DNA of 64,000 nucleotides from Methylobacterium sp. Leaf118 (lineage in GTDB: Bacteria > Pseudomonadota > Alphaproteobacteria > Rhizobiales > Beijerinckiaceae), in contig NZ_CAKLBV010000023.1 of the NCBI RefSeq assembly GCF_920984675.1, positions 1-64,000 on the forward strand, given 5' to 3'. Both the position numbers and the translations under genes were made by a program. Shown in pieces: positions 1-64,000 of this stretch (positions are counted from its first letter, which is position 1; every line of letters starts with the position of its first letter). The notes under the pieces are model-generated. The model was not told the DNA's origin and did not search any database. It saw only the letters and a program-made list of their open reading frames with translations.

Positions 1-142
1 AGGTGAGGCGGTGCGTGCCGTGGACGAGGGCGATGCGGTCGCCGTCCGCCGCGGCCTGGGCCGAGACCAGGGCCGAGGCCGGCACGAACGGGCGTGCCGG
101 CGCGGCGGCCGCCGTGCTGATCGTCCTGACTGCCCTGTTCAT
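1..142 (-). CDS. N-terminus of a probable NRPS / AMP-binding synthetase (partial, runs off the window)
   Basis: Only the first 47 codons lie in the window, read leftward from an ATG at 142. After about 20 variable residues the peptide runs FVPASALVSAQAAADGDR then IALVHGTHRLT, which resembles the opening of an adenylation domain (the usual pattern is '...aDriALVhgdrrLTYaEL'). The A-domain-like start follows almost immediately, so no condensation domain precedes it. It diverges from a PvdE-like cyclic peptide exporter, and both promoters carry iron-starvation boxes, so a peptide siderophore synthetase is the best reading. A stand-alone acyl-AMP ligase remains possible because the catalytic motifs are outside the window. 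Confidence 0.6.
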   Translation of the reverse strand, partial: MNRAVRTISTAAAAPARPFVPASALVSAQAAADGDRIALVHGTHRLT

Positions 143-194
143 CCGCTCAGACCGCTCCCGGGAACGGCCGGTGGCCCGGCCCCTCGACGGCAGG

Positions 195-218
195 ACGGAC
201 GGGCCTCGGCGAAATTTA
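195..218 (-). promoter_or_regulatory. Iron-starvation (PvdS-type) promoter box for the synthetase
   Basis: On the minus strand TAAAT (218-214) is followed after exactly 16 bases by CGT (197-195). TAAAT-N16/17-CGT is the published IS-box recognised by the ECF sigma factor PvdS. The box is about 53 bp upstream of the ATG at 142. A PvdS-like sigma gene lies 2 kb away. Confidence 0.8.
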
Positions 219-289
219 GAGGCCCCGCCCGAATCGGAGCGGCGTTCGGATAACGAGCTCCCGGCGAGCGGGAGTTTTGCGAGGACCTC

Positions 290-313
290 TAAATCTCGTC
301 CCGCCCCCCGCGT
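290..313 (+). promoter_or_regulatory. Iron-starvation (PvdS-type) promoter box for the exporter
   Basis: TAAAT (290-294), 16 bases, CGT (311-313): an exact match to the PvdS IS-box, facing the ABC exporter that starts at 406. The flanks (GGGAGTTTT about 10 bp upstream, CTC directly before TAAAT) recur at the box at 2872-2895, so the similarity extends beyond the core. Confidence 0.8.
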
Positions 314-405
314 CCTCGAAGGCGAGACCGGCGCGGTCCGACGAGGCGGAAGGCCGCTTCGTCGAGAGACGGCGCGACGATCGAGATCTGGACTCGGAGC
401 GGCGC

Positions 406-2076
406 ATGGATCCCGACCCCCCGGACGCCGACCCGCGCGGGAGCGTGCTCCTTCGCATCCTGGCGCAATGCCCGCGTCGGCGCCTCGCTTGGGCGCTCGG
501 CGCGAGCCTCGTGGCGGCGGCGGCCGGCATCGGCATGGTGGCCGCGGTCAACGAGGGGCTGTCCGGGCGCCACGATCCCCGCTGGCTCACCCTGGGCTTC
601 GCCGCCGCGGCGCTCGCCGGGCTCGGCGGCCGGATCGCCGGCGGGCTCCTCTTCGCGCGGCTCGGCGAGGGCGTCCTCCTCGACATGCGCCGCTCCCTGG
701 CGGCGCGGGTGGCCGCGGCGGAGTTCGCCCGGGTCGAGCGGCTCGGCGCCGCGCGGGTGCAGTCGGTGATGACCGACGACGCCGCCCGCGTCGCCGATTT
801 CCTCGTCGCCGTCCCGAACCTCGTCATGAACGCCACGATCGTGTCGGGATGCCTCGCCTATCTCGCCTGGACCTCGCTCGCCGCCTTCGCCCTCGCGCTG
901 GCGACGATCCTCGGCGGCTCGCTGATCTTCGCCCTGGGCCATGCCCGCGCCCTGAAGGAACTCGACCGGGCCGGCACGGCGCAGGATGCGCTGTTCGGGC
1001 ATTTCGACGGGCTGTTCTCGGGCGCCAAGGAGCTGAAGCTCAACCGCGACCGGGCCGATTCCTTCCTGCGCCACTCCCTGGACGACAGCATCGCCTCGGT
1101 GCGGGAACACCGCCTGCGGGGCTTGCGCATCTACGTCGTCGCGGCGGGCGCCGCCCTGTTCATGGTCCACGCCCTGATCGGGGCCCTGGCCTTCGGGGGC
1201 CTCTCCGGGGCCGGATCGATCGTGGTGTTCCTCTACCTGATGATGCCCCTCGACGCGCTCCTCAACACCCTGCCCAACGCCCAGCAGGCGCGGGTCTCGA
1301 TGATGCGGATCGACCGGCTGATGGCGGCGGTCGCGGCGCCGGAGCCCGTCGTCGCCCGGGGCCCCGCTTCGGGGTTCCGCGAGCTGCGCCTCGCCGGCGT
1401 GCGCCACCGCTATTACCGGGAGGCCGAGGATGGGATGTTCGAACTCGGGCCGATCGACCTTGCCCTCCGCCCCGGCGAGATCGTCATCCTGATCGGCGGG
1501 AACGGCAGCGGCAAGACCACGCTCGCCAAGGTGCTGACGGGGCTCTACCGGCCGGAATCCGGCACGATCACCCTCGACGGCACGCCGGTGACCGATGCCG
1601 ACCGCGACCGGCAGCGCCGGCTGTTCGCGGCCGTCTTCTCCGACTTCCACCTGTTCCCGACGCTGCACGGCCTCGGCGGGTCGGAGGCGGCGGCGGGCGC
1701 CCTCGACGGAGCCGCCAACGCGCTGATCGCCAAGCTCGAACTCGCCCACAAGGTGTCGGTCACGGGCGGCCGGCTCTCGACGCGGGCGCTCTCCCAGGGG
1801 CAGCGCAAGCGTCTCGCCCTCGTGGTCGCCTTTTTGGAAGACCGGCCGTTCTACCTGTTCGACGAATGGGCCGCCGACCAAGACCCGCTCTTCCGCGAGG
1901 TGTTCTACCGGAGGCTGCTGCCGGAGCTGCGGGCCCGCGGCAAGGCCGTGCTCGCGATCTCCCACGACGACCGCTACTTCGACGTGGCCGACCGCCTGCT
2001 GAAGCTGGAGAGCGGCGCCCTCGTCGAGGTTGGCGCCGCGCCCGCCGCCGCGCCCGCCGCCCAGGCGCACGCGTGA
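406..2076 (+). CDS. Cyclic peptide/siderophore ABC exporter, PvdE-like (fused TMD-NBD)
   Basis: A 556-residue half-transporter. Hydrophobic membrane segments fill residues 15-290 and an ATPase domain follows from about 335. The Walker A region reads GGNGSGKTT, followed by the signature-like LSQGQRKRLA, Walker B FYLFDEWAADQDP and switch His in ISHDDRYF. The LFDEWAADQDP form of Walker B is typical of the cyclic peptide exporter family (SyrD/PvdE), which exports peptide siderophores to the periplasm. ATG 406 was chosen because GGAGC precedes it; an upstream TTG at 277 would place the IS-box promoter inside the gene. The last 15 residues are Ala/Pro-rich and variable. It is divergent from the synthetase and just upstream of the convergent sigma factor. 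Confidence 0.85.
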   Translation: MDPDPPDADPRGSVLLRILAQCPRRRLAWALGASLVAAAAGIGMVAAVNEGLSGRHDPRWLTLGFAAAALAGLGGRIAGGLLFARLGEGVLLDMRRSLAARVAAAEFARVERLGAARVQSVMTDDAARVADFLVAVPNLVMNATIVSGCLAYLAWTSLAAFALALATILGGSLIFALGHARALKELDRAGTAQDALFGHFDGLFSGAKELKLNRDRADSFLRHSLDDSIASVREHRLRGLRIYVVAAGAALFMVHALIGALAFGGLSGAGSIVVFLYLMMPLDALLNTLPNAQQARVSMMRIDRLMAAVAAPEPVVARGPASGFRELRLAGVRHRYYREAEDGMFELGPIDLALRPGEIVILIGGNGSGKTTLAKVLTGLYRPESGTITLDGTPVTDADRDRQRRLFAAVFSDFHLFPTLHGLGGSEAAAGALDGAANALIAKLELAHKVSVTGGRLSTRALSQGQRKRLALVVAFLEDRPFYLFDEWAADQDPLFREVFYRRLLPELRARGKAVLAISHDDRYFDVADRLLKLESGALVEVGAAPAAAPAAQAHA

Positions 2077-2183
2077 TCTCGAGCGCGGGATCCCTTTCAA
2101 CCCGGGCTCATACGAAATCCGGTTGATCCCTTCGGGATGGCAGATTTGGGCTTCGCTCAAACGCCGCGCGGGCTTGCCTGATC

Positions 2184-2212
2184 CGGGCTCCGCTTTGATC
2201 AAGTGGAGCCCG
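2184..2212. terminator. Hairpin between convergent exporter and sigma genes
   Basis: CGGGCTCC (2184-2191) pairs with GGAGCCCG (2205-2212), and the stem continues inward as CTT/AAG. It lies between two convergent stop codons (2076 and 2215). There is no strong T-tract, so termination is inferred from position and stem strength. Confidence 0.5.
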
Positions 2213-2214
2213 TA

Positions 2215-2730
2215 TCAGGAGGCGGCGGCGCGGCAGAGGGCGGTGGCGTCGCGGATCATGAAGTTGACGAGCGTCGGCGACACGCCGGCCCGCGCCGCGA
2301 TGTCCTTCTGCGGCACGCCGTCGATGCGGTGGGACAGGAAGGCCTCGCGGGTGCGGGCCGGCGCCTCGTCCAGCGCCGCGATCGCCCGGTGCAGGGTCTG
2401 GCGGGCCTCCAGCCGGCGCAAGGGGCAGTCGCAGGGCGCGGGCACCGCGTCGCCGGCTTCCTCCGGGGCGCTGCGACGGCACTCGCGGCCCGTCTGGCGC
2501 ACCGCGTCGATGGCGGCGTTGTGGACCATGCGGCGCAGGAAGCCCGCCGCGTCGGCGACCTCGGCGGCGACGCCGTTCTGGCAGACCTTCAGGCAGACAT
2601 CCTGCACCACGTCCTCGGCCCGCGCGCCGCAGCGCACGACCCGCCGCGCCGTCTCGACCAGCTGGGGGCGATGGCGCAGCAACTCCACCAGGAGCGGATC
2701 CGCTCCCCGGTCGTTCTCTCTCCTCGGCAT
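2215..2730 (-). CDS. pvdS: ECF sigma factor, PvdS-like iron-starvation sigma
   Basis: 171 residues. Region 2 includes AEDVVQDVCLKV and FLRRMVHNAAIDAVR. Region 4 contains GVPQKDIAARAGVSPTLVNF followed by MIRDA, which closely matches what I recall of Pseudomonas PvdS (GVPQKDIA..LGVSPTLVNF..RDA). PvdS directs RNA polymerase to siderophore promoters under iron limitation. ATG 2730 was chosen for its AGGA ribosome site and because the frame further upstream overlaps an IS-box. I see no IS-box for this gene, so its own control is presumably an iron repressor such as Fur, RirA or Irr. No anti-sigma gene is adjacent. Confidence 0.85.
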   Translation of the reverse strand: MPRRENDRGADPLLVELLRHRPQLVETARRVVRCGARAEDVVQDVCLKVCQNGVAAEVADAAGFLRRMVHNAAIDAVRQTGRECRRSAPEEAGDAVPAPCDCPLRRLEARQTLHRAIAALDEAPARTREAFLSHRIDGVPQKDIAARAGVSPTLVNFMIRDATALCRAAAS

Positions 2731-2871
2731 GGCGTTCCTGTCCTTGGGGCGAACCGGCCGCGCGAGGATCGGCACCGGACAGGACGGCACGGGGGCTTCG
2801 CGGGCATCGCAGGGAAGCATCGGCCGCGCTGTCGCATCGGCACCGAACATCGGGAGTTTTCGGAAAAACTC

Positions 2872-2895
2872 TAAATCTTCGGCCGGACGCAGCGT
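2872..2895 (+). promoter_or_regulatory. Iron-starvation (PvdS-type) promoter box for the GNAT gene
   Basis: TAAAT (2872-2876), 16 bases, CGT (2893-2895): the third exact IS-box. It shares the GGGAGTTTT...CTCTAAATCT context with the box at 290. It points at the acetyltransferase gene and lies in the leader region of the divergent sigma gene. Confidence 0.8.
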
Positions 2896-3024
2896 CTTGG
2901 CTGTAAGTCGAGACATAGCGCCGGGGCTGGTGTTGATCAATGATAGCTCGCAGATGTGAATGTAGCCTGGAATTATAATAAACTCATCTTTGATTGGAAT
3001 AAGCATAAACTGTCTGAGTTCGCC

Positions 3025-3831
3025 GTGCCGGACAACGCCTTAGCCTCCCCTGCGCCCGTGCCGTCGGCGGAGAGCGCAGACCGCCTCCTGCCGTCGCTGC
3101 TCGCGGCCCATGCCCGGGTGCAGGCCGGCTGCTACGTGTCGGGGGTCGAGGCCGGGCCTGGGGGCGGGCAATGGCTGTGGTCGCGCCACCTCGCCGAATT
3201 CGGCCTCAACATGAGCGTCGGCGTGCGCGACGGCGCCTGGATCCGGGCGGAGGCGGCGCGGCGGGGCCGGGCTCCGGTGGCGCTCGCCGCCGATATGGGG
3301 GAGGCCCGTGACCTCTGCCTCGCCCTCGGGGCGGCCCCGGTCGCGGCGGTGGCCTGGATGGTCCGCGACCTCGCCCCGGCGGAGGCGCGGACGGCGACGG
3401 AGGGGGGGCTCACGGTCTCGGAGCGGCCCGCTCCGGATGCGGCCTTTCTCGGGGTGATGGCGCGGCAATCCGACAATCCGGCGGTCAACGCGGCGACGAT
3501 GGAGGGCTACGGCCCGGCCCTGCGCGCGGCCACGGCCGGTCCCGGCATCCGGGTGCGCCACCTGACGCTGTGGGAGGGGAACGCGCCCGTCGCCTGCGCC
3601 TCCCTCCATGCGGAGGCGGCCTGGGCCGGCCTCTACAACGTCGCGGTCGCGGCCCCGCATCAGCGCCGGGGCCTCGGCCGCCGCATCACGGCCCAGGCGA
3701 TCGCAGCGGCGGCGGCGCTCGGCTGCGCCGGCCTGTTCCTGCAATGCGTCCCCAGCGGGCCGGTCGAGCGCCTCTATGCCGGCCTCGGCTTTCGCCGGGT
3801 GGCGCGCCCGCTCCTGCTCGCCCTGCGGTAG
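3025..3831 (+). CDS. GNAT-family N-acetyltransferase in the siderophore locus
   Basis: 268 residues from GTG 3025. A conserved GNAT acetyl-CoA fold occupies the C-terminal half: LYNVAVAAPHQRRGLGRRI supplies motif A with the RRGLGRR phosphate loop, and VERLYAGLGFRRV forms motif B. The N-terminal half is a divergent GNAT-like or substrate domain. An IS-box 130 bp upstream puts it under the sigma factor. Such enzymes acylate siderophore building blocks or modify the product, but the substrate cannot be read here. An alternative GTG at 2956 adds 23 AT-rich residues that look non-coding; neither start has a strong ribosome site. Confidence 0.75.
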   Translation: MPDNALASPAPVPSAESADRLLPSLLAAHARVQAGCYVSGVEAGPGGGQWLWSRHLAEFGLNMSVGVRDGAWIRAEAARRGRAPVALAADMGEARDLCLALGAAPVAAVAWMVRDLAPAEARTATEGGLTVSERPAPDAAFLGVMARQSDNPAVNAATMEGYGPALRAATAGPGIRVRHLTLWEGNAPVACASLHAEAAWAGLYNVAVAAPHQRRGLGRRITAQAIAAAAALGCAGLFLQCVPSGPVERLYAGLGFRRVARPLLLALR

Positions 3832-3896
3832 GGCACGAGCGCTCGCCGCCGACGGGAAAGCCGGTCAGGCTCGAGAGCGCGACACAACGGAGACGG

Positions 3897-3935
3897 AGAG
3901 CCGTGCCACGTTTCAACGTGATGGGGCACGGCTCT
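3897..3935. terminator. Hairpin between convergent GNAT gene and ntrC
   Basis: AGAGCCGTGCC (3897-3907) pairs perfectly with GGCACGGCTCT (3925-3935), and an inner ACGTT/AACGT stem stacks on it. It separates converging genes. There is no T-tract. Confidence 0.55.
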
Positions 3936-3956
3936 CAGCCGCGAGGGGCGGTGGCC

Positions 3957-5420
3957 TCACCGCGAGGTGCGGAACACCTGGAGGTCGAGGTCGCGCACCT
4001 TCTTGCGCAGGGTGTTGCGGTTCACCCCCAGCAGCTCCGCGGCGCGGATCTGGTTGCCGCGGGTGGCGGCCAGGGCTGCGCCGATCAGCGGGCCTTCGAT
4101 CTCGCGCAGGATGCGGTGGTAGAGGCCGGGCGGGGGCAGGGTGTCGCGATACCCCGAGAAATAATCGGCGAGGTGCCGCTCGACGGCGCCGGAGAGGGTC
4201 TCGTTCTCCGCCGCGCCGTTCTTCTGCGCGGACTTGCCCGCCGCCATGGGCTGGGCGAGCGGCAGGGTGTCGAGCTCGGCCTCGATCACCGGGCCGGTGA
4301 TGGTCTCCTGCGGATAGAGCGCCGCGAGCCGCCGCACGAGGTTTTCCAGTTCGCGCACGTTGCCGGGCCAGCGGTAGCGCTTCAATCGCTCCATGGCGTC
4401 GGCGTCGAGGGTCTTGCGGGTCAGGCCCTCGCGCTCGACCAGCACGAAGAAGTGGCGGATCAGGTCCGGCACGTCCTCGGCCCGCTCGCGCAGCGCCGGC
4501 AGGCGCAGGGGCACGACGTTCAGGCGGAAGAACAGGTCCTCGCGAAAGATCCCCTGCTGGATCGAGACGCGCAGATCCTTGTTGGTCGCCGCGATGATGC
4601 GGACATTGGTCTTGATCGGCACCCGCCCGCCGACGGTGGTGTACTCGCCCTGCTGGAGCACCCGCAGCAGGCGGGTCTGCGCCTCCATCGGCATGTCGCC
4701 GATCTCGTCGAGGAAGAGCGTGCCGCCCTCCGCCTGCTCGAACCGGCCGGCCGAGCGCGACAGCGCCCCCGTGAAGGCGCCCTTCTCGTGGCCGAACAGT
4801 TCGGATTCGATGAGGTCGCGGGGGATCGCCGCCATGTTGACGGGCACGAACGGCCCGGTGCGGCGGCGCCCGTAATCGTGCAAGGCCCGGGCGACCAGCT
4901 CCTTGCCGGTGCCGGACTCGCCCGTGATCATCACGGTGAGGTCGGTGGGCATCAGCCGGGCGAGCGCCCGGTAGATCTCCTGCATGGCCGGCGAGCGCCC
5001 GACCAGCGGGATGTCCTCGTTCTCCGGTCCCGCCCCCGGCGCCGGCGTCCCGCGGGGCCGTGACAGGGCCCGGCCGACGATGGCGGTGAGCTCCTTCAGG
5101 TCGAAGGGCTTCGGGAGATACTCGTAGGCGCCGCGCTCGGAGGCGCGGATCGCCGTCATGAAGGTGTTCTGCGCACTCATCACGATGATCGGCAGTTCGG
5201 GCCGGACCCGCTTGATGCGGGGCAGGAGGTCGAACACGTTCTCGTCGGGCATCACCACGTCGGTGATGACGAGGTCCCCCTCCCCCTGCGCCACCCAGCG
5301 CCAGAGCGTGGCGCAGTTCGAGGTGGTGCGGACCTCGTAGCCGGCCCGCGACAGGGCCTGGTTCAGGACGGTGCGGATCGCGGCGTCGTCGTCCGCGACG
5401 ATGATGTGGCCGTTGGGCAT
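3957..5420 (-). CDS. ntrC: Nitrogen regulatory protein NtrC (sigma-54 activator)
   Basis: 487 residues. The receiver domain (1-120) has phosphoacceptor Asp54 in [10 protein letters not shown] and Lys104 in YLPKPFD. The AAA+ domain has Walker A GESGTGKE at about 167-174 and the sigma-54 contact loop GAFTGA at about 214-219. A Fis-type helix-turn-helix ([19 protein letters not shown]) closes the protein. NtrC activates nitrogen-scavenging promoters when phosphorylated by NtrB. It lies 10 bp downstream of ntrB in the dusB-ntrB-ntrC operon. A sigma-54 promoter for nitrate uptake is in this same window at 46616-46630. ATG 5420 aligns with the conserved [12 protein letters not shown] start. Confidence 0.95.
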
Positions 5421-5430
5421 GGCTCTCGAC

Positions 5431-6579
5431 TCAACGCTCCGCGGCCGATTCGCGCCCGTCGCGGGCGCTCGACATGGGAAGCAGGATCCGGAAGGCGGTG
5501 CGGCGGGGAACGGGATCGCACTCGACGATACCCCCGTGGTCGCCGACGATCTTGGCCACCAATGCAAGACCAAGGCCGGAGCCCTGCGCCTTGGTGGTCA
5601 CGAAGGGGTCGAACAGGTCGGAGAGGAGGTCGGGCGGGATGCCCGGCCCGTTGTCGCGCACCGCCACCTCGATCGGCAGGCTGACCCGCTCGCGCGAGCC
5701 CTGCACCTGCAGGCGCAGGCCGGTGCGGAAGGCGGTGGACAGGGTGATCTCGCCCTCGACCGTGTCGGTGCCGATGGCCTCCGCCGCGTTCTTCACGAGG
5801 TTGAGGATCACCTGGATCAGCTGGTCGCGGTTGCCGAGGACCGGCGGGAGCGAGGGATCGTAATTCTCGATGAAGCGGATGTGGCGGGCAAAGCCCGACT
5901 GCGCCGAGCGCTTCACCTGATCGAGCACGCCGTGGACGTTGACCGGGCCGCGCTCCACCGGCCGCTCCTCGCCGAACAGCTCCATGCGCTCGACGATGCG
6001 CACGATCCGGTCCGATTCGTCGCAGATGAGCCGGGTGAGCACCCGGTCCTCGTCCTCGCTGTCCTGCTCCAGCAGCTGCGCCGCGCCGCGGATGCCGGCG
6101 AGCGGGTTCTTGATCTCGTGGGCCAGCATGGCGCCGAGCGCCACCATGGAGCGGGCGGCCCCCCGGTGGGTGAGCTGCCGGTTCATCTTGTCGGCGATGG
6201 TCCGCTCCTGGAACATCAGCACCACGGAATCGTCCTCGTCGCGCAGCGGCGTGGCGAAGACGTCGACGCTGCGCTCCTGGCTCGAGCGGGGCTGGACCAG
6301 CTCGACCCGGTATTCCGAGACGGAGGAGCGGCGGCGGCGCACCTCGGCGACGAGGGCGATGATCGGCGAGGAGAACGGGATGATGTCGCGCAGCCGGCCC
6401 CGGCGCATCACCTTGGCGGAGGCATCGAAGAACAGCTCGGCCGCGTGGTTGACCCGCAGGATGCGCTCGTCCGGCCCGATGGTGAGGACCGGCAGCGGCA
6501 GGGCGTTCAGCACCGCCTCCGCCGCCGGCTGGGCGCCGGGGGCGGGATCGTCGCCGGAGAAGCTCATCGTATGGCTCAT
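5431..6579 (-). CDS. ntrB: Nitrogen sensor histidine kinase NtrB
   Basis: 382 residues, no membrane segments. A PAS domain (about 20-130) precedes the H-box [13 protein letters not shown] with His154, then an ATPase domain with N-box [10 protein letters not shown]1 DNGPGIP and G2 GSGLGLALV. It phosphorylates or dephosphorylates NtrC according to PII signalling. Its ATG overlaps the dusB stop by 4 bases (ATGA), which indicates translational coupling. Confidence 0.95.
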
Positions 6580-7691
6580 GCGGCCTCGCCGATCGTCGTG
6601 CCGGAGGCCGCCGCGGCGGCCGGGTCCAGGAAGGCGCGGCGCAGCAGGCGCAGCGCCTCGGTGGGGTCGCTCGTCGTGACGAGGCGGCGCCGGTCGTCGG
6701 GGCGAAGGGCGCCGGGTCCAAGGGCGCCGGGTCCAAGGGCGCCGGGTCCAAGGGCGCCGGGTCCATGGGCGCCGGGTCCAAGGGCGCCCGCGCCGGCGGC
6801 GTCGGCATAGGCCGCCAGATGCTTGCGGGCGTGGCGCACGCCCATGGCCGGCCCGTAGAGGGCGATCAGCCCCTGGTAATGCTCGGCCGCCAGCGCCGCC
6901 CGCGCCTCCGCCGACAGCGGGGCGACGTCTTGTCCGGCCAGCCCGGCGGCGATCTCGCCGACGAGCCAGGGCCGGCCGACGGCCGCGCGGCCGATCATGA
7001 TCCCGGCCGCCCCCGAGGCGGCGAGGCAGGAACGGGCCTCGTCGAGGCTCGTCACGTCGCCGTTGGCGATCACCGGGAGCCGCACCGCCGCGACCACGGC
7101 GCGGATGGCCGACCAATCGGCCCGCCCCTTGTAGAATTGCTGCCGGGTGCGGCCGTGGACCGTGACGGCGTTGAGCCCCAGCCCCTCGGCGCGCCGGGCG
7201 AGTTCGGCCGCGTTGAGGCTCGCATGGTCCCATCCGAGGCGCATCTTCACGGTGACCGGCACCGTGACCGCCTCCCGCACGGCGGCGAGCAGGCGGGTCG
7301 CGTGGTCGAGGTCGCGCATCAGGGCCGAGCCCGCCTCGCCCCCGGTCACGGTCTTGGCCGGGCAGCCCATGTTGACGTCGATGGCGTCGGCGCCGTTCGC
7401 CACGGCGATGCGGGCGGCCTCGGCCATCGGTTCTTCCGCACAGCCGGCAAGCTGGACGATATGGGGGCTCACCCCCTCCCCCTCGGCCCGGACCCGCGAT
7501 TCGGCGTCGCCCCGGGCGAGTTCGGCGGCCGCCACCATCTCGGAGACGACGGCGCTCGCCCCGCATCCTTGCGCGAGGCGCCGCATATGCAGGTCGGTGA
7601 CGCCGGACAGGGGCGCCAGCAGCACCGGCGGCGTCCCGGCCTCCAGGCTGCCACCGGCACGCAGGACGCTTAAATAATGGTCAGGGCTCAT
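6576..7691 (-). CDS. dusB: tRNA-dihydrouridine synthase (NifR3/DusB)
   Basis: 371 residues. An FMN-binding TIM barrel starts at [11 protein letters not shown]. The signature [11 protein letters not shown]-like [17 protein letters not shown] contains the catalytic Cys, and [27 protein letters not shown] and [13 protein letters not shown] follow in the expected order. It reduces uridine in the tRNA D-loop. The dusB(nifR3)-ntrBC order is classic in alphaproteobacteria. The ATG at 7691 fits the conserved start; a TTG at 7700 is an alternative. Oddity: residues encoded by 6706-6790 are a GALGP tandem repeat inserted ahead of the C-terminal helix. Confidence 0.93.
6706..6780. repeat. 15-bp in-frame minisatellite inside dusB
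   Basis: Five consecutive 15-base units AGGGCGCCGGGTCCA. Four are identical and the fifth starts TGG; a partial sixth follows. Read on the minus strand each unit encodes one GALGP pentapeptide (one unit gives GAHGP). Copy-number changes would preserve frame. Confidence 0.95.
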
Positions 7692-7900
7692 TCTGCACAA
7701 TAAGTAGCCAAATGTGAGCCGGACGCAAGCGCCGACCGCGTTTGCCTTCGGGCAATCCGCCGCATATGAGCGCGAGCGTTCCCGCTATCCCCAGCGGAGT
7801 GACTCTCACGAGACGCCCGCGGCGCCGTCGCCGGTCCGGCGGGGCCCGTCCGAATCCGGGTGGTGCGTGCGACGCTCCGCGTGACCTTCGAGGCCCGACC

Positions 7901-9190
7901 ATGTCCGACAATGCCGCGCGGCCGGAAGTGGCCGCCGTCGTGGTGGCGGCCGGCAAGGGCCTGCGGGTCGGCGGCGACCTGCCCAAGCAATACCGCCGGG
8001 TCGGCGGCCGGGCGGTCCTGACCCGCACCCTCGCCGCGCTCGCCGCCTCGCCCCGGATCGCCCGCATCCAGCCGGTGATCGCCCCCGACGCCGCCGCGTT
8101 CTTTCGGGATTGCGTCGCCGAGCTGGAGCCGGCGCTGCGCCAGAAGCTGGCCGAGCCGGTTCCCGGCGGAGCGACCCGCCAGCAATCGGTGGCCGCCGGG
8201 CTCGAAGGCCTGGCGCGATCGGGCGCGCCGGACCTCGTGCTGGTGCACGACGCCGCCCGTCCCTTCGTCGATGAGGGGTTGATCGGCCGTGCGGTCGCCG
8301 CCGGGGCCGAGCACGGTGCGGCGGTGCCGGGCACGCCCGTCACCGACACGATCAAGCGCGTCGAGGCGATCGCCCCGGGCATCGGTCGCGTCCGCGAGAC
8401 GCCGGACCGCGAGAATTTGCGCGCGGTGCAGACCCCTCAGAGCTTCCGCTTCGGCCCCCTCCTCGCGGCCCATCGCCGGGCCGCGGCCGAGGGCCGCGAC
8501 GGCTTCACCGACGACGGGGCGCTCGCCGAATGGGCCGGGCTCGCCGTGGTGGTGTTCGAGGGCGACCTGAGAAACCGCAAGATCACCCAGGCCTCCGACC
8601 TGATGGAGGCCGACCGGGCTTTCTCAGGAGAGGCGGTCGCGGTATCTGATGCTCCCATGACGACTTACGTGACCCGCCTCGGCACCGGCTTCGACGTGCA
8701 TGCCTTCACGGAAGGCGACCATGTCTGGCTCGGCGGCGTGAAGATCCCCGCCGATCGCGGCGTGCTCGCCCATTCCGACGGCGACGTGGCCCTGCACGCC
8801 CTCACCGACGCGCTGCTCGGCGCCATCGCCGACGGCGATATCGGCACCCATTTCCCGCCCTCCGACGAGCGCTGGCGCGGCGCCGCCTCCGACCAGTTCC
8901 TGGCCCATGCCTGCGCCCTGGTGCGGGCGCGCGGCGGTCGGATCGACCATCTCGACATCACCGTGCTGGCCGAGGCTCCGCGCATCGGCGCGCATCGCGA
9001 GGCGATCCGGGCGCGCATCGCGGAGATCACGGGCGTGCCGCTCTCCGCCGTCTCGATCAAGGCGACGACGACCGAGAAGCTCGGCTTCGTCGGCCGCGCC
9101 GAGGGTCTCGCCGCCCAGGCCGCCGCGACGGTGCGTCTGCCCGAGGTCGAGGTGGACACCGGCAGCGAGACGGCCGAGCGCCGCTCGTGA
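7901..9190 (+). CDS. ispDF: Bifunctional IspD/IspF (MEP isoprenoid pathway)
   Basis: 429 residues. Residues 10-235 are IspD, the 2-C-methylerythritol 4-phosphate cytidylyltransferase, with the nucleotide loop [17 protein letters not shown] and the VHDAARPFV motif. Residues 255-415 are IspF, the cyclodiphosphate synthase, with metal site [27 protein letters not shown] and C-terminal [13 protein letters not shown]. The fusion is common in alphaproteobacteria and joins non-consecutive pathway steps. ATG 7901 was chosen over an earlier in-frame start at 7742, since a GAGG ribosome site precedes it and conservation begins here. It overlaps the next gene by 4 bases. Confidence 0.95.
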
Positions 9191-9684
9191 TCGACGACGC
9201 GACCCTGCTCGCCCGCGCCGAGGCGCTGGTGAAGGGATACGCGGCGTCGAACAAAACAATCGCCACGGCCGAATCCTGCACCGGCGGCCTCGTGGCCGGG
9301 CTCCTCACCGCCGTGCCCGGCTCCTCGGCGGTGTTGGAGCGGGGCTTCGTCACCTATTCCAACGCGGCCAAGACCGACCTCGTCGGCGTGCCGGCGGACC
9401 TCATCGCCGCTCACGGCGCGGTGAGCGCGCCGGTGGCCCGCGCCATGGCCGAGGGCGCGCTCGCCGCCTCCCGGGCGACGGTGGCGGTCTCGGTCACCGG
9501 CATCGCCGGGCCGGGCGGAGGCAGCGCGGAGAAACCCGTCGGCCTCGTGCATTTCGCGCTCGCCGCGAAAGACGCCCCCACCCGCCATGTCGAGCGCCGC
9601 TTCGGCGATCCCGGCCGGGCGGAGATCCGGCGCCTGTCGGTCGAGCAGGCGCTGGCCTTGTTGGAGGCGTCGAGGGCCGGCTGA
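9187..9684 (+). CDS. pncC: Nicotinamide-nucleotide amidohydrolase PncC (CinA C-terminal family)
   Basis: 165 residues, a stand-alone CinA C-terminal domain. [13 protein letters not shown] carries the catalytic Ser, and [16 protein letters not shown] and [12 protein letters not shown]...KPVGLV are family motifs. The family deamidates NMN to nicotinic acid mononucleotide in pyridine nucleotide salvage. The GTG start overlaps the ispDF stop by 4 bases. The N-terminal MoaB-like domain of full CinA is absent, as in many proteobacteria. Confidence 0.9.
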
Positions 9685-9815
9685 CCGCGACGGTGCCGGG
9701 CGCCTCCCCTCTCCCACGAGGGGGCCCAGGACAACCCGATCGGAGCGACGCGACACCGGATAGGATGACGTTGGAGTGCCCTGCGCGCGAAGGCTGCGAG
9801 CCGCGCCGGGTGCCC

Positions 9816-10598
9816 TCAAACCCCCAAAAACCGCGCCAACTCCCTCCGAAACACCTCCGGCGCCTCCTCGGCGACGAAATGGCCGCACTCGTCCACGACG
9901 ACGCGGCTCAGCCGCTCGGTGCGTCCCGCCAGCCCCTCCGCGAGGCGTTCGCCGACACCGTGGCGGCCGGCGATGGCCAGCACCGGCATGGCGAGTGTTC
10001 GCGGGAAGGACGCGACCAGGGCGGCGTCCTCGCGCAGCGCCCGGTAAGTGGCGACGCCCGCCGCCATGCCGCCGGGCGTTGCATAGTGCCGGGCGTATTC
10101 GGTGTTTGCGTCCTCGCTCACCGCCTCCCTGCCGAACGACCACGCCCGGATCTGCGCCCGCAGGAAGTCCCGCTCACGGCCCGCGGTCGGCATCTCGGGG
10201 ATGTCGGGAGCCCGAGGGAATCCGTAATGCCACGCGCCACCGTTGAGGGCATCGCCGTTCTCGGTGCCGGGCACGAGGCAATCGACCAGCACCAACCGCT
10301 CGAACGTGTCCGGATGGAGATGGGCGAGGACGAGGGCCGCCTTGCCGCCCGTGTCGTGGCCGACGATCGTCGCGCGGCCCCCCGCTGCGTGGGCGATCAG
10401 GGCCTGGATGTCGGCCGCGATCGTGCGCTTGTCGGAGCCGCCCGCCGGGCGCTCGGTGAGGTCGAGACCGCGCAGGTCCGGGGCGATCACCCGGAAGCGG
10501 TCACTGAGCGCCGCCATCGTGTCGCGCCACGCGAACCACGTCTGCGGCCAGCCATGCAGCAGCACGAGGGGCGGCGCGTGCGCGTCCTGCCCGACCAC
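9816..10598 (-). CDS. Alpha/beta hydrolase (epoxide hydrolase/haloacetate dehalogenase type), probably 5'-eroded
   Basis: About 260 residues from the only plausible in-frame start, a GTG at 10598. The oxyanion-hole motif LVLLHGWPQTW, the nucleophile elbow IVGHDTGGKAAL (Asp nucleophile, as in epoxide hydrolases and fluoroacetate dehalogenases) and the C-terminal His in VVVDECGHFVAEEAPE are all present. Relatives normally have 20-30 more N-terminal residues before the HGWP motif. Here the upstream frame has no ATG, GTG or TTG down to the neighbouring small gene and has no Shine-Dalgarno sequence. The catalytic core looks intact, so it may still be functional, or it may be a decaying copy. Confidence 0.65.
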   Translation of the reverse strand: MVGQDAHAPPLVLLHGWPQTWFAWRDTMAALSDRFRVIAPDLRGLDLTERPAGGSDKRTIAADIQALIAHAAGGRATIVGHDTGGKAALVLAHLHPDTFERLVLVDCLVPGTENGDALNGGAWHYGFPRAPDIPEMPTAGRERDFLRAQIRAWSFGREAVSEDANTEYARHYATPGGMAAGVATYRALREDAALVASFPRTLAMPVLAIAGRHGVGERLAEGLAGRTERLSRVVVDECGHFVAEEAPEVFRRELARFLGV

Positions 10599-10672
10599 GA
10601 GATGCAGAGGGGCGTACGGCCGGGCCTTCGTCCAATCGCGCCGCTCGTCGGCGAGAGGCCGGCGCCGAAGGC

Positions 10673-10867
10673 TTAGAGAGCGATCAGGGTGACGACGCTG
10701 AGCAGGGCCGCGCAGGCGCCGATCTGCCAGGCGCGGAAGGCGGGGGCCATCGGCCGACGGTTGTCGTTGGCAGCCGGGCGCCGCGTGCGCAGCAGATACC
10801 GGTCGAGCGCAGGCTCCGGCGGCTCGATCCACTGTTCGTCAGCCGGGCGAACCTTCGCGTACCGCAT
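10673..10867 (-). CDS. Small single-span membrane protein, function unknown
   Basis: 64 residues. A charged, Pro-rich N-terminus (ending RRPAANDNRRP, a style common in small alphaproteobacterial proteins) is followed by one C-terminal hydrophobic segment (AWQIGACAALLSVVTLIAL). The ATG at 10867 has a GAGGAA ribosome site. It lies directly upstream of the hydrolase. I do not recognise a function. Confidence 0.6.
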   Translation of the reverse strand: MRYAKVRPADEQWIEPPEPALDRYLLRTRRPAANDNRRPMAPAFRAWQIGACAALLSVVTLIAL

Positions 10868-11081
10868 GCCATTGTTCCTCGGCGTCGTTCGCAGGAGCCG
10901 CCGAACCTTGCGATACCCCGCGAAGCCTCGCTGTCATGAGGCCGTGCCGTCGAGAGGCATTAATCAGATCCGCCTTCGGCTGTCCATGCAAGATACCGCA
11001 CGAACGACAGGCGAAGAGCACCATATTGCAAAATTGTAGACCCTCAGCCGATTGAGGGGGCGATGCATGCGTTCAGCGAAT

Positions 11082-11111
11082 GCCTGGCATTTGGCGTTTG
11101 GTATGCCAGGC
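11082..11111. promoter_or_regulatory. Perfect 9-bp inverted repeat in the leader of a small gene
   Basis: GCCTGGCAT (11082-11090) and ATGCCAGGC (11103-11111) flank 12 bases. A second hairpin, CCCTCA...TGAGGG (11041-11058), sits just upstream. Both precede the small gene at 11166 in an otherwise empty 298-bp spacer. Either an operator or a structured 5' leader. Confidence 0.45.
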
Positions 11112-11165
11112 CCTGGCGAACGGTGGCATACACGCTGCAACGCAACATCAACACGGGGCACCGCA

Positions 11166-11375
11166 ATGATCTCCCTGCTCTTCGTCATCGCCGCCATCGG
11201 AACTGCCAACGTCGCTCTGGTCGCCTTCCTGGCCGACCGCTTCGGCCCGCAGGCCGGCACCCTTTCCGCCGGCGAGTTCGCCGCGACCGCGTCGACCCCT
11301 GTCTCCGCCCAGTCCGGCGCCGTTCGGGTCGGCAACGAGAACGTCTCCCGCACGGGCGCCAAGATCGCCGCCTGA
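11166..11375 (+). CDS. Small membrane-anchored or secreted protein, function unknown
   Basis: 69 residues. One N-terminal hydrophobic helix (ISLLFVIAAIGTANVALVAFL) leads into a Ser/Thr/Ala-rich tail without recognisable motifs. The leader has two hairpins, and a strong intrinsic terminator lies 38 bp after the stop. That isolates it as a monocistronic unit and is the main reason to believe it. The ribosome site is weak (GGGGCACCGCA before the ATG). Confidence 0.5.
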   Translation: MISLLFVIAAIGTANVALVAFLADRFGPQAGTLSAGEFAATASTPVSAQSGAVRVGNENVSRTGAKIAA

Positions 11376-11413
11376 GCGAGCGCTCCGCCCTCCGGCGGTC
11401 TCACGAACGGTTC

Positions 11414-11458
11414 GGCCCCGCCAGGGATCCTCCAGGGATCCTGGCGGGGCCTTTTTTT
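11414..11458 (+). terminator. Strong intrinsic terminator after the small gene
   Basis: GGCCCCGCCAGGGATCC (11414-11430) pairs with GGATCC-TGGCGGGGCC (to 11451) with a single bulged base. A run of seven T (11452-11458) follows. Confidence 0.9.
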
Positions 11459-11460
11459 GC

Positions 11461-11818
11461 GGTGCAGACGGGTCGGACCCCGGTTTCATGCTGCGGTGCA
11501 CGCGTCGCGCCGTTCACGGCCAGACCGCACCGCCGGGCATCGCCGGTTGCGAATCACGGCAGCCTCCCCTACCCCTCAGCTCGTGGTGCTTGAACAGGGA
11601 GGGGACCGTATGAGCGTCATGTTCGTCGTCTCTCCCTCGGGAATCGCCGCGACCTGGAGCGGGATCGCCTAGGCGCGTTCTCCCCCGCCGCCTGCGCCGA
11701 CCCGCCGCCTGCGCCCAAGGGCCGAGGTGGCCTCCCCACCCTTCCCGATCTGATCGCGTCAGGCCGCGCCCATGCGCGCCTGCGCCCTTCGGAGCCGGCG
11801 CGTGCGCCGGACGCCTCC
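11461..11818. other. Gene-poor spacer before the ABC exporter
   Basis: 358 bp with no convincing gene apart from a possible 20-codon reading frame described separately. Mostly GC-rich sequence. I see no clear promoter consensus. Confidence 0.5.
11610..11672 (+). CDS. Possible 20-residue peptide (leader or small protein)
   Basis: ATG at 11610 preceded by GGGAGGGGACCGT, a good Shine-Dalgarno sequence, encodes MSVMFVVSPSGIAATWSGIA and stops at 11672. It precedes the ABC exporter by 146 bp. Chance is a serious alternative in GC-rich DNA. Confidence 0.25.
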   Translation: MSVMFVVSPSGIAATWSGIA

Positions 11819-13606
11819 ATGTCCCTGTCTTCTCCCCGGCGTACGGACGCGGTCCGTCGCGTCCTCGCCTTCGTCATCCGCGGCTGGCGCCGACGGCTGT
11901 CCCTCGTGTCCGGCCTCGCCGCCGCCATCACCTTCGCCACCCTGGCGGACGTGATGCTGCCGCTCTATGCCGGCCGCCTCGTCGATGCCCTGTCCGGGGC
12001 CGACCGCGACGCGGCCTTTGCCGCGGCGCTGCCGGCCTTCGCGTCCATGACCGGCCTGAGCCTCGTCGCGGTCGCCCTGCGCCATGTCTCCTGGAGCCTC
12101 GTGGTGCCGCTGACGCTGGGCACCATGTCGGATGTCGCGCAGGGCAGCTTCGCGCGGGTCCAGCGCTTCTCGACGGAGTGGCACGCCAACACCTTCTCGG
12201 GCTCGACCGTCCGGAAGATCTCCCGCGGGATGTGGGCGCTCGACAGCCTCAACGACGTGCTGCTGCTCTCGCTCTTCCCCTCGCTCGTCGTTCTCGCCGG
12301 CACCACGGTGGTGCTCGGCCTGCACTGGCCGGCGATGGGCGCGGTGGTCGGCCTTGGCACGCTGATCTACGCCGCCACGGCGGTGTTCCTGGCCACCCGG
12401 GTGATCGCTCCGGCGGCCACGCTCTCGAACGCCGTCGACACGCGGCTCGGCGGGGCATTGTCGGACGCCATCGGCAACAACGCGGTGGTCAAGGCCTTCG
12501 GGGCGGAAGCCCGCGAGGAGGCGCGGCTCGCCCGCGTCCTGGCCAAGTGGCAGCGGCGCACGCACCGCACCTGGATGATCGTGACGTGGAGCGGCACCGT
12601 CCAGATCGGGCTGCTGCTCGCCTTCCGCACGGCGATCGTGGCTACGGCCCTGTGGCTGTGGTGGCGCGGCGAGGCGAGCCCGGGCGACGTCGCCTACGTG
12701 CTCACCACCTACTTCGTGGTGCACGGCTATCTCCGCGACATCGGCGGACACATCAACGATCTCCAGCGCGCGGTCAACGAGATGGAGGAGCTGGTCGCTC
12801 TCGAAGCCGAGCCCGTGGGGGTCGCGGACCGGCCGGGGGCGGTGCCGCTCGCGGTGTCGGGCGGGGCGATCCGCTTCGAGCGGGTGCGCTTCCATTACGG
12901 CGCGCACGGCACGCCGCTCTACGACGACCTGTCGGTGGCGATCCCACCGGGCCAACGGGTCGGCCTCGTCGGGCGCTCGGGCTCGGGCAAGACCACCTTC
13001 GTGCGGCTGATCCAGCGGCTCTACGACGTCAGCGAGGGCCGCGTGACCCTCGACGGGCAGGACGTCGCCGGGGCGACGCAGGCGAGCCTGCGGGCGCAGG
13101 TCGCGATCGTGCCGCAGGAGCCGGTGCTGTTCCACCGGAGCCTCGCCGAGAACATCGCCTATGGCCGGTCCGGCGCCTCCCTCGACGCGATCGAGCGGGC
13201 CGCCCGCCTCGCCAACGCCCACGACTTCATCGCGCGTCTGCCCCAGGGCTATGCCACACCGGTGGGGGAGCGGGGCGTGAAGCTCTCCGGCGGCGAGCGG
13301 CAGCGGGTGGCCCTTGCCCGCGCCTTCCTGGCCGACGCCCCGATCCTGATCCTCGACGAGGCGACGTCGAGCCTCGACTCGGAATCGGAGGCCCTGGTGC
13401 AGGAGGCGATGGAGCGGTTGATGCGGGGGCGCACGGCCCTCGTGATCGCCCACCGCCTCTCGACGGTCCGCGCCCTCGACCGCATCCTCGTGTTCGAGCG
13501 TGGCCGCATCGTCGAGGACGGCCCCCACGCCGCCCTGATGCGGCGCCCGAACGGCGCCTACCGGTCGCTGTTCGAGCGGCAGGCGGTGCTGGCCGAGACG
13601 GCGTGA
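11819..13606 (+). CDS. ABC exporter (MsbA/multidrug-lipid type half-transporter)
   Basis: 595 residues. Six membrane segments span residues 30-310 and an ATPase domain occupies 345-590. Walker A GRSGSGKTT, Q-loop VPQEPVLF, signature KLSGGERQRVALARAFL, Walker B ILILDEATSSLD and switch VIAHRLSTV are all intact. It should work as a homodimer in the inner membrane. Substrate is unknown; lipid, peptide or drug export are all compatible. The N-terminal 20 residues are basic and cytoplasmic. Confidence 0.88.
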   Translation: MSLSSPRRTDAVRRVLAFVIRGWRRRLSLVSGLAAAITFATLADVMLPLYAGRLVDALSGADRDAAFAAALPAFASMTGLSLVAVALRHVSWSLVVPLTLGTMSDVAQGSFARVQRFSTEWHANTFSGSTVRKISRGMWALDSLNDVLLLSLFPSLVVLAGTTVVLGLHWPAMGAVVGLGTLIYAATAVFLATRVIAPAATLSNAVDTRLGGALSDAIGNNAVVKAFGAEAREEARLARVLAKWQRRTHRTWMIVTWSGTVQIGLLLAFRTAIVATALWLWWRGEASPGDVAYVLTTYFVVHGYLRDIGGHINDLQRAVNEMEELVALEAEPVGVADRPGAVPLAVSGGAIRFERVRFHYGAHGTPLYDDLSVAIPPGQRVGLVGRSGSGKTTFVRLIQRLYDVSEGRVTLDGQDVAGATQASLRAQVAIVPQEPVLFHRSLAENIAYGRSGASLDAIERAARLANAHDFIARLPQGYATPVGERGVKLSGGERQRVALARAFLADAPILILDEATSSLDSESEALVQEAMERLMRGRTALVIAHRLSTVRALDRILVFERGRIVEDGPHAALMRRPNGAYRSLFERQAVLAETA

Positions 13607-13623
13607 GGGGGGGGGCTGCTCGT

Positions 13624-13965
13624 CTACGGTCGCGCCGCGGGGCCGGGCCCCGGCACGGACCAGTAGCAGATCCCGCGCCCGCCGCCCGGTGCGAGGCAGA
13701 CGAGGCGGTCGCTCTCGTCCTCGACGATCACCGGGTCGGTGGCGGTCCACTGGCGGCATTCGCCGGCCCGCACCAGTCTCTGCAGGCGCTCGTCATACGG
13801 GGTCGGATCGCTGGCCCGCCGCAGGGCGAGCAACTGGGTGGTGTTCGCCATCGACTTGCAGCCGAAATCCGGCGGCTCGCCCGGGACGGCCGCGGCCGGA
13901 TGGGGCATCGCCAGATGGAGCATCGCCAGGAGGAGGCCGACGCGGCGGAGAGACGCTCGGATCAT
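13624..13965 (-). CDS. Small secreted protein, function unknown
   Basis: 113 residues with a clear signal peptide (IRASLRRVGLLLAMLHLAM then PHPAAA). The mature part has four Cys (FGCKSM, GECRQW, LVCLAP, GICYW), suggesting two periplasmic disulfides. It lies downstream of xoxF on the same strand but is separated from it by hairpins. It does not resemble XoxG cytochrome (no CXXCH) or XoxJ. Confidence 0.6.
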   Translation of the reverse strand: MIRASLRRVGLLLAMLHLAMPHPAAAVPGEPPDFGCKSMANTTQLLALRRASDPTPYDERLQRLVRAGECRQWTATDPVIVEDESDRLVCLAPGGGRGICYWSVPGPGPAARP

Positions 13966-14061
13966 CCGATGCACCTGCTGGCCCGGAGAGGGGACAGGCC
14001 GGCGCGGGAACCGCGCCAGCCTCCTCTCGCTCGGCGTTTCCTGTGTGACGGATCTCAAGAA

Positions 14062-14093
14062 GCGGGGAGGCCGACCAGGGCCGGCCTCCCCGC
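14062..14093 (-). terminator. Distal xoxF terminator hairpin
   Basis: GCGGGGAGGCCG (14062-14073) pairs with CGGCCTCCCCGC (14082-14093). In the xoxF direction the stem is followed by TTCTT. Confidence 0.65.
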
Positions 14094-14129
14094 GTCCGGC
14101 GGATCACCGCCGCCCCGCCGTCGCGGGGG

Positions 14130-14160
14130 CATCGGCGACGAGGACGCCTCATCGCCGATG
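14130..14160 (-). terminator. Proximal hairpin after the xoxF stop
   Basis: CATCGGCGACGAGG (14130-14143) and CCTCATCGCCGATG (14147-14160) form a 14-bp stem with a 3-base loop. The single mismatch becomes a G-U pair only in the minus-strand RNA, so the fold favours the xoxF transcript. It begins 4 bases after the stop. Confidence 0.6.
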
Positions 14161-14164
14161 GGGT

Positions 14165-15970
14165 TTAGTTGTTCGGCAGGGCGAACACGGTCAGCTGGCC
14201 ACCGAGATTGGTGTAGCTCGACAGGGCCGCATAGCCGCCCACCGCGCCGAGGCCGGCATTCGGGTCGGTCAGGCCGGCCGCGAGGCCGATGCCGGCCCAG
14301 CCGCCGACGCCCGACAGGATGCCGACATACTGCTTGCCCTTGTGCTCGTAGGTCATCACGTTGCCGATGATGCCCGACGGGGTCTTGAACTTGTAGAGTT
14401 CCTTACCCGTCTTCGAGTCGACCGCCTTCAGGTAACCCTCGAGCGTGCCGTAGAACACCACGTCGCCCGCGGTCGCCAGGGCGCCGCCCCAGGCCGAGAA
14501 CTGCTCGGGATTCGACCACTTGATCTTACCCTGCACGCCGTCCCAAGCGATGAAGTTGCCCATGCCGCCGTGTGAGTTCGGGGCCGGGTACATCGACAGG
14601 GTCGCACCGACATAGGGCTGGCCCGGGGTGTAGGTCACCCGGAACGGCTCGTAATCCATGCAGACGTGGTTGGTGGGCACGTAGAACAGCTGGGTCTTGG
14701 GCGAATAGGCCGCCGGCTGCTGGTCCTTGGTGCCGAGAGCGGCCGGGCAGATGCCCTTCGAGTTCACGTCCTCGCCGTTCTGCTCGGTCGAGTACTTCGA
14801 CACGACCAGCGGACGGCCATAGGTCTTCGAGTCCTTGTCCATGTCGACCTTGGTGGCCCAGTTCACCACCGGATCGAACTTTTCCGCCACCAGGAGTTCG
14901 CCGGTGGCGCGATCGAGGGTGTAGCCGAAGCCGTTCCGGTCGAAGTGGGTCAGCAGCGGGCGCTCCTTGCCGCCGACCTTCTGGTCGGTCAGCAGCATCT
15001 CGTTGACGCCGTCGAAGTCCCACTCGTCATGGGGGGTCATCTGATAGACCCACTTGGTCATGCCGGTATCGGGGTTCCGCGCCCAGATCGTCATCGACCA
15101 CCTGTTGTCGCCCGGACGCTGCTTGGGGTTCCAGGTCGAGGGGTTGCCCGAGCCGTAGTAGAACAGGTCGAGCTTGGGATCGTAGGAGAACCAGCCCCAG
15201 GTGCAGCCGCCGCCGGTCTTCCACTGATCGCCTTCCCAGGTCTTCAGCGACGAATCCTTGCCGATCGGCTTGCCGAGATGGGTGGTCTTCTCGGGATCGA
15301 CGAGCAGCTGATCGTCCGGACCGACCGAGTAGCCGCGCCACGCCTTCTTGCCGTCCTTGAGATTGTAGGCGGTGACGTGGCACTGGACGCCGAACTCGCC
15401 GCCGGAGATGCCGACGATGACCTTGTCCTTCACCGGGAGCACGGTGGCGGTGTTGGTCTCGCCCTTCGACGGGTCGCCGTTCTTGACCGACCAGTTGACC
15501 TTGCCGGACTTGGCGTCGAGCGACACGAGGGTGGTGTCGGCCTGGTGCAGCAGGATGGTGCCGTCGGCATAGGCGAGACCGCGGTTGACGGTATCGCAGC
15601 ACATCACCGGGATGACGGACGGGTCCTGCTTGGGCTCGTACTTCCAGACGATCTTGGCGCCGTCATCGAGATTGAGCGCGTAGACGATGTTCGGGAAGGG
15701 CGTGTGCACGTACATCATGTTGCCGACGACGAGCGGGGAGCCCTCGTGGCCGCGCAGCACGCCGGTCGAGAACGTCCAGGCGACCTGGAGATTCTTGACG
15801 TTGCTGGCGTTGATCTGGTCGAGCTTGGAATAGCGGGTGTTGGCGTAGTCGACCGTCTGAAGCACCTGCTCCGCCGGATTGGCGATGCCCTTCATGACGC
15901 TTTCGTTGGCCGAAGCCGAACCCGCCACCGCGATACCTGCGCCGAGTGCGAGAAGGTGTGCCGCTCTCAT
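14165..15970 (-). CDS. xoxF: Lanthanide-dependent methanol dehydrogenase XoxF (PQQ, periplasmic)
   Basis: 601 residues with a signal peptide (cleavage near ASA-NES). It oxidises methanol in the periplasm using PQQ. Visible active-site elements in precursor numbering: the vicinal disulfide Cys124-Cys125 (VMCCDT), metal ligands Glu192 (GGEFG) and Asn276 (GSGNPSTW), catalytic Asp318 and the extra Asp320 in WDFD. Asp320 marks lanthanide-type XoxF; calcium-type MxaF has Ala there. W-docking repeats continue to the end. A GGAGGA ribosome site precedes the ATG. Neither cytochrome xoxG nor xoxJ is adjacent, so it resembles the orphan xoxF paralogue of Methylobacterium. Confidence 0.95.
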
Positions 15971-16332
15971 GGAGTCCTCCGGGTCGAGACATCGGCCCTC
16001 CGGCGCGACAACGCCGGCCGGGGCCCGTCTCCTGTTCCACGTCGACCGTTATGACCGGTCCTTGGGACGGCGCTGCCGCCGTCAGCCGCCCTGCGGACCC
16101 CCTCCCGCGAGGGGAGAGGCGAACCAGAACGACCCGTCTCAGGAAGTAAGGGATTCTAAGGCGAAGGCAATAAGGAAAATGTAAGTGCGACAGTATTGTC
16201 CGCTGTTTTGCAATTCTCATGCTCATGGCATGACTAAACGAACGCGAGAGCGCTGGAATATCCCAAGCATATCTGCGCAAAGTCCATAAGACGATTATAT
16301 GATCTCGGATCGTTCCGATCTGTCTTTCCTCG

Positions 16333-16360
16333 TTGACAGTGCAATGCTTCCCTCAATAAG
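16333..16360 (+). promoter_or_regulatory. Candidate sigma-70 promoter for an intergenic sRNA
   Basis: A perfect TTGACA (16333-16338) is followed after 16 bases by AATAAG (16355-16360), giving a start near 16367. The -10 matches four of six consensus positions. Confidence 0.5.
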
Positions 16361-16366
16361 TTTGGA

Positions 16367-16460
16367 CCTGCGACTGAAATGGGACATTCTTCTGGAAGTA
16401 CCGCTCTCGGAGAAGCCCACACTGTCACGGCGGGGTCTCATGACCTCGCCGTTCTTTTTT
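16367..16460 (+). ncRNA. Candidate ~94-nt small RNA
   Basis: Bounded by the TTGACA promoter and an intrinsic terminator with a TCTTTTTT tail, in a region without conserved protein coding. A 31-codon frame from ATG 16379 exists but has no ribosome site and would run through the terminator. I cannot assign it to a named family. Confidence 0.45.
16427..16460 (+). terminator. Intrinsic terminator of the candidate sRNA
   Basis: ACGGCGGGGTC (16427-16437), loop TCAT, GACCTCGCCGT (16442-16452): an 11-bp stem with one G-U pair, followed by TCTTTTTT (16453-16460). Confidence 0.85.
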
Positions 16461-16516
16461 CCGCTGACCGATAGCCTTGAAGACTTGGGCGCTTGAACTA
16501 GGTAAAAATACCTTTT

Positions 16517-16585
16517 CTTGGGGTGAGATAAGACCGGACAGGACGGTGAGGCAACGAGGTTGCAAACCACATCTCGCCCGTCAAG
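16517..16585. ncRNA. Candidate structured RNA with a three-way junction
   Basis: The closing stem is CTTG + GGGTGAGAT (16517-16529) with ATCTCGCCC (16571-16579) + CAAG (16582-16585), separated on the 3' side by a 2-base bulge. Inside are ACCG/CGGT (16533-16536 with 16544-16547) and GCAAC/GTTGC (16551-16555 with 16559-16563). The pairing holds on either strand, so orientation is unresolved. It does not match a riboswitch or ribozyme I recognise (no hammerhead core). Confidence 0.4.
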
Positions 16586-16603
16586 CGATATCCATTTTTG
16601 TGG

Positions 16604-16624
16604 AAAAAACGCTCCATATGAGCG
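16604..16624 (-). terminator. Leftward intrinsic terminator upstream of xoxF
   Basis: On the minus strand CGCTC, loop ATATG, GAGCG is followed by six T (16609-16604). It may end the AsmA transcript about 300 bases after its stop, or an independent small RNA. A CCCGG/CCGGG hairpin precedes it. Confidence 0.6.
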
Positions 16625-16922
16625 GTTTGATTGCGACAATGTCTCTGAGCGTCCCGGATAGAATGGAAGATTGACCCGGGATGAAACGGCAAACTTGTTA
16701 GTAAGAATATAAACTTATTCGGTCGCGGCGCCGTCACTTCGGTCCGCCGGGTCGGCGGTTCGGCCCGCGACAGATCCTTGCAGGCAGGCGCCGGCCGAAC
16801 GGCGTCCGGGGCGACGCGGCCGGTCTGTCCCGGCCATTGCGGCGTGTCCCTCGGCCGACGATCGACCCGAACGTCCGCGCTGGCGGCCGAAGGGGCGGGA
16901 TCACCCGCCGCCGGTCACGGGG

Positions 16923-19900
16923 TCAGGGCCGCGACCCGGGGGGCGTGATGTCCAGCGGCGCCGGGGCGCTCTCGGCGGGCGCGGCGGATTCGGTGTCCGG
17001 ACGGGTGCGGCGGGCCGCCTCCTCCGCCTCGCGCTGGCGCCGGCTGGCCTCCTCGGCGGCCTGCTGCGCCGCCTTGATCCGGGCCTGCCGGGCGGCCTCG
17101 CGCGCGGCCTCCTCCGCGGCGGCGCGGGCGCGGTCCATCTCGATGCGTGCCCGGCGGCGCTGGCGCTCGGCCTGATCGGCGTCGAACAGCTCGATCTTCT
17201 CCAATTCCCGCTGGAGCACGAGGGCGGCGAGGCCCGTGGTCAGCGGCGCCACGTCGAGGCGGCGCTCGGGCGCCGCGAGCGGTCCGGCGAAGCCGAGCTG
17301 GACGGCGGGCGCCGCGCCGGACCAGCCCTTGGGCGCGTCGCCGTTGGCGAGGGTGCCCCGGGCGTCGACGGTCTTGGTCCGGAGATCGACCGCGAAGGTG
17401 CCGCTCCAGCGGGCCGGACCGAGATCGAGGCTCAGCGGCGCCGAGCGAAGGGTGCCGCCGACCAATGTCACCGGCACGGCGACCGGCCCCGGCACCGTGA
17501 GCGGGGCGGCGCCCAACGCCTCCGCGACCAGCGCCTGGAGGCGCCCGTCCCGCAGGGGATCGTCCTCGGCGAGCGCCTGGGCGAGGGCCCGGTTCAGGGC
17601 CTTCGGATCGACCCCGGGAAGGCGGAGGTCGGCGAGGCGGAGGTCGCCGTTGCCCGAGAGATCGTCGGCGAGCGCCGCCGGCGTCGGCCCGGTGGCGCTG
17701 AAGCGCAGGGTCGCCGAGATCCGCGCGCCGAGCGCGCCGCCGCCGAGAAGGCGGGACAGATCCAGCTCGGTGAGGCTGCCCTCCCCCGATACCGTGGCAC
17801 CGCCGGGCGCCCGCGTGAGCGTCACGCCGGCGCCGATCCGCCCGCCCGCGAGGCCGCCGGTCAGGTCCGCGATCGCCAGGGCGTCGCCCTCGCGGGTGAG
17901 CCGGAAGGCCGTGGCCTCGGCGGTGAGGCCGCGGCCGAGGCCGAGCCGGCCGACCTTGAGGTCGAGGCGCGCCCGCGGCCCCCCCGGCAGCGCCCCGAAG
18001 CGCCCGCTGCGGGGATCGACCGGCAGGATCAGGGCATCCGCGACGGCGGGCAGCGAGAGTTGGCCGAGGGTGGCGGTGCCCGCCAGCGCCCCGTCGGCGG
18101 CCCGGTCCAGGGCGGCGGTCACGTCGGTGCCGCCCGCCTGCCCGGTCACGTCGGCATGAAGAGCCTCGCCCCGACGCGACAGGGCGAGCGTCAGCGCGGC
18201 GGGCAGCGGACCGGGGACCGACAGGTCGGCGAGGGCGAGGAAGGGCGCGAGGTCGGCCCCCTCGATCCGGATGTCGCCTCCCCGCGGTGCCCGGTCGGGC
18301 GCGTCCAGCAGGAGCGGCCGGGGCGTCGCGAGCGTCAGTCCGGCCAGCACCCCCTCGGCACTGACGGCAAGCGGCGCCGTCCCCTGCCCGGCCTCCGCCG
18401 CGGGCCGCGCGGCGGTGAGGTGCAGGCGGCCCGGCTGACGCAGGGCGGCGATGTCGTCGCGGGCGAACCAGAGCCCGGCGCGGGGAGTCGCGAGGCGCGC
18501 GTCGAGATTGTCGATGCGGCCCGCCCGGGTCAGCATCGACAGGTCGAGATCGCCCTCCCCGGCCCGTCCCTTGGCATGCGCCCGGAGCGAATCCGCCTCG
18601 CCGGATTCCCGCTCCAGCGTCACCGCGAGATCGAGCCCGGCCTCGCGGAAGGCGCGGGGCACGAGCCGCGTCTCGGCGAGCACCCCGCGCTCCAGGAGGG
18701 CCAGCAAGGGCGCGGCCCGCGGGGCGGAGACCCGGCCCTCGATCCGGCCCGAACCGTCCGGCGCGATCCGCCCGGCCAGTCGGGCGCTGGCGCCCGCGAG
18801 ATCGGCGATGTCGAGGCTGTCGACGACGAGGCTCGCCCCGTCCGATTGCAGGCTGACGCTGATCGTGCCGGTGCCCGACGTCGCCCCCGAGGCGCCGTAG
18901 CGCACGTCGCGGGCGCTGAGCGTCAGGCCGAGATCGTGCCGGTCGAGCCCCGCCATCAAGCGGTTCATGGCGGGCAGTTCGGCGATGTCGATGAAGCGGG
19001 CGGCGATCTGCGCGTCGAGGCGTCCGCGTCGGTCCGCCTCGGCCCGGGCGTAGCGGGCGTTGCCGGTGATCCGTGCCTGCCCGAGGGTCAGGCGCAGATT
19101 GTGCAGCGACAGGTCCGAGGCGGCCGAGGACAGGTCGGCGGCGAGCTCGAAGGCGCGCCCGTCGAGCACGGCGGCGACGCTCTCCTCGGCGCCGAGCCGG
19201 CCGAGATAGCGCCCGAACCCCTCGGAGTTGCGCGCCGCGACCGAAAGATGCCCGGTGAAGCGGGCGGAGGCCGACAGGTCGATCTCGCCCGTGGCGGAGA
19301 CCGCAGCCGCCCCCGGGGCGGTGCCGGAGAAGCGGCGCAGGACCAGCCCGCCGGAGCGGTCGAAGGTGCCGCGAAACGACATCTCGGCCCAGTCGTCGAG
19401 CCCGAGGGCCACGCTCTCGGCGGCGAGGTCGAGGTCGAGCATCACCGGCAGCCGCGGCGCGAGGCCGGCGAGCCCCCGCGTCAGCAGCGCCCGCCCGCCC
19501 GCGGTGACGAGGAGCCCGTCGAGGTCGAGCCGGCGGGTGCGCAGCGCGAGTCCGGCGCGGCCCTCGCGCAGGTCGAGCCGGCCGGAGCCCGACAGCCGCG
19601 CCGCCCGGCCGCCGGGATCGAGTTCGAGCTCGACGCTTTTCGCGCTGATCTGGGCCCCCTGCGCCTCGAACTTCGTGGCGAGCGTCAGCGGCAGCGATTC
19701 GCCCGCGGGCTGGACCGGCGGGCCGACGGTGAGCCGAGCCGAGCCCTCCGCCTCCGGCACGAGGCCGCGGCGGACCTGCGGACCGGCCGCGTCCGCGATC
19801 GTCTCGGGCTTGAAGGAGAGGCGGGCATCGGCCTCCAGCTTCGGCACCGTGTCGCCGCCGGCCGTCAGCTTGAGGGCGAGCACCCCGTCGGCGCCGACCG

Positions 19901-20465
19901 CTCCGGTAGCGATGTGGAAGGGGGCGCCCCCCGCCAGGCCCTCCGCTAGCCAGGGCCCGGCCAGGGAGGGCGCGCGGAGGCGAACCTCGTCCGCGTGGAC
20001 CGCCTCCTCCAGGCTTCCGCCCTCCTGCTTCGTGGTGACCGAGAGGCGGCGGACCCGCAGGTCCTCGATGGCGATGTCCCGGCGCGGTCCCTCGCCCTCG
20101 GCGGGCAGCAGGATCGCGTCCCGGGCGAGGGGCAGGGTGAGCCGGGCCCGCTCGATCTGGGTGTGGGTGAAGCGGACCTCGCCCTTCAGCAGCGGCGCGA
20201 GGGCGATTTCGGTGTCGACGCCCTCCGCCTCGAGGGCGGGACCGTCCGCGGCGCCGAGCCGCAGCCGGGCGAGGCGCAGATGCGGCGAGGGCAGCAGGCG
20301 GACATCGACGGCGCCCTCGCTCTGCACGGCGACGCCGAGGGAGCCCGCGAGCATGCGCTCGATCAGCGCGCGCTGGCCCGTCCAGTCGATGAAGGGCGGC
20401 ACGGCGAGCGCCGCTGCGAGGAGCAGCACGACGGCGCCCGCGAGCGCGGTCAGGAGGTCACGCAC
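16923..20465 (-). CDS. AsmA-family (YhdP/TamB-like) envelope protein
   Basis: 1180 residues. An N-terminal membrane anchor (LLTALAGAVVLLLAAALAV) precedes the AsmA opening PPFIDWTGQRALIERMLAGS and long repetitive beta-rich sequence. The last 110 residues are a highly charged Ala/Arg/Glu helix (from LEKIELFDADQ), likely coiled coil, ending in a Pro-rich tail. AsmA-like proteins are inner-membrane-anchored periplasmic bridges implicated in lipid transport to the outer membrane. GTG 20465 was chosen because conservation starts at RDLLTALAG; an in-frame start further upstream adds an unlikely Gly/Pro-rich stretch. Confidence 0.85.
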   Translation of the reverse strand: MRDLLTALAGAVVLLLAAALAVPPFIDWTGQRALIERMLAGSLGVAVQSEGAVDVRLLPSPHLRLARLRLGAADGPALEAEGVDTEIALAPLLKGEVRFTHTQIERARLTLPLARDAILLPAEGEGPRRDIAIEDLRVRRLSVTTKQEGGSLEEAVHADEVRLRAPSLAGPWLAEGLAGGAPFHIATGAVGADGVLALKLTAGGDTVPKLEADARLSFKPETIADAAGPQVRRGLVPEAEGSARLTVGPPVQPAGESLPLTLATKFEAQGAQISAKSVELELDPGGRAARLSGSGRLDLREGRAGLALRTRRLDLDGLLVTAGGRALLTRGLAGLAPRLPVMLDLDLAAESVALGLDDWAEMSFRGTFDRSGGLVLRRFSGTAPGAAAVSATGEIDLSASARFTGHLSVAARNSEGFGRYLGRLGAEESVAAVLDGRAFELAADLSSAASDLSLHNLRLTLGQARITGNARYARAEADRRGRLDAQIAARFIDIAELPAMNRLMAGLDRHDLGLTLSARDVRYGASGATSGTGTISVSLQSDGASLVVDSLDIADLAGASARLAGRIAPDGSGRIEGRVSAPRAAPLLALLERGVLAETRLVPRAFREAGLDLAVTLERESGEADSLRAHAKGRAGEGDLDLSMLTRAGRIDNLDARLATPRAGLWFARDDIAALRQPGRLHLTAARPAAEAGQGTAPLAVSAEGVLAGLTLATPRPLLLDAPDRAPRGGDIRIEGADLAPFLALADLSVPGPLPAALTLALSRRGEALHADVTGQAGGTDVTAALDRAADGALAGTATLGQLSLPAVADALILPVDPRSGRFGALPGGPRARLDLKVGRLGLGRGLTAEATAFRLTREGDALAIADLTGGLAGGRIGAGVTLTRAPGGATVSGEGSLTELDLSRLLGGGALGARISATLRFSATGPTPAALADDLSGNGDLRLADLRLPGVDPKALNRALAQALAEDDPLRDGRLQALVAEALGAAPLTVPGPVAVPVTLVGGTLRSAPLSLDLGPARWSGTFAVDLRTKTVDARGTLANGDAPKGWSGAAPAVQLGFAGPLAAPERRLDVAPLTTGLAALVLQRELEKIELFDADQAERQRRRARIEMDRARAAAEEAAREAARQARIKAAQQAAEEASRRQREAEEAARRTRPDTESAAPAESAPAPLDITPPGSRP

Positions 20466-20567
20466 CGGGTTCGTTTCGCCTCGCCTGCCGGGAGCGGCGC
20501 CCCCTCCCGGGGGCCATAGCACAGGCGGCCGGCGCCTCGCATCCCGACCGTGACGGCGGGCGTCGCC

Positions 20568-20813
20568 TCAGCGGCGCGGGAGATAGCCTGGGCCGGCCGG
20601 GAGCGGCTGGTTCAGGGGCGCCCGCTGGATCTGGTTGCGCACGGCGCTGTTCTCCAGCGATTGCCGCTGCTGCTGGGAGCGGATCTGGTTCTGGGTCTCG
20701 AATTGCTGGTTCATGCGGCTCGTGCCGCTGTTGCGGCCCTGCCCGAGGACCTGAGCCTCCGCGGCCGGGACGGCGACCATCAGGAGGGCGAGGGCGAGAA
20801 GCGGGGCGCGCAT
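20568..20813 (-). CDS. Small secreted Gln/Asn-rich protein, function unknown
   Basis: 81 residues with a signal peptide (LLALALLMVAVPAAEA). The mature part is rich in Gln, Asn and Arg (MNQQFETQNQIRSQQQRQ) and probably disordered or helical. No known domain. It starts next to the divergent helicase promoter region. A GGAAC motif about 80 bp upstream is only a weak match to general-stress (EcfG) promoters. Confidence 0.6.
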   Translation of the reverse strand: MRAPLLALALLMVAVPAAEAQVLGQGRNSGTSRMNQQFETQNQIRSQQQRQSLENSAVRNQIQRAPLNQPLPAGPGYLPRR

Positions 20814-20964
20814 GGCCTCGGGGGTCCTTCACGAGGAGGAGAGCGGATCTCCCACCGGTGACGCGCGAGGGCGCGAGCGGGTTCCTCTCTCCAGGTCCCG
20901 TCTCCTCCCCTGGTCTCGACGCCGGGTCTCGACGGCGTTCGCCTTTTGGTCCAGGGATGCGCCC

Positions 20965-23334
20965 ATGATGCAAGAGCCAGACGCGTCCCGGCCGCGCCCG
21001 TCCGACGAGGCGGCCCCGGCTTCCAGCTCCATCGCCGCCCGCGCCATGGCGGCCCTGCGACCGGAGGCGGCGGCCTACCTGTCCGGCCTCAACCCGGAGC
21101 AGCGGCGCGCCGTCGAGGTCACGGAGGGCCCCGTGCTCGTGCTGGCGGGCGCGGGCACCGGCAAGACCCGCGTGCTGACCACCCGCATCGCTCACCTGAT
21201 CGCCACCGGGCGGGCGCGGCCCTACGACATCCTGTCGGTGACCTTCACCAACAAGGCGGCGCGGGAGATGAAGCACCGCATCGGCGCCCTGATCGGGCCG
21301 GCGGGCGAGGGCATGCCCTGGCTCGGCACCTTCCACGCCATCGGCACCAAGATCCTGCGCCGCCACGCCGAGCTGGTGGGGCTGAAATCCGACTTCACGA
21401 TCCTCGGCACCGACGACCAGATCCGGCTGATGAAGCAGGTCATCGCCGATCAGAACATCGACGAGAAGCGCTGGCCCGCCCGCTCCCTCGCCCACACCAT
21501 CGACGGCTGGAAGAACCGCGGCCTCTCCCCGGAACAGGTGCCCGCGGGCGAGGGACAGGCCTTCGCCTTCGGCAAGGGCGGACAGCTCTATACCGCCTAT
21601 CAGGCCCGCCTCGCCACGCTGAACGCGGTCGATTTCGGCGATCTATTGCTCCTTTGCCTGAAGCTCTGGCGCGAAAATCCCGACATTCTTCGCAATTATC
21701 AGGATCGCTTCAAATATATTCTGGTCGATGAGTACCAAGACACCAACGTCGCGCAATATCTCTGGCTGCGGCTGCTCGCGCAACTGAGAAAAAACGTGGC
21801 TTGCGTCGGCGACGACGATCAGTCGATCTATGGCTGGCGCGGGGCCGAGGTCGACAACATCCTGCGCTTCGAGCACGACTTCCCCGGTGCCACCGTGGTG
21901 CGGCTCGAACGCAACTACCGCTCGACCGGCCACATCCTGGCCGCCGCTTCGGGGCTGATCGCGAAGAACGAGGGCCGGCTCGGCAAGACGCTCCGGACGG
22001 AGGACGAGGCCGGCGAGCCCGTCACCGTCACCGGCGCCTGGGATTCGGAGGAGGAGGCGCGCCAGGTCGCCGAGGCGATCGAGTCGCTGCAGCGCCGGCA
22101 GCATCCCCTCTCCGAGATCGCCGTGCTGGTGCGCATCTCGGCGCAGATGCGCGAGATCGAGGACCGCTTCGTGCAGGTGGGCCTGCCCTACCGGGTCATC
22201 GGCGGCCCGCGCTTCTACGAGCGGGCCGAGATCCGCGACGCGCTGGCCTATCTGCGCGTCACCATGAACGGGGCCGACGACCTCGCCTTCGAGCGCATCT
22301 TCAACACCCCGAAGCGCGGATTGGGCGACGCCACCCTCCAGACGCTCCACGCCTTCGCCCGCGCCGACCGGGTTCCGCTGCTTGCCGCGGCGCGAAAGCT
22401 GATCGAGACCGACGAGCTGAAGCCCCGCGCCCGCTCGATGCTGCGCGGCCTCGTCGAGAGCTTCTCACGCTGGACCCGGCTGGTGGAGGCGAAGCCCCAT
22501 CCGGAGGTCGCGCAGACCATCCTGGAGGAATCCGGCTACACCGAGATGTGGCAGAAGGACCGCTCGGCCGACGCCGCCGGGCGGCTCGAGAACCTCAAGG
22601 AATTCGTCCGCTCCATGGAGGAGTTCCCGGATATGGCGGGCTTCCTCGAACACGTCTCGCTGGTGATGGAAGCCAGCGAGGCGGAGGGCGCCGACCGGGT
22701 CTCGCTGATGACCCTGCATGCCGCCAAGGGGCTCGAATTCGACACCGTGTTCCTGCCCGGCTGGGAGGACGGCCTGTTCCCGAACCAGCGCGCCATCGAC
22801 GAGAGCGGACGCGCCGGCCTCGAAGAGGAGCGCCGCCTCGCCCATGTCGGGCTGACCCGCGCCCGCAAGCGCGCCAAGCTGTCGTTTGCGGTCAACCGGC
22901 GCATCCACGGGCTGTGGTCCTCGACCATCCCGTCCCGCTTCATCGACGAGCTGCCGCCGGACGCCGTCGACGTGGTCGACGCACCCGCCCATTTCTCCGC
23001 CGGCGCCTCGCGCTTCGACCGCAACCCGGCCCCGTTCGGCTCGTCCTACGGCACGCCGGGCTGGCAGCGGGCGCAGGTCCATACCGCGGGCAACGGTCTG
23101 GGAAGCCCCGGGAGCGGGAATCGCGGCGGGCGTTCCGCCGGGCCGCGGGAGATCGAGGGCGAACTGGTGGCCCGATCCACCGCCGCGGCGTCGGCCTTCG
23201 AGGCCGGCGCCCGCGTCTTCCACACCAAGTTCGGCCCCGGCACGGTGGCGGGCATCGACGGCAACAAGCTCACCGTTGACTTCGACAAGGCCGGCCGGAA
23301 GATGGTTCTCGACAGCTTCCTCCAGCCCGGCTGA
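20965..23334 (+). CDS. uvrD: ATP-dependent DNA helicase UvrD/PcrA
   Basis: 789 residues, superfamily 1A. Walker A AGAGTGKT at 61-68, motif Ia SVTFTNKAAREMKHR, Walker B ILVDEYQDTN, motif III GDDDQSIYGWRG, motif IV LERNYRST, motif V VSLMTLHAAKGLEFDTVFLPG and motif VI HVGLTRARKRA are present. The C-terminus (FHTKFGPGTVAGIDGNKL) is the Tudor-like RNA polymerase-binding domain of PcrA/UvrD. Roles: nucleotide excision and mismatch repair, and resolving transcription conflicts. ATG 20965 is one of two adjacent ATGs; earlier in-frame sequence is Arg/Ser-rich and unlike the family. Confidence 0.95.
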   Translation: MMQEPDASRPRPSDEAAPASSSIAARAMAALRPEAAAYLSGLNPEQRRAVEVTEGPVLVLAGAGTGKTRVLTTRIAHLIATGRARPYDILSVTFTNKAAREMKHRIGALIGPAGEGMPWLGTFHAIGTKILRRHAELVGLKSDFTILGTDDQIRLMKQVIADQNIDEKRWPARSLAHTIDGWKNRGLSPEQVPAGEGQAFAFGKGGQLYTAYQARLATLNAVDFGDLLLLCLKLWRENPDILRNYQDRFKYILVDEYQDTNVAQYLWLRLLAQLRKNVACVGDDDQSIYGWRGAEVDNILRFEHDFPGATVVRLERNYRSTGHILAAASGLIAKNEGRLGKTLRTEDEAGEPVTVTGAWDSEEEARQVAEAIESLQRRQHPLSEIAVLVRISAQMREIEDRFVQVGLPYRVIGGPRFYERAEIRDALAYLRVTMNGADDLAFERIFNTPKRGLGDATLQTLHAFARADRVPLLAAARKLIETDELKPRARSMLRGLVESFSRWTRLVEAKPHPEVAQTILEESGYTEMWQKDRSADAAGRLENLKEFVRSMEEFPDMAGFLEHVSLVMEASEAEGADRVSLMTLHAAKGLEFDTVFLPGWEDGLFPNQRAIDESGRAGLEEERRLAHVGLTRARKRAKLSFAVNRRIHGLWSSTIPSRFIDELPPDAVDVVDAPAHFSAGASRFDRNPAPFGSSYGTPGWQRAQVHTAGNGLGSPGSGNRGGRSAGPREIEGELVARSTAAASAFEAGARVFHTKFGPGTVAGIDGNKLTVDFDKAGRKMVLDSFLQPG

Positions 23335-23709
23335 AGCGTCCTCGTCGGCGAGACCCGCCGGCGGCCGATCGCCCGAGGAGGGCGATGCCCGCGATGCGCC
23401 AGTGCAGGATCGTCCCGATCCGCCGGAGCCGCCCCGTCCCGGGGCCCGTCATCGCTTCTTCGCCCGCCCGTCACGCCGCCGTCGCCCGAGAGCGGCAAGT
23501 CTCCTCGCGCCGACGCGGCCCGGCCGATGCACGCCTGCCGCATCCACAGGGATTGCGCCGGCCCAGGGAACCGACTCGGGGAGATTGGCTTTGCTCTTGC
23601 GTACGGTGAAAACCCGTTGGTGCAATGTTCGCCGAGGCGAAGGAGGGTTCGAGAAGTAGAGGTTGGTTGAGACGTCGAGTTCGCACGAGTCAAGGTGGAG
23701 TATTGATCC
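23335..23709. other. Spacer before the phoH-like gene
   Basis: 375 bp without a convincing gene. The last 100 bp are less GC-rich, carry the ribosome site AAGGTGGAG for the next gene and probably its promoter. Confidence 0.5.
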
Positions 23710-24426
23710 ATGAAACGACGACGCGCACGGCTTGAACTGGTTGAGGACCGCCCGATCCGGATGCATCGGACCCGGTTCGACGAAGAACGCAACCCCTCCC
23801 CGATCCTGCCTCTCACCGAACGACAAGGACAATATCTCGACGCTCTCGCGACCTCGTCGCAAGTGATCGTTCTCGGCCCCGCCGGCACCGGCAAGACCTT
23901 CATCGCCGGAACCCGCGCCGCGGATCTTCTCCGCCAGCGCCGCATCGGCAAGGTGGTCATCACCCGCCCCAACGTCCCCTCCGGCCGCTCGCTGGGCTAC
24001 TTCCCCGGCACCCTCGAAGAGAAGATCGCGCCCTGGGTCGCGCCCCTGACCGAGACCATGAAGGAGCGGATGGGCGCGGGCGCCTTCGACATCGCGGTCA
24101 AGACCGGGGACATCGAGGTGGTGCCCTTCGAGGTGATGCGCGGGCGCACCTTCAAGAACTGCCTCGTGATCCTCGACGAGGCGCAGAACACCACCACCGC
24201 CGAGATCAAGATGTTCCTGACCCGCATCGGCGACGATTGCCAGGTCATCATCAACGGCGACGTCTCGCAGACGGATCTGCGCGAGACCTCCGGCCTGCGC
24301 ACGGTCATCCACCTCGTGAAGAGCCGGATGATGAACGTCCCGATCGTCGAATTCACCCTCGACGACATCGTCCGCTCCGGCATCTGCGCCGAGTGGGTCC
24401 GGGCGTTCGAGGAAGCGAGCCTCTGA
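23710..24426 (+). CDS. PhoH-like ATPase
   Basis: 238 residues. Walker A LGPAGTGKT at about 55-63, the family motif ITRPNVPSGRSLGYFPG, and Walker B CLVILDEAQNTT followed by the sensor INGDVSQTDL. The basic N-terminus (MKRRRARLELVED) replaces the KH domain of longer PhoH (YbeZ) proteins. PhoH-like proteins are RNA-associated ATPases/helicases. It is monocistronic here, with no ybeY neighbour. Confidence 0.85.
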   Translation: MKRRRARLELVEDRPIRMHRTRFDEERNPSPILPLTERQGQYLDALATSSQVIVLGPAGTGKTFIAGTRAADLLRQRRIGKVVITRPNVPSGRSLGYFPGTLEEKIAPWVAPLTETMKERMGAGAFDIAVKTGDIEVVPFEVMRGRTFKNCLVILDEAQNTTTAEIKMFLTRIGDDCQVIINGDVSQTDLRETSGLRTVIHLVKSRMMNVPIVEFTLDDIVRSGICAEWVRAFEEASL

Positions 24427-24535
24427 TCCCAGGGCCCGGGCGGCCGCGAGGGCGTCCGGGCGGGATCATCCGAGCCCTGCAGGCCGATGCGGAGACGACC
24501 GCCGGAGCGCCGCTTCGATGGCCGGAGCCCTGCCG

Positions 24536-25555
24536 TCAGGCCACGCCGGTGCGCAGCAGGTCGTGGTAATGGACGAGGCCGACCGGGCGACCGTTCTCGA
24601 CCACGACGAGGGCGGTGATCTTCATCGCCTCCTGGATCTGGAGGGCCTTGGCCAGCAGGGTCTCGGGGGTGATGGTGCGCGGATTGCGCGTCATCACCGT
24701 ATCGACCGCCAGCGCCTCCAGGCTCTCCCGTGAGAAGATCGCGCGGCGCACGTCGCCGTCGGTGACGATGCCGGCGAGGCGGCCCGTCTCGTCGGTCACC
24801 AGCACCGAGCCGAAGCCCTTGGCATCGATCTCGGCCACCGCCGCCCGCATGGAGCTGCCGAGGGCCACCATGGGGAGCCGATCGCCCCCATGCATGACCT
24901 CGCGCACCTGGCGCAGGGACGCGCCGAGGCGGCCGCCGGGATGGAAGACGGAGAAGTCGCGGGCCGAGAAGCCCCGGGCCTCCAGGAGCGCCACGGCCAG
25001 GGCGTCGCCGAGGGCGAGCTGCATCGCCGTCGAGGTGGTCGGGGCGAGACCGTTCGGGCAGGCTTCCTTCGCCTTCGGCAAGGTGAGGCAGATATCGGCC
25101 TCGTGGCCGAGGGTCGAGGCGGCGTTGGCGGTGACCGCGACCAGCGCGACCCGGTAGCGCCGAGTATAGCCGATGATGTCGGCGAGCTCCGTGGTCTCGC
25201 CGGACCACGACAGCGCCACCACCACGTCCTCGGGCTGGATCATGCCGAGATCGCCGTGGCTCGCCTCGGCCGGGTGGACGTAGAGCGCGGGGGTGCCGGT
25301 CGAGGCCATGGTCGCCGCGATCTTACGGGCGACGTGGCCGGACTTGCCCATGCCGGTGCAGATCACCCGGCCGCGGGCCGCGCCGATGCAGGCGACCGCC
25401 TCGGCGAAGGCCGCGCCCATGCCGTTGCCGATCGCCGCCATCAGGCAGGCGAGGCCTTCCCGCTCCGTCTCGATGGTGCGCAGGGCCGAGGCGATGGCGG
25501 GCGGGCGGGCCGCCTCGGCTTCGTCGGTGTCCTCGATCCGCTGCGGCAGGGCCAT
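24536..25555 (-). CDS. kdsD: Arabinose-5-phosphate isomerase (KpsF/GutQ/KdsD)
   Basis: 339 residues. An SIS sugar-isomerase domain (about 35-190) shows CTGMGKSGHVARKIAATMAS, HPAEASHGDLGMI and ALSWSGETTEL. Two CBS domains follow (MHGGDRLPMVALGSSM... and DTVMTRNPRTITPETLL...). It makes arabinose 5-phosphate from ribulose 5-phosphate, the first committed step to Kdo for lipopolysaccharide. ATG 25555 starts the conserved MALPQR. It diverges from the outer-membrane barrel gene, a sensible envelope pairing. Confidence 0.92.
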   Translation of the reverse strand: MALPQRIEDTDEAEAARPPAIASALRTIETEREGLACLMAAIGNGMGAAFAEAVACIGAARGRVICTGMGKSGHVARKIAATMASTGTPALYVHPAEASHGDLGMIQPEDVVVALSWSGETTELADIIGYTRRYRVALVAVTANAASTLGHEADICLTLPKAKEACPNGLAPTTSTAMQLALGDALAVALLEARGFSARDFSVFHPGGRLGASLRQVREVMHGGDRLPMVALGSSMRAAVAEIDAKGFGSVLVTDETGRLAGIVTDGDVRRAIFSRESLEALAVDTVMTRNPRTITPETLLAKALQIQEAMKITALVVVENGRPVGLVHYHDLLRTGVA

Positions 25556-25823
25556 GGGGCGCGCGTTCCGTCCTCGTCGTCCGTCGTTCCCTGCCTTCTT
25601 AGCCGCGAATGTGGTCGCAAGGGGGCCTGAGCCGCGGGGCCGGATCGCGAGCCCGGATCTCTCGCCTGCGCCCTCGTCTGTCCCGATCGGGGGACGGGGC
25701 GGGTCGGCGCCCCGCAACCGGGTGTTAACCACGTCCGGTGTAGCTCCGTTAACCACGGTGGCGCCTCCGGTGGCCGCCCGTCCGACGGGGCCGCTGGCCG
25801 CATCGAGGGAAAGTACGCTGCCG

Positions 25824-27620
25824 GTGACACGCGAACGGCCGACCACGAAGACCCCCAGGACGTGCGGCGCGCCCCTCCGCGCGCTCGTGCTCGCCTCGGT
25901 CGCCGTCTCGGCCCTGATCGCCCTTCCCGGCGCAACCCGGGCTCAGGAGCCGCCCGCCGAGGCGGCCGCGTCCGGGGACGCCGCCTCGACCGGCCGCCCT
26001 CGCCGCCCCGCCGCCTTCGAGACCTCGCCGAGCCAGCGGGGCACGAGCCTGACGAGCCCCGCGACGCCGTCGCGTTCGGGCACGTTCGGCACCGCCAGCG
26101 GCAGCGCGTTCGGTTCGGAGGGCAATGCCGCAGGATCCGACGCCTCCGTCTCCGAGGAGGGCGTGTCGCGCCTGCCCCGCTTCCGCACCGGGGCGCCCGG
26201 ACTGACCGACGGCAGCGCCGCCGGGCTCGGGCCCGGGGGGCGGCCCTCGCTCCTGCGCCAGCGCGCCATTCCTCCGCGCCGGCTCGGCTCGGCGACGCGG
26301 GTGATCACGCAGACCCGCACGCAGCAATCGGTGACCGACCTGCGCCTCACCCCGGTGATCCGGAGCCCGGTCTCCGGCCTGCCGCTGCCGACCGCGATCG
26401 CGCCGCTCGGCCTCGTGAATCCCGCCAACCTTCTCGGGTTCGGCCTGGGGATCGGGGCGCCGGGGCCGCTCACGGTCGATCCCGCCTACGCGCCGCTCGG
26501 CCTGCGGTTCGGCGCCTTCACGGTGCTGCCCGCCTTCACCCAGAGCATCGGCTACGACACGAACCCGAACCAGACGCTCGCGGCCCGTGCCCGCCCCTCG
26601 CTCGCCCTGCGCAGCGAGGGCGAGGTCGCGATCCGCAGCGACTGGTCCCAGGCCGAGTTCACGAGCGAGATGCGCGGCAGCTATCTCGATTATCCGGACA
26701 ACCCGGAAGCCAGCCGCCCCAACGCCGTCGGCGTGTCGCGTCTGCGGCTCGATGCGAATCGCGACACCCGCATCGACGTGGAGACGCGCTTCCTGCTCGA
26801 CAGCCAGCGCGCCGGAAGTCCCGACCTGAACGCCGCGGCGGCCGTCCGGCCCCTGTTCGCGAGCTACGGCGCGACGGTCGGGGTGCAGGAGACCTTCAAC
26901 CGGCTCCAGCTGAGCCTGCGCGGCTCGATCGACCGTCAGGTCTTCGAGGATGCCCGCCTGTCCGACGGCACGGTGATCCGCCAGAGCGACCGCGACGCCA
27001 ACCAATACGGGGTGCGGCTGCGCGCCGGCTACGAGATCTCGCCCGCGATCACGCCCTTCGTCGAGACGCTCATCGACACCCGCGTCTACGACACGCCGAT
27101 CGACCAGTTCGGGCTCCGGCGCGATTCCGACGGCATCGCCTTCACTGCCGGTGCCCGGGTCGAGCTGAGCCGCGTGCTCAGCGCCGAGGTCTCCGCCGGC
27201 CTGCAGCACCGCTCCTACGTCGATCGGTCGCTCCGGCCCATCCAGGCGCCGCTCGTCAGCGCCGCCCTGATCTGGTCGGTCTCACCCCTCACCACCGTGC
27301 GCTTCAACCAGCAGACCGGGGTGATCGAGACGTCGGTGCCGGGTTCGAGCGGCGCCTTCACCGACGTCGCGTCGGTGGAGGTCCAGCACGACCTGCTGCG
27401 CAACCTCACGATCACCCTCGGCGGCACCTATCTGGCCAACACCTACGACGGCGTGCCGATCCGCGAGCGCGGCTTCTCCACGATCGCCCGGCTCGATTAC
27501 CGCTTCAACCGCTGGCTCACCTTCCGCGGCAGCTATCTCTACTCGACGCTCACGAGCACCAGCGCCAATTCCAGCTATGACGGGCACGCCGTGTTGCTCG
27601 GCGTGCGCGTCAATCCGTGA
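25824..27620 (+). CDS. Outer-membrane beta-barrel protein (BBP2-like putative porin)
   Basis: 598 residues from GTG 25824 (GAGGGAAAG upstream). A signal peptide (LVLASVAVSALIALPGATRA) leads to a 150-residue Ser/Pro/Gly-rich linker. From about residue 230 there are regular alternating strands to the C-terminus, for example IGYDTNPNQTL, IRSDWSQAEFTSEMRGSYL and NRWLTFRGSYLYSTL. The pattern matches the BBP_2 barrel family of alphaproteobacteria. Transport role is unknown; exopolysaccharide export or adhesion have been suggested for relatives. It is encoded divergently from kdsD. Confidence 0.75.
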   Translation: MTRERPTTKTPRTCGAPLRALVLASVAVSALIALPGATRAQEPPAEAAASGDAASTGRPRRPAAFETSPSQRGTSLTSPATPSRSGTFGTASGSAFGSEGNAAGSDASVSEEGVSRLPRFRTGAPGLTDGSAAGLGPGGRPSLLRQRAIPPRRLGSATRVITQTRTQQSVTDLRLTPVIRSPVSGLPLPTAIAPLGLVNPANLLGFGLGIGAPGPLTVDPAYAPLGLRFGAFTVLPAFTQSIGYDTNPNQTLAARARPSLALRSEGEVAIRSDWSQAEFTSEMRGSYLDYPDNPEASRPNAVGVSRLRLDANRDTRIDVETRFLLDSQRAGSPDLNAAAAVRPLFASYGATVGVQETFNRLQLSLRGSIDRQVFEDARLSDGTVIRQSDRDANQYGVRLRAGYEISPAITPFVETLIDTRVYDTPIDQFGLRRDSDGIAFTAGARVELSRVLSAEVSAGLQHRSYVDRSLRPIQAPLVSAALIWSVSPLTTVRFNQQTGVIETSVPGSSGAFTDVASVEVQHDLLRNLTITLGGTYLANTYDGVPIRERGFSTIARLDYRFNRWLTFRGSYLYSTLTSTSANSSYDGHAVLLGVRVNP

Positions 27621-27669
27621 GGCGGTTCGGGGCGGTGCCCGCGCGGCGCGCGAGCGCCCGCTCGGACGG

Positions 27670-28239
27670 TCAGCGGGCGAGGGCCAGCGACGCGCCGGAT
27701 TTCGAGAGGGCGCCGTCGAGGCTGCCGCCGGCCTGCCGCAGGCGCGCCGTGACGGTGCCGCCGGGCTGGTAGAGATAGACCTCGCCGTCCCGGAAATCCC
27801 AGGCCGAGACCTTGGCGAGATCCTTGTTGGCGCAGCCCGAGGTCGAGGCCTTGTACAGGTCGAGCGCCGGGGCGCTCGAGAGCGAGACGCGGCAGCTGCC
27901 GGTCGCGTCGGTGGCGTTCCACGACCCCACCACGGAGGAGCGGCCGGTCGCCACCACGGGAGCGGGCGCCGGCGGGAGCGGCTCGGGGGCGATCGCCGGG
28001 GACGGCGCGGCGGCGACGCTGGGCGGCGGCGGCTCGGCGGGGGCCGCGCTCGCGCCCGGCGGCGGCGCCAGCGGCTGGCTCGTCACGGTGCCGGCGGGCA
28101 GAGCGGGCGTGGCCGGCTCGAGGGCGGCCTGCGGCCGCAGTCGCTCGCGCGGCGCTTCGAAGCGCTGCGACGAGGCGCAGGCCCCAAGGCCCGCGCAGAG
28201 CGCGAGACAGGCGGCGGTCGACAGGTACCCACGCGGCAT
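27670..28239 (-). CDS. Omp19-like lipoprotein with protease-inhibitor (Inh/AprI) domain
   Basis: 189 residues. The lipobox AGLGAC predicts outer-membrane lipidation. A Pro/Ala-rich linker (about 35-95) leads to a C-terminal domain with VVGSWNATDATGSCRVSLSS, SGCANKDLAKVSAWDFRDGE and a closing beta segment, the pattern of the AprI/Inh metalloprotease-inhibitor family. Brucella Omp19 is the best-known relative. ATG 28239 places the signal peptide correctly; longer frames upstream are not credible. Confidence 0.8.
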   Translation of the reverse strand: MPRGYLSTAACLALCAGLGACASSQRFEAPRERLRPQAALEPATPALPAGTVTSQPLAPPPGASAAPAEPPPPSVAAAPSPAIAPEPLPPAPAPVVATGRSSVVGSWNATDATGSCRVSLSSAPALDLYKASTSGCANKDLAKVSAWDFRDGEVYLYQPGGTVTARLRQAGGSLDGALSKSGASLALAR

Positions 28240-28435
28240 CGATAACACTTCCCCGGCGGCGACGTCCGCCCCTGCCCTCGCCGCCAAATGCGCTGGCCGC
28301 AAGGCGTCCCGCCGCGCCGTCCCGGGAAAAGCCTGGCCGTGACGGGTTTTCAGGGCAGTGTGGCGGGCCGGCCTCACCCGGGGCGGCCGATCCGAGGCCT
28401 CCCCCGACGGCCCCGCGCCGAACCGTGCGCCGGGA

Positions 28436-29260
28436 TCAGACCACGCGCTCGACCATCATCTTCTTGATCTCGGCGATGGCTTTGGCCGGGTTCAGGTTCT
28501 TCGGGCAGGTGTTGGCGCAGTTCATGATCGTGTGGCAGCGATAGAGCCGGAACGGGTCGTGCAGCGCGTCGAGCCGCTCGCCGGTGTTCTCGTCGCGGGA
28601 GTCGATCAGCCAGCGATAGGCCTGGAGCAGGGCGGCCGGCCCGAGGAACTTGTCGCCGTTCCACCAGTAGCTCGGGCAGGACGTGGTGCAGCAGGCGCAG
28701 AGGATGCACTCGTAGAGCCCGTCGAGGCGGGCGCGGTCCTCCGGGGTCTGCTTCCACTCCTTTTCGGGGGCGGGCGTCTCAGTCTGGAGCCAGGGCTCGA
28801 TCGCCGCGTGCTGGGCGTAGAAGTTGGTCAGGTCCGGCACGAGGTCCTTGAGCACCGGCATGTGCGGCAGCGGGTAGATCCGCACCGCCCCGTCCTTGTC
28901 CTTGCGGGACAGGAACGGCAGGGCGTTGTCGGGGCTCTTGCACTCGTCGATGCCCATGGTGCAGGCGAGCGCGTTCTGGCCCTCGATGTTCATGGCGCAG
29001 GAGCCGCAGATGCCCTCGCGGCAGGAGCGGCGGAAGACCAGCGTCGGATCGACCGTGTTCTTGATCCACAGGAGCGCGTCGAGCACCATCGGCCCGCAAT
29101 CGTCGCGATCGACCCGGTAGGTGTCGATGCGCGGATTCTTCCCGTCATCCGGGTTCCAGCGATAGACCCGGAACGTCTGGAGGTTCTTGGCGCCGTCCGG
29201 GGCCGGCCAGGTCTTGCCCTCGGTGAGCTGGGAGTTTTTGGGTAGGTTGAACTGGGCCAT
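28436..29260 (-). CDS. sdhB: Succinate dehydrogenase iron-sulfur subunit
   Basis: 274 residues. The [2Fe-2S] ligands are in [21 protein letters not shown]. The [4Fe-4S] and [3Fe-4S] ligands are in [16 protein letters not shown] and [15 protein letters not shown]. It passes electrons from SdhA to the membrane quinone site (complex II). It is last in the sdhC-D-A-x-B run, separated from sdhA by a gene of unknown function. Confidence 0.97.
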
Positions 29261-29318
29261 GTCTCGTGCCTTCTGGGGTGCGGCGGCCTGCGGCGCGCTC
29301 CGATAGGGGCGAAAGGGT

Positions 29319-29927
29319 CTATTGCTGGCCGAGCCAGCCGGTCATGAAGCGTTCGGCCTCGGCCCGGGGGGGTGTCCTTTCCGCTGGGCTCGACAGGCGG
29401 AACTTGACGAACTTGCCGCGCAGGCCCGTCACGCAGAGCAGGCTCTCGGTCGGCCCCAATGCGGGATGGTCGATCCCGAAGGCGTGGCAGGCGAGCGCCG
29501 CGCCGGCCGCCCCGTCCAGGCGCACCGCGCCGCGATCCTGGCTGGCGCGGTAGACCCCGCGCTCCACCATCGTCCCGATCTCGCGGCCCGCCTGCTCGAC
29601 CTGCCCCCCGACGGCCGGAGAGGCCGGCCCGTCGGGGATCGCGGCGACGCCGAGATCGTAGACGAAGATGTCCGCCTTCCAGCGGCCGTGGGTGTAGACC
29701 ACCCCGTAGCCCAGTCCCGGCGCCCGGGCCTCGAACTCCGTCCGGGGGCCCCGGGCGAAGCCCGCGATCTCGGTCGGGAAGGCGAAATCCGGCCCGCGCG
29801 CCGCCGCCGGCAGGACCAGCAGCAGCCCCGCGACGGCGAGGGCGATGCGGGCGCGCAGGCGGGAGCGCGGGCGTGTCGAGGTGATCCCGCTATCCGCGAT
29901 CGCGGCGGAGCAAGATCGGCGCGGCAT
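29319..29927 (-). CDS. Secreted/periplasmic protein of unknown function inside the sdh operon
   Basis: 202 residues. A signal peptide or anchor ([20 protein letters not shown]) is followed by a soluble domain with two Cys ([21 protein letters not shown]) and a conserved-looking ending [12 protein letters not shown]. Its ATG shares one base with the sdhA stop (TGATG), so it is translationally coupled to sdhA, and sdhB follows 58 bp later. It is not SdhE (size and export signal differ). I do not recognise the family. Confidence 0.75.
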
Positions 29928-31747
29928 CAATACACCCGCGCCTTCGGCTCGATATACTGGATCTCGTTCGACATCGTGTAGGTGTGGACCGGCCGGTAAT
30001 CGATGTTGACCGCGTGCGCGCCGGCATCGAGCCACGACAGGGTGTGCTTCATCCACTCCTTGTCGTCGCGCTCGGCGTAGTCCTCGCGGGCATGGGCCCC
30101 GCGGCTCTCCTTGCGGTTGGCCGCGGATTCCATCGTGACGACCGCCTGGCCGATCAGGTTGTCGAATTCCAGCGTCTCGAGGAGGTCCGTGTTCCAGACG
30201 AGGGAGCGGTCGCTGATCTTGATGTCGGCCACACCGCGCCAGACTTCGTGGATCAGGCCCTTGCCCTCCTCCAGCACCTCGCCGGTGCGGAACACCGCGC
30301 AGTTGTTCTGCATCGTGCGCTGCATCCGGTCGCGTAGCGCCGAGGTCGGCGTGCCGCCATTGGCGTAGCGGAAGCGGTCGAGGCGGGTGAGCGCCTTGTC
30401 TCCCGAATCCTTGGGCAGTTCCGGCTGGCGGGCGTCCGGCTCGACGATGTCGGCGCAGCGCAGGCCGGCGGCGCGGCCGAACACCACGAGGTCGATCAGC
30501 GAGTTCGAGCCGAGGCGGTTGGCGCCGTGCACCGAGACGCAAGCCGCCTCGCCGAGCGCCATCAGACCCGGCACCACCGTGTCGGGGTTGCCGTTCTTCA
30601 GGGTCAGAACCTCGCCGTGATAGTTCGTCGGGATGCCGCCCATGTTGTAGTGGACCGTCGGCAGAACCGGGATCGGCTCCTTGGTCACGTCGACGCCCGC
30701 GAAGATCTTGGCGGATTCCGAGATGCCCGGCAGGCGCTCGTGCAGGATCTTCGGGTCGAGATGGTCGAGGTGCAGGAAGATGTGGTCGCCGTTCTTGCCG
30801 ACGCCGCGCCCATCGCGGATCTCCATGGTCATGGAGCGCGAGACCACGTCGCGGGAGGCGAGGTCCTTGGCCGAGGGGGCGTAGCGCTCCATGAAGCGCT
30901 CGCCCTCGGAATTGGTGAGGTAGCCGCCCTCGCCCCGCGCCCCTTCCGTGATGAGGCAGCCGGCGCCGTAGATGCCGGTCGGGTGGAACTGCACGAACTC
31001 CATGTCCTGCAGCGGCAATCCGGCGCGCAGCACCATGGCGTTGCCGTCGCCGGTGCAGGTATGGGCCGAGGTCGCCGAGAAATAGGCGCGGCCATAGCCG
31101 CCGGTGGCCAGGATCGTCTGCTGGGCGCGGAAGCGGTGAATCTCGCCCGTGGCCTGATCGATGGCGATGACGCCGCGGCAGCGCCCGTCCTCGTCCATGA
31201 TCAGGTCGAGGGCGAAATACTCGATGAAGAACTGGGTCTTGTTCTTCACCGCCTGCCCGTAGAGCGTGTGCAGCATGGCGTGGCCGGTGCGGTCGGCCGC
31301 CGCACAGGTGCGCTGGGCGGTGCCCTTGCCGTAATCGGTGGTCATGCCGCCGAAGGGCCGCTGGTAGATCTTGCCTTCCTCCGTGCGGGAGAAGGGCACG
31401 CCCCAATGCTCCAGCTCGTAGACCGCGGCCGGCGCGTTGCGGACGAGATACTCGATGGCGTCCTGGTCGCCGAGCCAGTCCGAGCCCTTGACGGTGTCGT
31501 ACATGTGCCAGCGCCAGTCGTCCGGCCCCATATTGCCGAGCGAGGCCGAGATGCCGCCCTGCGCCGCCACCGTGTGCGAGCGGGTCGGGAAGACCTTGGT
31601 GATGCAGGCGGTGCGCAGGCCGGCTTGGCTGCAGCCGACCGTGGCGCGCAGGCCCGCGCCGCCGGCGCCGACGATCACCACGTCGAAGGTATGGTCGGTG
31701 ATGGCGTAGGCGGGGGTGCCGCTGCCGTTCGATCCGTTGGAGGCCAT
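29927..31747 (-). CDS. sdhA: Succinate dehydrogenase flavoprotein subunit
   Basis: 606 residues. The Rossmann FAD site is [14 protein letters not shown]. The covalent-FAD His lies in [10 protein letters not shown]. Active-site segments [37 protein letters not shown] and [14 protein letters not shown] are intact. It oxidises succinate to fumarate in the TCA cycle. It overlaps the following gene by one base. Confidence 0.97.
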
Positions 31748-31779
31748 GGACGAAATCCTCGGTTCTCTTCGATCTGCGG

Positions 31780-32199
31780 TCAGGCGAGGCCGCCCAGGCT
31801 CACGCGGAGAATCGCGTAGAGGCAGGCGGCGGCGACCGCGACGGCGTAGAAGGTGTTGGCGACGAGCGCCGCGAGCTTGAGGCCGTGGCTGTGCACGTAG
31901 TCCTCGATCACCGTCTGCATGCCGAGACGCATGTGGATCGTCACCGAGATCACGGCGAGGATCAGGATGACCGCAACGAGCGGGTGCGACACCAGCGCCA
32001 CCGCCTCCGGATAGGGGCGGCCCGCCATCTTGGCGATGATGACCACGAAGGCGAGCATCAGCAGGGCGTTGGCGGCGCCCGTCAGGCGCTGGAGCCAGAA
32101 ATGCTCCGCCCCGTGGCCCGAGGCGCCGAGACCCTTCACCCGGGCCCGCGGGGTGCGCATCGAGAGCGCGGTGTTCTGGCGGTTGTCGACCTGGGACAT
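31780..32199 (-). CDS. sdhD: Succinate dehydrogenase membrane anchor subunit
   Basis: 139 residues, three membrane helices after a 35-residue cytoplasmic head (...[20 protein letters not shown]). [18 protein letters not shown] carries the candidate heme-ligand His and quinone-site Tyr. It anchors SdhAB with SdhC. The start is 11 bp after sdhC. Confidence 0.93.
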
Positions 32200-32210
32200 G
32201 GTGGCGGCTC

Positions 32211-32612
32211 TCAGCGCAGGACGAGGGCGGCGGCCCAGATGACGACGGTGAGGACGACCGAGCCGATCAGCGTCGCCCGGGCGAGGCCCAGCCGCCGGTC
32301 GCGGTCGAAGCCGTAGCCGGCATCCCAGACGAAGTGGCGCAGGCCGCCCAGCATGTGGTGCATCAGCACCCAGGTGTAGCCGAACAGGATCAGCCGCCCG
32401 ATCCACGAGCCGAAGAACCACGCCACCCCGTCATAGGCGCGTGGGCCGGAGGCCAGCGCCACCAGCCAGATGGCGACGAGGAAGGTGCCGCCGTAGAGCG
32501 CCGTGCCGGTGATGCGGTGGAACACCGACATCGCCATGGTCCAGGTCCAGCGGTAGATCTGGAGATGGGGCGAGAGCGGCTGGGCGACCGTCGGTCTCAC
32601 GGTAGGGGCCAT
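32211..32612 (-). CDS. sdhC: Succinate dehydrogenase cytochrome b556 subunit
   Basis: 133 residues, three membrane helices. The family signature [11 protein letters not shown]-like [19 protein letters not shown], the [14 protein letters not shown] segment at the quinone site and [13 protein letters not shown] with the heme-ligand His are present. It is the first gene of the sdhCDA-x-B operon. Confidence 0.95.
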
Positions 32613-32757
32613 CGCGATCAGTTTCCTCGCGTCCGGAGCGGGTTCGAAGGTTGGATTTTTTCCAAGGAAGGGTTAGGGCGCCCGGCCTCGGCGAGCAATG
32701 CCCCATGCTGCGCCGCAGCAAGAGCGGAATTGACGAACGCGCCGATCTGTCTCACGC

Positions 32758-34083
32758 TCATGCCAGCCTCCCGACGAGGCGAAACCAGAGATAGGCCAGC
32801 GGTGCCGCGACCAGCAGGGACGCGAGGCCCGTGGCCAGGGTCAGCCGGGTCGCGTCCTTGAGCGACAGGCCGGCCAGATCCATCGCCATGATGATCGGCG
32901 GGGCCTGGTAGGGCAGGAACAGGGTCGAGTAGCCCACCACCTGCACCATCAGCACGCTCATCAGGTCGAGGCCGCTCGCGGCCGAGAACTCGCCGGCGAG
33001 CGCCGTGTAGAGGGCCGGCGCGCCGTTGGCGGTGCCGGCGAACAGGAAGCCGATCGACAGGCCGACGAGGGTCGCGAAGTTCCGGGCCGGGGCTCCCGGC
33101 TCCAGCGGCGCGACCGCGAGCAGCGCGTGGCCGATCCGGGCGCCGAGTCCGGTCTCGTTGACGATCGCCGTCAGCCCGAACAGGGCGGCGATGTAGAAGC
33201 AGGTCCGCAGCGGGATCTCGGAGAAGCTCGCGCCCGGCAGGACGCCGATGCGCGGCAGGAGGCAGATCACGGCGGCGGCGAGGCCGATCCAGGCCGGCGC
33301 GATGCCGTGCCAGCCGTCGGTGAGCCACAGGCCGAGCATCACCACGAGGATCACCGAAAGGCGCCGCTCGGCGCCCGAGAGCGGCGGCAGCGGCGGAAGC
33401 TCGGGGCGCGCGCCGTCGAGCCGGTCGGGGAAGAGCAGGACGGTGCAGGCGACGAGGATCGCCCCCTTGACGAGGCCGAGCACCGGCGCGTGCAGGAACA
33501 GGTAGGGCAGATAGGCGAGATGCACCCCGAACAGCGTCTCGGCGGTGCCGGCCATGACGAGGTTCGGCACGTTGGCCGGCAGGATCGCCGCCGACAGCAT
33601 CGGCGTGGCGATGCCGAAGGCGAGGAGCGCGCCCGTGCGGCCGGGGCGCCCGGCGCCGAGGCCGAAGGCGTCGCAGAGCGCGATCAGCACCGGCACCATC
33701 ACGGCGATGCGCCCGAGATTGGACGGCATCACGAAGGCGAGCGCGAAGGAGAAGGCGACGAGGCCGGCGACGAAGCCCGGATAGGAGGCCGGCAGCCGCG
33801 CCGCCAGCATCCGGGCGAGCCGGTCGCCGAGCCCGGTGCGGTTCATGGCGAGACCGACCACCATGCCGCCGGTCACCAGCCAGAAGGCGGAGGAGCCGAA
33901 CCCGGAGAAGACCGTCTGGGCCGGGGCGAGCTTGAGCAGCATCGCCAGGGCGAAGAACAGCAGCGCCGTGACGACCTCGGCGACGAGCCCGGTCGCCCAC
34001 AATCCCATGCACAGCACCAGCAGGGCCCCGGCCGCGACGACCGGTCCCTGCCCGCCCAGGATCTCTGCTGCCATGGCGCTCAT
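32758..34083 (-). CDS. SLC13/DASS-type anion permease
   Basis: 441 residues with about 11-12 hydrophobic segments. SGFGSSAFWLVTGGMVVGLAM and the repeated-half motifs ATPMLSAAILPANVPNL and LFAGTANGAPALYTALAG fit the divalent anion:sodium symporter superfamily. VVGYSTLFLPYQAPPIIMAM is the family's C-terminal motif. Substrate (di/tricarboxylate, sulfate or similar) cannot be read. The divergent LysR gene is the likely regulator. Start ATG 34083; ATG 34074 is an alternative. Confidence 0.8.
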   Translation of the reverse strand: MSAMAAEILGGQGPVVAAGALLVLCMGLWATGLVAEVVTALLFFALAMLLKLAPAQTVFSGFGSSAFWLVTGGMVVGLAMNRTGLGDRLARMLAARLPASYPGFVAGLVAFSFALAFVMPSNLGRIAVMVPVLIALCDAFGLGAGRPGRTGALLAFGIATPMLSAAILPANVPNLVMAGTAETLFGVHLAYLPYLFLHAPVLGLVKGAILVACTVLLFPDRLDGARPELPPLPPLSGAERRLSVILVVMLGLWLTDGWHGIAPAWIGLAAAVICLLPRIGVLPGASFSEIPLRTCFYIAALFGLTAIVNETGLGARIGHALLAVAPLEPGAPARNFATLVGLSIGFLFAGTANGAPALYTALAGEFSAASGLDLMSVLMVQVVGYSTLFLPYQAPPIIMAMDLAGLSLKDATRLTLATGLASLLVAAPLAYLWFRLVGRLA

Positions 34084-34241
34084 GGGCCGCTTTCAAACGC
34101 GGATGGGAAGGGTTCGCAATACGGCTTTCGTGGTGGATGCCTTCGCCGGCGGCGAAGGCCACGGGGCCGGCGCGCCCTGTCGTGCTAGGAGATGGACGGG
34201 CCAGGGCGGTGTCGGCGGCGAAGCGAGAGGGTTCAACCGCG

Positions 34242-35135
34242 ATGATGCGCGTCGATCTCGTCGATCTGAGCCTGTTCCGCCACGTCGTCGAGGCGGGCTC
34301 GATCACCCACGGGGCCGAGCGGGCCAACCTCGCGCTCGCCGCCGCCTCCACCCGCATCCGGGCGATGGAGGTCTCCCTCGGGGCGGCCCTGCTGGTGCGC
34401 GGGCGCCAAGGCGTGAGCCCGACGCCGGCCGGCCGGACCCTGCTCGCTCATGCCCGCGAGATCCTCGGGCAGATCGAGCGGATGCAGGGCGACCTGTCCG
34501 TCTTCGCGGGCGGCGCGGTCGGCCAGATCCGGGTGCTCTCGAACACCAACGCGCTGACCGAGTTCCTGCCGGAGGCCCTGTCGGCCTATCTCGCGCTCCA
34601 TACCGGCGTCAGCGTCGAGATCGAGGAGCGCACCTCCGACGAGATCGTCGAGCGGGTCGCCGACGGCACGGCCGATCTCGGCATCGTGGCCGGCACCGTC
34701 GATACCGGCACGCTCCAGACCTTCCCGTTCCGCCACGACCGCTTCGTGGTCGTGGTCGCCCCGGGCCATCCGCTCGCGAACCGGGCGGAGATCGGCTTCG
34801 CCGAGGTGCTGGAGCACGACCTCGTCGGGCTCGACCGGCCGAGCGCGCTGACCCGCTTCCTCGCCGCCAAGGCCGCGCGCATCGGGCGGCCGATGCGCCT
34901 GCGGGTGCAGCTTCGGAGCTTCGATGCGGTTTGCCGCCTCGTCGAATGCGGGGTCGGCCTCGGGATCGTGCCGGAGACCACCGCCCACCGGGCCCGGCGC
35001 GGCATGGCGATCGGCCTCGTGCCGCTCCAGGACGCCTGGGCGGCCCGCGACCTGATGCTGTGCCTGCGCGACCTCGACGCGCTGCCGCCGTTCGCGCAGG
35101 AGTTCGTGGCGCATCTGCGCGCGGTCGGGACCTGA
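34242..35135 (+). CDS. LysR-family transcriptional regulator
   Basis: 297 residues. The winged helix-turn-helix (1-65) reads LSLFRHVVEAGSITHGAERANLALAAAS...; the periplasmic-binding-like effector domain (90-295) includes VRVL-type strands, FVVVVAPGHPLA and GVGLGIVPETTA. It is divergent from the SLC13 permease, the usual LysR-target arrangement, so it probably responds to that permease's substrate. The first of two adjacent ATGs was used. Confidence 0.88.
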   Translation: MMRVDLVDLSLFRHVVEAGSITHGAERANLALAAASTRIRAMEVSLGAALLVRGRQGVSPTPAGRTLLAHAREILGQIERMQGDLSVFAGGAVGQIRVLSNTNALTEFLPEALSAYLALHTGVSVEIEERTSDEIVERVADGTADLGIVAGTVDTGTLQTFPFRHDRFVVVVAPGHPLANRAEIGFAEVLEHDLVGLDRPSALTRFLAAKAARIGRPMRLRVQLRSFDAVCRLVECGVGLGIVPETTAHRARRGMAIGLVPLQDAWAARDLMLCLRDLDALPPFAQEFVAHLRAVGT

Positions 35136-35263
35136 GGCGCCCGCCCCGCCACTGCGCTTCCGTGCTCCGGCGGCCTGTGCCACGCTCGCGCCGATTCGAG
35201 CCGGCCGCATGCCCCGGGGCGCAGGTCCCGGGGCCTTTGGCTCGACCCATTCGGGAGGAGCGC

Positions 35264-35863
35264 ATGTTCAAACGGATCGCCGCCGAAGCCATGGGCCTGA
35301 GCGACATCGGCGTGATCGTGCCGCCGTCCGAATACGGCAAGGTCGATGCCGACGACTACCTGTTCCACGAGGACGGCGAAAAAATCTATTTCCTGATCAA
35401 ATCCAAGAAGGACGAGTACTGCTTCACCAACCTGGCGCTGATCCATGTCGACGGCGATTCCGCGGTTTCGTCCAAGCGGTCGATCCGGCGCTACGAATAC
35501 GCGCATTACGGCGTGGGCGCCGTCGCGATCGAGACGGCCGGCACCGTCGACCGGGACGTCGAGCTCAAGTTCCAGATCGGCTCGGTCTTCTTCAGCATCG
35601 ACGTGCGCAAGGATTTCATCGAGGCGCTGAAGGACGTCTACAAGGCGCTGATCGCGATCGGCCATCAGCAGATGCGGGATCAGGTCGCCCGCGACAACGT
35701 CCAGCCCTGCCTGTCGGCGGTGGCCTCGGCCTTCAAGATCGGCAGCGCCGCGGACGAGGACGCCCTCGCCCGCCAGTTCCGGGCGTTGCTGGCCGCCACC
35801 AACGCGGCTTCGGCCCCCACCCAGGATTTCGGCCGCTTCTTCGAGCGCTACATCCACGCCTGA
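35264..35863 (+). CDS. Bacterial PH-domain protein (bPH type)
   Basis: 199 residues from ATG 35264 with an excellent ribosome site (GGGAGGAG). The first 125 residues fit a bacterial pleckstrin-homology-like fold: FLIKSKKDEYCFTNLALIHVDG, SKRSIRRYEYAHYGVGAVAI, DVELKFQIGSVFFSIDVRKDF. The rest is helical. There is no signal peptide or membrane segment, so it is cytoplasmic. Function unknown; relatives are often stress-related. Confidence 0.7.
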   Translation: MFKRIAAEAMGLSDIGVIVPPSEYGKVDADDYLFHEDGEKIYFLIKSKKDEYCFTNLALIHVDGDSAVSSKRSIRRYEYAHYGVGAVAIETAGTVDRDVELKFQIGSVFFSIDVRKDFIEALKDVYKALIAIGHQQMRDQVARDNVQPCLSAVASAFKIGSAADEDALARQFRALLAATNAASAPTQDFGRFFERYIHA

Positions 35864-35953
35864 CGCCGGCGACGCCGATCCCGGCGAGAGAGGCCGCGCC
35901 GGCGCGGCCGGGCGACGGCCCCGCGCGTCCCCCTCGCCGCCCGGCCGCAGGGC

Positions 35954-37333
35954 TCACCCGCCCAGGACCGTGTCGACCAAGAGCTTCACGTTCAGCGCCA
36001 CGATCAGCCCGGCGATGGTCCAGGACAGGACCGAGAGCCAGCGCGGGATCGTGAAGCTCCCCATCAGGCCCCGGTCGGAGACGAAGCGCACCAGCGGGAT
36101 GACCGCGAAGGGCAACTGCATCGACAGCACGACCTGACTCAGCACGAGGAGTTTGGCGGTCCCCTGGTCGCCGTAGAGGGCGGTCACGGCGACGACTGGG
36201 ACGATGGCGATGCCGCGCGTCACGAGCCGGCGCGCCCAGTCGGGCAGGCGCAGCCGCAGAAAGCCCTCCATGACGATCTGGCCGGCGAGCGTGGCGGTGA
36301 CCGTCGAGTTGAGGCCGGAGGCCAGCAGCGCCACGGCGAACAGCGTCGAGGCGAGGCCGACGCCGAGCAGGGGCGAGAGCAGTTCGTGAGCCTGCTCGAT
36401 CTCCTCCACGTCGGTCCGGCCGCTGGCGTGGAACACGGACGCGGCCAGGATCAGGATCGCGGCGTTGACGAACAACGCCAGCATCAGGGCGATGGTGGAA
36501 TCGGCGACGGCGAAGCGCAGGGCCTCGCGCCGGCCGCTCTCGGTGCGGGGATAGGCCCGGGTCTGCACGATCGAGGAGTGGAGGTAGAGGTTGTGGGGCA
36601 TCACGGTGGCGCCGATGATGCCGATGGCGATGTAGAGCGCGGCCGGATTGGTCACGATCTCCCGGGACGGGATGAAGCCGCCGAGCACCGCCTGGACCGG
36701 CGGCGCGGCGAGCACGATCTGGATCGCGAAGCAGACGAAGATGATGGCGAGAAGCCCGATCACGAAGGCTTCCAGCGCGCGGAAGCCCCGGCGCAGCAGC
36801 AGCAGCACCACGAACACGTCGAGCGCGGTGATGATGGCGCCGAGCGTCAGTGGGATGCCGAACAGAAGCTTGAGGGCGATGGCCGTGCCGATCACCTCGG
36901 CGAGGTCGCAGGCGATGATCGCCGCCTCGCAGATCAGCCAGAGGGCGAAGCCGACGGGGCGCGGGTAGCGGGCGCGGCAGGCCTGGGCGAGGTCGAGGCC
37001 GGTGGCGATGCCGAGCCGCGCGGCCAGCGCCTGCAGGACGATCGCCATCAGGTTCGAGAGCAGGATGACGGCGAGCAGGGTGTAGCCGAACTGGGCGCCG
37101 CCGGCGATGTCGGTCGCCCAGTTGCCCGGGTCCATGTAGCCGACCGAGACCATGTAGCCCGGTCCGAGGAAGGCCAGCAGCCGTCGAGGCCAGGAGCCCC
37201 CGAGGGCGACGGGCACGCTGGCGTTGAGCGCGCCGAGGCTCAACCCGGCGGGCGCCTCGCCGGCCCCGGCCGGATCCGGTTTGGCCGATGTCTCGCCCGA
37301 TGGCGGCCGGGTTCGATCGATCGCCGCGTCCAT
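35954..37333 (-). CDS. mntH: Mn2+/divalent metal transporter MntH (Nramp family)
   Basis: 459 residues, about 11 membrane segments. The two metal-binding signatures are intact: [14 protein letters not shown] in TM1 and [19 protein letters not shown] in TM6. The C-terminal segment [19 protein letters not shown] is typical. It imports Mn2+ with protons. It is divergent from mntR, with a MntR-type palindrome 57 bp upstream of its start. Confidence 0.95.
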
Positions 37334-37389
37334 CCGTTCCAGCGTCCTTAGCCCGCGTCCTCGAGCCGGCCGGCTCCGGCCGCGCTCGG

Positions 37390-37407
37390 TTATAGCCGGA
37401 GCTATAA
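37390..37407. promoter_or_regulatory. Probable MntR operator
   Basis: TTATAGC-CGGA-GCTATAA is a perfect 7-bp inverted repeat with a 4-base centre. The core ATAGC-N4-GCTAT equals the core of the E. coli MntR box (CATAGC-N4-GCTATG). It lies in the 218-bp spacer between divergent mntH and mntR, which suggests repression of mntH and perhaps autoregulation. Confidence 0.75.
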
Positions 37408-37551
37408 AGGTGCGCCGATGCTTTGATCAAGGGTGCGCGATGGCCGCGTCGTGGGATTCCCGTTCGCGGGCGGCATGAGGTAGAGAATGACGGGCGGGTG
37501 CAGCCTCCCTGCCACCCCTCGACCCCGCCCACGAGGAGAGCGCCGTCCATC

Positions 37552-38022
37552 ATGCAGGAATCGCCGCGCGAGACCGCCGAGCCCGACGACGGGGTGCCGC
37601 TCGTCGATCCGGAGGTCCATGTCGAGAGCTTTCGACAGGCGCGGGAAGCGCGACGCCTGGAACTTGTGGAGGATTACGTCGAACTCATCGCCGACCTGAT
37701 CGGCGACGGCGGCGAGGCGCGGCAGGTCGATATCGCCGCGCGCCTCGGCGTCGCCCAGCCGACGGTGGCCAAGATGCTCAAGCGGCTGGCGGAAGACGGC
37801 CTCGTGCAGCAGCGGCCCTATCGCGGGGTGTTCCTCACCGCCGCGGGACAGGCGCTGGCCGCGCAGTCGCGGGAGCGCCACCGCCTCGTCGAGCGCTTCC
37901 TGTGCGCGCTCGGTGTCAGCGCGGAGACGGCGCGGCGGGACGCCGAGGGGATCGAGCACCATGTGAGCGCCGAGACCCTGGAGGCGTTCCGCCGCTTCGC
38001 CGACGCGCGCCTCGAATCGTGA
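37552..38022 (+). CDS. mntR: Manganese-responsive regulator MntR (DtxR family)
   Basis: 156 residues. The helix-turn-helix [24 protein letters not shown] is followed by the wing [17 protein letters not shown] and a dimerisation domain with [20 protein letters not shown], which holds Glu/His metal ligands. There is no SH3 domain, consistent with MntR rather than IdeR/DtxR. When Mn2+-bound it should repress mntH. Confidence 0.92.
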
Positions 38023-38035
38023 CGGAGCCGCCCGG

Positions 38036-38344
38036 ATGGACCTGAACCCCCAACTCGCGGCGCTTGCCGCCGTCAGCGCCCGGCACGACGTGGCGGTGAC
38101 CAACCTCGCCGAGAGCGTGGCCGAACTCGGCGCCAAGCAGGTCGCCCATCAGATGGCGGTGGGCTTCCTGGCGAGCGTGCTCCGGTCGATCGATTCCGAC
38201 CATTACGACGAGCGCCTGGAAGGCTACCTCGCCATGCTGCGCGACGCCCTGTTCCGCGACGATCCCGACGCGGCCCTCGCCAACACCGTGCTGGACACCC
38301 TGGAGCGGTCCCTGCGCCCGGCGCAGGAAGAGGACGACCGCTGA
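38036..38344 (+). CDS. Hypothetical helical protein downstream of mntR
   Basis: 102 residues, mostly amphipathic helix, acidic C-terminus (PAQEEDDR), no signal or membrane segment. It starts 13 bp after mntR and is probably cotranscribed. I do not recognise the family. Confidence 0.55.
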   Translation: MDLNPQLAALAAVSARHDVAVTNLAESVAELGAKQVAHQMAVGFLASVLRSIDSDHYDERLEGYLAMLRDALFRDDPDAALANTVLDTLERSLRPAQEEDDR

Positions 38345-38420
38345 CGGCCAAGCCCGCGCGTCACCCGTCCGAACCGCCATCGGAGTCCGGAGGGCCATCC
38401 CCGAATGCCGCGGGGCCGGT

Positions 38421-38633
38421 TCAGGGTCGGTTCGGGTCCGTGGATTGCGCGTGCTGGACGAGCGCCGCCATTTGGGCCGGTGCGCGGAACACCCGGCCGT
38501 CCTCGGTCTGAACGTAGACGTTCGCGGCGCCCATGCTGGCAAAGGTCATGGCACGCTCCGCGGCCCTCAGGCCCAGCGCGTGGGGTTCGGCGGACGGCCC
38601 CGAGGGCGCGGTCCAGTGAACGGTATAGGGCAT
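38421..38633 (-). CDS. Small hypothetical protein
   Basis: 70 residues with a strong ribosome site (GAGGAGG) before ATG 38633. The order MPYTVHWTAP...AAERAMTFASMGAANVYVQTEDGRVF suggests a small alpha/beta fold. It is cytoplasmic; no known domain recognised. It follows the nitrate assimilation operon on the same strand, 217 bp downstream. Confidence 0.6.
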   Translation of the reverse strand: MPYTVHWTAPSGPSAEPHALGLRAAERAMTFASMGAANVYVQTEDGRVFRAPAQMAALVQHAQSTDPNRP

Positions 38634-38850
38634 GGTTCGAGCCTCCTCGCGGCAAGATGATACGCCAAGGGGCGTTCAGGCGCGAGGGTGGGGGGCCGCG
38701 ACGGTGCTTGTTCGGCACGATCGCCGAGATGTGGCTGTCACCGCCCGCTGCCGTCACAATCCCCAATGAACCGGGCCGATCCGCCGTCTGGCGGGTCGCC
38801 GCGCGACACCCGCGCCTGCGGAGCCCCGGTCGGGGCCCCGCGGGGCGCGG

Positions 38851-40455
38851 TCAGTACACGTCCGCCTGATAGCGCCCGGCCTTCTTGAGCGCGGCGAGAT
38901 AGGCCACCGCCTCGTCCGGGTTCTTGCCGCCGTGCTGGGCGGCGACGTCGATGATCGCCCGCTCCACGTCCTTGGCCATGCGCTTGGCGTCGCCGCAGAC
39001 ATAGAAATGGGCGCCGCCTTCCAGCCACTTCCACAGCTCGACGCCGTTCTCACGCATCCGGTCCTGCACGTAGGTCTTCTCGGTGCCGTCCCGTGACCAG
39101 GCCAGCGAGAGGCGGGTCAGCACCTTGTCCTCCTTCAGGCCGTTCAGCTCGTCCTTGTAGAAGAAATCCGAAGCCTGCCGCTGGTGGCCGTAGAACAGCC
39201 AGTTGCGGCCCGGCGCCTGCGTGGCCGCACGCTCGCGCAGGAAGGAGCGGAACGGGGCCACCCCGGTGCCGGGGCCGCACATGATCACGTCCTTGGACGG
39301 GTCCGCCGGCAGGCCGAAGCCGTGCGCCTTCTGCAGATAGATCCGGACCTTGGTCTGCTCGGACAGGCGCTCGCCGAGATGGGTCGAGGCGACCCCCAGG
39401 CGCAGGCGCGACCGGTGATTGTAGCGCACGGCATCGACGGTGAGCGAGACGCGGCCGACATCCATCCTGGGCGAGGACGAGATCGAGTAGAGCCGCGGCT
39501 GCAACTCGTCGAGCGCCTCGAGGAACACCTCGGCGTCGGGGCGCGCGCCGGGGAACTTGTGGAGCGCGCCGAGCACGTCGAGAAAAGCGGCGTCACCGTC
39601 CGGGTCCTCGCCGGCGGCGAGGGCCTGCGCCTTCTTGCGGGCCGCGCCCGAGGTCAGCAGCGAGAGCAGCTGGTAGAGATTGTCCGGCGCCGCGCCGAGG
39701 GAATAGTCGGTCAGCAGCCGGTTGCGCAGGGTCTTGCCGCCGATCATCCGCTCGGGCCGGGTGCCGAGTTCGGCGATGACCGCGTCGACCAGGGCCGGGG
39801 CGTTGGCCGGGAACAGGCCGAGGGAATCGCCGGCCTCGTAGGTGATCGGCGTGTCCCTCAGATCGATCTCGATATGCCACGTCTCCTTCTCGCCGCCCGG
39901 CGCGTTGAGGCGCGTGCGCGACAGGAAGGTCGCCTCGACCGGGTTCTCGCGGCAGAAGCCGAGCGGCCCGAGCTCCGGCTCCTTCTTGGGGGCGTCGCCC
40001 GCCTCCGCCTTCGGCGCCGTCGTCCCCCCCGTGGCGCCGAACTCCTCGTCGAGCTTCTTGAGCATGCGAAGCGTTTCCTTGCCGCCGGGCTGGCAAAGGT
40101 TCAGCCGCTCTTCGCTCTTGAGGAAGATCGCGTTGGCGTAGTCGGCGCAGTTGTAGCCGCACTGCCCGCAATCCTGCTGGGCCATGGCGGCCATCAGCTT
40201 CTGCGGCTCGGAACGGTCCTTGGCGATCGCCATCCGGTCGTTGATCGGCATCGACGGGTCGTGCCAGGGCGCGTCGTCGTTGTCGGCCAGCTTCGGACCG
40301 GTCGAGGGCGCCGCGCCGGGCGCGAGGGCGGTGGCGCCCTCGACGGCCGGGCCGAGGAGGGCGGCGAAGTACCCCGACAGCCAGGAGCGCTGGTCGGCGT
40401 TGAAGGGGGCGCTCTCGGGAATGAGAACGAGCGGGGGCGCGACGTGCTGGGTCAT
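38851..40455 (-). CDS. NADPH flavoprotein with N-terminal 4Fe-4S domain (sulfite-reductase alpha-like, no flavodoxin)
   Basis: 534 residues. The C-terminal 370 residues are an NADPH:acceptor reductase of the CysJ/FNR type: FAD site PRLYSISSSP, NADPH site CGPGTGVAPFRSFLRER, and the terminal region ...FYVCGDAKRMAKDVE. There is no FMN/flavodoxin domain. Instead an N-terminal Cys motif (Cys96-X2-Cys99-X3-Cys103-X17-Cys121) fits the PF04060-type Fe-S domain (CGQCGYNCADYANAI...LCQPGG). It probably feeds electrons to the nirA nitrite reductase encoded just upstream, with which it overlaps by 4 bases (ATGA), or to an unlinked nitrate reductase. Confidence 0.85.
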   Translation of the reverse strand: MTQHVAPPLVLIPESAPFNADQRSWLSGYFAALLGPAVEGATALAPGAAPSTGPKLADNDDAPWHDPSMPINDRMAIAKDRSEPQKLMAAMAQQDCGQCGYNCADYANAIFLKSEERLNLCQPGGKETLRMLKKLDEEFGATGGTTAPKAEAGDAPKKEPELGPLGFCRENPVEATFLSRTRLNAPGGEKETWHIEIDLRDTPITYEAGDSLGLFPANAPALVDAVIAELGTRPERMIGGKTLRNRLLTDYSLGAAPDNLYQLLSLLTSGAARKKAQALAAGEDPDGDAAFLDVLGALHKFPGARPDAEVFLEALDELQPRLYSISSSPRMDVGRVSLTVDAVRYNHRSRLRLGVASTHLGERLSEQTKVRIYLQKAHGFGLPADPSKDVIMCGPGTGVAPFRSFLRERAATQAPGRNWLFYGHQRQASDFFYKDELNGLKEDKVLTRLSLAWSRDGTEKTYVQDRMRENGVELWKWLEGGAHFYVCGDAKRMAKDVERAIIDVAAQHGGKNPDEAVAYLAALKKAGRYQADVY

Positions 40456-42239
40456 GCGGCGGCCTCGAGGGCAGGGTGTTCTTCGGCGGCGTCGCGCAAG
40501 GCGTCGGGGCCGGTGCGCGCGGTGAAGGCCTGGAAGCTCTCGTCCGGGCCCTGGCGGCGGGCGAGATAGGCGTTGAGCAGGGCCTCGACCCGAGAGGGCG
40601 CGTCCTCGGCCTTGATCGCCTTCCAGATCTCGGTGCCGATCTTCGGGTTCTCGGCAAAGCCCCCGCCGACCACGATGTCGTAGCCCTCGACGGTGTCGCC
40701 CTCCTCCGAGACGACGACCTTCGCGCCGATGAGGCCGATATCGCCGATGTAATGCTGGGCGCAGGAATGGTGGCAGCCGGTGAGATGCACGTTCACCGGC
40801 ACGTCCAGCGCCGGCACGGTCCGCTCGACGTGGTCGGCGATGATCATCGCGTGACCCTTGGTGTCGGAGGCCGCGAACTTGCAGCCGCGGGCGCCGGTGC
40901 AGGCCACGAGGCCCGAGCGGATGCCCGCGGCCTTGGTGGTGAGCCCGAGGGCGAGCACCCGGGCCTCGACCTCGGCCACCTTCGCGTCCGGCACGCCGGA
41001 ATAGATGAAGTTCTGCCAGACCGTCATGCGGATCTGGCCGTCGCCGCATTCCGCGGCGATCGTCGCCAGCCCGCGCATCTGGTCGGTGGTCATCTTGCCG
41101 ACAGGGAGCACCACGCCGACCCAGTTCAGGCCGGGCTGCACCTGGGCATGCACACCCACATGGCTGAAGCGGTCGGTCGGCCGGCGCGGCGCGACATGGG
41201 CGGCGTCGACCCGGTCGAGCTTGCGCCCGAGCTTTTCCTCGACGGCGGCGATGTACTTGTCGAAGCCCCAGGCATCGAGGACGTACTTCATCCGGGCCTT
41301 GTTGCGGTTGGTCCGGTCGCCGTTCTCGATGAAGACCCGGATGATCGCGTCGGCCACGAGGTTGCAGTCCTCGGGCTTGAGGATGATTCCGGTGTCGCGG
41401 GCCAGATCCTTGTGGCCCGAGATGCCGCCGAGCACGAGGCGCATCCAGACGCCCGGCGCGACGGCGGCGCCCTCCAGCACCGCGATCGCCTGGAAGCCGA
41501 TGTCGTTGGTCTCCTCGAGCGCTGGCGTCACGCCGCCGCCGTCGAAGGAGACGTTGAACTTGCGCGGCAGCCCGTAGAGCGAGCGATCGTTCAGGATCCA
41601 GTTGTGCCAGGACTTGGTGAGCGGGCGGGTGTCCAGCAGTTCCTGCGCGTCGATGCCGGCGGCGGGCGAGCCGGTGACGTTGCGGATGTTGTCGGCGCCC
41701 GCGCCCTGCGCGGTCAGGCCGAGATCGATCAGCCCGTCGAGGAAGGGCTGGGCGTGCTCGGGCGCGATCTCGCGCACCTGCAGGCCGGCGCGGGTGGTGA
41801 CGTGGCTGTAGGGGCCGCCATGGGCGTCGGCGAGGTCGGCGAGGCCGGCGAACTGCCAGTGCTGCAGGATGCCGTTCGGAACCCGGATCCGGCACATGAA
41901 GGAGGTCTGGGTCGGCGCGACCCAGAACATGCCGTGGTAGCGCCAGCGGAAATTGTCCTCGGGCTTCGGGGCCTTGCCGGTCGCGGCCTCGGCCTTCAGC
42001 CGGTTATGGCCGTCGAAGGGGTTCTCGGCGCGCTTCCACTTCTCCTGGTCGCAGAGCTTGCCGCCGTCCTTGACGGTCCGGTTCTGCGCCGTGATGTGGA
42101 TCGCGTCCGGGCCGATCGGCTCCGCGGCGGCGGCCGGGGCCTGCCCGATCGCGAGGCCGCCGGTCATCCGGGCGGCGGCGATGCCGGAGGCGAACCCCTC
42201 CAGGTAGCGCTTCTGCTCGGTGTTGAAATCGTCTGCCAT
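40452..42239 (-). CDS. nirA: Assimilatory nitrite reductase, NirA type (siroheme/4Fe-4S)
   Basis: 595 residues. Two nitrite/sulfite reductase half-domains are present. The siroheme/4Fe-4S Cys ligands are in CTGARGC and GCHHSCAQHYIGDIG. Substrate-binding Arg lie in CRIRVPNGI and THLGRA-like VTTRAGLQVREI. It reduces nitrite to ammonium in the cytoplasm. ATG 42239 was chosen (GAGG ribosome site); a GTG at 42254 overlapping the previous stop is an alternative. It belongs to the nrtABD-nasB-nirA operon. Confidence 0.92.
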   Translation of the reverse strand: MADDFNTEQKRYLEGFASGIAAARMTGGLAIGQAPAAAAEPIGPDAIHITAQNRTVKDGGKLCDQEKWKRAENPFDGHNRLKAEAATGKAPKPEDNFRWRYHGMFWVAPTQTSFMCRIRVPNGILQHWQFAGLADLADAHGGPYSHVTTRAGLQVREIAPEHAQPFLDGLIDLGLTAQGAGADNIRNVTGSPAAGIDAQELLDTRPLTKSWHNWILNDRSLYGLPRKFNVSFDGGGVTPALEETNDIGFQAIAVLEGAAVAPGVWMRLVLGGISGHKDLARDTGIILKPEDCNLVADAIIRVFIENGDRTNRNKARMKYVLDAWGFDKYIAAVEEKLGRKLDRVDAAHVAPRRPTDRFSHVGVHAQVQPGLNWVGVVLPVGKMTTDQMRGLATIAAECGDGQIRMTVWQNFIYSGVPDAKVAEVEARVLALGLTTKAAGIRSGLVACTGARGCKFAASDTKGHAMIIADHVERTVPALDVPVNVHLTGCHHSCAQHYIGDIGLIGAKVVVSEEGDTVEGYDIVVGGGFAENPKIGTEIWKAIKAEDAPSRVEALLNAYLARRQGPDESFQAFTARTGPDALRDAAEEHPALEAAA

Positions 42240-42250
42240 CGCTGCCTCAC

Positions 42251-43471
42251 TCACGCTGCGAGGGTTTTCGGGGCCGGGCCGAACATCAGGTCGTCCCGGT
42301 CGTCAGGGGAGAGCGGCGCACCGGAGCGGATCAGCTCCTTGCAGCGCGCCTGCTCGGCGATGTCGCCGACGAAGACCGCCCCCGCGAGTCGGCCGTCGGC
42401 GATGATCAGCTTGCGGTAGAGGCCGGCGGCGGCGTCGTGCATCACGACCGCCTCGGCGCCCTCGGGCGTGTCGACCACGCCGGCGGAGAAGACCGGCAGC
42501 CCCGACACCTTGAGGCTGGTGGCCAGCGCGGTGCCGGGATAGGCGGCCGCCTCCCCGGTGAGGTGGCGCGCCAGCACCTCGGCCTGCTCGTAGGCGGGCT
42601 CGACGAGGCCATAGACCAGCCCGCGATGCTCGGCGCATTCGCCGAGGGCGAAAATCGACGGGTCGGAGGTGGTCATCCGGTCGTCCACCGTGATGCCGCG
42701 CCCGCAGGCGAGCCCGCAGCCCTGCGCCAGGGCCGTCGAGGCGCGGATGCCGACCGACATCACCACGAGGTCGGCGGGGATCACCGTGCCGTCCTTCATC
42801 CGCAGTCGCTCGACCCGACCCTCGCCCTCGATCGCGGCGGTGTCGGCCGACAGGATCATCCGGACGCCGCGGGCCTCCATCGCAGTGCGCACGAGGCGGG
42901 CGGCGGTGTGATCGAGCTGGCGCTCCATCACCCGGTCCATGACGTGGACGAGGGTGGTGTCGACGCCGAGTCGGGCGAGCCCGACCGCGGCCTCCAGCCC
43001 GAGCAGGCCGCCGCCGATCACCACGGCCTTGGCATGCGCCACCGCGGCGGTCCGGATCGCCGCCACGTCGGCGAAGTCGCGGAAGGTCAGGACGCCGGGC
43101 AGGTCGATCCCCGGCAGCGGCAGGCGGATCGGCAGGGAGCCGACCGCCAGCACCAGCCGGTCGTAGGGCAGGACATGCGTCTCCCCGGCGCGGGCGAGCC
43201 GGTTGCCCCGGTCGATCGCCGTCACCGGCGCGCCGGTGACGAGGCGAAGCCCGTGCTCCGCGTACCAGGCGAGCGGGCGGAAGCCGCAGGCGGCCTCGTC
43301 CACCTCCCCGCCGAGGAGCGAGGAGAGCAGCACCCGGTTGTAGGCCGCGACCGGCTCGGCGCCGACGACCGTGACGTCGAACCGCCCCGGCGCCCGCTCG
43401 GTCAGCCGCTCGAGGAAGCGGAGCGAGGCCATGCCGTTGCCGACGACGACGATGCGTTCCCTGTCGTCCAT
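42251..43471 (-). CDS. NAD(P)/FAD-dependent reductase of the nitrate assimilation cluster (NirB/NasB N-terminal-like)
   Basis: 406 residues. FAD site IVVVGNGMASLRFLERL, NAD site AVVIGGGLLGLEAAVGLARLG and second FAD contact FALGECAEHRGLVYGLVEPA resemble the N-terminal half of NirB/NasB. The Fe-S and siroheme portions of NirB are missing, so it is an electron-transfer module only. It probably reduces the NirA or nitrate reductase chain. Start ATG 43471 is preferred for conservation; ATG 43489 is possible. Confidence 0.8.
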   Translation of the reverse strand: MDDRERIVVVGNGMASLRFLERLTERAPGRFDVTVVGAEPVAAYNRVLLSSLLGGEVDEAACGFRPLAWYAEHGLRLVTGAPVTAIDRGNRLARAGETHVLPYDRLVLAVGSLPIRLPLPGIDLPGVLTFRDFADVAAIRTAAVAHAKAVVIGGGLLGLEAAVGLARLGVDTTLVHVMDRVMERQLDHTAARLVRTAMEARGVRMILSADTAAIEGEGRVERLRMKDGTVIPADLVVMSVGIRASTALAQGCGLACGRGITVDDRMTTSDPSIFALGECAEHRGLVYGLVEPAYEQAEVLARHLTGEAAAYPGTALATSLKVSGLPVFSAGVVDTPEGAEAVVMHDAAAGLYRKLIIADGRLAGAVFVGDIAEQARCKELIRSGAPLSPDDRDDLMFGPAPKTLAA

Positions 43472-43496
43472 GGGTCGATGATCCCCCATCACGACG

Positions 43497-44291
43497 TCAG
43501 GCGGCGAGCGCCGGCCTGGCGTGGCGGGCGTAGAGGAACTCCAGCACCGCGGCGCGGGCGTGGACGTAGGTGGCGTCCTCCACGAGGTCGAGCCGGCGGC
43601 GCGGGCGCGCCAGCGGCACGGGCAGGATCTCGCCGATGGTGGCGGAGGGCCCGTTCGTCATCATCACGATGCGGTCGGAGAGCAGCACCGCCTCGTCCAC
43701 GTCGTGGGTGATCATGATGACGGTGTTTCGCAGCCGCGTCTGGATCTCCATGAGCTGGTCCTGGAGATGGGCGCGGGTCAGCGCGTCCAGCGCGCCGAAG
43801 GGCTCGTCCATGAGGAGCACGGTCGGCTCCATGGCGAGGGCCCGGGCGATGCCGACGCGCTGCTTCATGCCGCCGGAGATCTCCGCCGGGCGCTTGTCGG
43901 CGGCGTGCATCATGTTCACGAGGGCGAGGTTGTGCGCGATCCACTCGGCGCGCTCGGTCCGGGTCTTCTTGCCCCGCACCACCTTGTCGACGGCGAGCGC
44001 CACATTCTCGCGCACGGTCAGCCAGGGCAGCAGGGAATGGTTCTGGAACACCACGGCGCGGTCGGGGCCGGGGGCGTTCACCTCGCGCCCGTCGAGCAGC
44101 ACGCCGCCGGTCGAGGCCTTGAGCAGGCCGGCGACGATGTTGAGCACCGTCGACTTGCCGCAGCCCGAATGCCCGATGATCGAGACGAACTCGCCCTTGG
44201 CGATGTCGAGATTCACGTCGCGCAGGACCTCCGACGTCGTGCCGCCGCGGCGGAAGGAGATGCCGACCTGGGAGAGGGAAAGATGGGCCAT
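43497..44291 (-). CDS. nrtD: Nitrate ABC transporter ATP-binding protein
   Basis: 264 residues, a single ATPase domain: Walker A GHSGCGKST, Q-loop FQNHSLLPW, signature EISGGMKQRVGIARAL, Walker B VLLMDEPFGALD, switch MITHDVDEA. There is no fused solute-binding domain, so it is NrtD-like rather than NrtC-like. It powers NrtB in nitrate import. Confidence 0.88.
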   Translation of the reverse strand: MAHLSLSQVGISFRRGGTTSEVLRDVNLDIAKGEFVSIIGHSGCGKSTVLNIVAGLLKASTGGVLLDGREVNAPGPDRAVVFQNHSLLPWLTVRENVALAVDKVVRGKKTRTERAEWIAHNLALVNMMHAADKRPAEISGGMKQRVGIARALAMEPTVLLMDEPFGALDALTRAHLQDQLMEIQTRLRNTVIMITHDVDEAVLLSDRIVMMTNGPSATIGEILPVPLARPRRRLDLVEDATYVHARAAVLEFLYARHARPALAA

Positions 44292-44304
44292 GGACGGGAA
44301 TCCC

Positions 44305-45165
44305 TCAGCTTGCGGAGGTGCCGCGGGTCACGAGCACGCCGACGCCGGCGACCAGCCGGTCGAGGACGAAGCCGATGAGCCCGACATAAACGAGGGCGAC
44401 GATGATCTCTGAGATGTGGGAAGAGTTCCAAGCATCCCAGATGAAGAAGCCGATCCCGACGCCGCCGATCAGCATCTCGGCCGCGACGATGGCGAGCCAG
44501 GACAGTCCGACACCGATGCGAAGACCGGTAAAGATATACGGCGCCGCCGATGGAAGCATGATCTTGTAGAAAAATTCGATCGGGTTCAGCCGGATGACCG
44601 CGGCGACGTTGCGGTAATCCTGCGGAATGTTGCGGATGCCGACCGCGGTGTTGATGATGATCGGCCAGATCGACGTGATGAAGATCACGAAGATCGCCGA
44701 GGGCTGGCCGTCCCGGAAGGCGGCGAGCGAGAGCGGCAGCCACGCCAGCGGCGGGATGGTGCGCAGCACCTGGAAGATCGGGTCGAGGCCCCGCATCGCC
44801 CATTCGGACTGGCCGACCAGGGTGCCGAGCATCACCCCGGCGACAACGGCGAGCGAGAAGCCGAGCGCGACGCGCTTCAGGCTCGCCGAGATATGCCAGA
44901 ACAGGCCCTTATCGGTGCCGCCGTTGTCGTAGAACGGGTCGATGATGATGTCCCAGGCCTCCGTCACGACCCGCGAGGGCGGCGGCAGTCCGGCGGTGGG
45001 GGAGGAGCACAGCACCTCCCACAGGAGCAGGAAGCCCGCCAGCACGACGAGCGGCGGCAGGATGCGGGCGGCGACGCCGCGCAGGCCGGCCAGGGTGACC
45101 AGGGGCGCGCGGGCCTTGGTGGCGCGGGCGCGGGCGGCGGTGGCGAGGGTTGCTCCGGTGGCCAT
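44305..45165 (-). CDS. nrtB: Nitrate ABC transporter permease
   Basis: 286 residues, six membrane segments. The EAA-type loop for ATPase contact is at NVAAVIRLNPIEFFYKIMLP. The ATG shares one base with the nrtA stop (TGATG); a GTG three bases earlier is possible. It sits between binding protein and ATPase genes. Confidence 0.9.
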   Translation of the reverse strand: MATGATLATAARARATKARAPLVTLAGLRGVAARILPPLVVLAGFLLLWEVLCSSPTAGLPPPSRVVTEAWDIIIDPFYDNGGTDKGLFWHISASLKRVALGFSLAVVAGVMLGTLVGQSEWAMRGLDPIFQVLRTIPPLAWLPLSLAAFRDGQPSAIFVIFITSIWPIIINTAVGIRNIPQDYRNVAAVIRLNPIEFFYKIMLPSAAPYIFTGLRIGVGLSWLAIVAAEMLIGGVGIGFFIWDAWNSSHISEIIVALVYVGLIGFVLDRLVAGVGVLVTRGTSAS

Positions 45166-46457
45166 CACGCGACCTTCTTGATGCCGAGGCTGGCGAGGTA
45201 GGCGGCGGGGTTTTCCGGATCGAACACCTTGCCGTCGAACATCGTCTCGACGCCGCGGGAGGTGGCGGTCGGGATCGCGGCGACGCCGAGGGCCTTGGCG
45301 GCCTCGCGCCAGAGATCCTCACGGTTGACCTTGGCGATCAGCGCCTTGGTGTCGGTCTGGGGGTCGAACTTGCCCCAGCGGATGTCCTCGGTGAGGAACC
45401 AGAGGTCGTGTGACTGGTAGGGATAGGAGGCGTTGTCGGCCCAGAACTTCATGATGTGGGGGCTGTTCTCGACGATCCGGCCGGTGCCGTAGTCGAACTT
45501 GCCCTTCATCCGGTCGACGACGTCGGCCACCGGCACGTTGATCCACTGGCGCTTGGCCACGATCGCCGCCATCTCGTCGCGGTTCTCAGGCTTGTCGCAC
45601 CAAGCTTGCGCCTCCATCACCGCCATCAGCAGGGCCTTGGCGGCGTTGGGATACTTGTCGACCCAGGCCGCGCGCATGGCGAAGGCCTTTTCCGGATGGT
45701 CCTTCCACAGCTCGCCCGTGGTGATCGCGGTGTAGCCGACGTTCTGGTGGATGAGCTGCTCGTTCCACGGCTCGCAGACGCAGAAGCAGTCCATCGTCCC
45801 GACCTTCATGTTCGCCACCATCTGGGGCGGCGGCACGACGATGGTCTCGATGTCCTTGTCCGGGTCGATCCCGCCGGCGGCGAGCCAGTAGCGGATCCAG
45901 AGGTCGTGGGTGCCGCCGGGGAAGGTCATGGCGGCCTTGACCGCCTTGCCGGACGCCTTCTTGGCCTCCAGCGCGGCTTTGAACGGCTTGGTGTCGAGGC
46001 CGATCTTGTGGTCGATGTGCTCCTTGGCGATCGAGATGCACTGACCATTCAGGTTCAGCCGGGCCATGATGTACATCGGCACAGGCACGTTGTTCTGCGT
46101 CACCCGGCCGGCGGAGATCAGGTAGGGCATCGGGCTGAGGATGTGGGCGCCGTCGATGCCGTTGCCCTCGGAGCCGAGCACGAGGTTGTCGCGGGTGGTG
46201 CCCCAGCTCGCCTGCTTCAGCACGTCCGTTTCCGGCATGCCGTACTTGGCGAAGAGGCCCTTCTCCTTGGCGACGAAGAGCGGCGCGGCGTCGGTCAGCG
46301 CGATGAAGCCGAGCTTGGCCCCCTTCACCTCCGGCCCCGCGCCCTGCGCGAAGGCGCCCCCCGGTAGCGCGGCGCGGGCCGCGCCTGCGAGGGCGAGCGC
46401 TGCGGCGGCGCCCTTGATGACAGAGCGGCGGGTCGTGTGGCCGTGATCCATGCTCAT
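45165..46457 (-). CDS. nrtA: Nitrate ABC transporter substrate-binding protein (Tat-exported)
   Basis: 430 residues. A twin-arginine signal (TTRRSVIKGAAAALALAG) indicates export in folded form. The NrtA/CmpA family pattern is clear: GFIALTDAAPLFVAKEKGLF, MTFPGGTHDLWIRYWLAAGG, VVPPPQMVANMKVGTMDCFCVCEPWNEQ. It captures nitrate in the periplasm. It follows a 420-bp leader with a sigma-54 promoter and candidate attenuation structures. ATG 46457 (MSMDHGH) is preferred; ATG 46451 is possible. Confidence 0.92.
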   Translation of the reverse strand: MSMDHGHTTRRSVIKGAAAALALAGAARAALPGGAFAQGAGPEVKGAKLGFIALTDAAPLFVAKEKGLFAKYGMPETDVLKQASWGTTRDNLVLGSEGNGIDGAHILSPMPYLISAGRVTQNNVPVPMYIMARLNLNGQCISIAKEHIDHKIGLDTKPFKAALEAKKASGKAVKAAMTFPGGTHDLWIRYWLAAGGIDPDKDIETIVVPPPQMVANMKVGTMDCFCVCEPWNEQLIHQNVGYTAITTGELWKDHPEKAFAMRAAWVDKYPNAAKALLMAVMEAQAWCDKPENRDEMAAIVAKRQWINVPVADVVDRMKGKFDYGTGRIVENSPHIMKFWADNASYPYQSHDLWFLTEDIRWGKFDPQTDTKALIAKVNREDLWREAAKALGVAAIPTATSRGVETMFDGKVFDPENPAAYLASLGIKKVA

Positions 46458-46493
46458 CCGCTTCTTTGTCCCCAGCGCGCCCTTGAGCGCATG

Positions 46494-46565
46494 AAAAAAG
46501 CCGCCGTCCGGGGGATCGCCAGCGCGATCGAGAATCGCCGCGTGCGAACAGTCCGGATCAGCGGC
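46494..46565 (-). terminator. Candidate attenuator in the nrtA leader
   Basis: On the minus strand GCCGCTGATCC (46565-46555) can pair with GGACGGCGGC (46509-46500), ten pairs with one bulge and one G-U, directly followed by six U (46499-46494). The 5' arm can pair instead with GCGGC (46541-46537), giving two exclusive folds. The long internal loop makes the terminator tentative. Confidence 0.4.
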
Positions 46566-46615
46566 CTTGCTGACGGTCGGGTCCATCGCCGTTGACGGGC
46601 CCGTGACGAGGGCTC

Positions 46616-46630
46616 GCAGGAAGCGTGCCA
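46616..46630 (-). promoter_or_regulatory. Sigma-54 promoter of nrtA operon
   Basis: The minus-strand sequence TGGCACGCTTCCTGC fits TGGCACG-N4-TTGC with one mismatch and the correct GG/GC spacing. It lies 159 bp upstream of nrtA, and ntrBC are encoded in the same window. Confidence 0.75.
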
Positions 46631-46753
46631 AGCCCGCCAAGAGACTGCCTGTGCGATCGGGTCGGCCGGTCGCGCCCCAGGGCATGCGGTCGGGGGCGGC
46701 GGCGGCATCCGGCCCGCCCGCCGCGGATGCGGCGGCCTGGCTGCCTTCTCGTG

Positions 46754-46775
46754 AGGCAGTCGGCGCAGACTGCCT
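46754..46775. promoter_or_regulatory. Perfect 8-bp palindrome upstream of the sigma-54 promoter
   Basis: AGGCAGTC-N6-GACTGCCT. It lies about 125 bp upstream of the promoter, a position compatible with an enhancer site. It does not match the NtrC consensus I know. A half-copy (AGACTGCCT) recurs at 46642-46650. Confidence 0.45.
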
Positions 46776-46878
46776 AAATTCTCGGCGAATGGTCACGCTT
46801 TGGAGGAGCTGCCCCCCTCGGGGCGGCCTCGCGGACGCGCAGGCACGCCCACCGGGGCGCGCTGCACGCAAGCCGGAC

Positions 46879-47892
46879 TCAAGGGGCCGTCGCCGCCTCG
46901 AACAAATCCGGCCGGTAGAGCGCCGCCGCCCGGTCCGCGAGCCCCGCCGCGTCCGCCTGCCCGCAGGCGATCATCTGCGCCGCGAACCAGCGGGCATGGT
47001 CCGGGTCGGGCCGGTAGACCGCCGGGTCGAGGCGCAGATAGGCCGGGTTCGTCCGTGGCCGGCCGGCCGCGTCGACGATCAGGTCGCCGCCGAGGGTGCG
47101 GGCGATCAGGGAGGCGTCCGACCCGAGCCCGGCCCGCTCCGTCAGGAGCGCGGCGAGCGCCGGGCGGTTCTCCGGCGCCGCGCACCACAATCCGGCCCGA
47201 TGGACGGCGCGGATCAGGGCCGGCGCGTCATCGGCCCCGCGGGCCTGCAGGGCCAGCACCTTTTCCGGGCAATCGGGCGCGATCTCGCAGCCGAGCGCCG
47301 CGATGCGACCGAGGCCCGCGGCTACGGCGATGCTGTTCCAGGGGGCACCGACGCAGACGCCGTCGATGAGGCCGCGCGCGAGCGCGTCCACGGTCTCGGG
47401 CGGTGGCACCACCACGAGGCGCACCGCCGCGTCGAGGTCGAGCCCGCCGAGGCGCGCGAACCGCCGGAGCTGGTAGGAATGAGAGGAGAAGGGATGGACG
47501 GTGCCGAGGGTGAGCCCCCGTCCGGCCCCGGCCCGCTCCCGGGCGACCCGGGCGAAGGCGGCGGCGACCGCGGCGAGCCCGTCATCCTCCGGCGCCATCG
47601 CGGCCCAGAGCCCGTTCGAGACGGTGAGCGCGTTGCCGTTGAGGTTCAAGGCCATCGGCACGCAGAGGTCGGCCTGCGGCCCCGACAAGCCGAGCGCACT
47701 GGCCAGCGCGAGCGGCCCGAGCATGTGGGCGGCGTCGAGATGGCCGAGCGCCAGGCGGTCGCGCAGGGTCGCCCAGGAGGGCTCGCGGGAGAGGACGAGG
47801 TCGAGCCCCTCCTGGCGGGCGAAGCCGAGATCGGCCGCCGCGATCACCGCGGCGGCATCGACGAGCGGGACGTATCCGAGGGTGAGGGTCAT
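46879..47892 (-). CDS. nasS: Nitrate sensor NasS (NrtA/CmpA-like, cytoplasmic)
   Basis: 337 residues. Same fold as NrtA ([68 protein letters not shown]) but with no signal peptide, so it is cytoplasmic. NasS sequesters NasT until nitrate or nitrite binds. Its start overlaps the nasT stop by 4 bases. Confidence 0.88.
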   Translation of the reverse strand: MTLTLGYVPLVDAAAVIAAADLGFARQEGLDLVLSREPSWATLRDRLALGHLDAAHMLGPLALASALGLSGPQADLCVPMALNLNGNALTVSNGLWAAMAPEDDGLAAVAAAFARVARERAGAGRGLTLGTVHPFSSHSYQLRRFARLGGLDLDAAVRLVVVPPPETVDALARGLIDGVCVGAPWNSIAVAAGLGRIAALGCEIAPDCPEKVLALQARGADDAPALIRAVHRAGLWCAAPENRPALAALLTERAGLGSDASLIARTLGGDLIVDAAGRPRTNPAYLRLDPAVYRPDPDHARWFAAQMIACGQADAAGLADRAAALYRPDLFEAATAP

Positions 47893-48476
47893 CCGAGCAG
47901 GTCCGCCGCGGTGACGATCGCGCGGGCGATGTCGGCGATCTTGCGCTTCTCGTTCATCGCCTGGCGCCGCAGGAGGCGGTAGGCTTCGTCCTCGCTCAGG
48001 CCCTTGCGCGCCATCAGGATGCCCTTGGCCCGCTCGATCAGCTTGCGGTCGGCGAGCTCCGAGCGCGCCTCCTCGAGTTCGCGCTGGAGCCGGGCGAAGG
48101 CGTTGAACCGCAGGATCGCGATGTCGAGGATCGACCGGATGCGGTCGTTGCGCAGGCCGTCGACCACGTAGGCCGAGATGCCGGCATCCACCGCCGCCTG
48201 CATCATGGTCTGGTCCGAGCGGTCCACGAACATCGCCACGGGCCGCTCGGCTTGGCGCGAGAGGCCCGACATCTGCTCCAGCACGTCCCGGCTCGGGCTC
48301 TCCAGATGGACCACGATCACGTCGGGCTGGAGGCTCGCCACCCGGGCCTGGAGGCCGGGCCCGTCGGGGATGACGGCGACCGTGCCCACGCCCGCGGCGC
48401 GCAGACCCTCCTCCAAGATCGCCGCGCGGGCGGGACTCGGGTCGATCACGGCGACGGTGAGGCTGGGCTCGGTCAT
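47889..48476 (-). CDS. nasT: Antiterminator NasT (pseudo-receiver + ANTAR RNA-binding domain)
   Basis: 195 residues. A receiver-like domain (5-125) is followed by a coiled linker and an ANTAR domain (KLIERAKGILMARKGLSEDEAYRLLRRQAMNEKRKIADIAR). At the usual phosphoacceptor position the sequence is VIVVHLES, with His57 instead of Asp, so control is probably by NasS binding rather than phosphorylation. ANTAR proteins bind paired hairpins in leader RNA and prevent termination. Target is presumably the nrtA leader. Confidence 0.9.
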   Translation of the reverse strand: MTEPSLTVAVIDPSPARAAILEEGLRAAGVGTVAVIPDGPGLQARVASLQPDVIVVHLESPSRDVLEQMSGLSRQAERPVAMFVDRSDQTMMQAAVDAGISAYVVDGLRNDRIRSILDIAILRFNAFARLQRELEEARSELADRKLIERAKGILMARKGLSEDEAYRLLRRQAMNEKRKIADIARAIVTAADLLG

Positions 48477-48661
48477 CGAGGGCCGGGAAGCGTTGAGGGC
48501 GCGGACGGGGATTCGCGCGGTGATGGCACCGGAGGCAAGAGGCCCGCAGCCGCGATCATCGCCCGAATCTGTAACAGATCGGCAAGGCGGCGGCCCCGCT
48601 TCTGCCGCAAACCGAGCCGTAATCTCAAGCCACGGGCGAAACCATCAGGAGGATTCGGTCC

Positions 48662-49303
48662 ATGCGCATCGTCGATCCGCTCCGTCAGCCGGAGTTGGCC
48701 GCGACGCATCGCGGGGTCGTTCCACCGCTCCTGCCGACGCTCGCCCTCGCCCTCGTCGCCGGCCTGCTCTCGCTGGCCTGCCACGAACCCACCCCGACGC
48801 CCGCCAAGGCGGCCTTCGTCCGCCCGCCCGCCATGGCCTCGGCGCCGGGCCTCTCCGCCTTCGACCCGGGCCGCGCGCTGGTGGGTGCCGACCTCGCCCC
48901 GGTTCCGGCGAGCGAGGCCTTCGCCCGCTTGGTTCCCCTCGTGGCGATGGTCGAGCCGCAGGCCCGCGCCGCCCAGATCGGATCGCAAGTCGGATCCCAG
49001 GTGGCCGCTCAGGTCACCGTTCAGGTCACCGGCCCCGCCCGCTCCGAGCGCCGCCGACCGGCCCCGAACCGCCTCGCCGCGACGCCCCCCGCGGCGACGC
49101 AGGCGAGCGCCGCCAAGGCGCCGGCCGACGCCGTCGTCCCGACCGCGGTCGCCACCGAGCCCGCGGGCGGCCGCCTCCTGCCCGACGGCGCCCTCCCCTT
49201 CGTCGACACCGCCGACGCGGTGTGGGACGCCGCCCGCACCCTCGGCACGGGTGTGACGAGCGTCGGCAGCTCGGTGATCACCCTCGTCTCCGACCTGCGC
49301 TGA
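48662..49303 (+). CDS. Exported or membrane-anchored Ala/Pro-rich protein, function unknown
   Basis: 213 residues. One hydrophobic segment (LLPTLALALVAGLLSLAC) near the N-terminus could be an anchor or a lipobox-like signal (LSLAC). The rest is low-complexity, with a short repeat (IGSQVGSQVAAQVTVQV) and a C-terminal amphipathic stretch (VWDAARTLGTGVTSVGSSVIT). No known domain. It is divergent from nasT. Confidence 0.6.
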   Translation: MRIVDPLRQPELAATHRGVVPPLLPTLALALVAGLLSLACHEPTPTPAKAAFVRPPAMASAPGLSAFDPGRALVGADLAPVPASEAFARLVPLVAMVEPQARAAQIGSQVGSQVAAQVTVQVTGPARSERRRPAPNRLAATPPAATQASAAKAPADAVVPTAVATEPAGGRLLPDGALPFVDTADAVWDAARTLGTGVTSVGSSVITLVSDLR

Positions 49304-49456
49304 AGACCGTCCCCGACCCACCGTCTCGCATTCGTTCCGAACGACGCCTTGCGAAGCGCGGCCGCCGCGCCACTTCGCGGGGAGACGCTCGAAGCGAGAC
49401 GGCAGGCCCCGTGCGCCTCCCGCCGTTCGGCTCGGGAGGACCGGACGGAGACCGGA

Positions 49457-51316
49457 ATGGCGGGACGGATCGAGGATTACGCCCTCATCGGGGACGGGCG
49501 CACCGCGGCGCTCGTCGGGCGCGACGGCAGCATCGACTGGCTGTGCATGCCCCGCTTCGACGCCTCGGCCCTGTTCGCGGGCCTCCTCGGCACGGATGAG
49601 CACGGCTTCTGGAAGCTCGCCCCCGCGGCGGAGGGCGCGCGCCATTCCTGGCGCTACCGCGCCGGCTCCCTCGTCCTCGAAACGGTCCACGCGACCCGCG
49701 AGGGCGAGGTGCGGGTCACCGATTTCATGCCCGTCGGCGACGGCAGCCACGTGATCCGCCTCGTCGAGGGTCTGCGCGGCCGGCTCGCCATGCGGATGGA
49801 TCTGGCCGTGCGCTTCGATTACGGCTCGGCGGTGCCCTGGGTGTCGCGCAGCGAACTCGGGGATCTTCGCGCCATCTCCGGCCCCCACAAGGTCGTCCTG
49901 CGCACCAACGCCCCCCTGCGGGGCTCCTCGCACCAGACGACGATCTCCGAATTCACGGTCTACAAGGGCGATGCGATCCGCTTCGTCCTGAGCTACGGCG
50001 CCTCGCACGAGGACGACCCGCCGCCGATCCAGCCCCGGCGGGCGCTCGACGAGACCGACCGGTTCTGGCGCGACTGGTCGGACCGCTGCGTCCTGGAGAC
50101 GCCCTGGGACGACATCCTGCGCCGCTCGCTCCTGACCCTGAAGGCGCTGATCTACCGGCCGACCGGGGGCATCGTGGCCGCGCCCACCACCTCCCTGCCG
50201 GAGGATCTCGGCGGCGTGCGCAACTGGGACTACCGCTTCTGCTGGCTGCGGGACTCGACCTTCACGCTCCTGGCCCTGATGGATTCGGGCTATATCGAGG
50301 AAGCCCGCGCCTGGCGCGACTGGCTGACCCGGGCGGTGGCGGGCAATCCGGAGCAGGCGCACATCCTCTACGGCATCGCGGGCGAGCGCCTGCTGCCCGA
50401 GATCGAGCTCGACTGGCTGCCCGGCTACGAGAATTCCCGGCCGGTGCGGGTCGGCAATGCGGCGATCGCGCAGTTCCAGCTCGACGTCTATGGCGAGCTG
50501 TTCGACGCCCTGTTCCAGGCCCGGATCCGCGGCATGCCCGATGACGAGGAGGGACGGCGGGTCGGCCGGGCCCTCATCGAGCATCTGGAAGAGGCCTGGC
50601 GCCAGCCCGACGAGGGCATCTGGGAGGTGCGCGGCGGGCGGCGTCACTTCGTCCATTCCAAGGTGATGGCCTGGGTCGCCTTCGACCGGGCGATTCGCAC
50701 CGTCGAGGGGGCGGGCGACGACGGCGGCCGTCCCGCCGAGGCGCTGCTCGCCCACTGGCGCGCCCTGCGCGACGAGATCCACGCCGAGGTCTGCGAGCGC
50801 GGTTTCGATCCGGAGCTGAACAGCTTCGTGCAGAGCTACGGCAGCAAGGCGCTCGACGCGAGCCTGCTGCTCATCGCCCATATGGGCTTCCTGCCCCAGG
50901 ACGATCCGCGGGTGGTCGGCACCGTCGCCGCCGTCGAGCGCCACCTGATGCGCGACGGCTTCGTGCTGCGCTACGAGACGGAAGGACGGGACGCCGACGG
51001 CCTGCCGGGCAACGAGGGGGCCTTCCTGCCCTGCAGCTTCTGGTACGCCGACAACCTGATCGGCCTCGGCCGCCGCGACGAGGCCCGCGCCCTGATCGAG
51101 CGGCTGATCGGCGTCTGCAACGACCTCGGGCTGGTCTCGGAGGAGTACGACGTGCGCGCCAAACGGCAGGTGGGCAACTACCCGCAGGCGTTCACGCATG
51201 TTGCGCTCGTCAACACGATCCTCAATTACAGCCGCGCGATCGGTCCTGCAAAGGAACGGGGCGGCGGCGCGGACCATTCCGAGTCGAGGGCAAGCGACAC
51301 CATCGCGGCGCAATAA
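49457..51316 (+). CDS. Glycoside hydrolase family 15 protein (trehalase/glucoamylase-like)
   Basis: 619 residues from ATG 49457. The opening IEDYALIGDGRTAALVGRDG and IDWLCMPRFD is the GH15 N-terminal beta domain. The (alpha/alpha)6 barrel shows VRNWDYRFCWLRDSTFTL and the second catalytic region GNEGAFLPCSFWYADNL, with the expected Glu. No signal peptide, so it acts in the cytoplasm, probably on trehalose or alpha-glucan. Only 51 bp separate it from transketolase, suggesting cotranscription with central carbon genes. Confidence 0.88.
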   Translation: MAGRIEDYALIGDGRTAALVGRDGSIDWLCMPRFDASALFAGLLGTDEHGFWKLAPAAEGARHSWRYRAGSLVLETVHATREGEVRVTDFMPVGDGSHVIRLVEGLRGRLAMRMDLAVRFDYGSAVPWVSRSELGDLRAISGPHKVVLRTNAPLRGSSHQTTISEFTVYKGDAIRFVLSYGASHEDDPPPIQPRRALDETDRFWRDWSDRCVLETPWDDILRRSLLTLKALIYRPTGGIVAAPTTSLPEDLGGVRNWDYRFCWLRDSTFTLLALMDSGYIEEARAWRDWLTRAVAGNPEQAHILYGIAGERLLPEIELDWLPGYENSRPVRVGNAAIAQFQLDVYGELFDALFQARIRGMPDDEEGRRVGRALIEHLEEAWRQPDEGIWEVRGGRRHFVHSKVMAWVAFDRAIRTVEGAGDDGGRPAEALLAHWRALRDEIHAEVCERGFDPELNSFVQSYGSKALDASLLLIAHMGFLPQDDPRVVGTVAAVERHLMRDGFVLRYETEGRDADGLPGNEGAFLPCSFWYADNLIGLGRRDEARALIERLIGVCNDLGLVSEEYDVRAKRQVGNYPQAFTHVALVNTILNYSRAIGPAKERGGGADHSESRASDTIAAQ

Positions 51317-51367
51317 GTGCGTTCCGCCTTGCGGCGGACGGTGGGAGCGAGAGAGACGGGTAGACCC

Positions 51368-53476
<2,109 letters not shown>

Positions 53477-53491
53477 GGCACAGCCCTTGAC

Positions 53492-53515
53492 CCCTCTCCC
53501 CGCCGCGGGAGAGGG
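53492..53515. repeat. CCCTCTCCC-type inverted repeat (REP-like) after tkt
   Basis: CCCTCTCCC (53492-53500), loop CGCCGC, GGGAGAGGG (53507-53515). Elements of this kind are scattered through alphaproteobacterial intergenic regions and may act as terminators. Confidence 0.6.
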
Positions 53516-53603
53516 CGGCCCCCGGAAAAGGGGTCGGGTGAGGGGCGCGCCGCATCCGGGAAGACCCGAGCCGGCCCCTCCCCCGCCCTGCATCCACGGG
53601 GCC

Positions 53604-53623
53604 CCCTCCCTTGCACGGGAGGG
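53604..53623. repeat. Second CCCTCCC-type inverted repeat in the same spacer
   Basis: CCCTCCC (53604-53610), loop TTGCAC, GGGAGGG (53617-53623). It is similar in style to the repeat at 53492. Confidence 0.55.
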
Positions 53624-53696
53624 AGGGTTGCGGCGCGGGCCATGCCCTATCTAACGGGCAAGGGACGCACGAAGAATCCACGCGAGGACGACCGAG

Positions 53697-56522
53697 ATGA
53701 ACGCGCTGAACGCCCTCTTCGCCGAGCACGAGCAGGCGGTCTGGCTCGATTTCGTGGCCCGCGGCTTCGTCGCCAAGGGCGAGCTCAAGGCGCTGGTCGA
53801 GCGGGACGACCTGCGCGGCGTCACCTCCAACCCGGCGATCTTCGAGAAGGCGATCGGCCATTCGGCCGAGTACGACGACGGCCTCAAGGCGGCCCTCGGC
53901 GGCGGCGACGCCCGGGTCATCGACCTCTACGAGGGCCTCGCCATCGCCGACATCCAGGCGGCGGCCGACGTGCTCCGGCCCGTCTACGAGGCGAGCGAGG
54001 GCGCCGACGGCTATGTCAGCCTCGAGGTCTCGCCCTACCTCGCGCTGGATACCGCGGAGACCCTGACCGAGGCCCGCCGCCTCCACGCCGCGGTCGGCCG
54101 CGACAACCTGATGGTGAAGGTGCCGGCCACCCCCGCCGGCTTGCCGGCGATCCGGCAGCTCACGGCCGAGGGCATCTCGGTCAACGTCACCCTGCTGTTC
54201 TCCCAGGAGGTCTACGAGGCAGTGGCCCACGCCTTCATCGACGGGCTCACCGAGTTCGCCGCGAAGGGGGGCGACGTCTCCAGGGTCGCCAGCGTGGCGA
54301 GCTTCTTCATCAGCCGCATCGACAGCCTCGTGGACAAGCGGCTCGACGAGGTCGGCGGCTACGAGGATCTGAAGGGCAAGGTGGCGATCGCCAACGCCAA
54401 GCTCGCCTATCAGCGCTACAAGCGCGTCTTTTCCGGTCCGGCCTGGGAGGCCCTGGAGGCCAAGGGCGCGAAGGCGCAGCGCCTGCTCTGGGCCTCCACG
54501 GGGACCAAGAACAAGGCCTATTCCGACGTGCTCTACGTCGAGGAGCTGATCGGCAGGAACACCGTCAACACCATGCCGCCGGCCACCATGGACGCGTTCC
54601 GCGACCACGGCCGGGTGCGGGCGAGCCTGGAGGACAACGTCGCCGAGGCCGAGGCCGTGATGGCGCGGCTCGCCCAGGCCGGCATCGACATCGAGGCGGT
54701 GGCGCGCCAGCTCGTGGACGAGGGCGTGGGTCTGTTCGTCGATGCCGCCGACGCCCTGCTCGGCGCCGTCGCGGGCAAGCGCGCGGCCTTCCTCGGCACC
54801 CGCCTCAACGCCCAGACCTGCAAGCTCGGCGAGCCGCTGCAGGCCGCCACCGACCGGGCGCTCGAATCCTGGCGCGCGAGCGGCGCGATCCGCCGCCTCT
54901 GGGCGCACGACAGCACCGTCTGGACCGGGCGTGACGAGGACAAGTGGCTCGGCTGGCTGCGCATCGTCGAGGACGGGCTGGAGAAGGTGGAGCAGTACGA
55001 GGCCTTCGCCGAGGAGGTCCGCGCGGAGGGCTTCACCGACGTGGTGGTGCTCGGCATGGGCGGCTCCAGCCTCGGGCCGGAGGTCATTGCCGCGACCTAC
55101 GGCCATCGCGACGGATTTCCGAAGCTCCGCATCCTCGACTCGACCGATCCGGACGAGGTGCGCGCCGTCGAGGCGGCAGTAAGCCTGCCGACGACGCTCT
55201 TCATCGTCGCCTCGAAGTCCGGCTCGACCCTCGAGCCCAACGTGTTCCGCGATTATTTCCTGGGCCGGATGAAGGAGGTGGTGGGCGCCGACAGAGCCGG
55301 CCGCCACTTCGTGGCCGTCACCGATCCCGGCTCGGCGATGGAGAAGGCCGCGACGGACGACCATTTCCGACGGATCTTCCTGGGCGTGCCGCAGATCGGC
55401 GGCCGCTACTCGGTGCTCTCGGCCTTCGGCCTCGTCCCCGCGGCGGCGGCGGGTGTCGAGATCCGGGACTTCCTCGACACGGCCCGCACGATGGTCCGCT
55501 CCTGCGGGCCGGCGGTGCCGCCCGCCGCCAATCCCGGCGTGCGGCTCGGCGCGGCCATGGGCATCGCCGCCAAGGAGTTCGGGCGCGACAAGATCACCTT
55601 CATCGCCTCGCCCGGCCTCGACACCTTCGGCACCTGGGCCGAGCAGCTCATCGCCGAATCCACCGGCAAGGAGGGCGTCGGCATCATCCCGGTCGAGGGC
55701 GAGCCGGTGGACGTGCCGGCCGTCTACGGCGAGGATCGCCTGTTCGTCTATCTGCGCCTCGATCGCCATGCCGATCCGCGCCAGGACGAGGCGGTGAAGA
55801 TCCTCGAGAGCGAGGCGCAGCCGGTGATCCGGATCGACCTCGACCGGGTCGAGCAGCTGCCCCAGGAATTCTTCCGCTTCGAGATCGCGACCGCCGTGGC
55901 GGGGGCGGTGCTCGGCATCCACCCGTTCGATCAGCCCGATGTCGAGGCGAGCAAGATCGAGACGAAGAAGCTCTTTTCCGCGGCCGAGGAGACCGGCGCC
56001 CTGCCGGCCGAGACGGCGATCTTCGAGGATGAGACGGTGGCCCTCTATGCGGACCCGGCCAATGCCGAGGCCCTGCGCCAGGATGGCGGCTTCGAGGCCC
56101 TGGTGGCGGCCCATCTCGCCCGGGTGAAGCCGGGCGACTACGTCGCGCTTCTTGCCTACGTGGCGCGCAACGAGGCGCATCATGCGGCCCTGCAGGAGGC
56201 GCGGCTCGCCGTGCGCGATGCCTGGCGGGTGGCGACCTGCCTGGAATTCGGGCCGCGCTTCCTCCACTCGACGGGCCAGGCCTACAAGGGCGGACCGGCT
56301 TCGGGGGTGTTCCTCCAGATCACCGCCGACCCGTCCGCCGACCTTGCCATCCCCGGCCGCAAGCTCGGCTTCAAGACGGTGATCGCGGCCCAGGCCCGGG
56401 GCGACGTCGCGGTGCTCGCCGAGCGCAAGCGCCGGGCGCTCCGCATCCACCTCAAGGGCGGCGACGTGACCGCGGGCGTCAAGCGCGTCGCGGCCGCCAT
56501 CAAGGGCGCGATGGCTTCGTGA
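53697..56522 (+). CDS. tal-pgi: Bifunctional transaldolase / glucose-6-phosphate isomerase
   Basis: 941 residues. Residues 1-365 are transaldolase: DDLRGVTSNPAIFEKAI, Schiff-base Lys in NLMVKVPATPAGLPAI, SRVASVASFFISRID. Residues 380-941 are phosphoglucose isomerase: GMGGSSLGPEV, VASKSGSTLEPN and the sugar-phosphate site region further on (KITFIASPGLDTFGTWAEQL). The single-chain fusion links the non-oxidative pentose phosphate pathway to glycolysis and follows tkt by 220 bp. Such fusions are known in several proteobacteria and cyanobacteria-related lineages. Confidence 0.95.
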   Translation: MNALNALFAEHEQAVWLDFVARGFVAKGELKALVERDDLRGVTSNPAIFEKAIGHSAEYDDGLKAALGGGDARVIDLYEGLAIADIQAAADVLRPVYEASEGADGYVSLEVSPYLALDTAETLTEARRLHAAVGRDNLMVKVPATPAGLPAIRQLTAEGISVNVTLLFSQEVYEAVAHAFIDGLTEFAAKGGDVSRVASVASFFISRIDSLVDKRLDEVGGYEDLKGKVAIANAKLAYQRYKRVFSGPAWEALEAKGAKAQRLLWASTGTKNKAYSDVLYVEELIGRNTVNTMPPATMDAFRDHGRVRASLEDNVAEAEAVMARLAQAGIDIEAVARQLVDEGVGLFVDAADALLGAVAGKRAAFLGTRLNAQTCKLGEPLQAATDRALESWRASGAIRRLWAHDSTVWTGRDEDKWLGWLRIVEDGLEKVEQYEAFAEEVRAEGFTDVVVLGMGGSSLGPEVIAATYGHRDGFPKLRILDSTDPDEVRAVEAAVSLPTTLFIVASKSGSTLEPNVFRDYFLGRMKEVVGADRAGRHFVAVTDPGSAMEKAATDDHFRRIFLGVPQIGGRYSVLSAFGLVPAAAAGVEIRDFLDTARTMVRSCGPAVPPAANPGVRLGAAMGIAAKEFGRDKITFIASPGLDTFGTWAEQLIAESTGKEGVGIIPVEGEPVDVPAVYGEDRLFVYLRLDRHADPRQDEAVKILESEAQPVIRIDLDRVEQLPQEFFRFEIATAVAGAVLGIHPFDQPDVEASKIETKKLFSAAEETGALPAETAIFEDETVALYADPANAEALRQDGGFEALVAAHLARVKPGDYVALLAYVARNEAHHAALQEARLAVRDAWRVATCLEFGPRFLHSTGQAYKGGPASGVFLQITADPSADLAIPGRKLGFKTVIAAQARGDVAVLAERKRRALRIHLKGGDVTAGVKRVAAAIKGAMAS

Positions 56523-56545
56523 CGGGATTCCGTGGGGATCATCCC

Positions 56546-56577
56546 GTCGGCGGGGCGCGAGGTAGCGCCCCGCCGAC
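56546..56577. terminator. Hairpin 1 between convergent tal-pgi and dedA
   Basis: GTCGGCGGGGCGC (56546-56558), loop GAGGTA, GCGCCCCGCCGAC (56565-56577): a perfect 13-bp stem. Confidence 0.7.
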
Positions 56578-56615
56578 ATGAGAAAGGGCGGCGTCGAGCG
56601 CCGCCCTTTCTCATG
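56577..56615. terminator. Hairpin 2 (bidirectional terminator) between tal-pgi and dedA
   Basis: CATGAGAAAGGGCGGCG (56577-56593), loop TCGAG, CGCCGCCCTTTCTCATG (56599-56615): a perfect 17-bp stem. The A/T-containing outer arms give short U-rich 3' sides in both directions. Confidence 0.85.
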
Positions 56616-56628
56616 CGCGGGTTGCGGC

Positions 56629-57276
56629 TCAGTGCGCGGTCAGCGGGCCCGGGATCGCGGCCTCCGCCTCCACCAGCAGGCGCTCCTCGTGGCGCTTCAT
56701 GAACAGCCACAGGGCGAGCCCGCCGAACACCACGAAGGCGAGCAGCGCGAGGCCCACCGGGCCGACGATGTGCTCGATCGAGCGCCCGCACCAATAGGCG
56801 CCGAAGCCCATGATCGAGGCCCAGGCGATGCCGCCGAGCCCGTTGAACACGAAGAAGCGGCGCGCATCGAGCTTGTTCACGCCCGCCAGCACCGCCGCGT
56901 AGGCGCGCAGCATCGCGGTGAAGCGGCCGAAGAACACGATCTTCCCGCCATGCGCCCGGAACAGGTACTGCCCGAGCTTGAGCCGCCCGTGATCGAGGGC
57001 GATGAGATGGCCGTGCCGGAGCAGGAGCGGCATGCCCCAGCGCCGCCCGACCCAGTAGCCGAGATTGTCGCCGAGGATCGCCGCTCCCGCCGCCGCCGCC
57101 ACGATGAGAACGATGTTCAGCCCGCCGGTGCTGCCGGCATAGACCGCCGCGGTGATCAGGATCGTCTCCCCGGGCAGCGGCACGCCCGCGCTCTCCAGGG
57201 TGATGATGACGAAGACGGCGAGGTAGCCGTAATGCGCGATCAGATCGCCGATCGGCAGTTCCTGCAGGAACGACAT
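56629..57276 (-). CDS. DedA-family membrane protein
   Basis: 215 residues, about 5-6 hydrophobic segments. Family motifs: FVIITLESAGVPLPGETIL, GDNLGYWVGRRWG, FFGRFTAMLRAYAAVLAGV (acidic/Arg re-entrant motif), GGIAWASIMGFGAYWCG. DedA proteins act as lipid-carrier flippases and in membrane homeostasis. ATG 57276 (MSFLQELP). Confidence 0.88.
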   Translation of the reverse strand: MSFLQELPIGDLIAHYGYLAVFVIITLESAGVPLPGETILITAAVYAGSTGGLNIVLIVAAAAGAAILGDNLGYWVGRRWGMPLLLRHGHLIALDHGRLKLGQYLFRAHGGKIVFFGRFTAMLRAYAAVLAGVNKLDARRFFVFNGLGGIAWASIMGFGAYWCGRSIEHIVGPVGLALLAFVVFGGLALWLFMKRHEERLLVEAEAAIPGPLTAH

Positions 57277-57707
57277 GGATGAAATCTCTCCGCGAGTCGT
57301 GCGGCGCAATCTGGCGACGAACGTGGCCGCAACAGGGCGGGCCTGGTCGCGGAATGGGGCGTCATGCCCGGGGCGCGGGCGCGGCCCCTGACGCCGCGGC
57401 GTTCGGTCCTGCGACCGCGCCCGCCGCTGCCGTGGTCGGGAGGGGGCCGGCCTCGGGGAGAGGAAACAGCTGCGACAGCGCCTCGGCGACGCCGAAGAGA
57501 ATCGGGTTCGCCATTGGGCCGAAGCCGGGCGGGTGGAGGCGGGCGGTGTCGATCATGGGGGCGGGCATGGGGGTGGGGATGGGGGCAGGGATGGCCGGGG
57601 CGGGAGCGAGGTAGGCATAAGTCCCGATCCGCCGTCCGGTTGCAGCGCGGCCGTGATTTTCGGTGCCGCGCGGCACCCGGAGACGGGCCTCGCCCCCGCC
57701 TCCCCGA
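57277..57707. other. Gene-poor spacer with G-rich low-complexity stretch
   Basis: 431 bp. Bases 57556-57612 are a G-run-rich simple sequence on the plus strand. Only one weak coding candidate is visible, listed separately. Confidence 0.5.
57362..57568 (-). CDS. Doubtful small protein
   Basis: 68 residues (MPAPMIDTARLHPPGFGPMA then NPILFGVAEALSQLFPLPEA). The middle looks protein-like but the tail is Ala/Pro low complexity and no ribosome site is visible. The upstream part of the frame is a (Pro-x)n simple repeat. Confidence 0.25.
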   Translation of the reverse strand: MPAPMIDTARLHPPGFGPMANPILFGVAEALSQLFPLPEAGPLPTTAAAGAVAGPNAAASGAAPAPRA

Positions 57708-59168
57708 TCAGCTCGCCTTGAGGAAGCGCTCGACGCTGCCGCCGAGGCTGACGGAATGGCCGGCGAGGCTGTCGGCGATGCCGCGCACCGACTCGGCGAG
57801 TTCACCCGTGGCGCTGGCAGCCGAGGACACGCCGCCGATATTGCCGGACATCTCGTGGGTGGACGCCGCCTGCTCCTCCACCGCGCTTGCCATGGCGACC
57901 GTGAGGTTCGACAGTTCGGTGACGGCCGCGGTGATGCCGCCGATGGCGCCGACCGCTTCGCCGGTGGCGCTCTGGATCGCGGCGATCTGGCCGGTGATCT
58001 CGCCGGTCGCCCGGGCCGTCTGCTCGGCGAGGGCCTTCACCTCGGTCGCGACCACGGCGAAGCCGCGGCCCGCGGCGCCCGCCCGGGCCGCCTCGATGGT
58101 GGCGTTGAGGGCGAGGAGGTTGGTCTGGTCGGCGATCGACTTGATCATCGCCACCACCGCATCGACCTTGCGGGCGTTCTCGGCGAGGAGGCGGACCGTC
58201 GCGTCGGTGGCCTCGGCCTGGGTGGCGATGCGCTTGGCCCGCTCCGACACGCTGCCGACCTGCCCCGAGATCTCCTGGATCGAGGCCGTCATCTGCTCTG
58301 AGCCCGCCGCGACCGAGGCGGCGCGGTGGCGCGCCTCCTCCGCCGAGCGGGTCAGGCCCTCGGCCGAGCGCTGCATCTCGCCGACGGCGGCGCCCACGGC
58401 CTCGACGACCTGCTTCACCTCCGCGGCCATCCGCACCTCGGCGGTCACGACCGCCCAGGTCAGCATCGGCCCGATATAGCGCCCGTCCGGCCCGTTGATC
58501 GCGGAGACCCGCAGGTCGAGCGTCTCGGGGCCGACCCGGATCTTGGCCCGGTGCGGCAGGCGGCTCGCATCCGCGAGCAGGGAGCGCTGGTGGTGCGGGT
58601 TCTTGTGGAACACGTCGAAGGACGAGCCCAGCATCGTCGACACCTTGATCGGCAGGTGCTGCTCGATCGAGCCGAGGGTCACCTCCGAGGTCTTGTTCAT
58701 GTAGTTGATCTTGAACTCGTCCAGCGGATCGGCGGTCATCACGGCGACGGGCATGCCGTCGATCATCGTCATGAGGCGGCTGGTCTCGTTCTTCTTGGTG
58801 GTGATGTCGGCGGCGAATTTCACCACCCGCTCCGGCTTCCCCGAGGCGTCGAGGATCGGGTTGTAGGTCGCCTCCAGCCAGACCCGCCGTCCGGCCTTGT
58901 CGAGGCGGGCGAACTCGCCGGAAGCGTATTCGCCGCGGCGCAGCCGTTCCCAGAAGGCGAGGTACTCCGGGCCCGCCGTCTGGTCGGCGTCGACGAAGAT
59001 GCGGTGGTGCCGGCCCCGGATCTCCTCGATCGTGTAGCCGACCAGGGCCAGGAAATTCCGATTGGCCGCGAGGACTGTCCCATCCATGGAGAATTCAATG
59101 GTGGCCAGGGAGCGGTCGAGCGCATTCAGTCGTGCCTGCGCTTCGTTGAAAATCGGCTTGCGAAACAT
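57708..59168 (-). CDS. Soluble methyl-accepting chemotaxis protein with two PAS-type sensor domains
   Basis: 486 residues with no membrane segment. A PAS domain (about 18-125) with [17 protein letters not shown] and a C-terminal VVKFAADIT helix is followed by a second sensor region (130-235; [20 protein letters not shown]). The signalling domain has the hairpin tip [20 protein letters not shown] then [20 protein letters not shown]. It should signal to CheA/CheW from the cytoplasm, reading an internal cue such as redox or a flavin/heme ligand. ATG 59168 has GAGG upstream. Confidence 0.9.
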
Positions 59169-59727
59169 ACTCACCCCTCAGCCCAACTGACGATCGACAT
59201 CGCTTCTTTCATCGGCGAGCCGGCGTCGGAAACTTGAATCGGAGAGATTTCCGCATGCCCGGTTCCGGGGCTTCTTTAATCTCTCTGCTCACGCATATTT
59301 TACGGCTGCCCTTAATGTGCTCTTAAAGCGGCCGGCTCGGGCGGAATAGAAAATTCAAATTTGCTTCTTTTTATGAGCCAGCGATCGCGCAGTCACAGCG
59401 ACATCGATGCCGTCGTCGATCAAACCCAGGACAAAACGATCATTTGAAAGAATTGGACGGGCGCGTTTCTGAAGCGATTCTCGCGCGGCTCGGTCCAAAG
59501 GTCCGATTCGGGGGGGCGGGCACGGGCCATGATCGCGCCCCTCGCCCGGGACGACGCCGCGCCGCCGAGGGCGAGCGGGCGGCGGAGGCGTATCCCGCCT
59601 CTGCCGCACCGGTGCGATCCCGTCGCGTCGGCTGGTCCGGCCGAGACGCGCGACATTGGGGGCGACCCTTACCGAGGCCGGCGCCCGCGCCTCGGGCGAG
59701 CGATCGCCGCCCAAGATGCGCGCGGCC
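59169..59727. other. Intergenic region with the chemoreceptor promoter
   Basis: 559 bp. The part from about 59230 to 59450 is comparatively AT-rich and holds the sigma-28-like promoter. The remainder up to 59727 shows no gene or clear signal. Confidence 0.5.
59299..59325 (-). promoter_or_regulatory. Sigma-28 (FliA)-like promoter for the chemoreceptor
   Basis: On the minus strand TAAG (59325-59322), 15 bases, GCCGTAAA (59306-59299), against the flagellar consensus TAAA-N15-GCCGATAA. Spacing is exact. It lies 131 bp upstream of the chemoreceptor ATG. Confidence 0.5.
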
Positions 59728-60597
59728 TCAGCGCGGTCCGAGGTCCTCGAGCGCCACCGGGGCGGCGTGGGGCCGCGATCCCAGCATGGCGTCGATCAGC
59801 GCCAGCACCTCGGTCCGGCCAACATTCGCGGCCGGCTCGAACGGCGTCCAGGTCTGGGTGAAATCGAGCCGCTCGAAGACGTCGCGGTAGCGGCGCAGCT
59901 CGTTCACGGTGAGCGGCACGCCGCGCACGAAGGCCTTGTGGGCCGAGATCGTGCGCGCCTTACGGAAATCCGCCGGGTCGAGCTCGAACTTGAGGGCGTC
60001 GCCGCAGAAGCAGATTTTTCGCGCGCGGTCGAACAGGATCGCGTGGCCGTCGAAATGGCCCGCGGTCCGGTGCAGCTCCAGCCCGGGCAGGGGCTCGAGG
60101 AAATCGTCGTAGGGCCAGGAGACCTGGAGCGCCGCGCTCCAGGTGAAGTCGGCCGCCGGCAGGCACAGTTCGGGGTCGAACCGGTCCTGGAGCTGCACCA
60201 GCGCCCCGTAGGCATGAGGATGGGAGCTGGACAGCACCGTCATCCCGCCGAGCCGCGCGATCTGGTCGAGGGCCGCCTCGCTGAAGACCGGGCAGCCCTC
60301 GAAGCCCATATTCCCGTCCGGCGTCTGGATCAGGTAGGCGCTCGGGCCGATGCCGGAGACCGGCTCGTTCCAGAAGCGCCAGAGTCCGGGCTCCAATTCC
60401 TGCCAATGGCAGGGAAAGGCAGCCTGGGCCTCGCGCTCGGAGCGGAAGCGCCAGCCGTCCTGCGGCACGACGTGGCGGGCGTCGAGGCACATCGGGCAGG
60501 CGGGCGGAGCCTCGAAATGGCGCTGCCAGAACCCGCAATTGTCACACGTATAGGCGGGAAGCTTCAGGGCGCCCGCGAAGGGCAGATAACCGGGCAC
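59728..60597 (-). CDS. Metallo-beta-lactamase-fold protein with N-terminal zinc ribbon
   Basis: 289 residues from GTG 60597 (AGGA upstream). A rubredoxin-like ribbon comes first: Cys18-X2-Cys21 (TCDNCGF) and Cys34-X2-Cys37 (PACPMC). The MBL-like core has SSSHPHAYGALVQL where the family normally shows HxHxDH, then AGHFDGHAILFD and FCGDALKFELD. The metal site is thus altered (HPHAYG). Function unknown; the ribbon suggests metal, redox or protein contact. It is monocistronic next to the RND pump. Confidence 0.75.
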   Translation of the reverse strand: MPGYLPFAGALKLPAYTCDNCGFWQRHFEAPPACPMCLDARHVVPQDGWRFRSEREAQAAFPCHWQELEPGLWRFWNEPVSGIGPSAYLIQTPDGNMGFEGCPVFSEAALDQIARLGGMTVLSSSHPHAYGALVQLQDRFDPELCLPAADFTWSAALQVSWPYDDFLEPLPGLELHRTAGHFDGHAILFDRARKICFCGDALKFELDPADFRKARTISAHKAFVRGVPLTVNELRRYRDVFERLDFTQTWTPFEPAANVGRTEVLALIDAMLGSRPHAAPVALEDLGPR

Positions 60598-60622
60598 GGG
60601 CGATCCTGTCCGCGAAAGGGGA

Positions 60623-60650
60623 ACGGCCGGAAGCTAGGGCTTCCGGCCGT
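60623..60650 (-). terminator. Terminator hairpin after the RND pump gene
   Basis: ACGGCCGGAAGC (60623-60634), loop TAGG, GCTTCCGGCCGT (60639-60650): a perfect 12-bp stem 28 bases past the pump stop, with TCCCC after it. Confidence 0.65.
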
Positions 60651-60677
60651 CTTCGCATCCCCCATCCCGCGAAAGGA

Positions 60678-63600
60678 TCAGCCGTGGGCGGGCGCGCCGT
60701 GCGGCTCGGAGGGCTTGCCGCGCTTGCGTCCCACCCAGATCACCGCCTGGCGGATCACCACGTAGAAGACCGGTGTCAGGAACAGGCCGAAGAAGGTCGC
60801 CCCGATCATTCCGAAGAACACCGCGGTGCCGAGCGCCTGACGCATCTCGGCGCCGGGGCCGGTGGCGATGACGAGGGGCAGCACGCCCAGGATGAAGGCG
60901 AAGGCCGTCATCAGGATCGGCCGCAGGCGCAGGCGACAGGCCTGGACCGCCGCCTCGACCGGCCCCTTGTGCTCGCCCTCCTCGATGTCGTGGGCGAATT
61001 CCACGATCAGGATGGCGTTCTTGGCTGCGAGACCAATCAGCACGATCAGACCGATCTGGGTCAGGATGTTGTTGTCCTGCCCCCTCAGCTGCACCCCGAA
61101 CAGCGCGGCCAGCACGCCGGTGGGCACGACCAGCAGGATCGCCAGCGGCAGCGCCCAGGATTCGTACTGCGCCGCGAGAACGAGGAAGACGAGCAGCACG
61201 CCGAGCGCGAAGACGTAGATCGCCGTGTTGCCCGTCGCCTTCTGCTGGTAGGCGATCTCGGTCCAGTCGTAGGAATAGCCCTCGGGCAGGGCCCGCTTGG
61301 CGATCTCCTCCATGGCGTCGAGCGCCTGGCCGGTCGAGATGCCGGCCTGCGCCACGCCCTGCACCGGCACCGAGTAGTACAGGTTGAACCGCTGCACGAT
61401 CTGCGGGCCGGTGATCTCGCGGATCGTGGCAAGCGTGCCCATCGGCACCAGGGCGCCGGTGGAGGAGCGGACCTTCAGCTGTTCGATGTCGCGCTGGGAC
61501 ATGCGGTAGGCGGCATCGCCCTGCACGCGCACCTGATAGATGCGCCCCAGCGTGTTGAAGTCGTTGACATAGGCGCCGCCGAGCGCCGCCTGCACCGTCG
61601 TGAAGACGTTGGCGAGCGGCACGTTCAGCATGCGGGCGATGGTGCGGTCGATGTCGAGGTAGAGCTGCGGCGTGTCGTTGCCGAAGGTCGTGAAGACCCG
61701 CTGCACGTCCTTGCTCTGGTTGGCCTGGCCCAGCACCTCGTTGGTGGCGGCGAGCAGCGGACCGATCTCCGAGGATTGCCGGCTCTCGATCTGCATCTTG
61801 AAGCCGCCGCCCTGGCCGAGCCCGCGCACCGGCGGCGGCGGGATGACGATGACCCGCGCCTCCTGGATGCCCGCGGTCGCCTTCAGCACCTCGCCGGTGA
61901 TGACGGCGGCGCTGCGCCCGGCCGCGGCCCGCTCCTTGGCGCCCTTCATCGTCAGGAACATCACCGCCGCGTTGGTGGTGTTCGTGAAGGTCGCGCCGTC
62001 GAAGCCCGCGATGATGACGGTGTTGGTGATGCCGTCGATCCCGCGGGCGATCTCGGCGGCCCGCGTCACCGCCGCCGTCGTGCGCTCGAGCGAGGCGCCC
62101 GCGGGCAATTGCACGACGCCGATCAGGTAGCCCTGGTCCTGGTCCGGGATGAAGCCCGTGGGCGTGGTGTTGACGAGATGCAGCGTGCCCGCGATCACCG
62201 CGGCGTAGACGATCAGCATCGCGATCACGCCGACGACCGTGCCGGCGAGCAGCTGGATCGAGCGCGCGTAGACGTTCGAGAGCCAGTCGAAGGCGCGGTT
62301 GAACCCGTTCGCCAGCCACGCGACGAAGCGCGAAAGGAAGAATTTGGGCTTCTTGTGCTCGTGGTGCGGCTTCAGCAGGATCTTGCACAGGGCCGGCGAC
62401 AGCGTCAGCGAGTTGAAGGCCGAGATGATGGTCGAGGCCGCGATGGTGAGCGCGAACTGCTTGTAGAACTGGCCCGAGATGCCGGGGATGAAGGCGGTGG
62501 GGATGAACACCGCCGACAGCACCAGGGCGATGGCGATCACCGCCGAGCCGACCTCGTCCATGGTCTTGTGGGCGGCCTCGCCCGCCGACAGCCCCTCGGC
62601 CATGTTGCGCTCGACGTTCTCCACCACGACGATGGCGTCGTCGACGACGATGCCGATGGCGAGCACGAGGCCGAACAGGGTCAGGTTGTTGAGCGAGAAG
62701 CCCAGCGCCGACATCACCGCGAAGGTGCCGACCAGCGAGACCGGGATCGCGATCACCGGGATCAGCGCCGTGCGCCAGCTCTGGAGGAACACCAGCACCA
62801 CGATGACGACGAGGAGGACCGCCTCGGCCAGCGTCTTGTAGACCTCGTGGATCGATTCCTCGATGAATTCCGTCGGGTTGTAGGCGATGCGGTACTCGAC
62901 GTCGGGCGGGAAGTTCTTCTTGAGCACCTCCATCGTCGCCTTGACCGAGGCCGCCGCGTCGAGGGCGTTGGTGCCCGGCCGCTGGAAGGCGCCGATGCCG
63001 ATGGCGGGCGTCGCGTTGAGGAAGGAGTTCGTCGTGTAGTCCTTCTGGCCCATCTCGACGCGGGCGACGTCGCGCACCCGTACGAGGCGGCCCTGGCTCG
63101 CCTTGACGATGACGTCGGCGAATTCCTCCGGCGACTGGAAGCGCCCCTGCGACTGCACCACGAGCTGGAAGGCGGCGCCCGGCGCGGCCGGGGGGCCGTT
63201 GAGCGCGCCGGCGGCGACCTGGACGTTCTGCTCCTGGAGCGCGCTCGTCACGTCGCCCGTGGTCAGGCCGTAGGCGGCGAGCTTGTTGGGATCGATCCAG
63301 ATGCGCTCGGCGTACTCGTTGCCGCCGAAGACCGTGATGTCGCCGACGCCGTCGAGGCGCAGCATCTCGTCACGGATGTTGAGGTAAATGTAATTGGCCA
63401 GGTAGTTCTGATCGTAGGTCTTGTTGGGCGACAGGAGGTGCACGACCAGCATCAGGTCGGGCGAGGCCTTGCGGACGGTGACGCCGAGGTTGCGCACGTC
63501 CGGCGGCAGGCGCGGCTGGGCGACCGAGAGGCGGTTCTGCACCAGCACGTTGGCGATATCGAGGTTGGTCCCGACCTTGAAGGTGACGGTCAGCAGCATC

Positions 63601-63866
63601 GCCCCGTCATTGGTCGACAGGGACGTCATGTAGAGCATGTTGTCGACGCCGTTGATCTCCTGCTCCAGCGGCGTCGCGATCGTGGCCGCGACCGTCTCGG
63701 CATTGGCGCCGGGGAAGCTCGCACGCACGGTCACGGTCGGCGGCACGATCTCGGGATATTGCGAGACCGGCAGCTTCTCGTAGGCGACGAAGCCGACGAT
63801 GAGGAAGATGATCGACGTCACCGACGCGAAGATCGGTCGGTCGACGAAGAAGTGAGCGAAGCGCAT
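60678..63866 (-). CDS. RND efflux transporter (HAE1/AcrB type)
   Basis: 1062 residues, 12 membrane segments and two large periplasmic loops. The start MRFAHFFVDRPIFASVTSII is typical. The proton-relay Asp pair is in LAIGIVVDDAIVVVENVERN. The second half starts near TPTGFIPDQDQGYL, with FAHDIEEGEHKGPVEAAVQA and the RPILMTAFAFILGVLPLVIA motif. It pumps hydrophobic drugs or metabolites from periplasm to an outer-membrane channel. It starts 3 bp after the stop of the probable adaptor; no TolC gene is in the window. Confidence 0.93.
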   Translation of the reverse strand: MRFAHFFVDRPIFASVTSIIFLIVGFVAYEKLPVSQYPEIVPPTVTVRASFPGANAETVAATIATPLEQEINGVDNMLYMTSLSTNDGAMLLTVTFKVGTNLDIANVLVQNRLSVAQPRLPPDVRNLGVTVRKASPDLMLVVHLLSPNKTYDQNYLANYIYLNIRDEMLRLDGVGDITVFGGNEYAERIWIDPNKLAAYGLTTGDVTSALQEQNVQVAAGALNGPPAAPGAAFQLVVQSQGRFQSPEEFADVIVKASQGRLVRVRDVARVEMGQKDYTTNSFLNATPAIGIGAFQRPGTNALDAAASVKATMEVLKKNFPPDVEYRIAYNPTEFIEESIHEVYKTLAEAVLLVVIVVLVFLQSWRTALIPVIAIPVSLVGTFAVMSALGFSLNNLTLFGLVLAIGIVVDDAIVVVENVERNMAEGLSAGEAAHKTMDEVGSAVIAIALVLSAVFIPTAFIPGISGQFYKQFALTIAASTIISAFNSLTLSPALCKILLKPHHEHKKPKFFLSRFVAWLANGFNRAFDWLSNVYARSIQLLAGTVVGVIAMLIVYAAVIAGTLHLVNTTPTGFIPDQDQGYLIGVVQLPAGASLERTTAAVTRAAEIARGIDGITNTVIIAGFDGATFTNTTNAAVMFLTMKGAKERAAAGRSAAVITGEVLKATAGIQEARVIVIPPPPVRGLGQGGGFKMQIESRQSSEIGPLLAATNEVLGQANQSKDVQRVFTTFGNDTPQLYLDIDRTIARMLNVPLANVFTTVQAALGGAYVNDFNTLGRIYQVRVQGDAAYRMSQRDIEQLKVRSSTGALVPMGTLATIREITGPQIVQRFNLYYSVPVQGVAQAGISTGQALDAMEEIAKRALPEGYSYDWTEIAYQQKATGNTAIYVFALGVLLVFLVLAAQYESWALPLAILLVVPTGVLAALFGVQLRGQDNNILTQIGLIVLIGLAAKNAILIVEFAHDIEEGEHKGPVEAAVQACRLRLRPILMTAFAFILGVLPLVIATGPGAEMRQALGTAVFFGMIGATFFGLFLTPVFYVVIRQAVIWVGRKRGKPSEPHGAPAHG

Positions 63867-63869
63867 CGG

Positions 63870-64000
63870 TCAAACCTCTCGCCGCCGGGGAGCGCGCATC
63901 GGCGCACTTGCGGGCGGCTTGCCGTCCTTCTCAAGGCCGGCGCCGCGGGGCGTCGACACGAACTCGTTTCCCCTGCCCCGCCGCCCGCGGGGCTCAGCTC
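63870..64000 (-). CDS. C-terminus of the probable RND membrane-fusion adaptor (partial)
   Basis: The last 42 codons before a TGA at 63872-63870. They read a basic, Pro/Gly-rich tail (AEPRGRRGRGNEFVSTPRG...) with no domain. The identification rests on position: an open frame ending 3 bp before an RND pump gene is almost always the periplasmic adaptor (AcrA/MexE type). Confidence 0.5.
   Translation of the reverse strand, partial: AEPRGRRGRGNEFVSTPRGAGLEKDGKPPASAPMRAPRRREV

Follow-up and report, generated by a model that had tools for sequence, protein, structure and literature searches.

Predicted iron-starvation sigma factor, promoter boxes and export end of a malleobactin-type siderophore system in Methylobacterium

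The extreme end of one contig of Methylobacterium sp. Leaf118 carries, with good confidence, the control and export genes of a hydroxamate siderophore system of the malleobactin/ornibactin type, in which an ECF sigma factor would read dedicated promoter boxes when metal is scarce. The boxes themselves, the class of the sigma factor, the gene content, the conservation of boxes with their genes, and the synthetase domain order in a sister species were all observed directly. Within the window (the whole stretch of 64,000 nucleotides that we analysed), the three exact, equally spaced boxes said in the preliminary description to face a synthetase, an exporter and a GNAT gene are all where they were placed:

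1..142, minus strand: first NRPS gene, 47 codons, start of adenylation domain A1 (frame from ATG 142)
195-218, minus strand: IS box 1, TAAAT-N16-CGT, predicted promoter of the NRPS gene or genes; kept in sister species G045, G046 and G101
290-313, plus strand: IS box 2, TAAAT-N16-CGT, predicted exporter promoter; kept in G045, G046 and G101
406..2076, plus strand: cyclic-peptide export ABC transporter (TIGR01194), PvdE/OrbE role; 80-81% identical in G045, G046 and G101
2215..2730, minus strand: ECF sigma factor, PvdS/OrbS type (iron-starvation); start at ATG 2730 set by homology
2872-2895, plus strand: IS box 3, TAAAT-N16-CGT, directed at the GNAT gene; agrees with the extended motif given below
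2956..3831, plus strand: GNAT acyltransferase (PF00583); start uncertain, 2956 or about 3025

Position 1 of the window is also the first base of its contig (C23:1), which leaves only 47 residues of the synthetase, and this fragment alone matched no Pfam or NCBIfam family; it was identified through the sister locus in G045, where it aligns (59.6% over 47 aa) with the orthologous start of a 622-aa A-T protein. Orthology with G045 agrees with the earlier reading of 1-142 as a synthetase gene, on which the preliminary description had made its case depend. The exporter scores 401.8 bits against the TIGR01194 cyclic peptide exporter family (cut-off 286.2). The GNAT orthologue also adjoins the sigma gene in G045 (69.8% identity), GNAT matches lie near NRPS matches in G055, G057, G029, G071, G042 and G034 (39-47% identical), and the enzyme presumably acylates hydroxy-ornithine. 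Box 3 lies 60 to about 129 bases from the GNAT gene, a range that reflects the uncertain GNAT start (GTG 2956 or about 3025). No counterpart of box 3 was found in the three sister stretches, either in the sigma-GNAT interval or upstream of sigma, and the reading of it as a conserved GNAT promoter was rejected.

The other end of the synthetase lies on contig C22, where genes for a siderophore receptor, an ornithine N-monooxygenase and a terminal condensation domain correspond by orthology to the right-hand part of the G045 locus; the leftward extension to an NRPS with hydroxy-ornithine tailoring, which the preliminary description had proposed as a check, was therefore positive by homology. The best PDB match of the monooxygenase is an L-ornithine 5-monooxygenase (3s5w, 394.5 bits), and contigs C22, C23 and C48 carry between them the ornithine N5-monooxygenase, an alpha-KG (TauD) hydroxylase, MbtH, the exporter, the receptor, FecCD/FecE and a SIP reductase. 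The G045 synthetase, encoded in three reading frames, reads A-T | C-A-T-T-T-E-C-A-T | C-A-T-C, including three tandem T domains; apart from these and from the division into three frames, the order is that of malleobactin (A-T-C-A-T-E-C-A-T plus C-A-T-C), and the window genome shows both ends of it only. Three of the four G045 modules match malleobactin hydroxy-Orn/hydroxy-Asp adenylation codes at 9/10: A1 and A4 (both DGEGTGGITK) match A4 of LB400 (DGEYTGGITK), and A2 (DLTKIGHVGK, a code also present in G046 and G101) matches A2 of LB400 (DLTKVGHVGK), whereas LB400's own A1 code (DVETLGGISK) differs from that of G045 A1 (LB400 codes as given in PMC4786211). The A3 code is DILQLGVIWK in 3/3 sisters versus DVWHVSLIDK in malleobactin, and gives no Ser reading. 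We take DILQLGVIWK to specify Gly, and the peptide would probably be acylated hydroxy-Orn / D-beta-hydroxy-Asp / Gly (not Ser) / acylated hydroxy-Orn, plus a group added by the terminal condensation domain. The predicted product is best called malleobactin-type; the codes do not point to malleobactin proper, in which A3 activates Ser.

Two other NRPS pieces in the genome, C61 (C-A) and C18 (A-T-TE), were rejected as members of the cluster: MxcG and EntF are among their best NCBIfam matches, which stay below the cut-offs, and C61 reaches only 37-40% identity in G055, G101, G045 and G046, with no match at E 1e-100 in G009. The C61 adenylation code equals that of G045 A3, yet the two domains share 50% identity. 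When the terminal C domain was searched against plasmids, the matches listed (best 25 of 310 records) all showed less than 38% identity.

None of the 146 contigs in the window genome's draft assembly contains the middle of the NRPS, and one might ask whether the system is a broken relic in which the part between C23 and C22 has really been lost from the strain. Consistent with loss, the assembly shows no condensation domain beyond the terminal one of C22 and the unrelated one of C61, and C22, at 32% identity, is the sole match to the E-C part of the NRPS. We nevertheless regard loss as unlikely: i) both NRPS ends are open frames; ii) the right end is intact, with a terminal C domain 82% identical to its counterpart followed by monooxygenase and receptor; iii) C23 and C22 both break off close to the borders of an A-T unit that G045 has in two copies of 91.6% identity; and iv) the NRPS middle falls on separate contigs in the sister drafts G046 and G101 too.

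The NRPS and exporter boxes are retained in the window genome and in 3/3 sister species, as is a fourth box, on another contig, which precedes an mbtH-tauD-fecE-fecCD operon; in all three sister genomes, too, this operon sits on a different contig from sigma. Homology and box conservation support the central proposal of the preliminary description, a PvdS-type iron-starvation regulon adjoining its sigma factor, with NRPS, exporter and hydroxy-ornithine tailoring; its words "complete" and "self-contained" have to be given up in view of the fourth box operon. Separation, which supports action in trans, is also seen in G009 and G008 (M. bullatum), where a sigma gene with one box lies apart from a divergent box pair before an ornithine monooxygenase gene and an mbtH-NRPS operon, 3.06 Mb away on a 4.79-Mb contig of G009 and on a different contig in G008.

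We infer sigma-box binding, a metal response and the nature of the product, and propose the following circuit. Under a shortage of metal, most likely of iron, the sigma factor would be produced and become active; it would join core RNA polymerase and recognize promoters of the form YTAAATY-N15-CGTC; and its targets would be the NRPS, ornithine monooxygenase and TonB receptor genes, the exporter gene, probably the GNAT gene, and, in trans, the mbtH-tauD-fecE-fecCD operon. This Methylobacterium switch very probably turns on synthesis, export and uptake of an iron-scavenging peptide belonging to a type investigated chiefly in Burkholderia.

For the comparison with Burkholderia we take orbH and mbaG to be mbtH-type genes. 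As described in the published accounts cited, the OrbS/MbaS (MbaF) regulon of the ornibactin and malleobactin clusters (PMC9023288, PMC4786211, PMC8908255) shares with the window system i) a sigma factor without a neighbouring anti-sigma; ii) promoters at the exporter and NRPS operons and at orbH/mbaG; iii) a CTAAA...CGTC motif; and iv) four adenylation domains, Orn and Asp hydroxylases, and an extra condensation domain in the last module. The NRPS, exporter and mbtH-tauD boxes are the predicted counterparts of the promoters at these loci. The window system differs from OrbS/MbaF in its alphaproteobacterial host, in having mbtH-tauD on another contig and a GNAT gene adjoining sigma, in a module 3 that is not Ser and nearly identical A1 and A4, and in sigma cysteines that lie in the linker rather than in a C-terminal tail.

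With PvdS and pyoverdine in Pseudomonas, as far as PMC2235872 describes them, the system has in common the IS box (published as TAAAT-N16-CGT, identical to the window pattern), GVSPTLVNF in region 4.2, and the types of monooxygenase and exporter. The Methylobacterium sigma is 38-45% identical to the closer Pseudomonas sigmas, which are unannotated and taken for PvdS; its regulon is small, its peptide different, and pyoverdine-type surface signalling through FpvR/FpvA was not seen in the sequences.

Nor is PvdS control outside the pseudomonads new, as the preliminary description had implied: an older alphaproteobacterial case is RpoI-vbs (vicibactin) of Rhizobium leguminosarum, at least in the account of PMC1557990, and in layout the window system comes nearest to OrbS/MbaF of Burkholderia. 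The Rhizobium locus L086 (sigma taken for RpoI) likewise has a PvdS-like sigma gene adjoining a hydroxamate NRPS cluster, and one N16 box ahead of an acetyltransferase gene, but its sigma is only 33.5% identical and sits on another tree branch, its single NRPS is smaller, and its product differs. A cluster on pMSC49a of Methylosinus sp. C49 (L084) shares receptor, monooxygenase, GNAT, mbtH, hydrolase, tauD, sigma, exporter and two NRPS genes, with boxes ahead of mbtH and the exporter; there, unlike in the window system, all genes are in one place, the sigma is 47.6% identical, and only one Cys of the linker C-x-C-P is present.

Within the genus, malleobactin-like clusters have already been predicted by antiSMASH (PMC9301485), and these are probably of the same type as the one described here; in the text of that report the word "sigma" has 0 occurrences, and neither sigma nor box is described. 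The earlier phrase "undescribed peptide siderophore" is overstated: the cluster type had been reported (PMC9301485), while our literature searches found neither structure nor regulon for the malleobactin-like Methylobacterium siderophore. We regard the finding as a solid, not revolutionary, addition to a known theme. It supplies an explicit promoter code (YTAAATY-N15-CGTC) and a sigma factor for a Methylobacterium peptide siderophore whose clusters we otherwise found described in the genus as antiSMASH predictions (PMC9301485), and it extends the OrbS-type circuit to alphaproteobacteria, where the targets do not all lie at one locus.

In this genus the uptake of iron is bound up with that of lanthanides, and the same regulon might instead serve lanthanide acquisition, the peptide being a lanthanophore and the sigma answering lanthanide shortage or a Ln-loaded carrier. 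The promoter of a siderophore-like lanthanophore in Methylobacterium extorquens AM1 is reported to respond to Nd and Fe (PMC11317620), and a siderophore is reported to matter for growth on methanol in M. aquaticum 22A (PMC9301485). We think this improbable: the sigma, the boxes and the accompanying genes match those known from iron systems, the known lanthanophore is, according to the same AM1 report, NRPS-independent and accompanied by a sigma/anti-sigma pair (PMC11317620), and the contig carries no FecR-family gene.

Turning from the lanthanide question to the sigma factor assigned above to iron starvation, Pfam recognizes Sigma70_r2 and r4_2, and the PvdS motif GVSPTLVNF noted earlier in region 4 is indeed present, with PTLVNF in region 4.2; the match to PRK07037 (145.5 bits) is below the family cut-off of 190. 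In a sigma tree built without named PvdS, OrbS or FecI sequences, a group taken for FecI-like splits off (100/99), the deep order having low support (61/73). The stretch upstream of the sigma gene is AT-rich in the window and three sisters; TGA-N9-TCA was not found there in the window and occurs once in G045, and this search established no regulator site. The linker between regions 2 and 4 contains a conserved C-x-C-P, and an OrbS-like C-terminal cysteine cluster after region 4.2 is absent, the protein ending in ALCRAAAS with one boundary Cys. Quite tentatively, the sigma may itself sense intracellular metal through linker residues C118, C134 and C136 of P0003 together with C200 of region 4.2; an equally tentative corollary is an on-board sensor, sited unlike the C-terminal one of OrbS, that replaces an anti-sigma and possibly answers to more than iron in lanthanide-using methylotrophs. 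The conserved linker cysteines make the sensed signal directly testable by mutation.

It is very unlikely that the sigma belongs instead to a FecI/FecR-type surface-signalling circuit and that the boxes are not its promoters. In favour of that reading, all the sigmas concerned are of the ECF class and serve iron systems, and the genome has three FecR-family genes, on C6, C24 and C42, but none on the contig of the sigma (the anti-sigma search covered the FecR family); in the receptor, plug and barrel only were detected at E 1e-5, with no signalling domain; the presumed FecI-like group branches apart in the tree; and boxes track sigma type, not contig. In the Pseudomonas set, an N16 box occurs at 36/58 loci with closer sigmas (38 matches; 2-6 at other spacings) and at 0/12 loci with more distant ones, those of the presumed FecI-like group, though the reversed control there is not clean (8 matches at N16, 39 at N19). 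Against the regulon reading, N16 boxes occur at only 1/4 other alphaproteobacterial loci, and the Azospirillum locus L085 has none.

In the window, exact TAAAT-N16-CGT occurs three times versus 0.07 expected by chance, and at least three times in 0/100 shuffles. The claimed scarcity of TAAAT is confirmed, with six occurrences on both strands of 64 kb (GC 0.71), three of them the boxes; across spacings N10-N22 the single other match, at N12, is box 1 itself by way of its CGTCCGT end. Over 936 kb in 31 stretches, TAAAT-N-CGT gave 31 matches at N16 (5/31 known beforehand: one on C48, one on C18 and the three in the window), 1 at N15 and 0 at N17, against 0 at N16 for the reversed control; of 11 matches in an N12 peak, 6 are N16 boxes ending in CGTCCGT or CGTGCGT. 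Bases outside the search pattern are also fixed, with C after CGT in 30/30 boxes and a pyrimidine before TAAAT in 30/30, giving the extended motif YTAAATY-N15-CGTC; this count began with 35 boxes, dropped beforehand five that are not at cluster genes (G077, G007, G018, L084 1921 and C18:14179), includes 4/30 from stretches chosen for a box pair, and treats related species separately. The whole window genome contains eight exact matches, and the reversed pattern has four there; exactness by itself is therefore no proof; C stands on both sides solely in the four at siderophore genes, and position and flanks together separate the likely real boxes from the rest. Chance occurrence of the boxes in AT-richer spots, which those eight against four might suggest, is scarcely credible given the window expectation, the exact spacing, the fixed flanks and conservation despite varying spacers.

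A large genome-wide regulon was rejected: 19 genomes with a sigma of this group contain 266 boxes versus 227 reversed, 73 genomes without any sigma match 804 versus 803, and all 111 genomes 1289 versus 1223, a surplus of about two per genome with a sigma of this group and nil without. The stretches retrieved from G022, G004, G010 and G057 yielded no box although each of these genomes has a sigma of this group, those from G010 and G057 being cut by contig ends; in G018, which also has such a sigma, the only box in the stretch is away from cluster genes. Further boxes not at cluster genes lie at 1921 in L084 and at C18:14179, and at G077, G007 and G018 boxes precede a gene whose product is about 70 aa long.

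The preliminary description read this left end of contig C23 (draft genome of 5.06 Mb in 146 contigs, the assembly stopping at base 1) as a PvdS-type iron-starvation regulon, with three TAAAT-N16-CGT boxes beside their own sigma factor. The signal is true and the regulatory conclusion right: all three boxes are exact, at the coordinates originally reported, and match the published Pseudomonas IS box (PMC2235872); together they account for 3 of the 6 TAAAT in the window. A fourth box lies on another contig of the same genome (C48).

195-218, minus strand: box 1, facing 47 codons of a gene running off the contig end
290-313, plus strand: box 2, facing the cyclic-peptide exporter
406-2076, plus strand: cyclic-peptide exporter gene (TIGR01194)
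2215-2730, minus strand: ECF sigma gene, between the exporter and GNAT genes
2872-2895, plus strand: box 3, facing the GNAT gene
from 2956 or about 3025, plus strand: GNAT gene
C48:3243-3266: fourth box, directly before mbtH-tauD-fecE-fecCD; a divergent SIP-type reductase gene adjoins

An automatic check flagged boxes 2 and 3 as lying inside open frames, but these are the exporter and sigma frames extended upstream.

Spacing and flanks both mark the box as real. Across 31 stretches totaling 936 kb (22 loci from the genus and 4 from plasmids, picked by sigma, and 5 own-genome stretches), TAAAT-N-CGT gave 31 matches at N16, 5 of them known in advance (the three window boxes, one on C48, and one on C18), 1 at N15, and none at N17, against 0 at N16 for the reversed control. 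Of 35 boxes found, 5 were dropped; in the other 30, all at cluster genes and 4 of them taken from two stretches chosen for their box pair, C always follows CGT, and C or T always stands both before and after TAAAT; these flanking bases were not part of the search pattern, although related sequences are counted separately and the 30 are not independent events. Intergenic alignments show conserved CTAAAT and CGTCC or CGTC with variable spacers. The genome holds 8 exact matches, and C on both sides occurs only in the four at siderophore genes; one of the remaining four (on C41) is deep within a coding frame.

Outside the genus, N16 boxes occur at 3 of 3 betaproteobacterial loci, at 1 of 4 further alphaproteobacterial loci, and around the closer Pseudomonas sigmas at 36 of 58 loci (38 matches; 2 to 6 at N13-N15 and N17-N19), where the reversed control gave 8 at N16 and up to 39 at N19; none was found around 12 more distant sigmas of that set (L154-L170), the closer/distant split of these unannotated loci being our own, by rank. 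Six TAAAT-N18-CGT matches occur in 5 of these 12 distant loci versus 1 in the reversed control, either by chance or because such sigmas use a different spacing. A related sigma encoded on plasmid p3 of Azospirillum brasilense has FecR and receptor neighbors and an exporter; no TAAAT/TAAAA-N15-17-CGT box was found there within 40 kb.

Because the assembly ends at base 1, we used relatives for leftward extension. Sigma homologs occur in 38 of 111 genus genomes (E 1e-12), and loci were read for the best 30 of these 38, the window's own among them. In the sister species G045 (sigma 82% identical), GNAT, sigma, and exporter are followed by two boxes and then by NRPS, ornithine monooxygenase, and TonB receptor. 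The boxes of its NRPS and exporter are positioned as in the window, and its NRPS start matches the window's 47 codons. The left end of contig C22 also matches G045 (last condensation domain 82%, monooxygenase 78%, receptor 74%), and C23 and C22 are therefore very probably two flanks of a single NRPS locus. The NRPS middle was not found in the draft assembly, which we take as an assembly gap; a real loss in this strain is a less likely alternative. Adenylation domains 1 and 4 of G045 are 91.6% identical to each other, C23 stops within the first copy and C22 starts after the second, and in the drafts of two further sister species (G046 and G101) the middle is on separate contigs too. Pieces of another, EntF/MxcG-like NRPS (C-A and A-T-TE) lie at contig ends C61:3-2966 and C18:2-2236; the C61 piece had no close relative among five other genomes searched with it.

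The G045 NRPS comprises three frames, A-T, C-A-T-T-T-E-C-A-T, and C-A-T-C, with E assigned from its core motif; in module 2, three carrier (PCP) domains that share one core motif stand in tandem (L046 6827-7350). Using motif anchors, the adenylation codes are DGEGTGGITK for A1 and A4 (A1 position 278, misread by script, taken from the alignment), DLTKIGHVGK for A2, and DILQLGVIWK, which we take to specify Gly, for A3, the final K of each being set by script and visible in the alignment; G046 and G101 share these A2 and A3 codes. The best PDB match of the monooxygenase is L-ornithine 5-monooxygenase (3s5w, 394.5 bits). In B. xenovorans malleobactin, PMC4786211 gives A4 DGEYTGGITK (formyl-hydroxy-Orn), A2 DLTKVGHVGK (beta-hydroxy-Asp), A3 DVWHVSLIDK (Ser), and A1 DVETLGGISK, together with an alpha-ketoglutarate hydroxylase, an ornithine monooxygenase, and a module 4 condensation domain said to add putrescine. 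From the code and monooxygenase matches, the product should be a new malleobactin-type peptide with a different third residue. The GNAT gene suggests acylation of the peptide.

We take orbH and mbaG to encode MbtH-type proteins, and mbaN an exporter. According to PMC9023288, OrbS of B. cenocepacia serves PorbE, PorbH, and PorbI, OrbE being a probable exporter and OrbI an NRPS; neighboring genes encode no anti-sigma factor (PMC8908255); and PMC4786211 places OrbS-like promoters, whose consensus includes CTAAA and CGTC, before B. xenovorans mbaG, mbaN, mbaA, and mbaP. Thus the Methylobacterium boxes precede operons of the same three types. Alphaproteobacteria already had such a system in RpoI-vbs (PMC1557990); the sigma of a Rhizobium locus (L086) is 33.5% identical to this one and in another branch; a Methylosinus plasmid has the whole gene set in one place. 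PMC9301485 reports malleobactin-like clusters in Methylobacterium by antiSMASH; in the open-access literature searched, we found no description for this genus of either the sigma or its boxes. We conclude that Methylobacterium has a new representative of the OrbS/MbaS kind, distributed over more than one locus.

Genes with such boxes also lie elsewhere in the genome. TauD is present in 4 of 6 genomes searched (our own, and G045, G046, and G101 at 89-90% identity) and was not found in the other two (G009 and G055); the sisters' tauD is on different contigs from their sigma, and all four genomes with TauD have kept the mbtH-tauD box. G009 and G008 have the sigma, with a single box ahead of an acyltransferase gene (PF13523 by a protein-family scan of G009), at one place and a divergent box pair, ahead of ornithine monooxygenase and mbtH-NRPS, at another (at 4.48 Mb and 1.42 Mb, respectively, on the 4.79-Mb contig of G009; on different contigs in G008); thus box and sigma type go together without linkage. 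Whole-genome exact boxes versus reversed control number 266 versus 227 in 19 genomes with a sigma of this group, 219 versus 193 in 19 with only a distant sigma, and 804 versus 803 in 73 without a sigma match. The surplus is small, about 2 boxes per genome where a sigma of this group is present, as expected of a small regulon and modest against noise.

Pyoverdine-type surface signaling is unlikely because C23 has no FecR-family gene and the receptor has plug and barrel domains only. OrbS is blocked with Fe(II) by a C-terminal cysteine cluster (PMC9023288), whereas this sigma is without that tail and has C-x-C-P in the linker, as do 19 of 20 Methylobacterium alignment rows of this type (18 of 19 counting once a genome present twice; the sole exception is H-x-C-P). 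The motif is absent from all 9 of the other alpha/beta rows and from all 57 rows of Pseudomonas and others. A second, more distant Methylobacterium group (about 40% identical; 11 rows, L034-L044, from G029, G034, G042, G043, G071, and others) carries VCGLV instead of PTLVNF and, just after region 4.2, a cysteine-rich tail (e.g. RRCAACPAR) in the position of the OrbS sensor, read from the alignment and not scored by the automatic tail pattern. Four of these loci, read widely (G029, G034, G042, and G071), have ornithine monooxygenase and NRPS matches nearby, and no TAAAT-N15-17-CGT box was found in them. We hypothesize that these sigma cysteines sense metal.

In three species, an N16 box stands some 9 bases ahead of a gene encoding a protein of roughly 70 residues (MDLSEKQRFLLL...; L051 17685-17708, L053 18394-18417, L071 9772-9795); this may mark an additional target or simply reflect common descent. 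Downstream of the exporter, at 2095-2220, is a 126-bp dispersed repeat with at least 40 near-full-length copies of 93-100% identity (of 123 candidates, 40 were scored), including one between mbtH and tauD (C48 2857-2968); its final 44 or so bases are partly self-complementary (opposite-strand matches at the same places), as in a REP- or MITE-like element.
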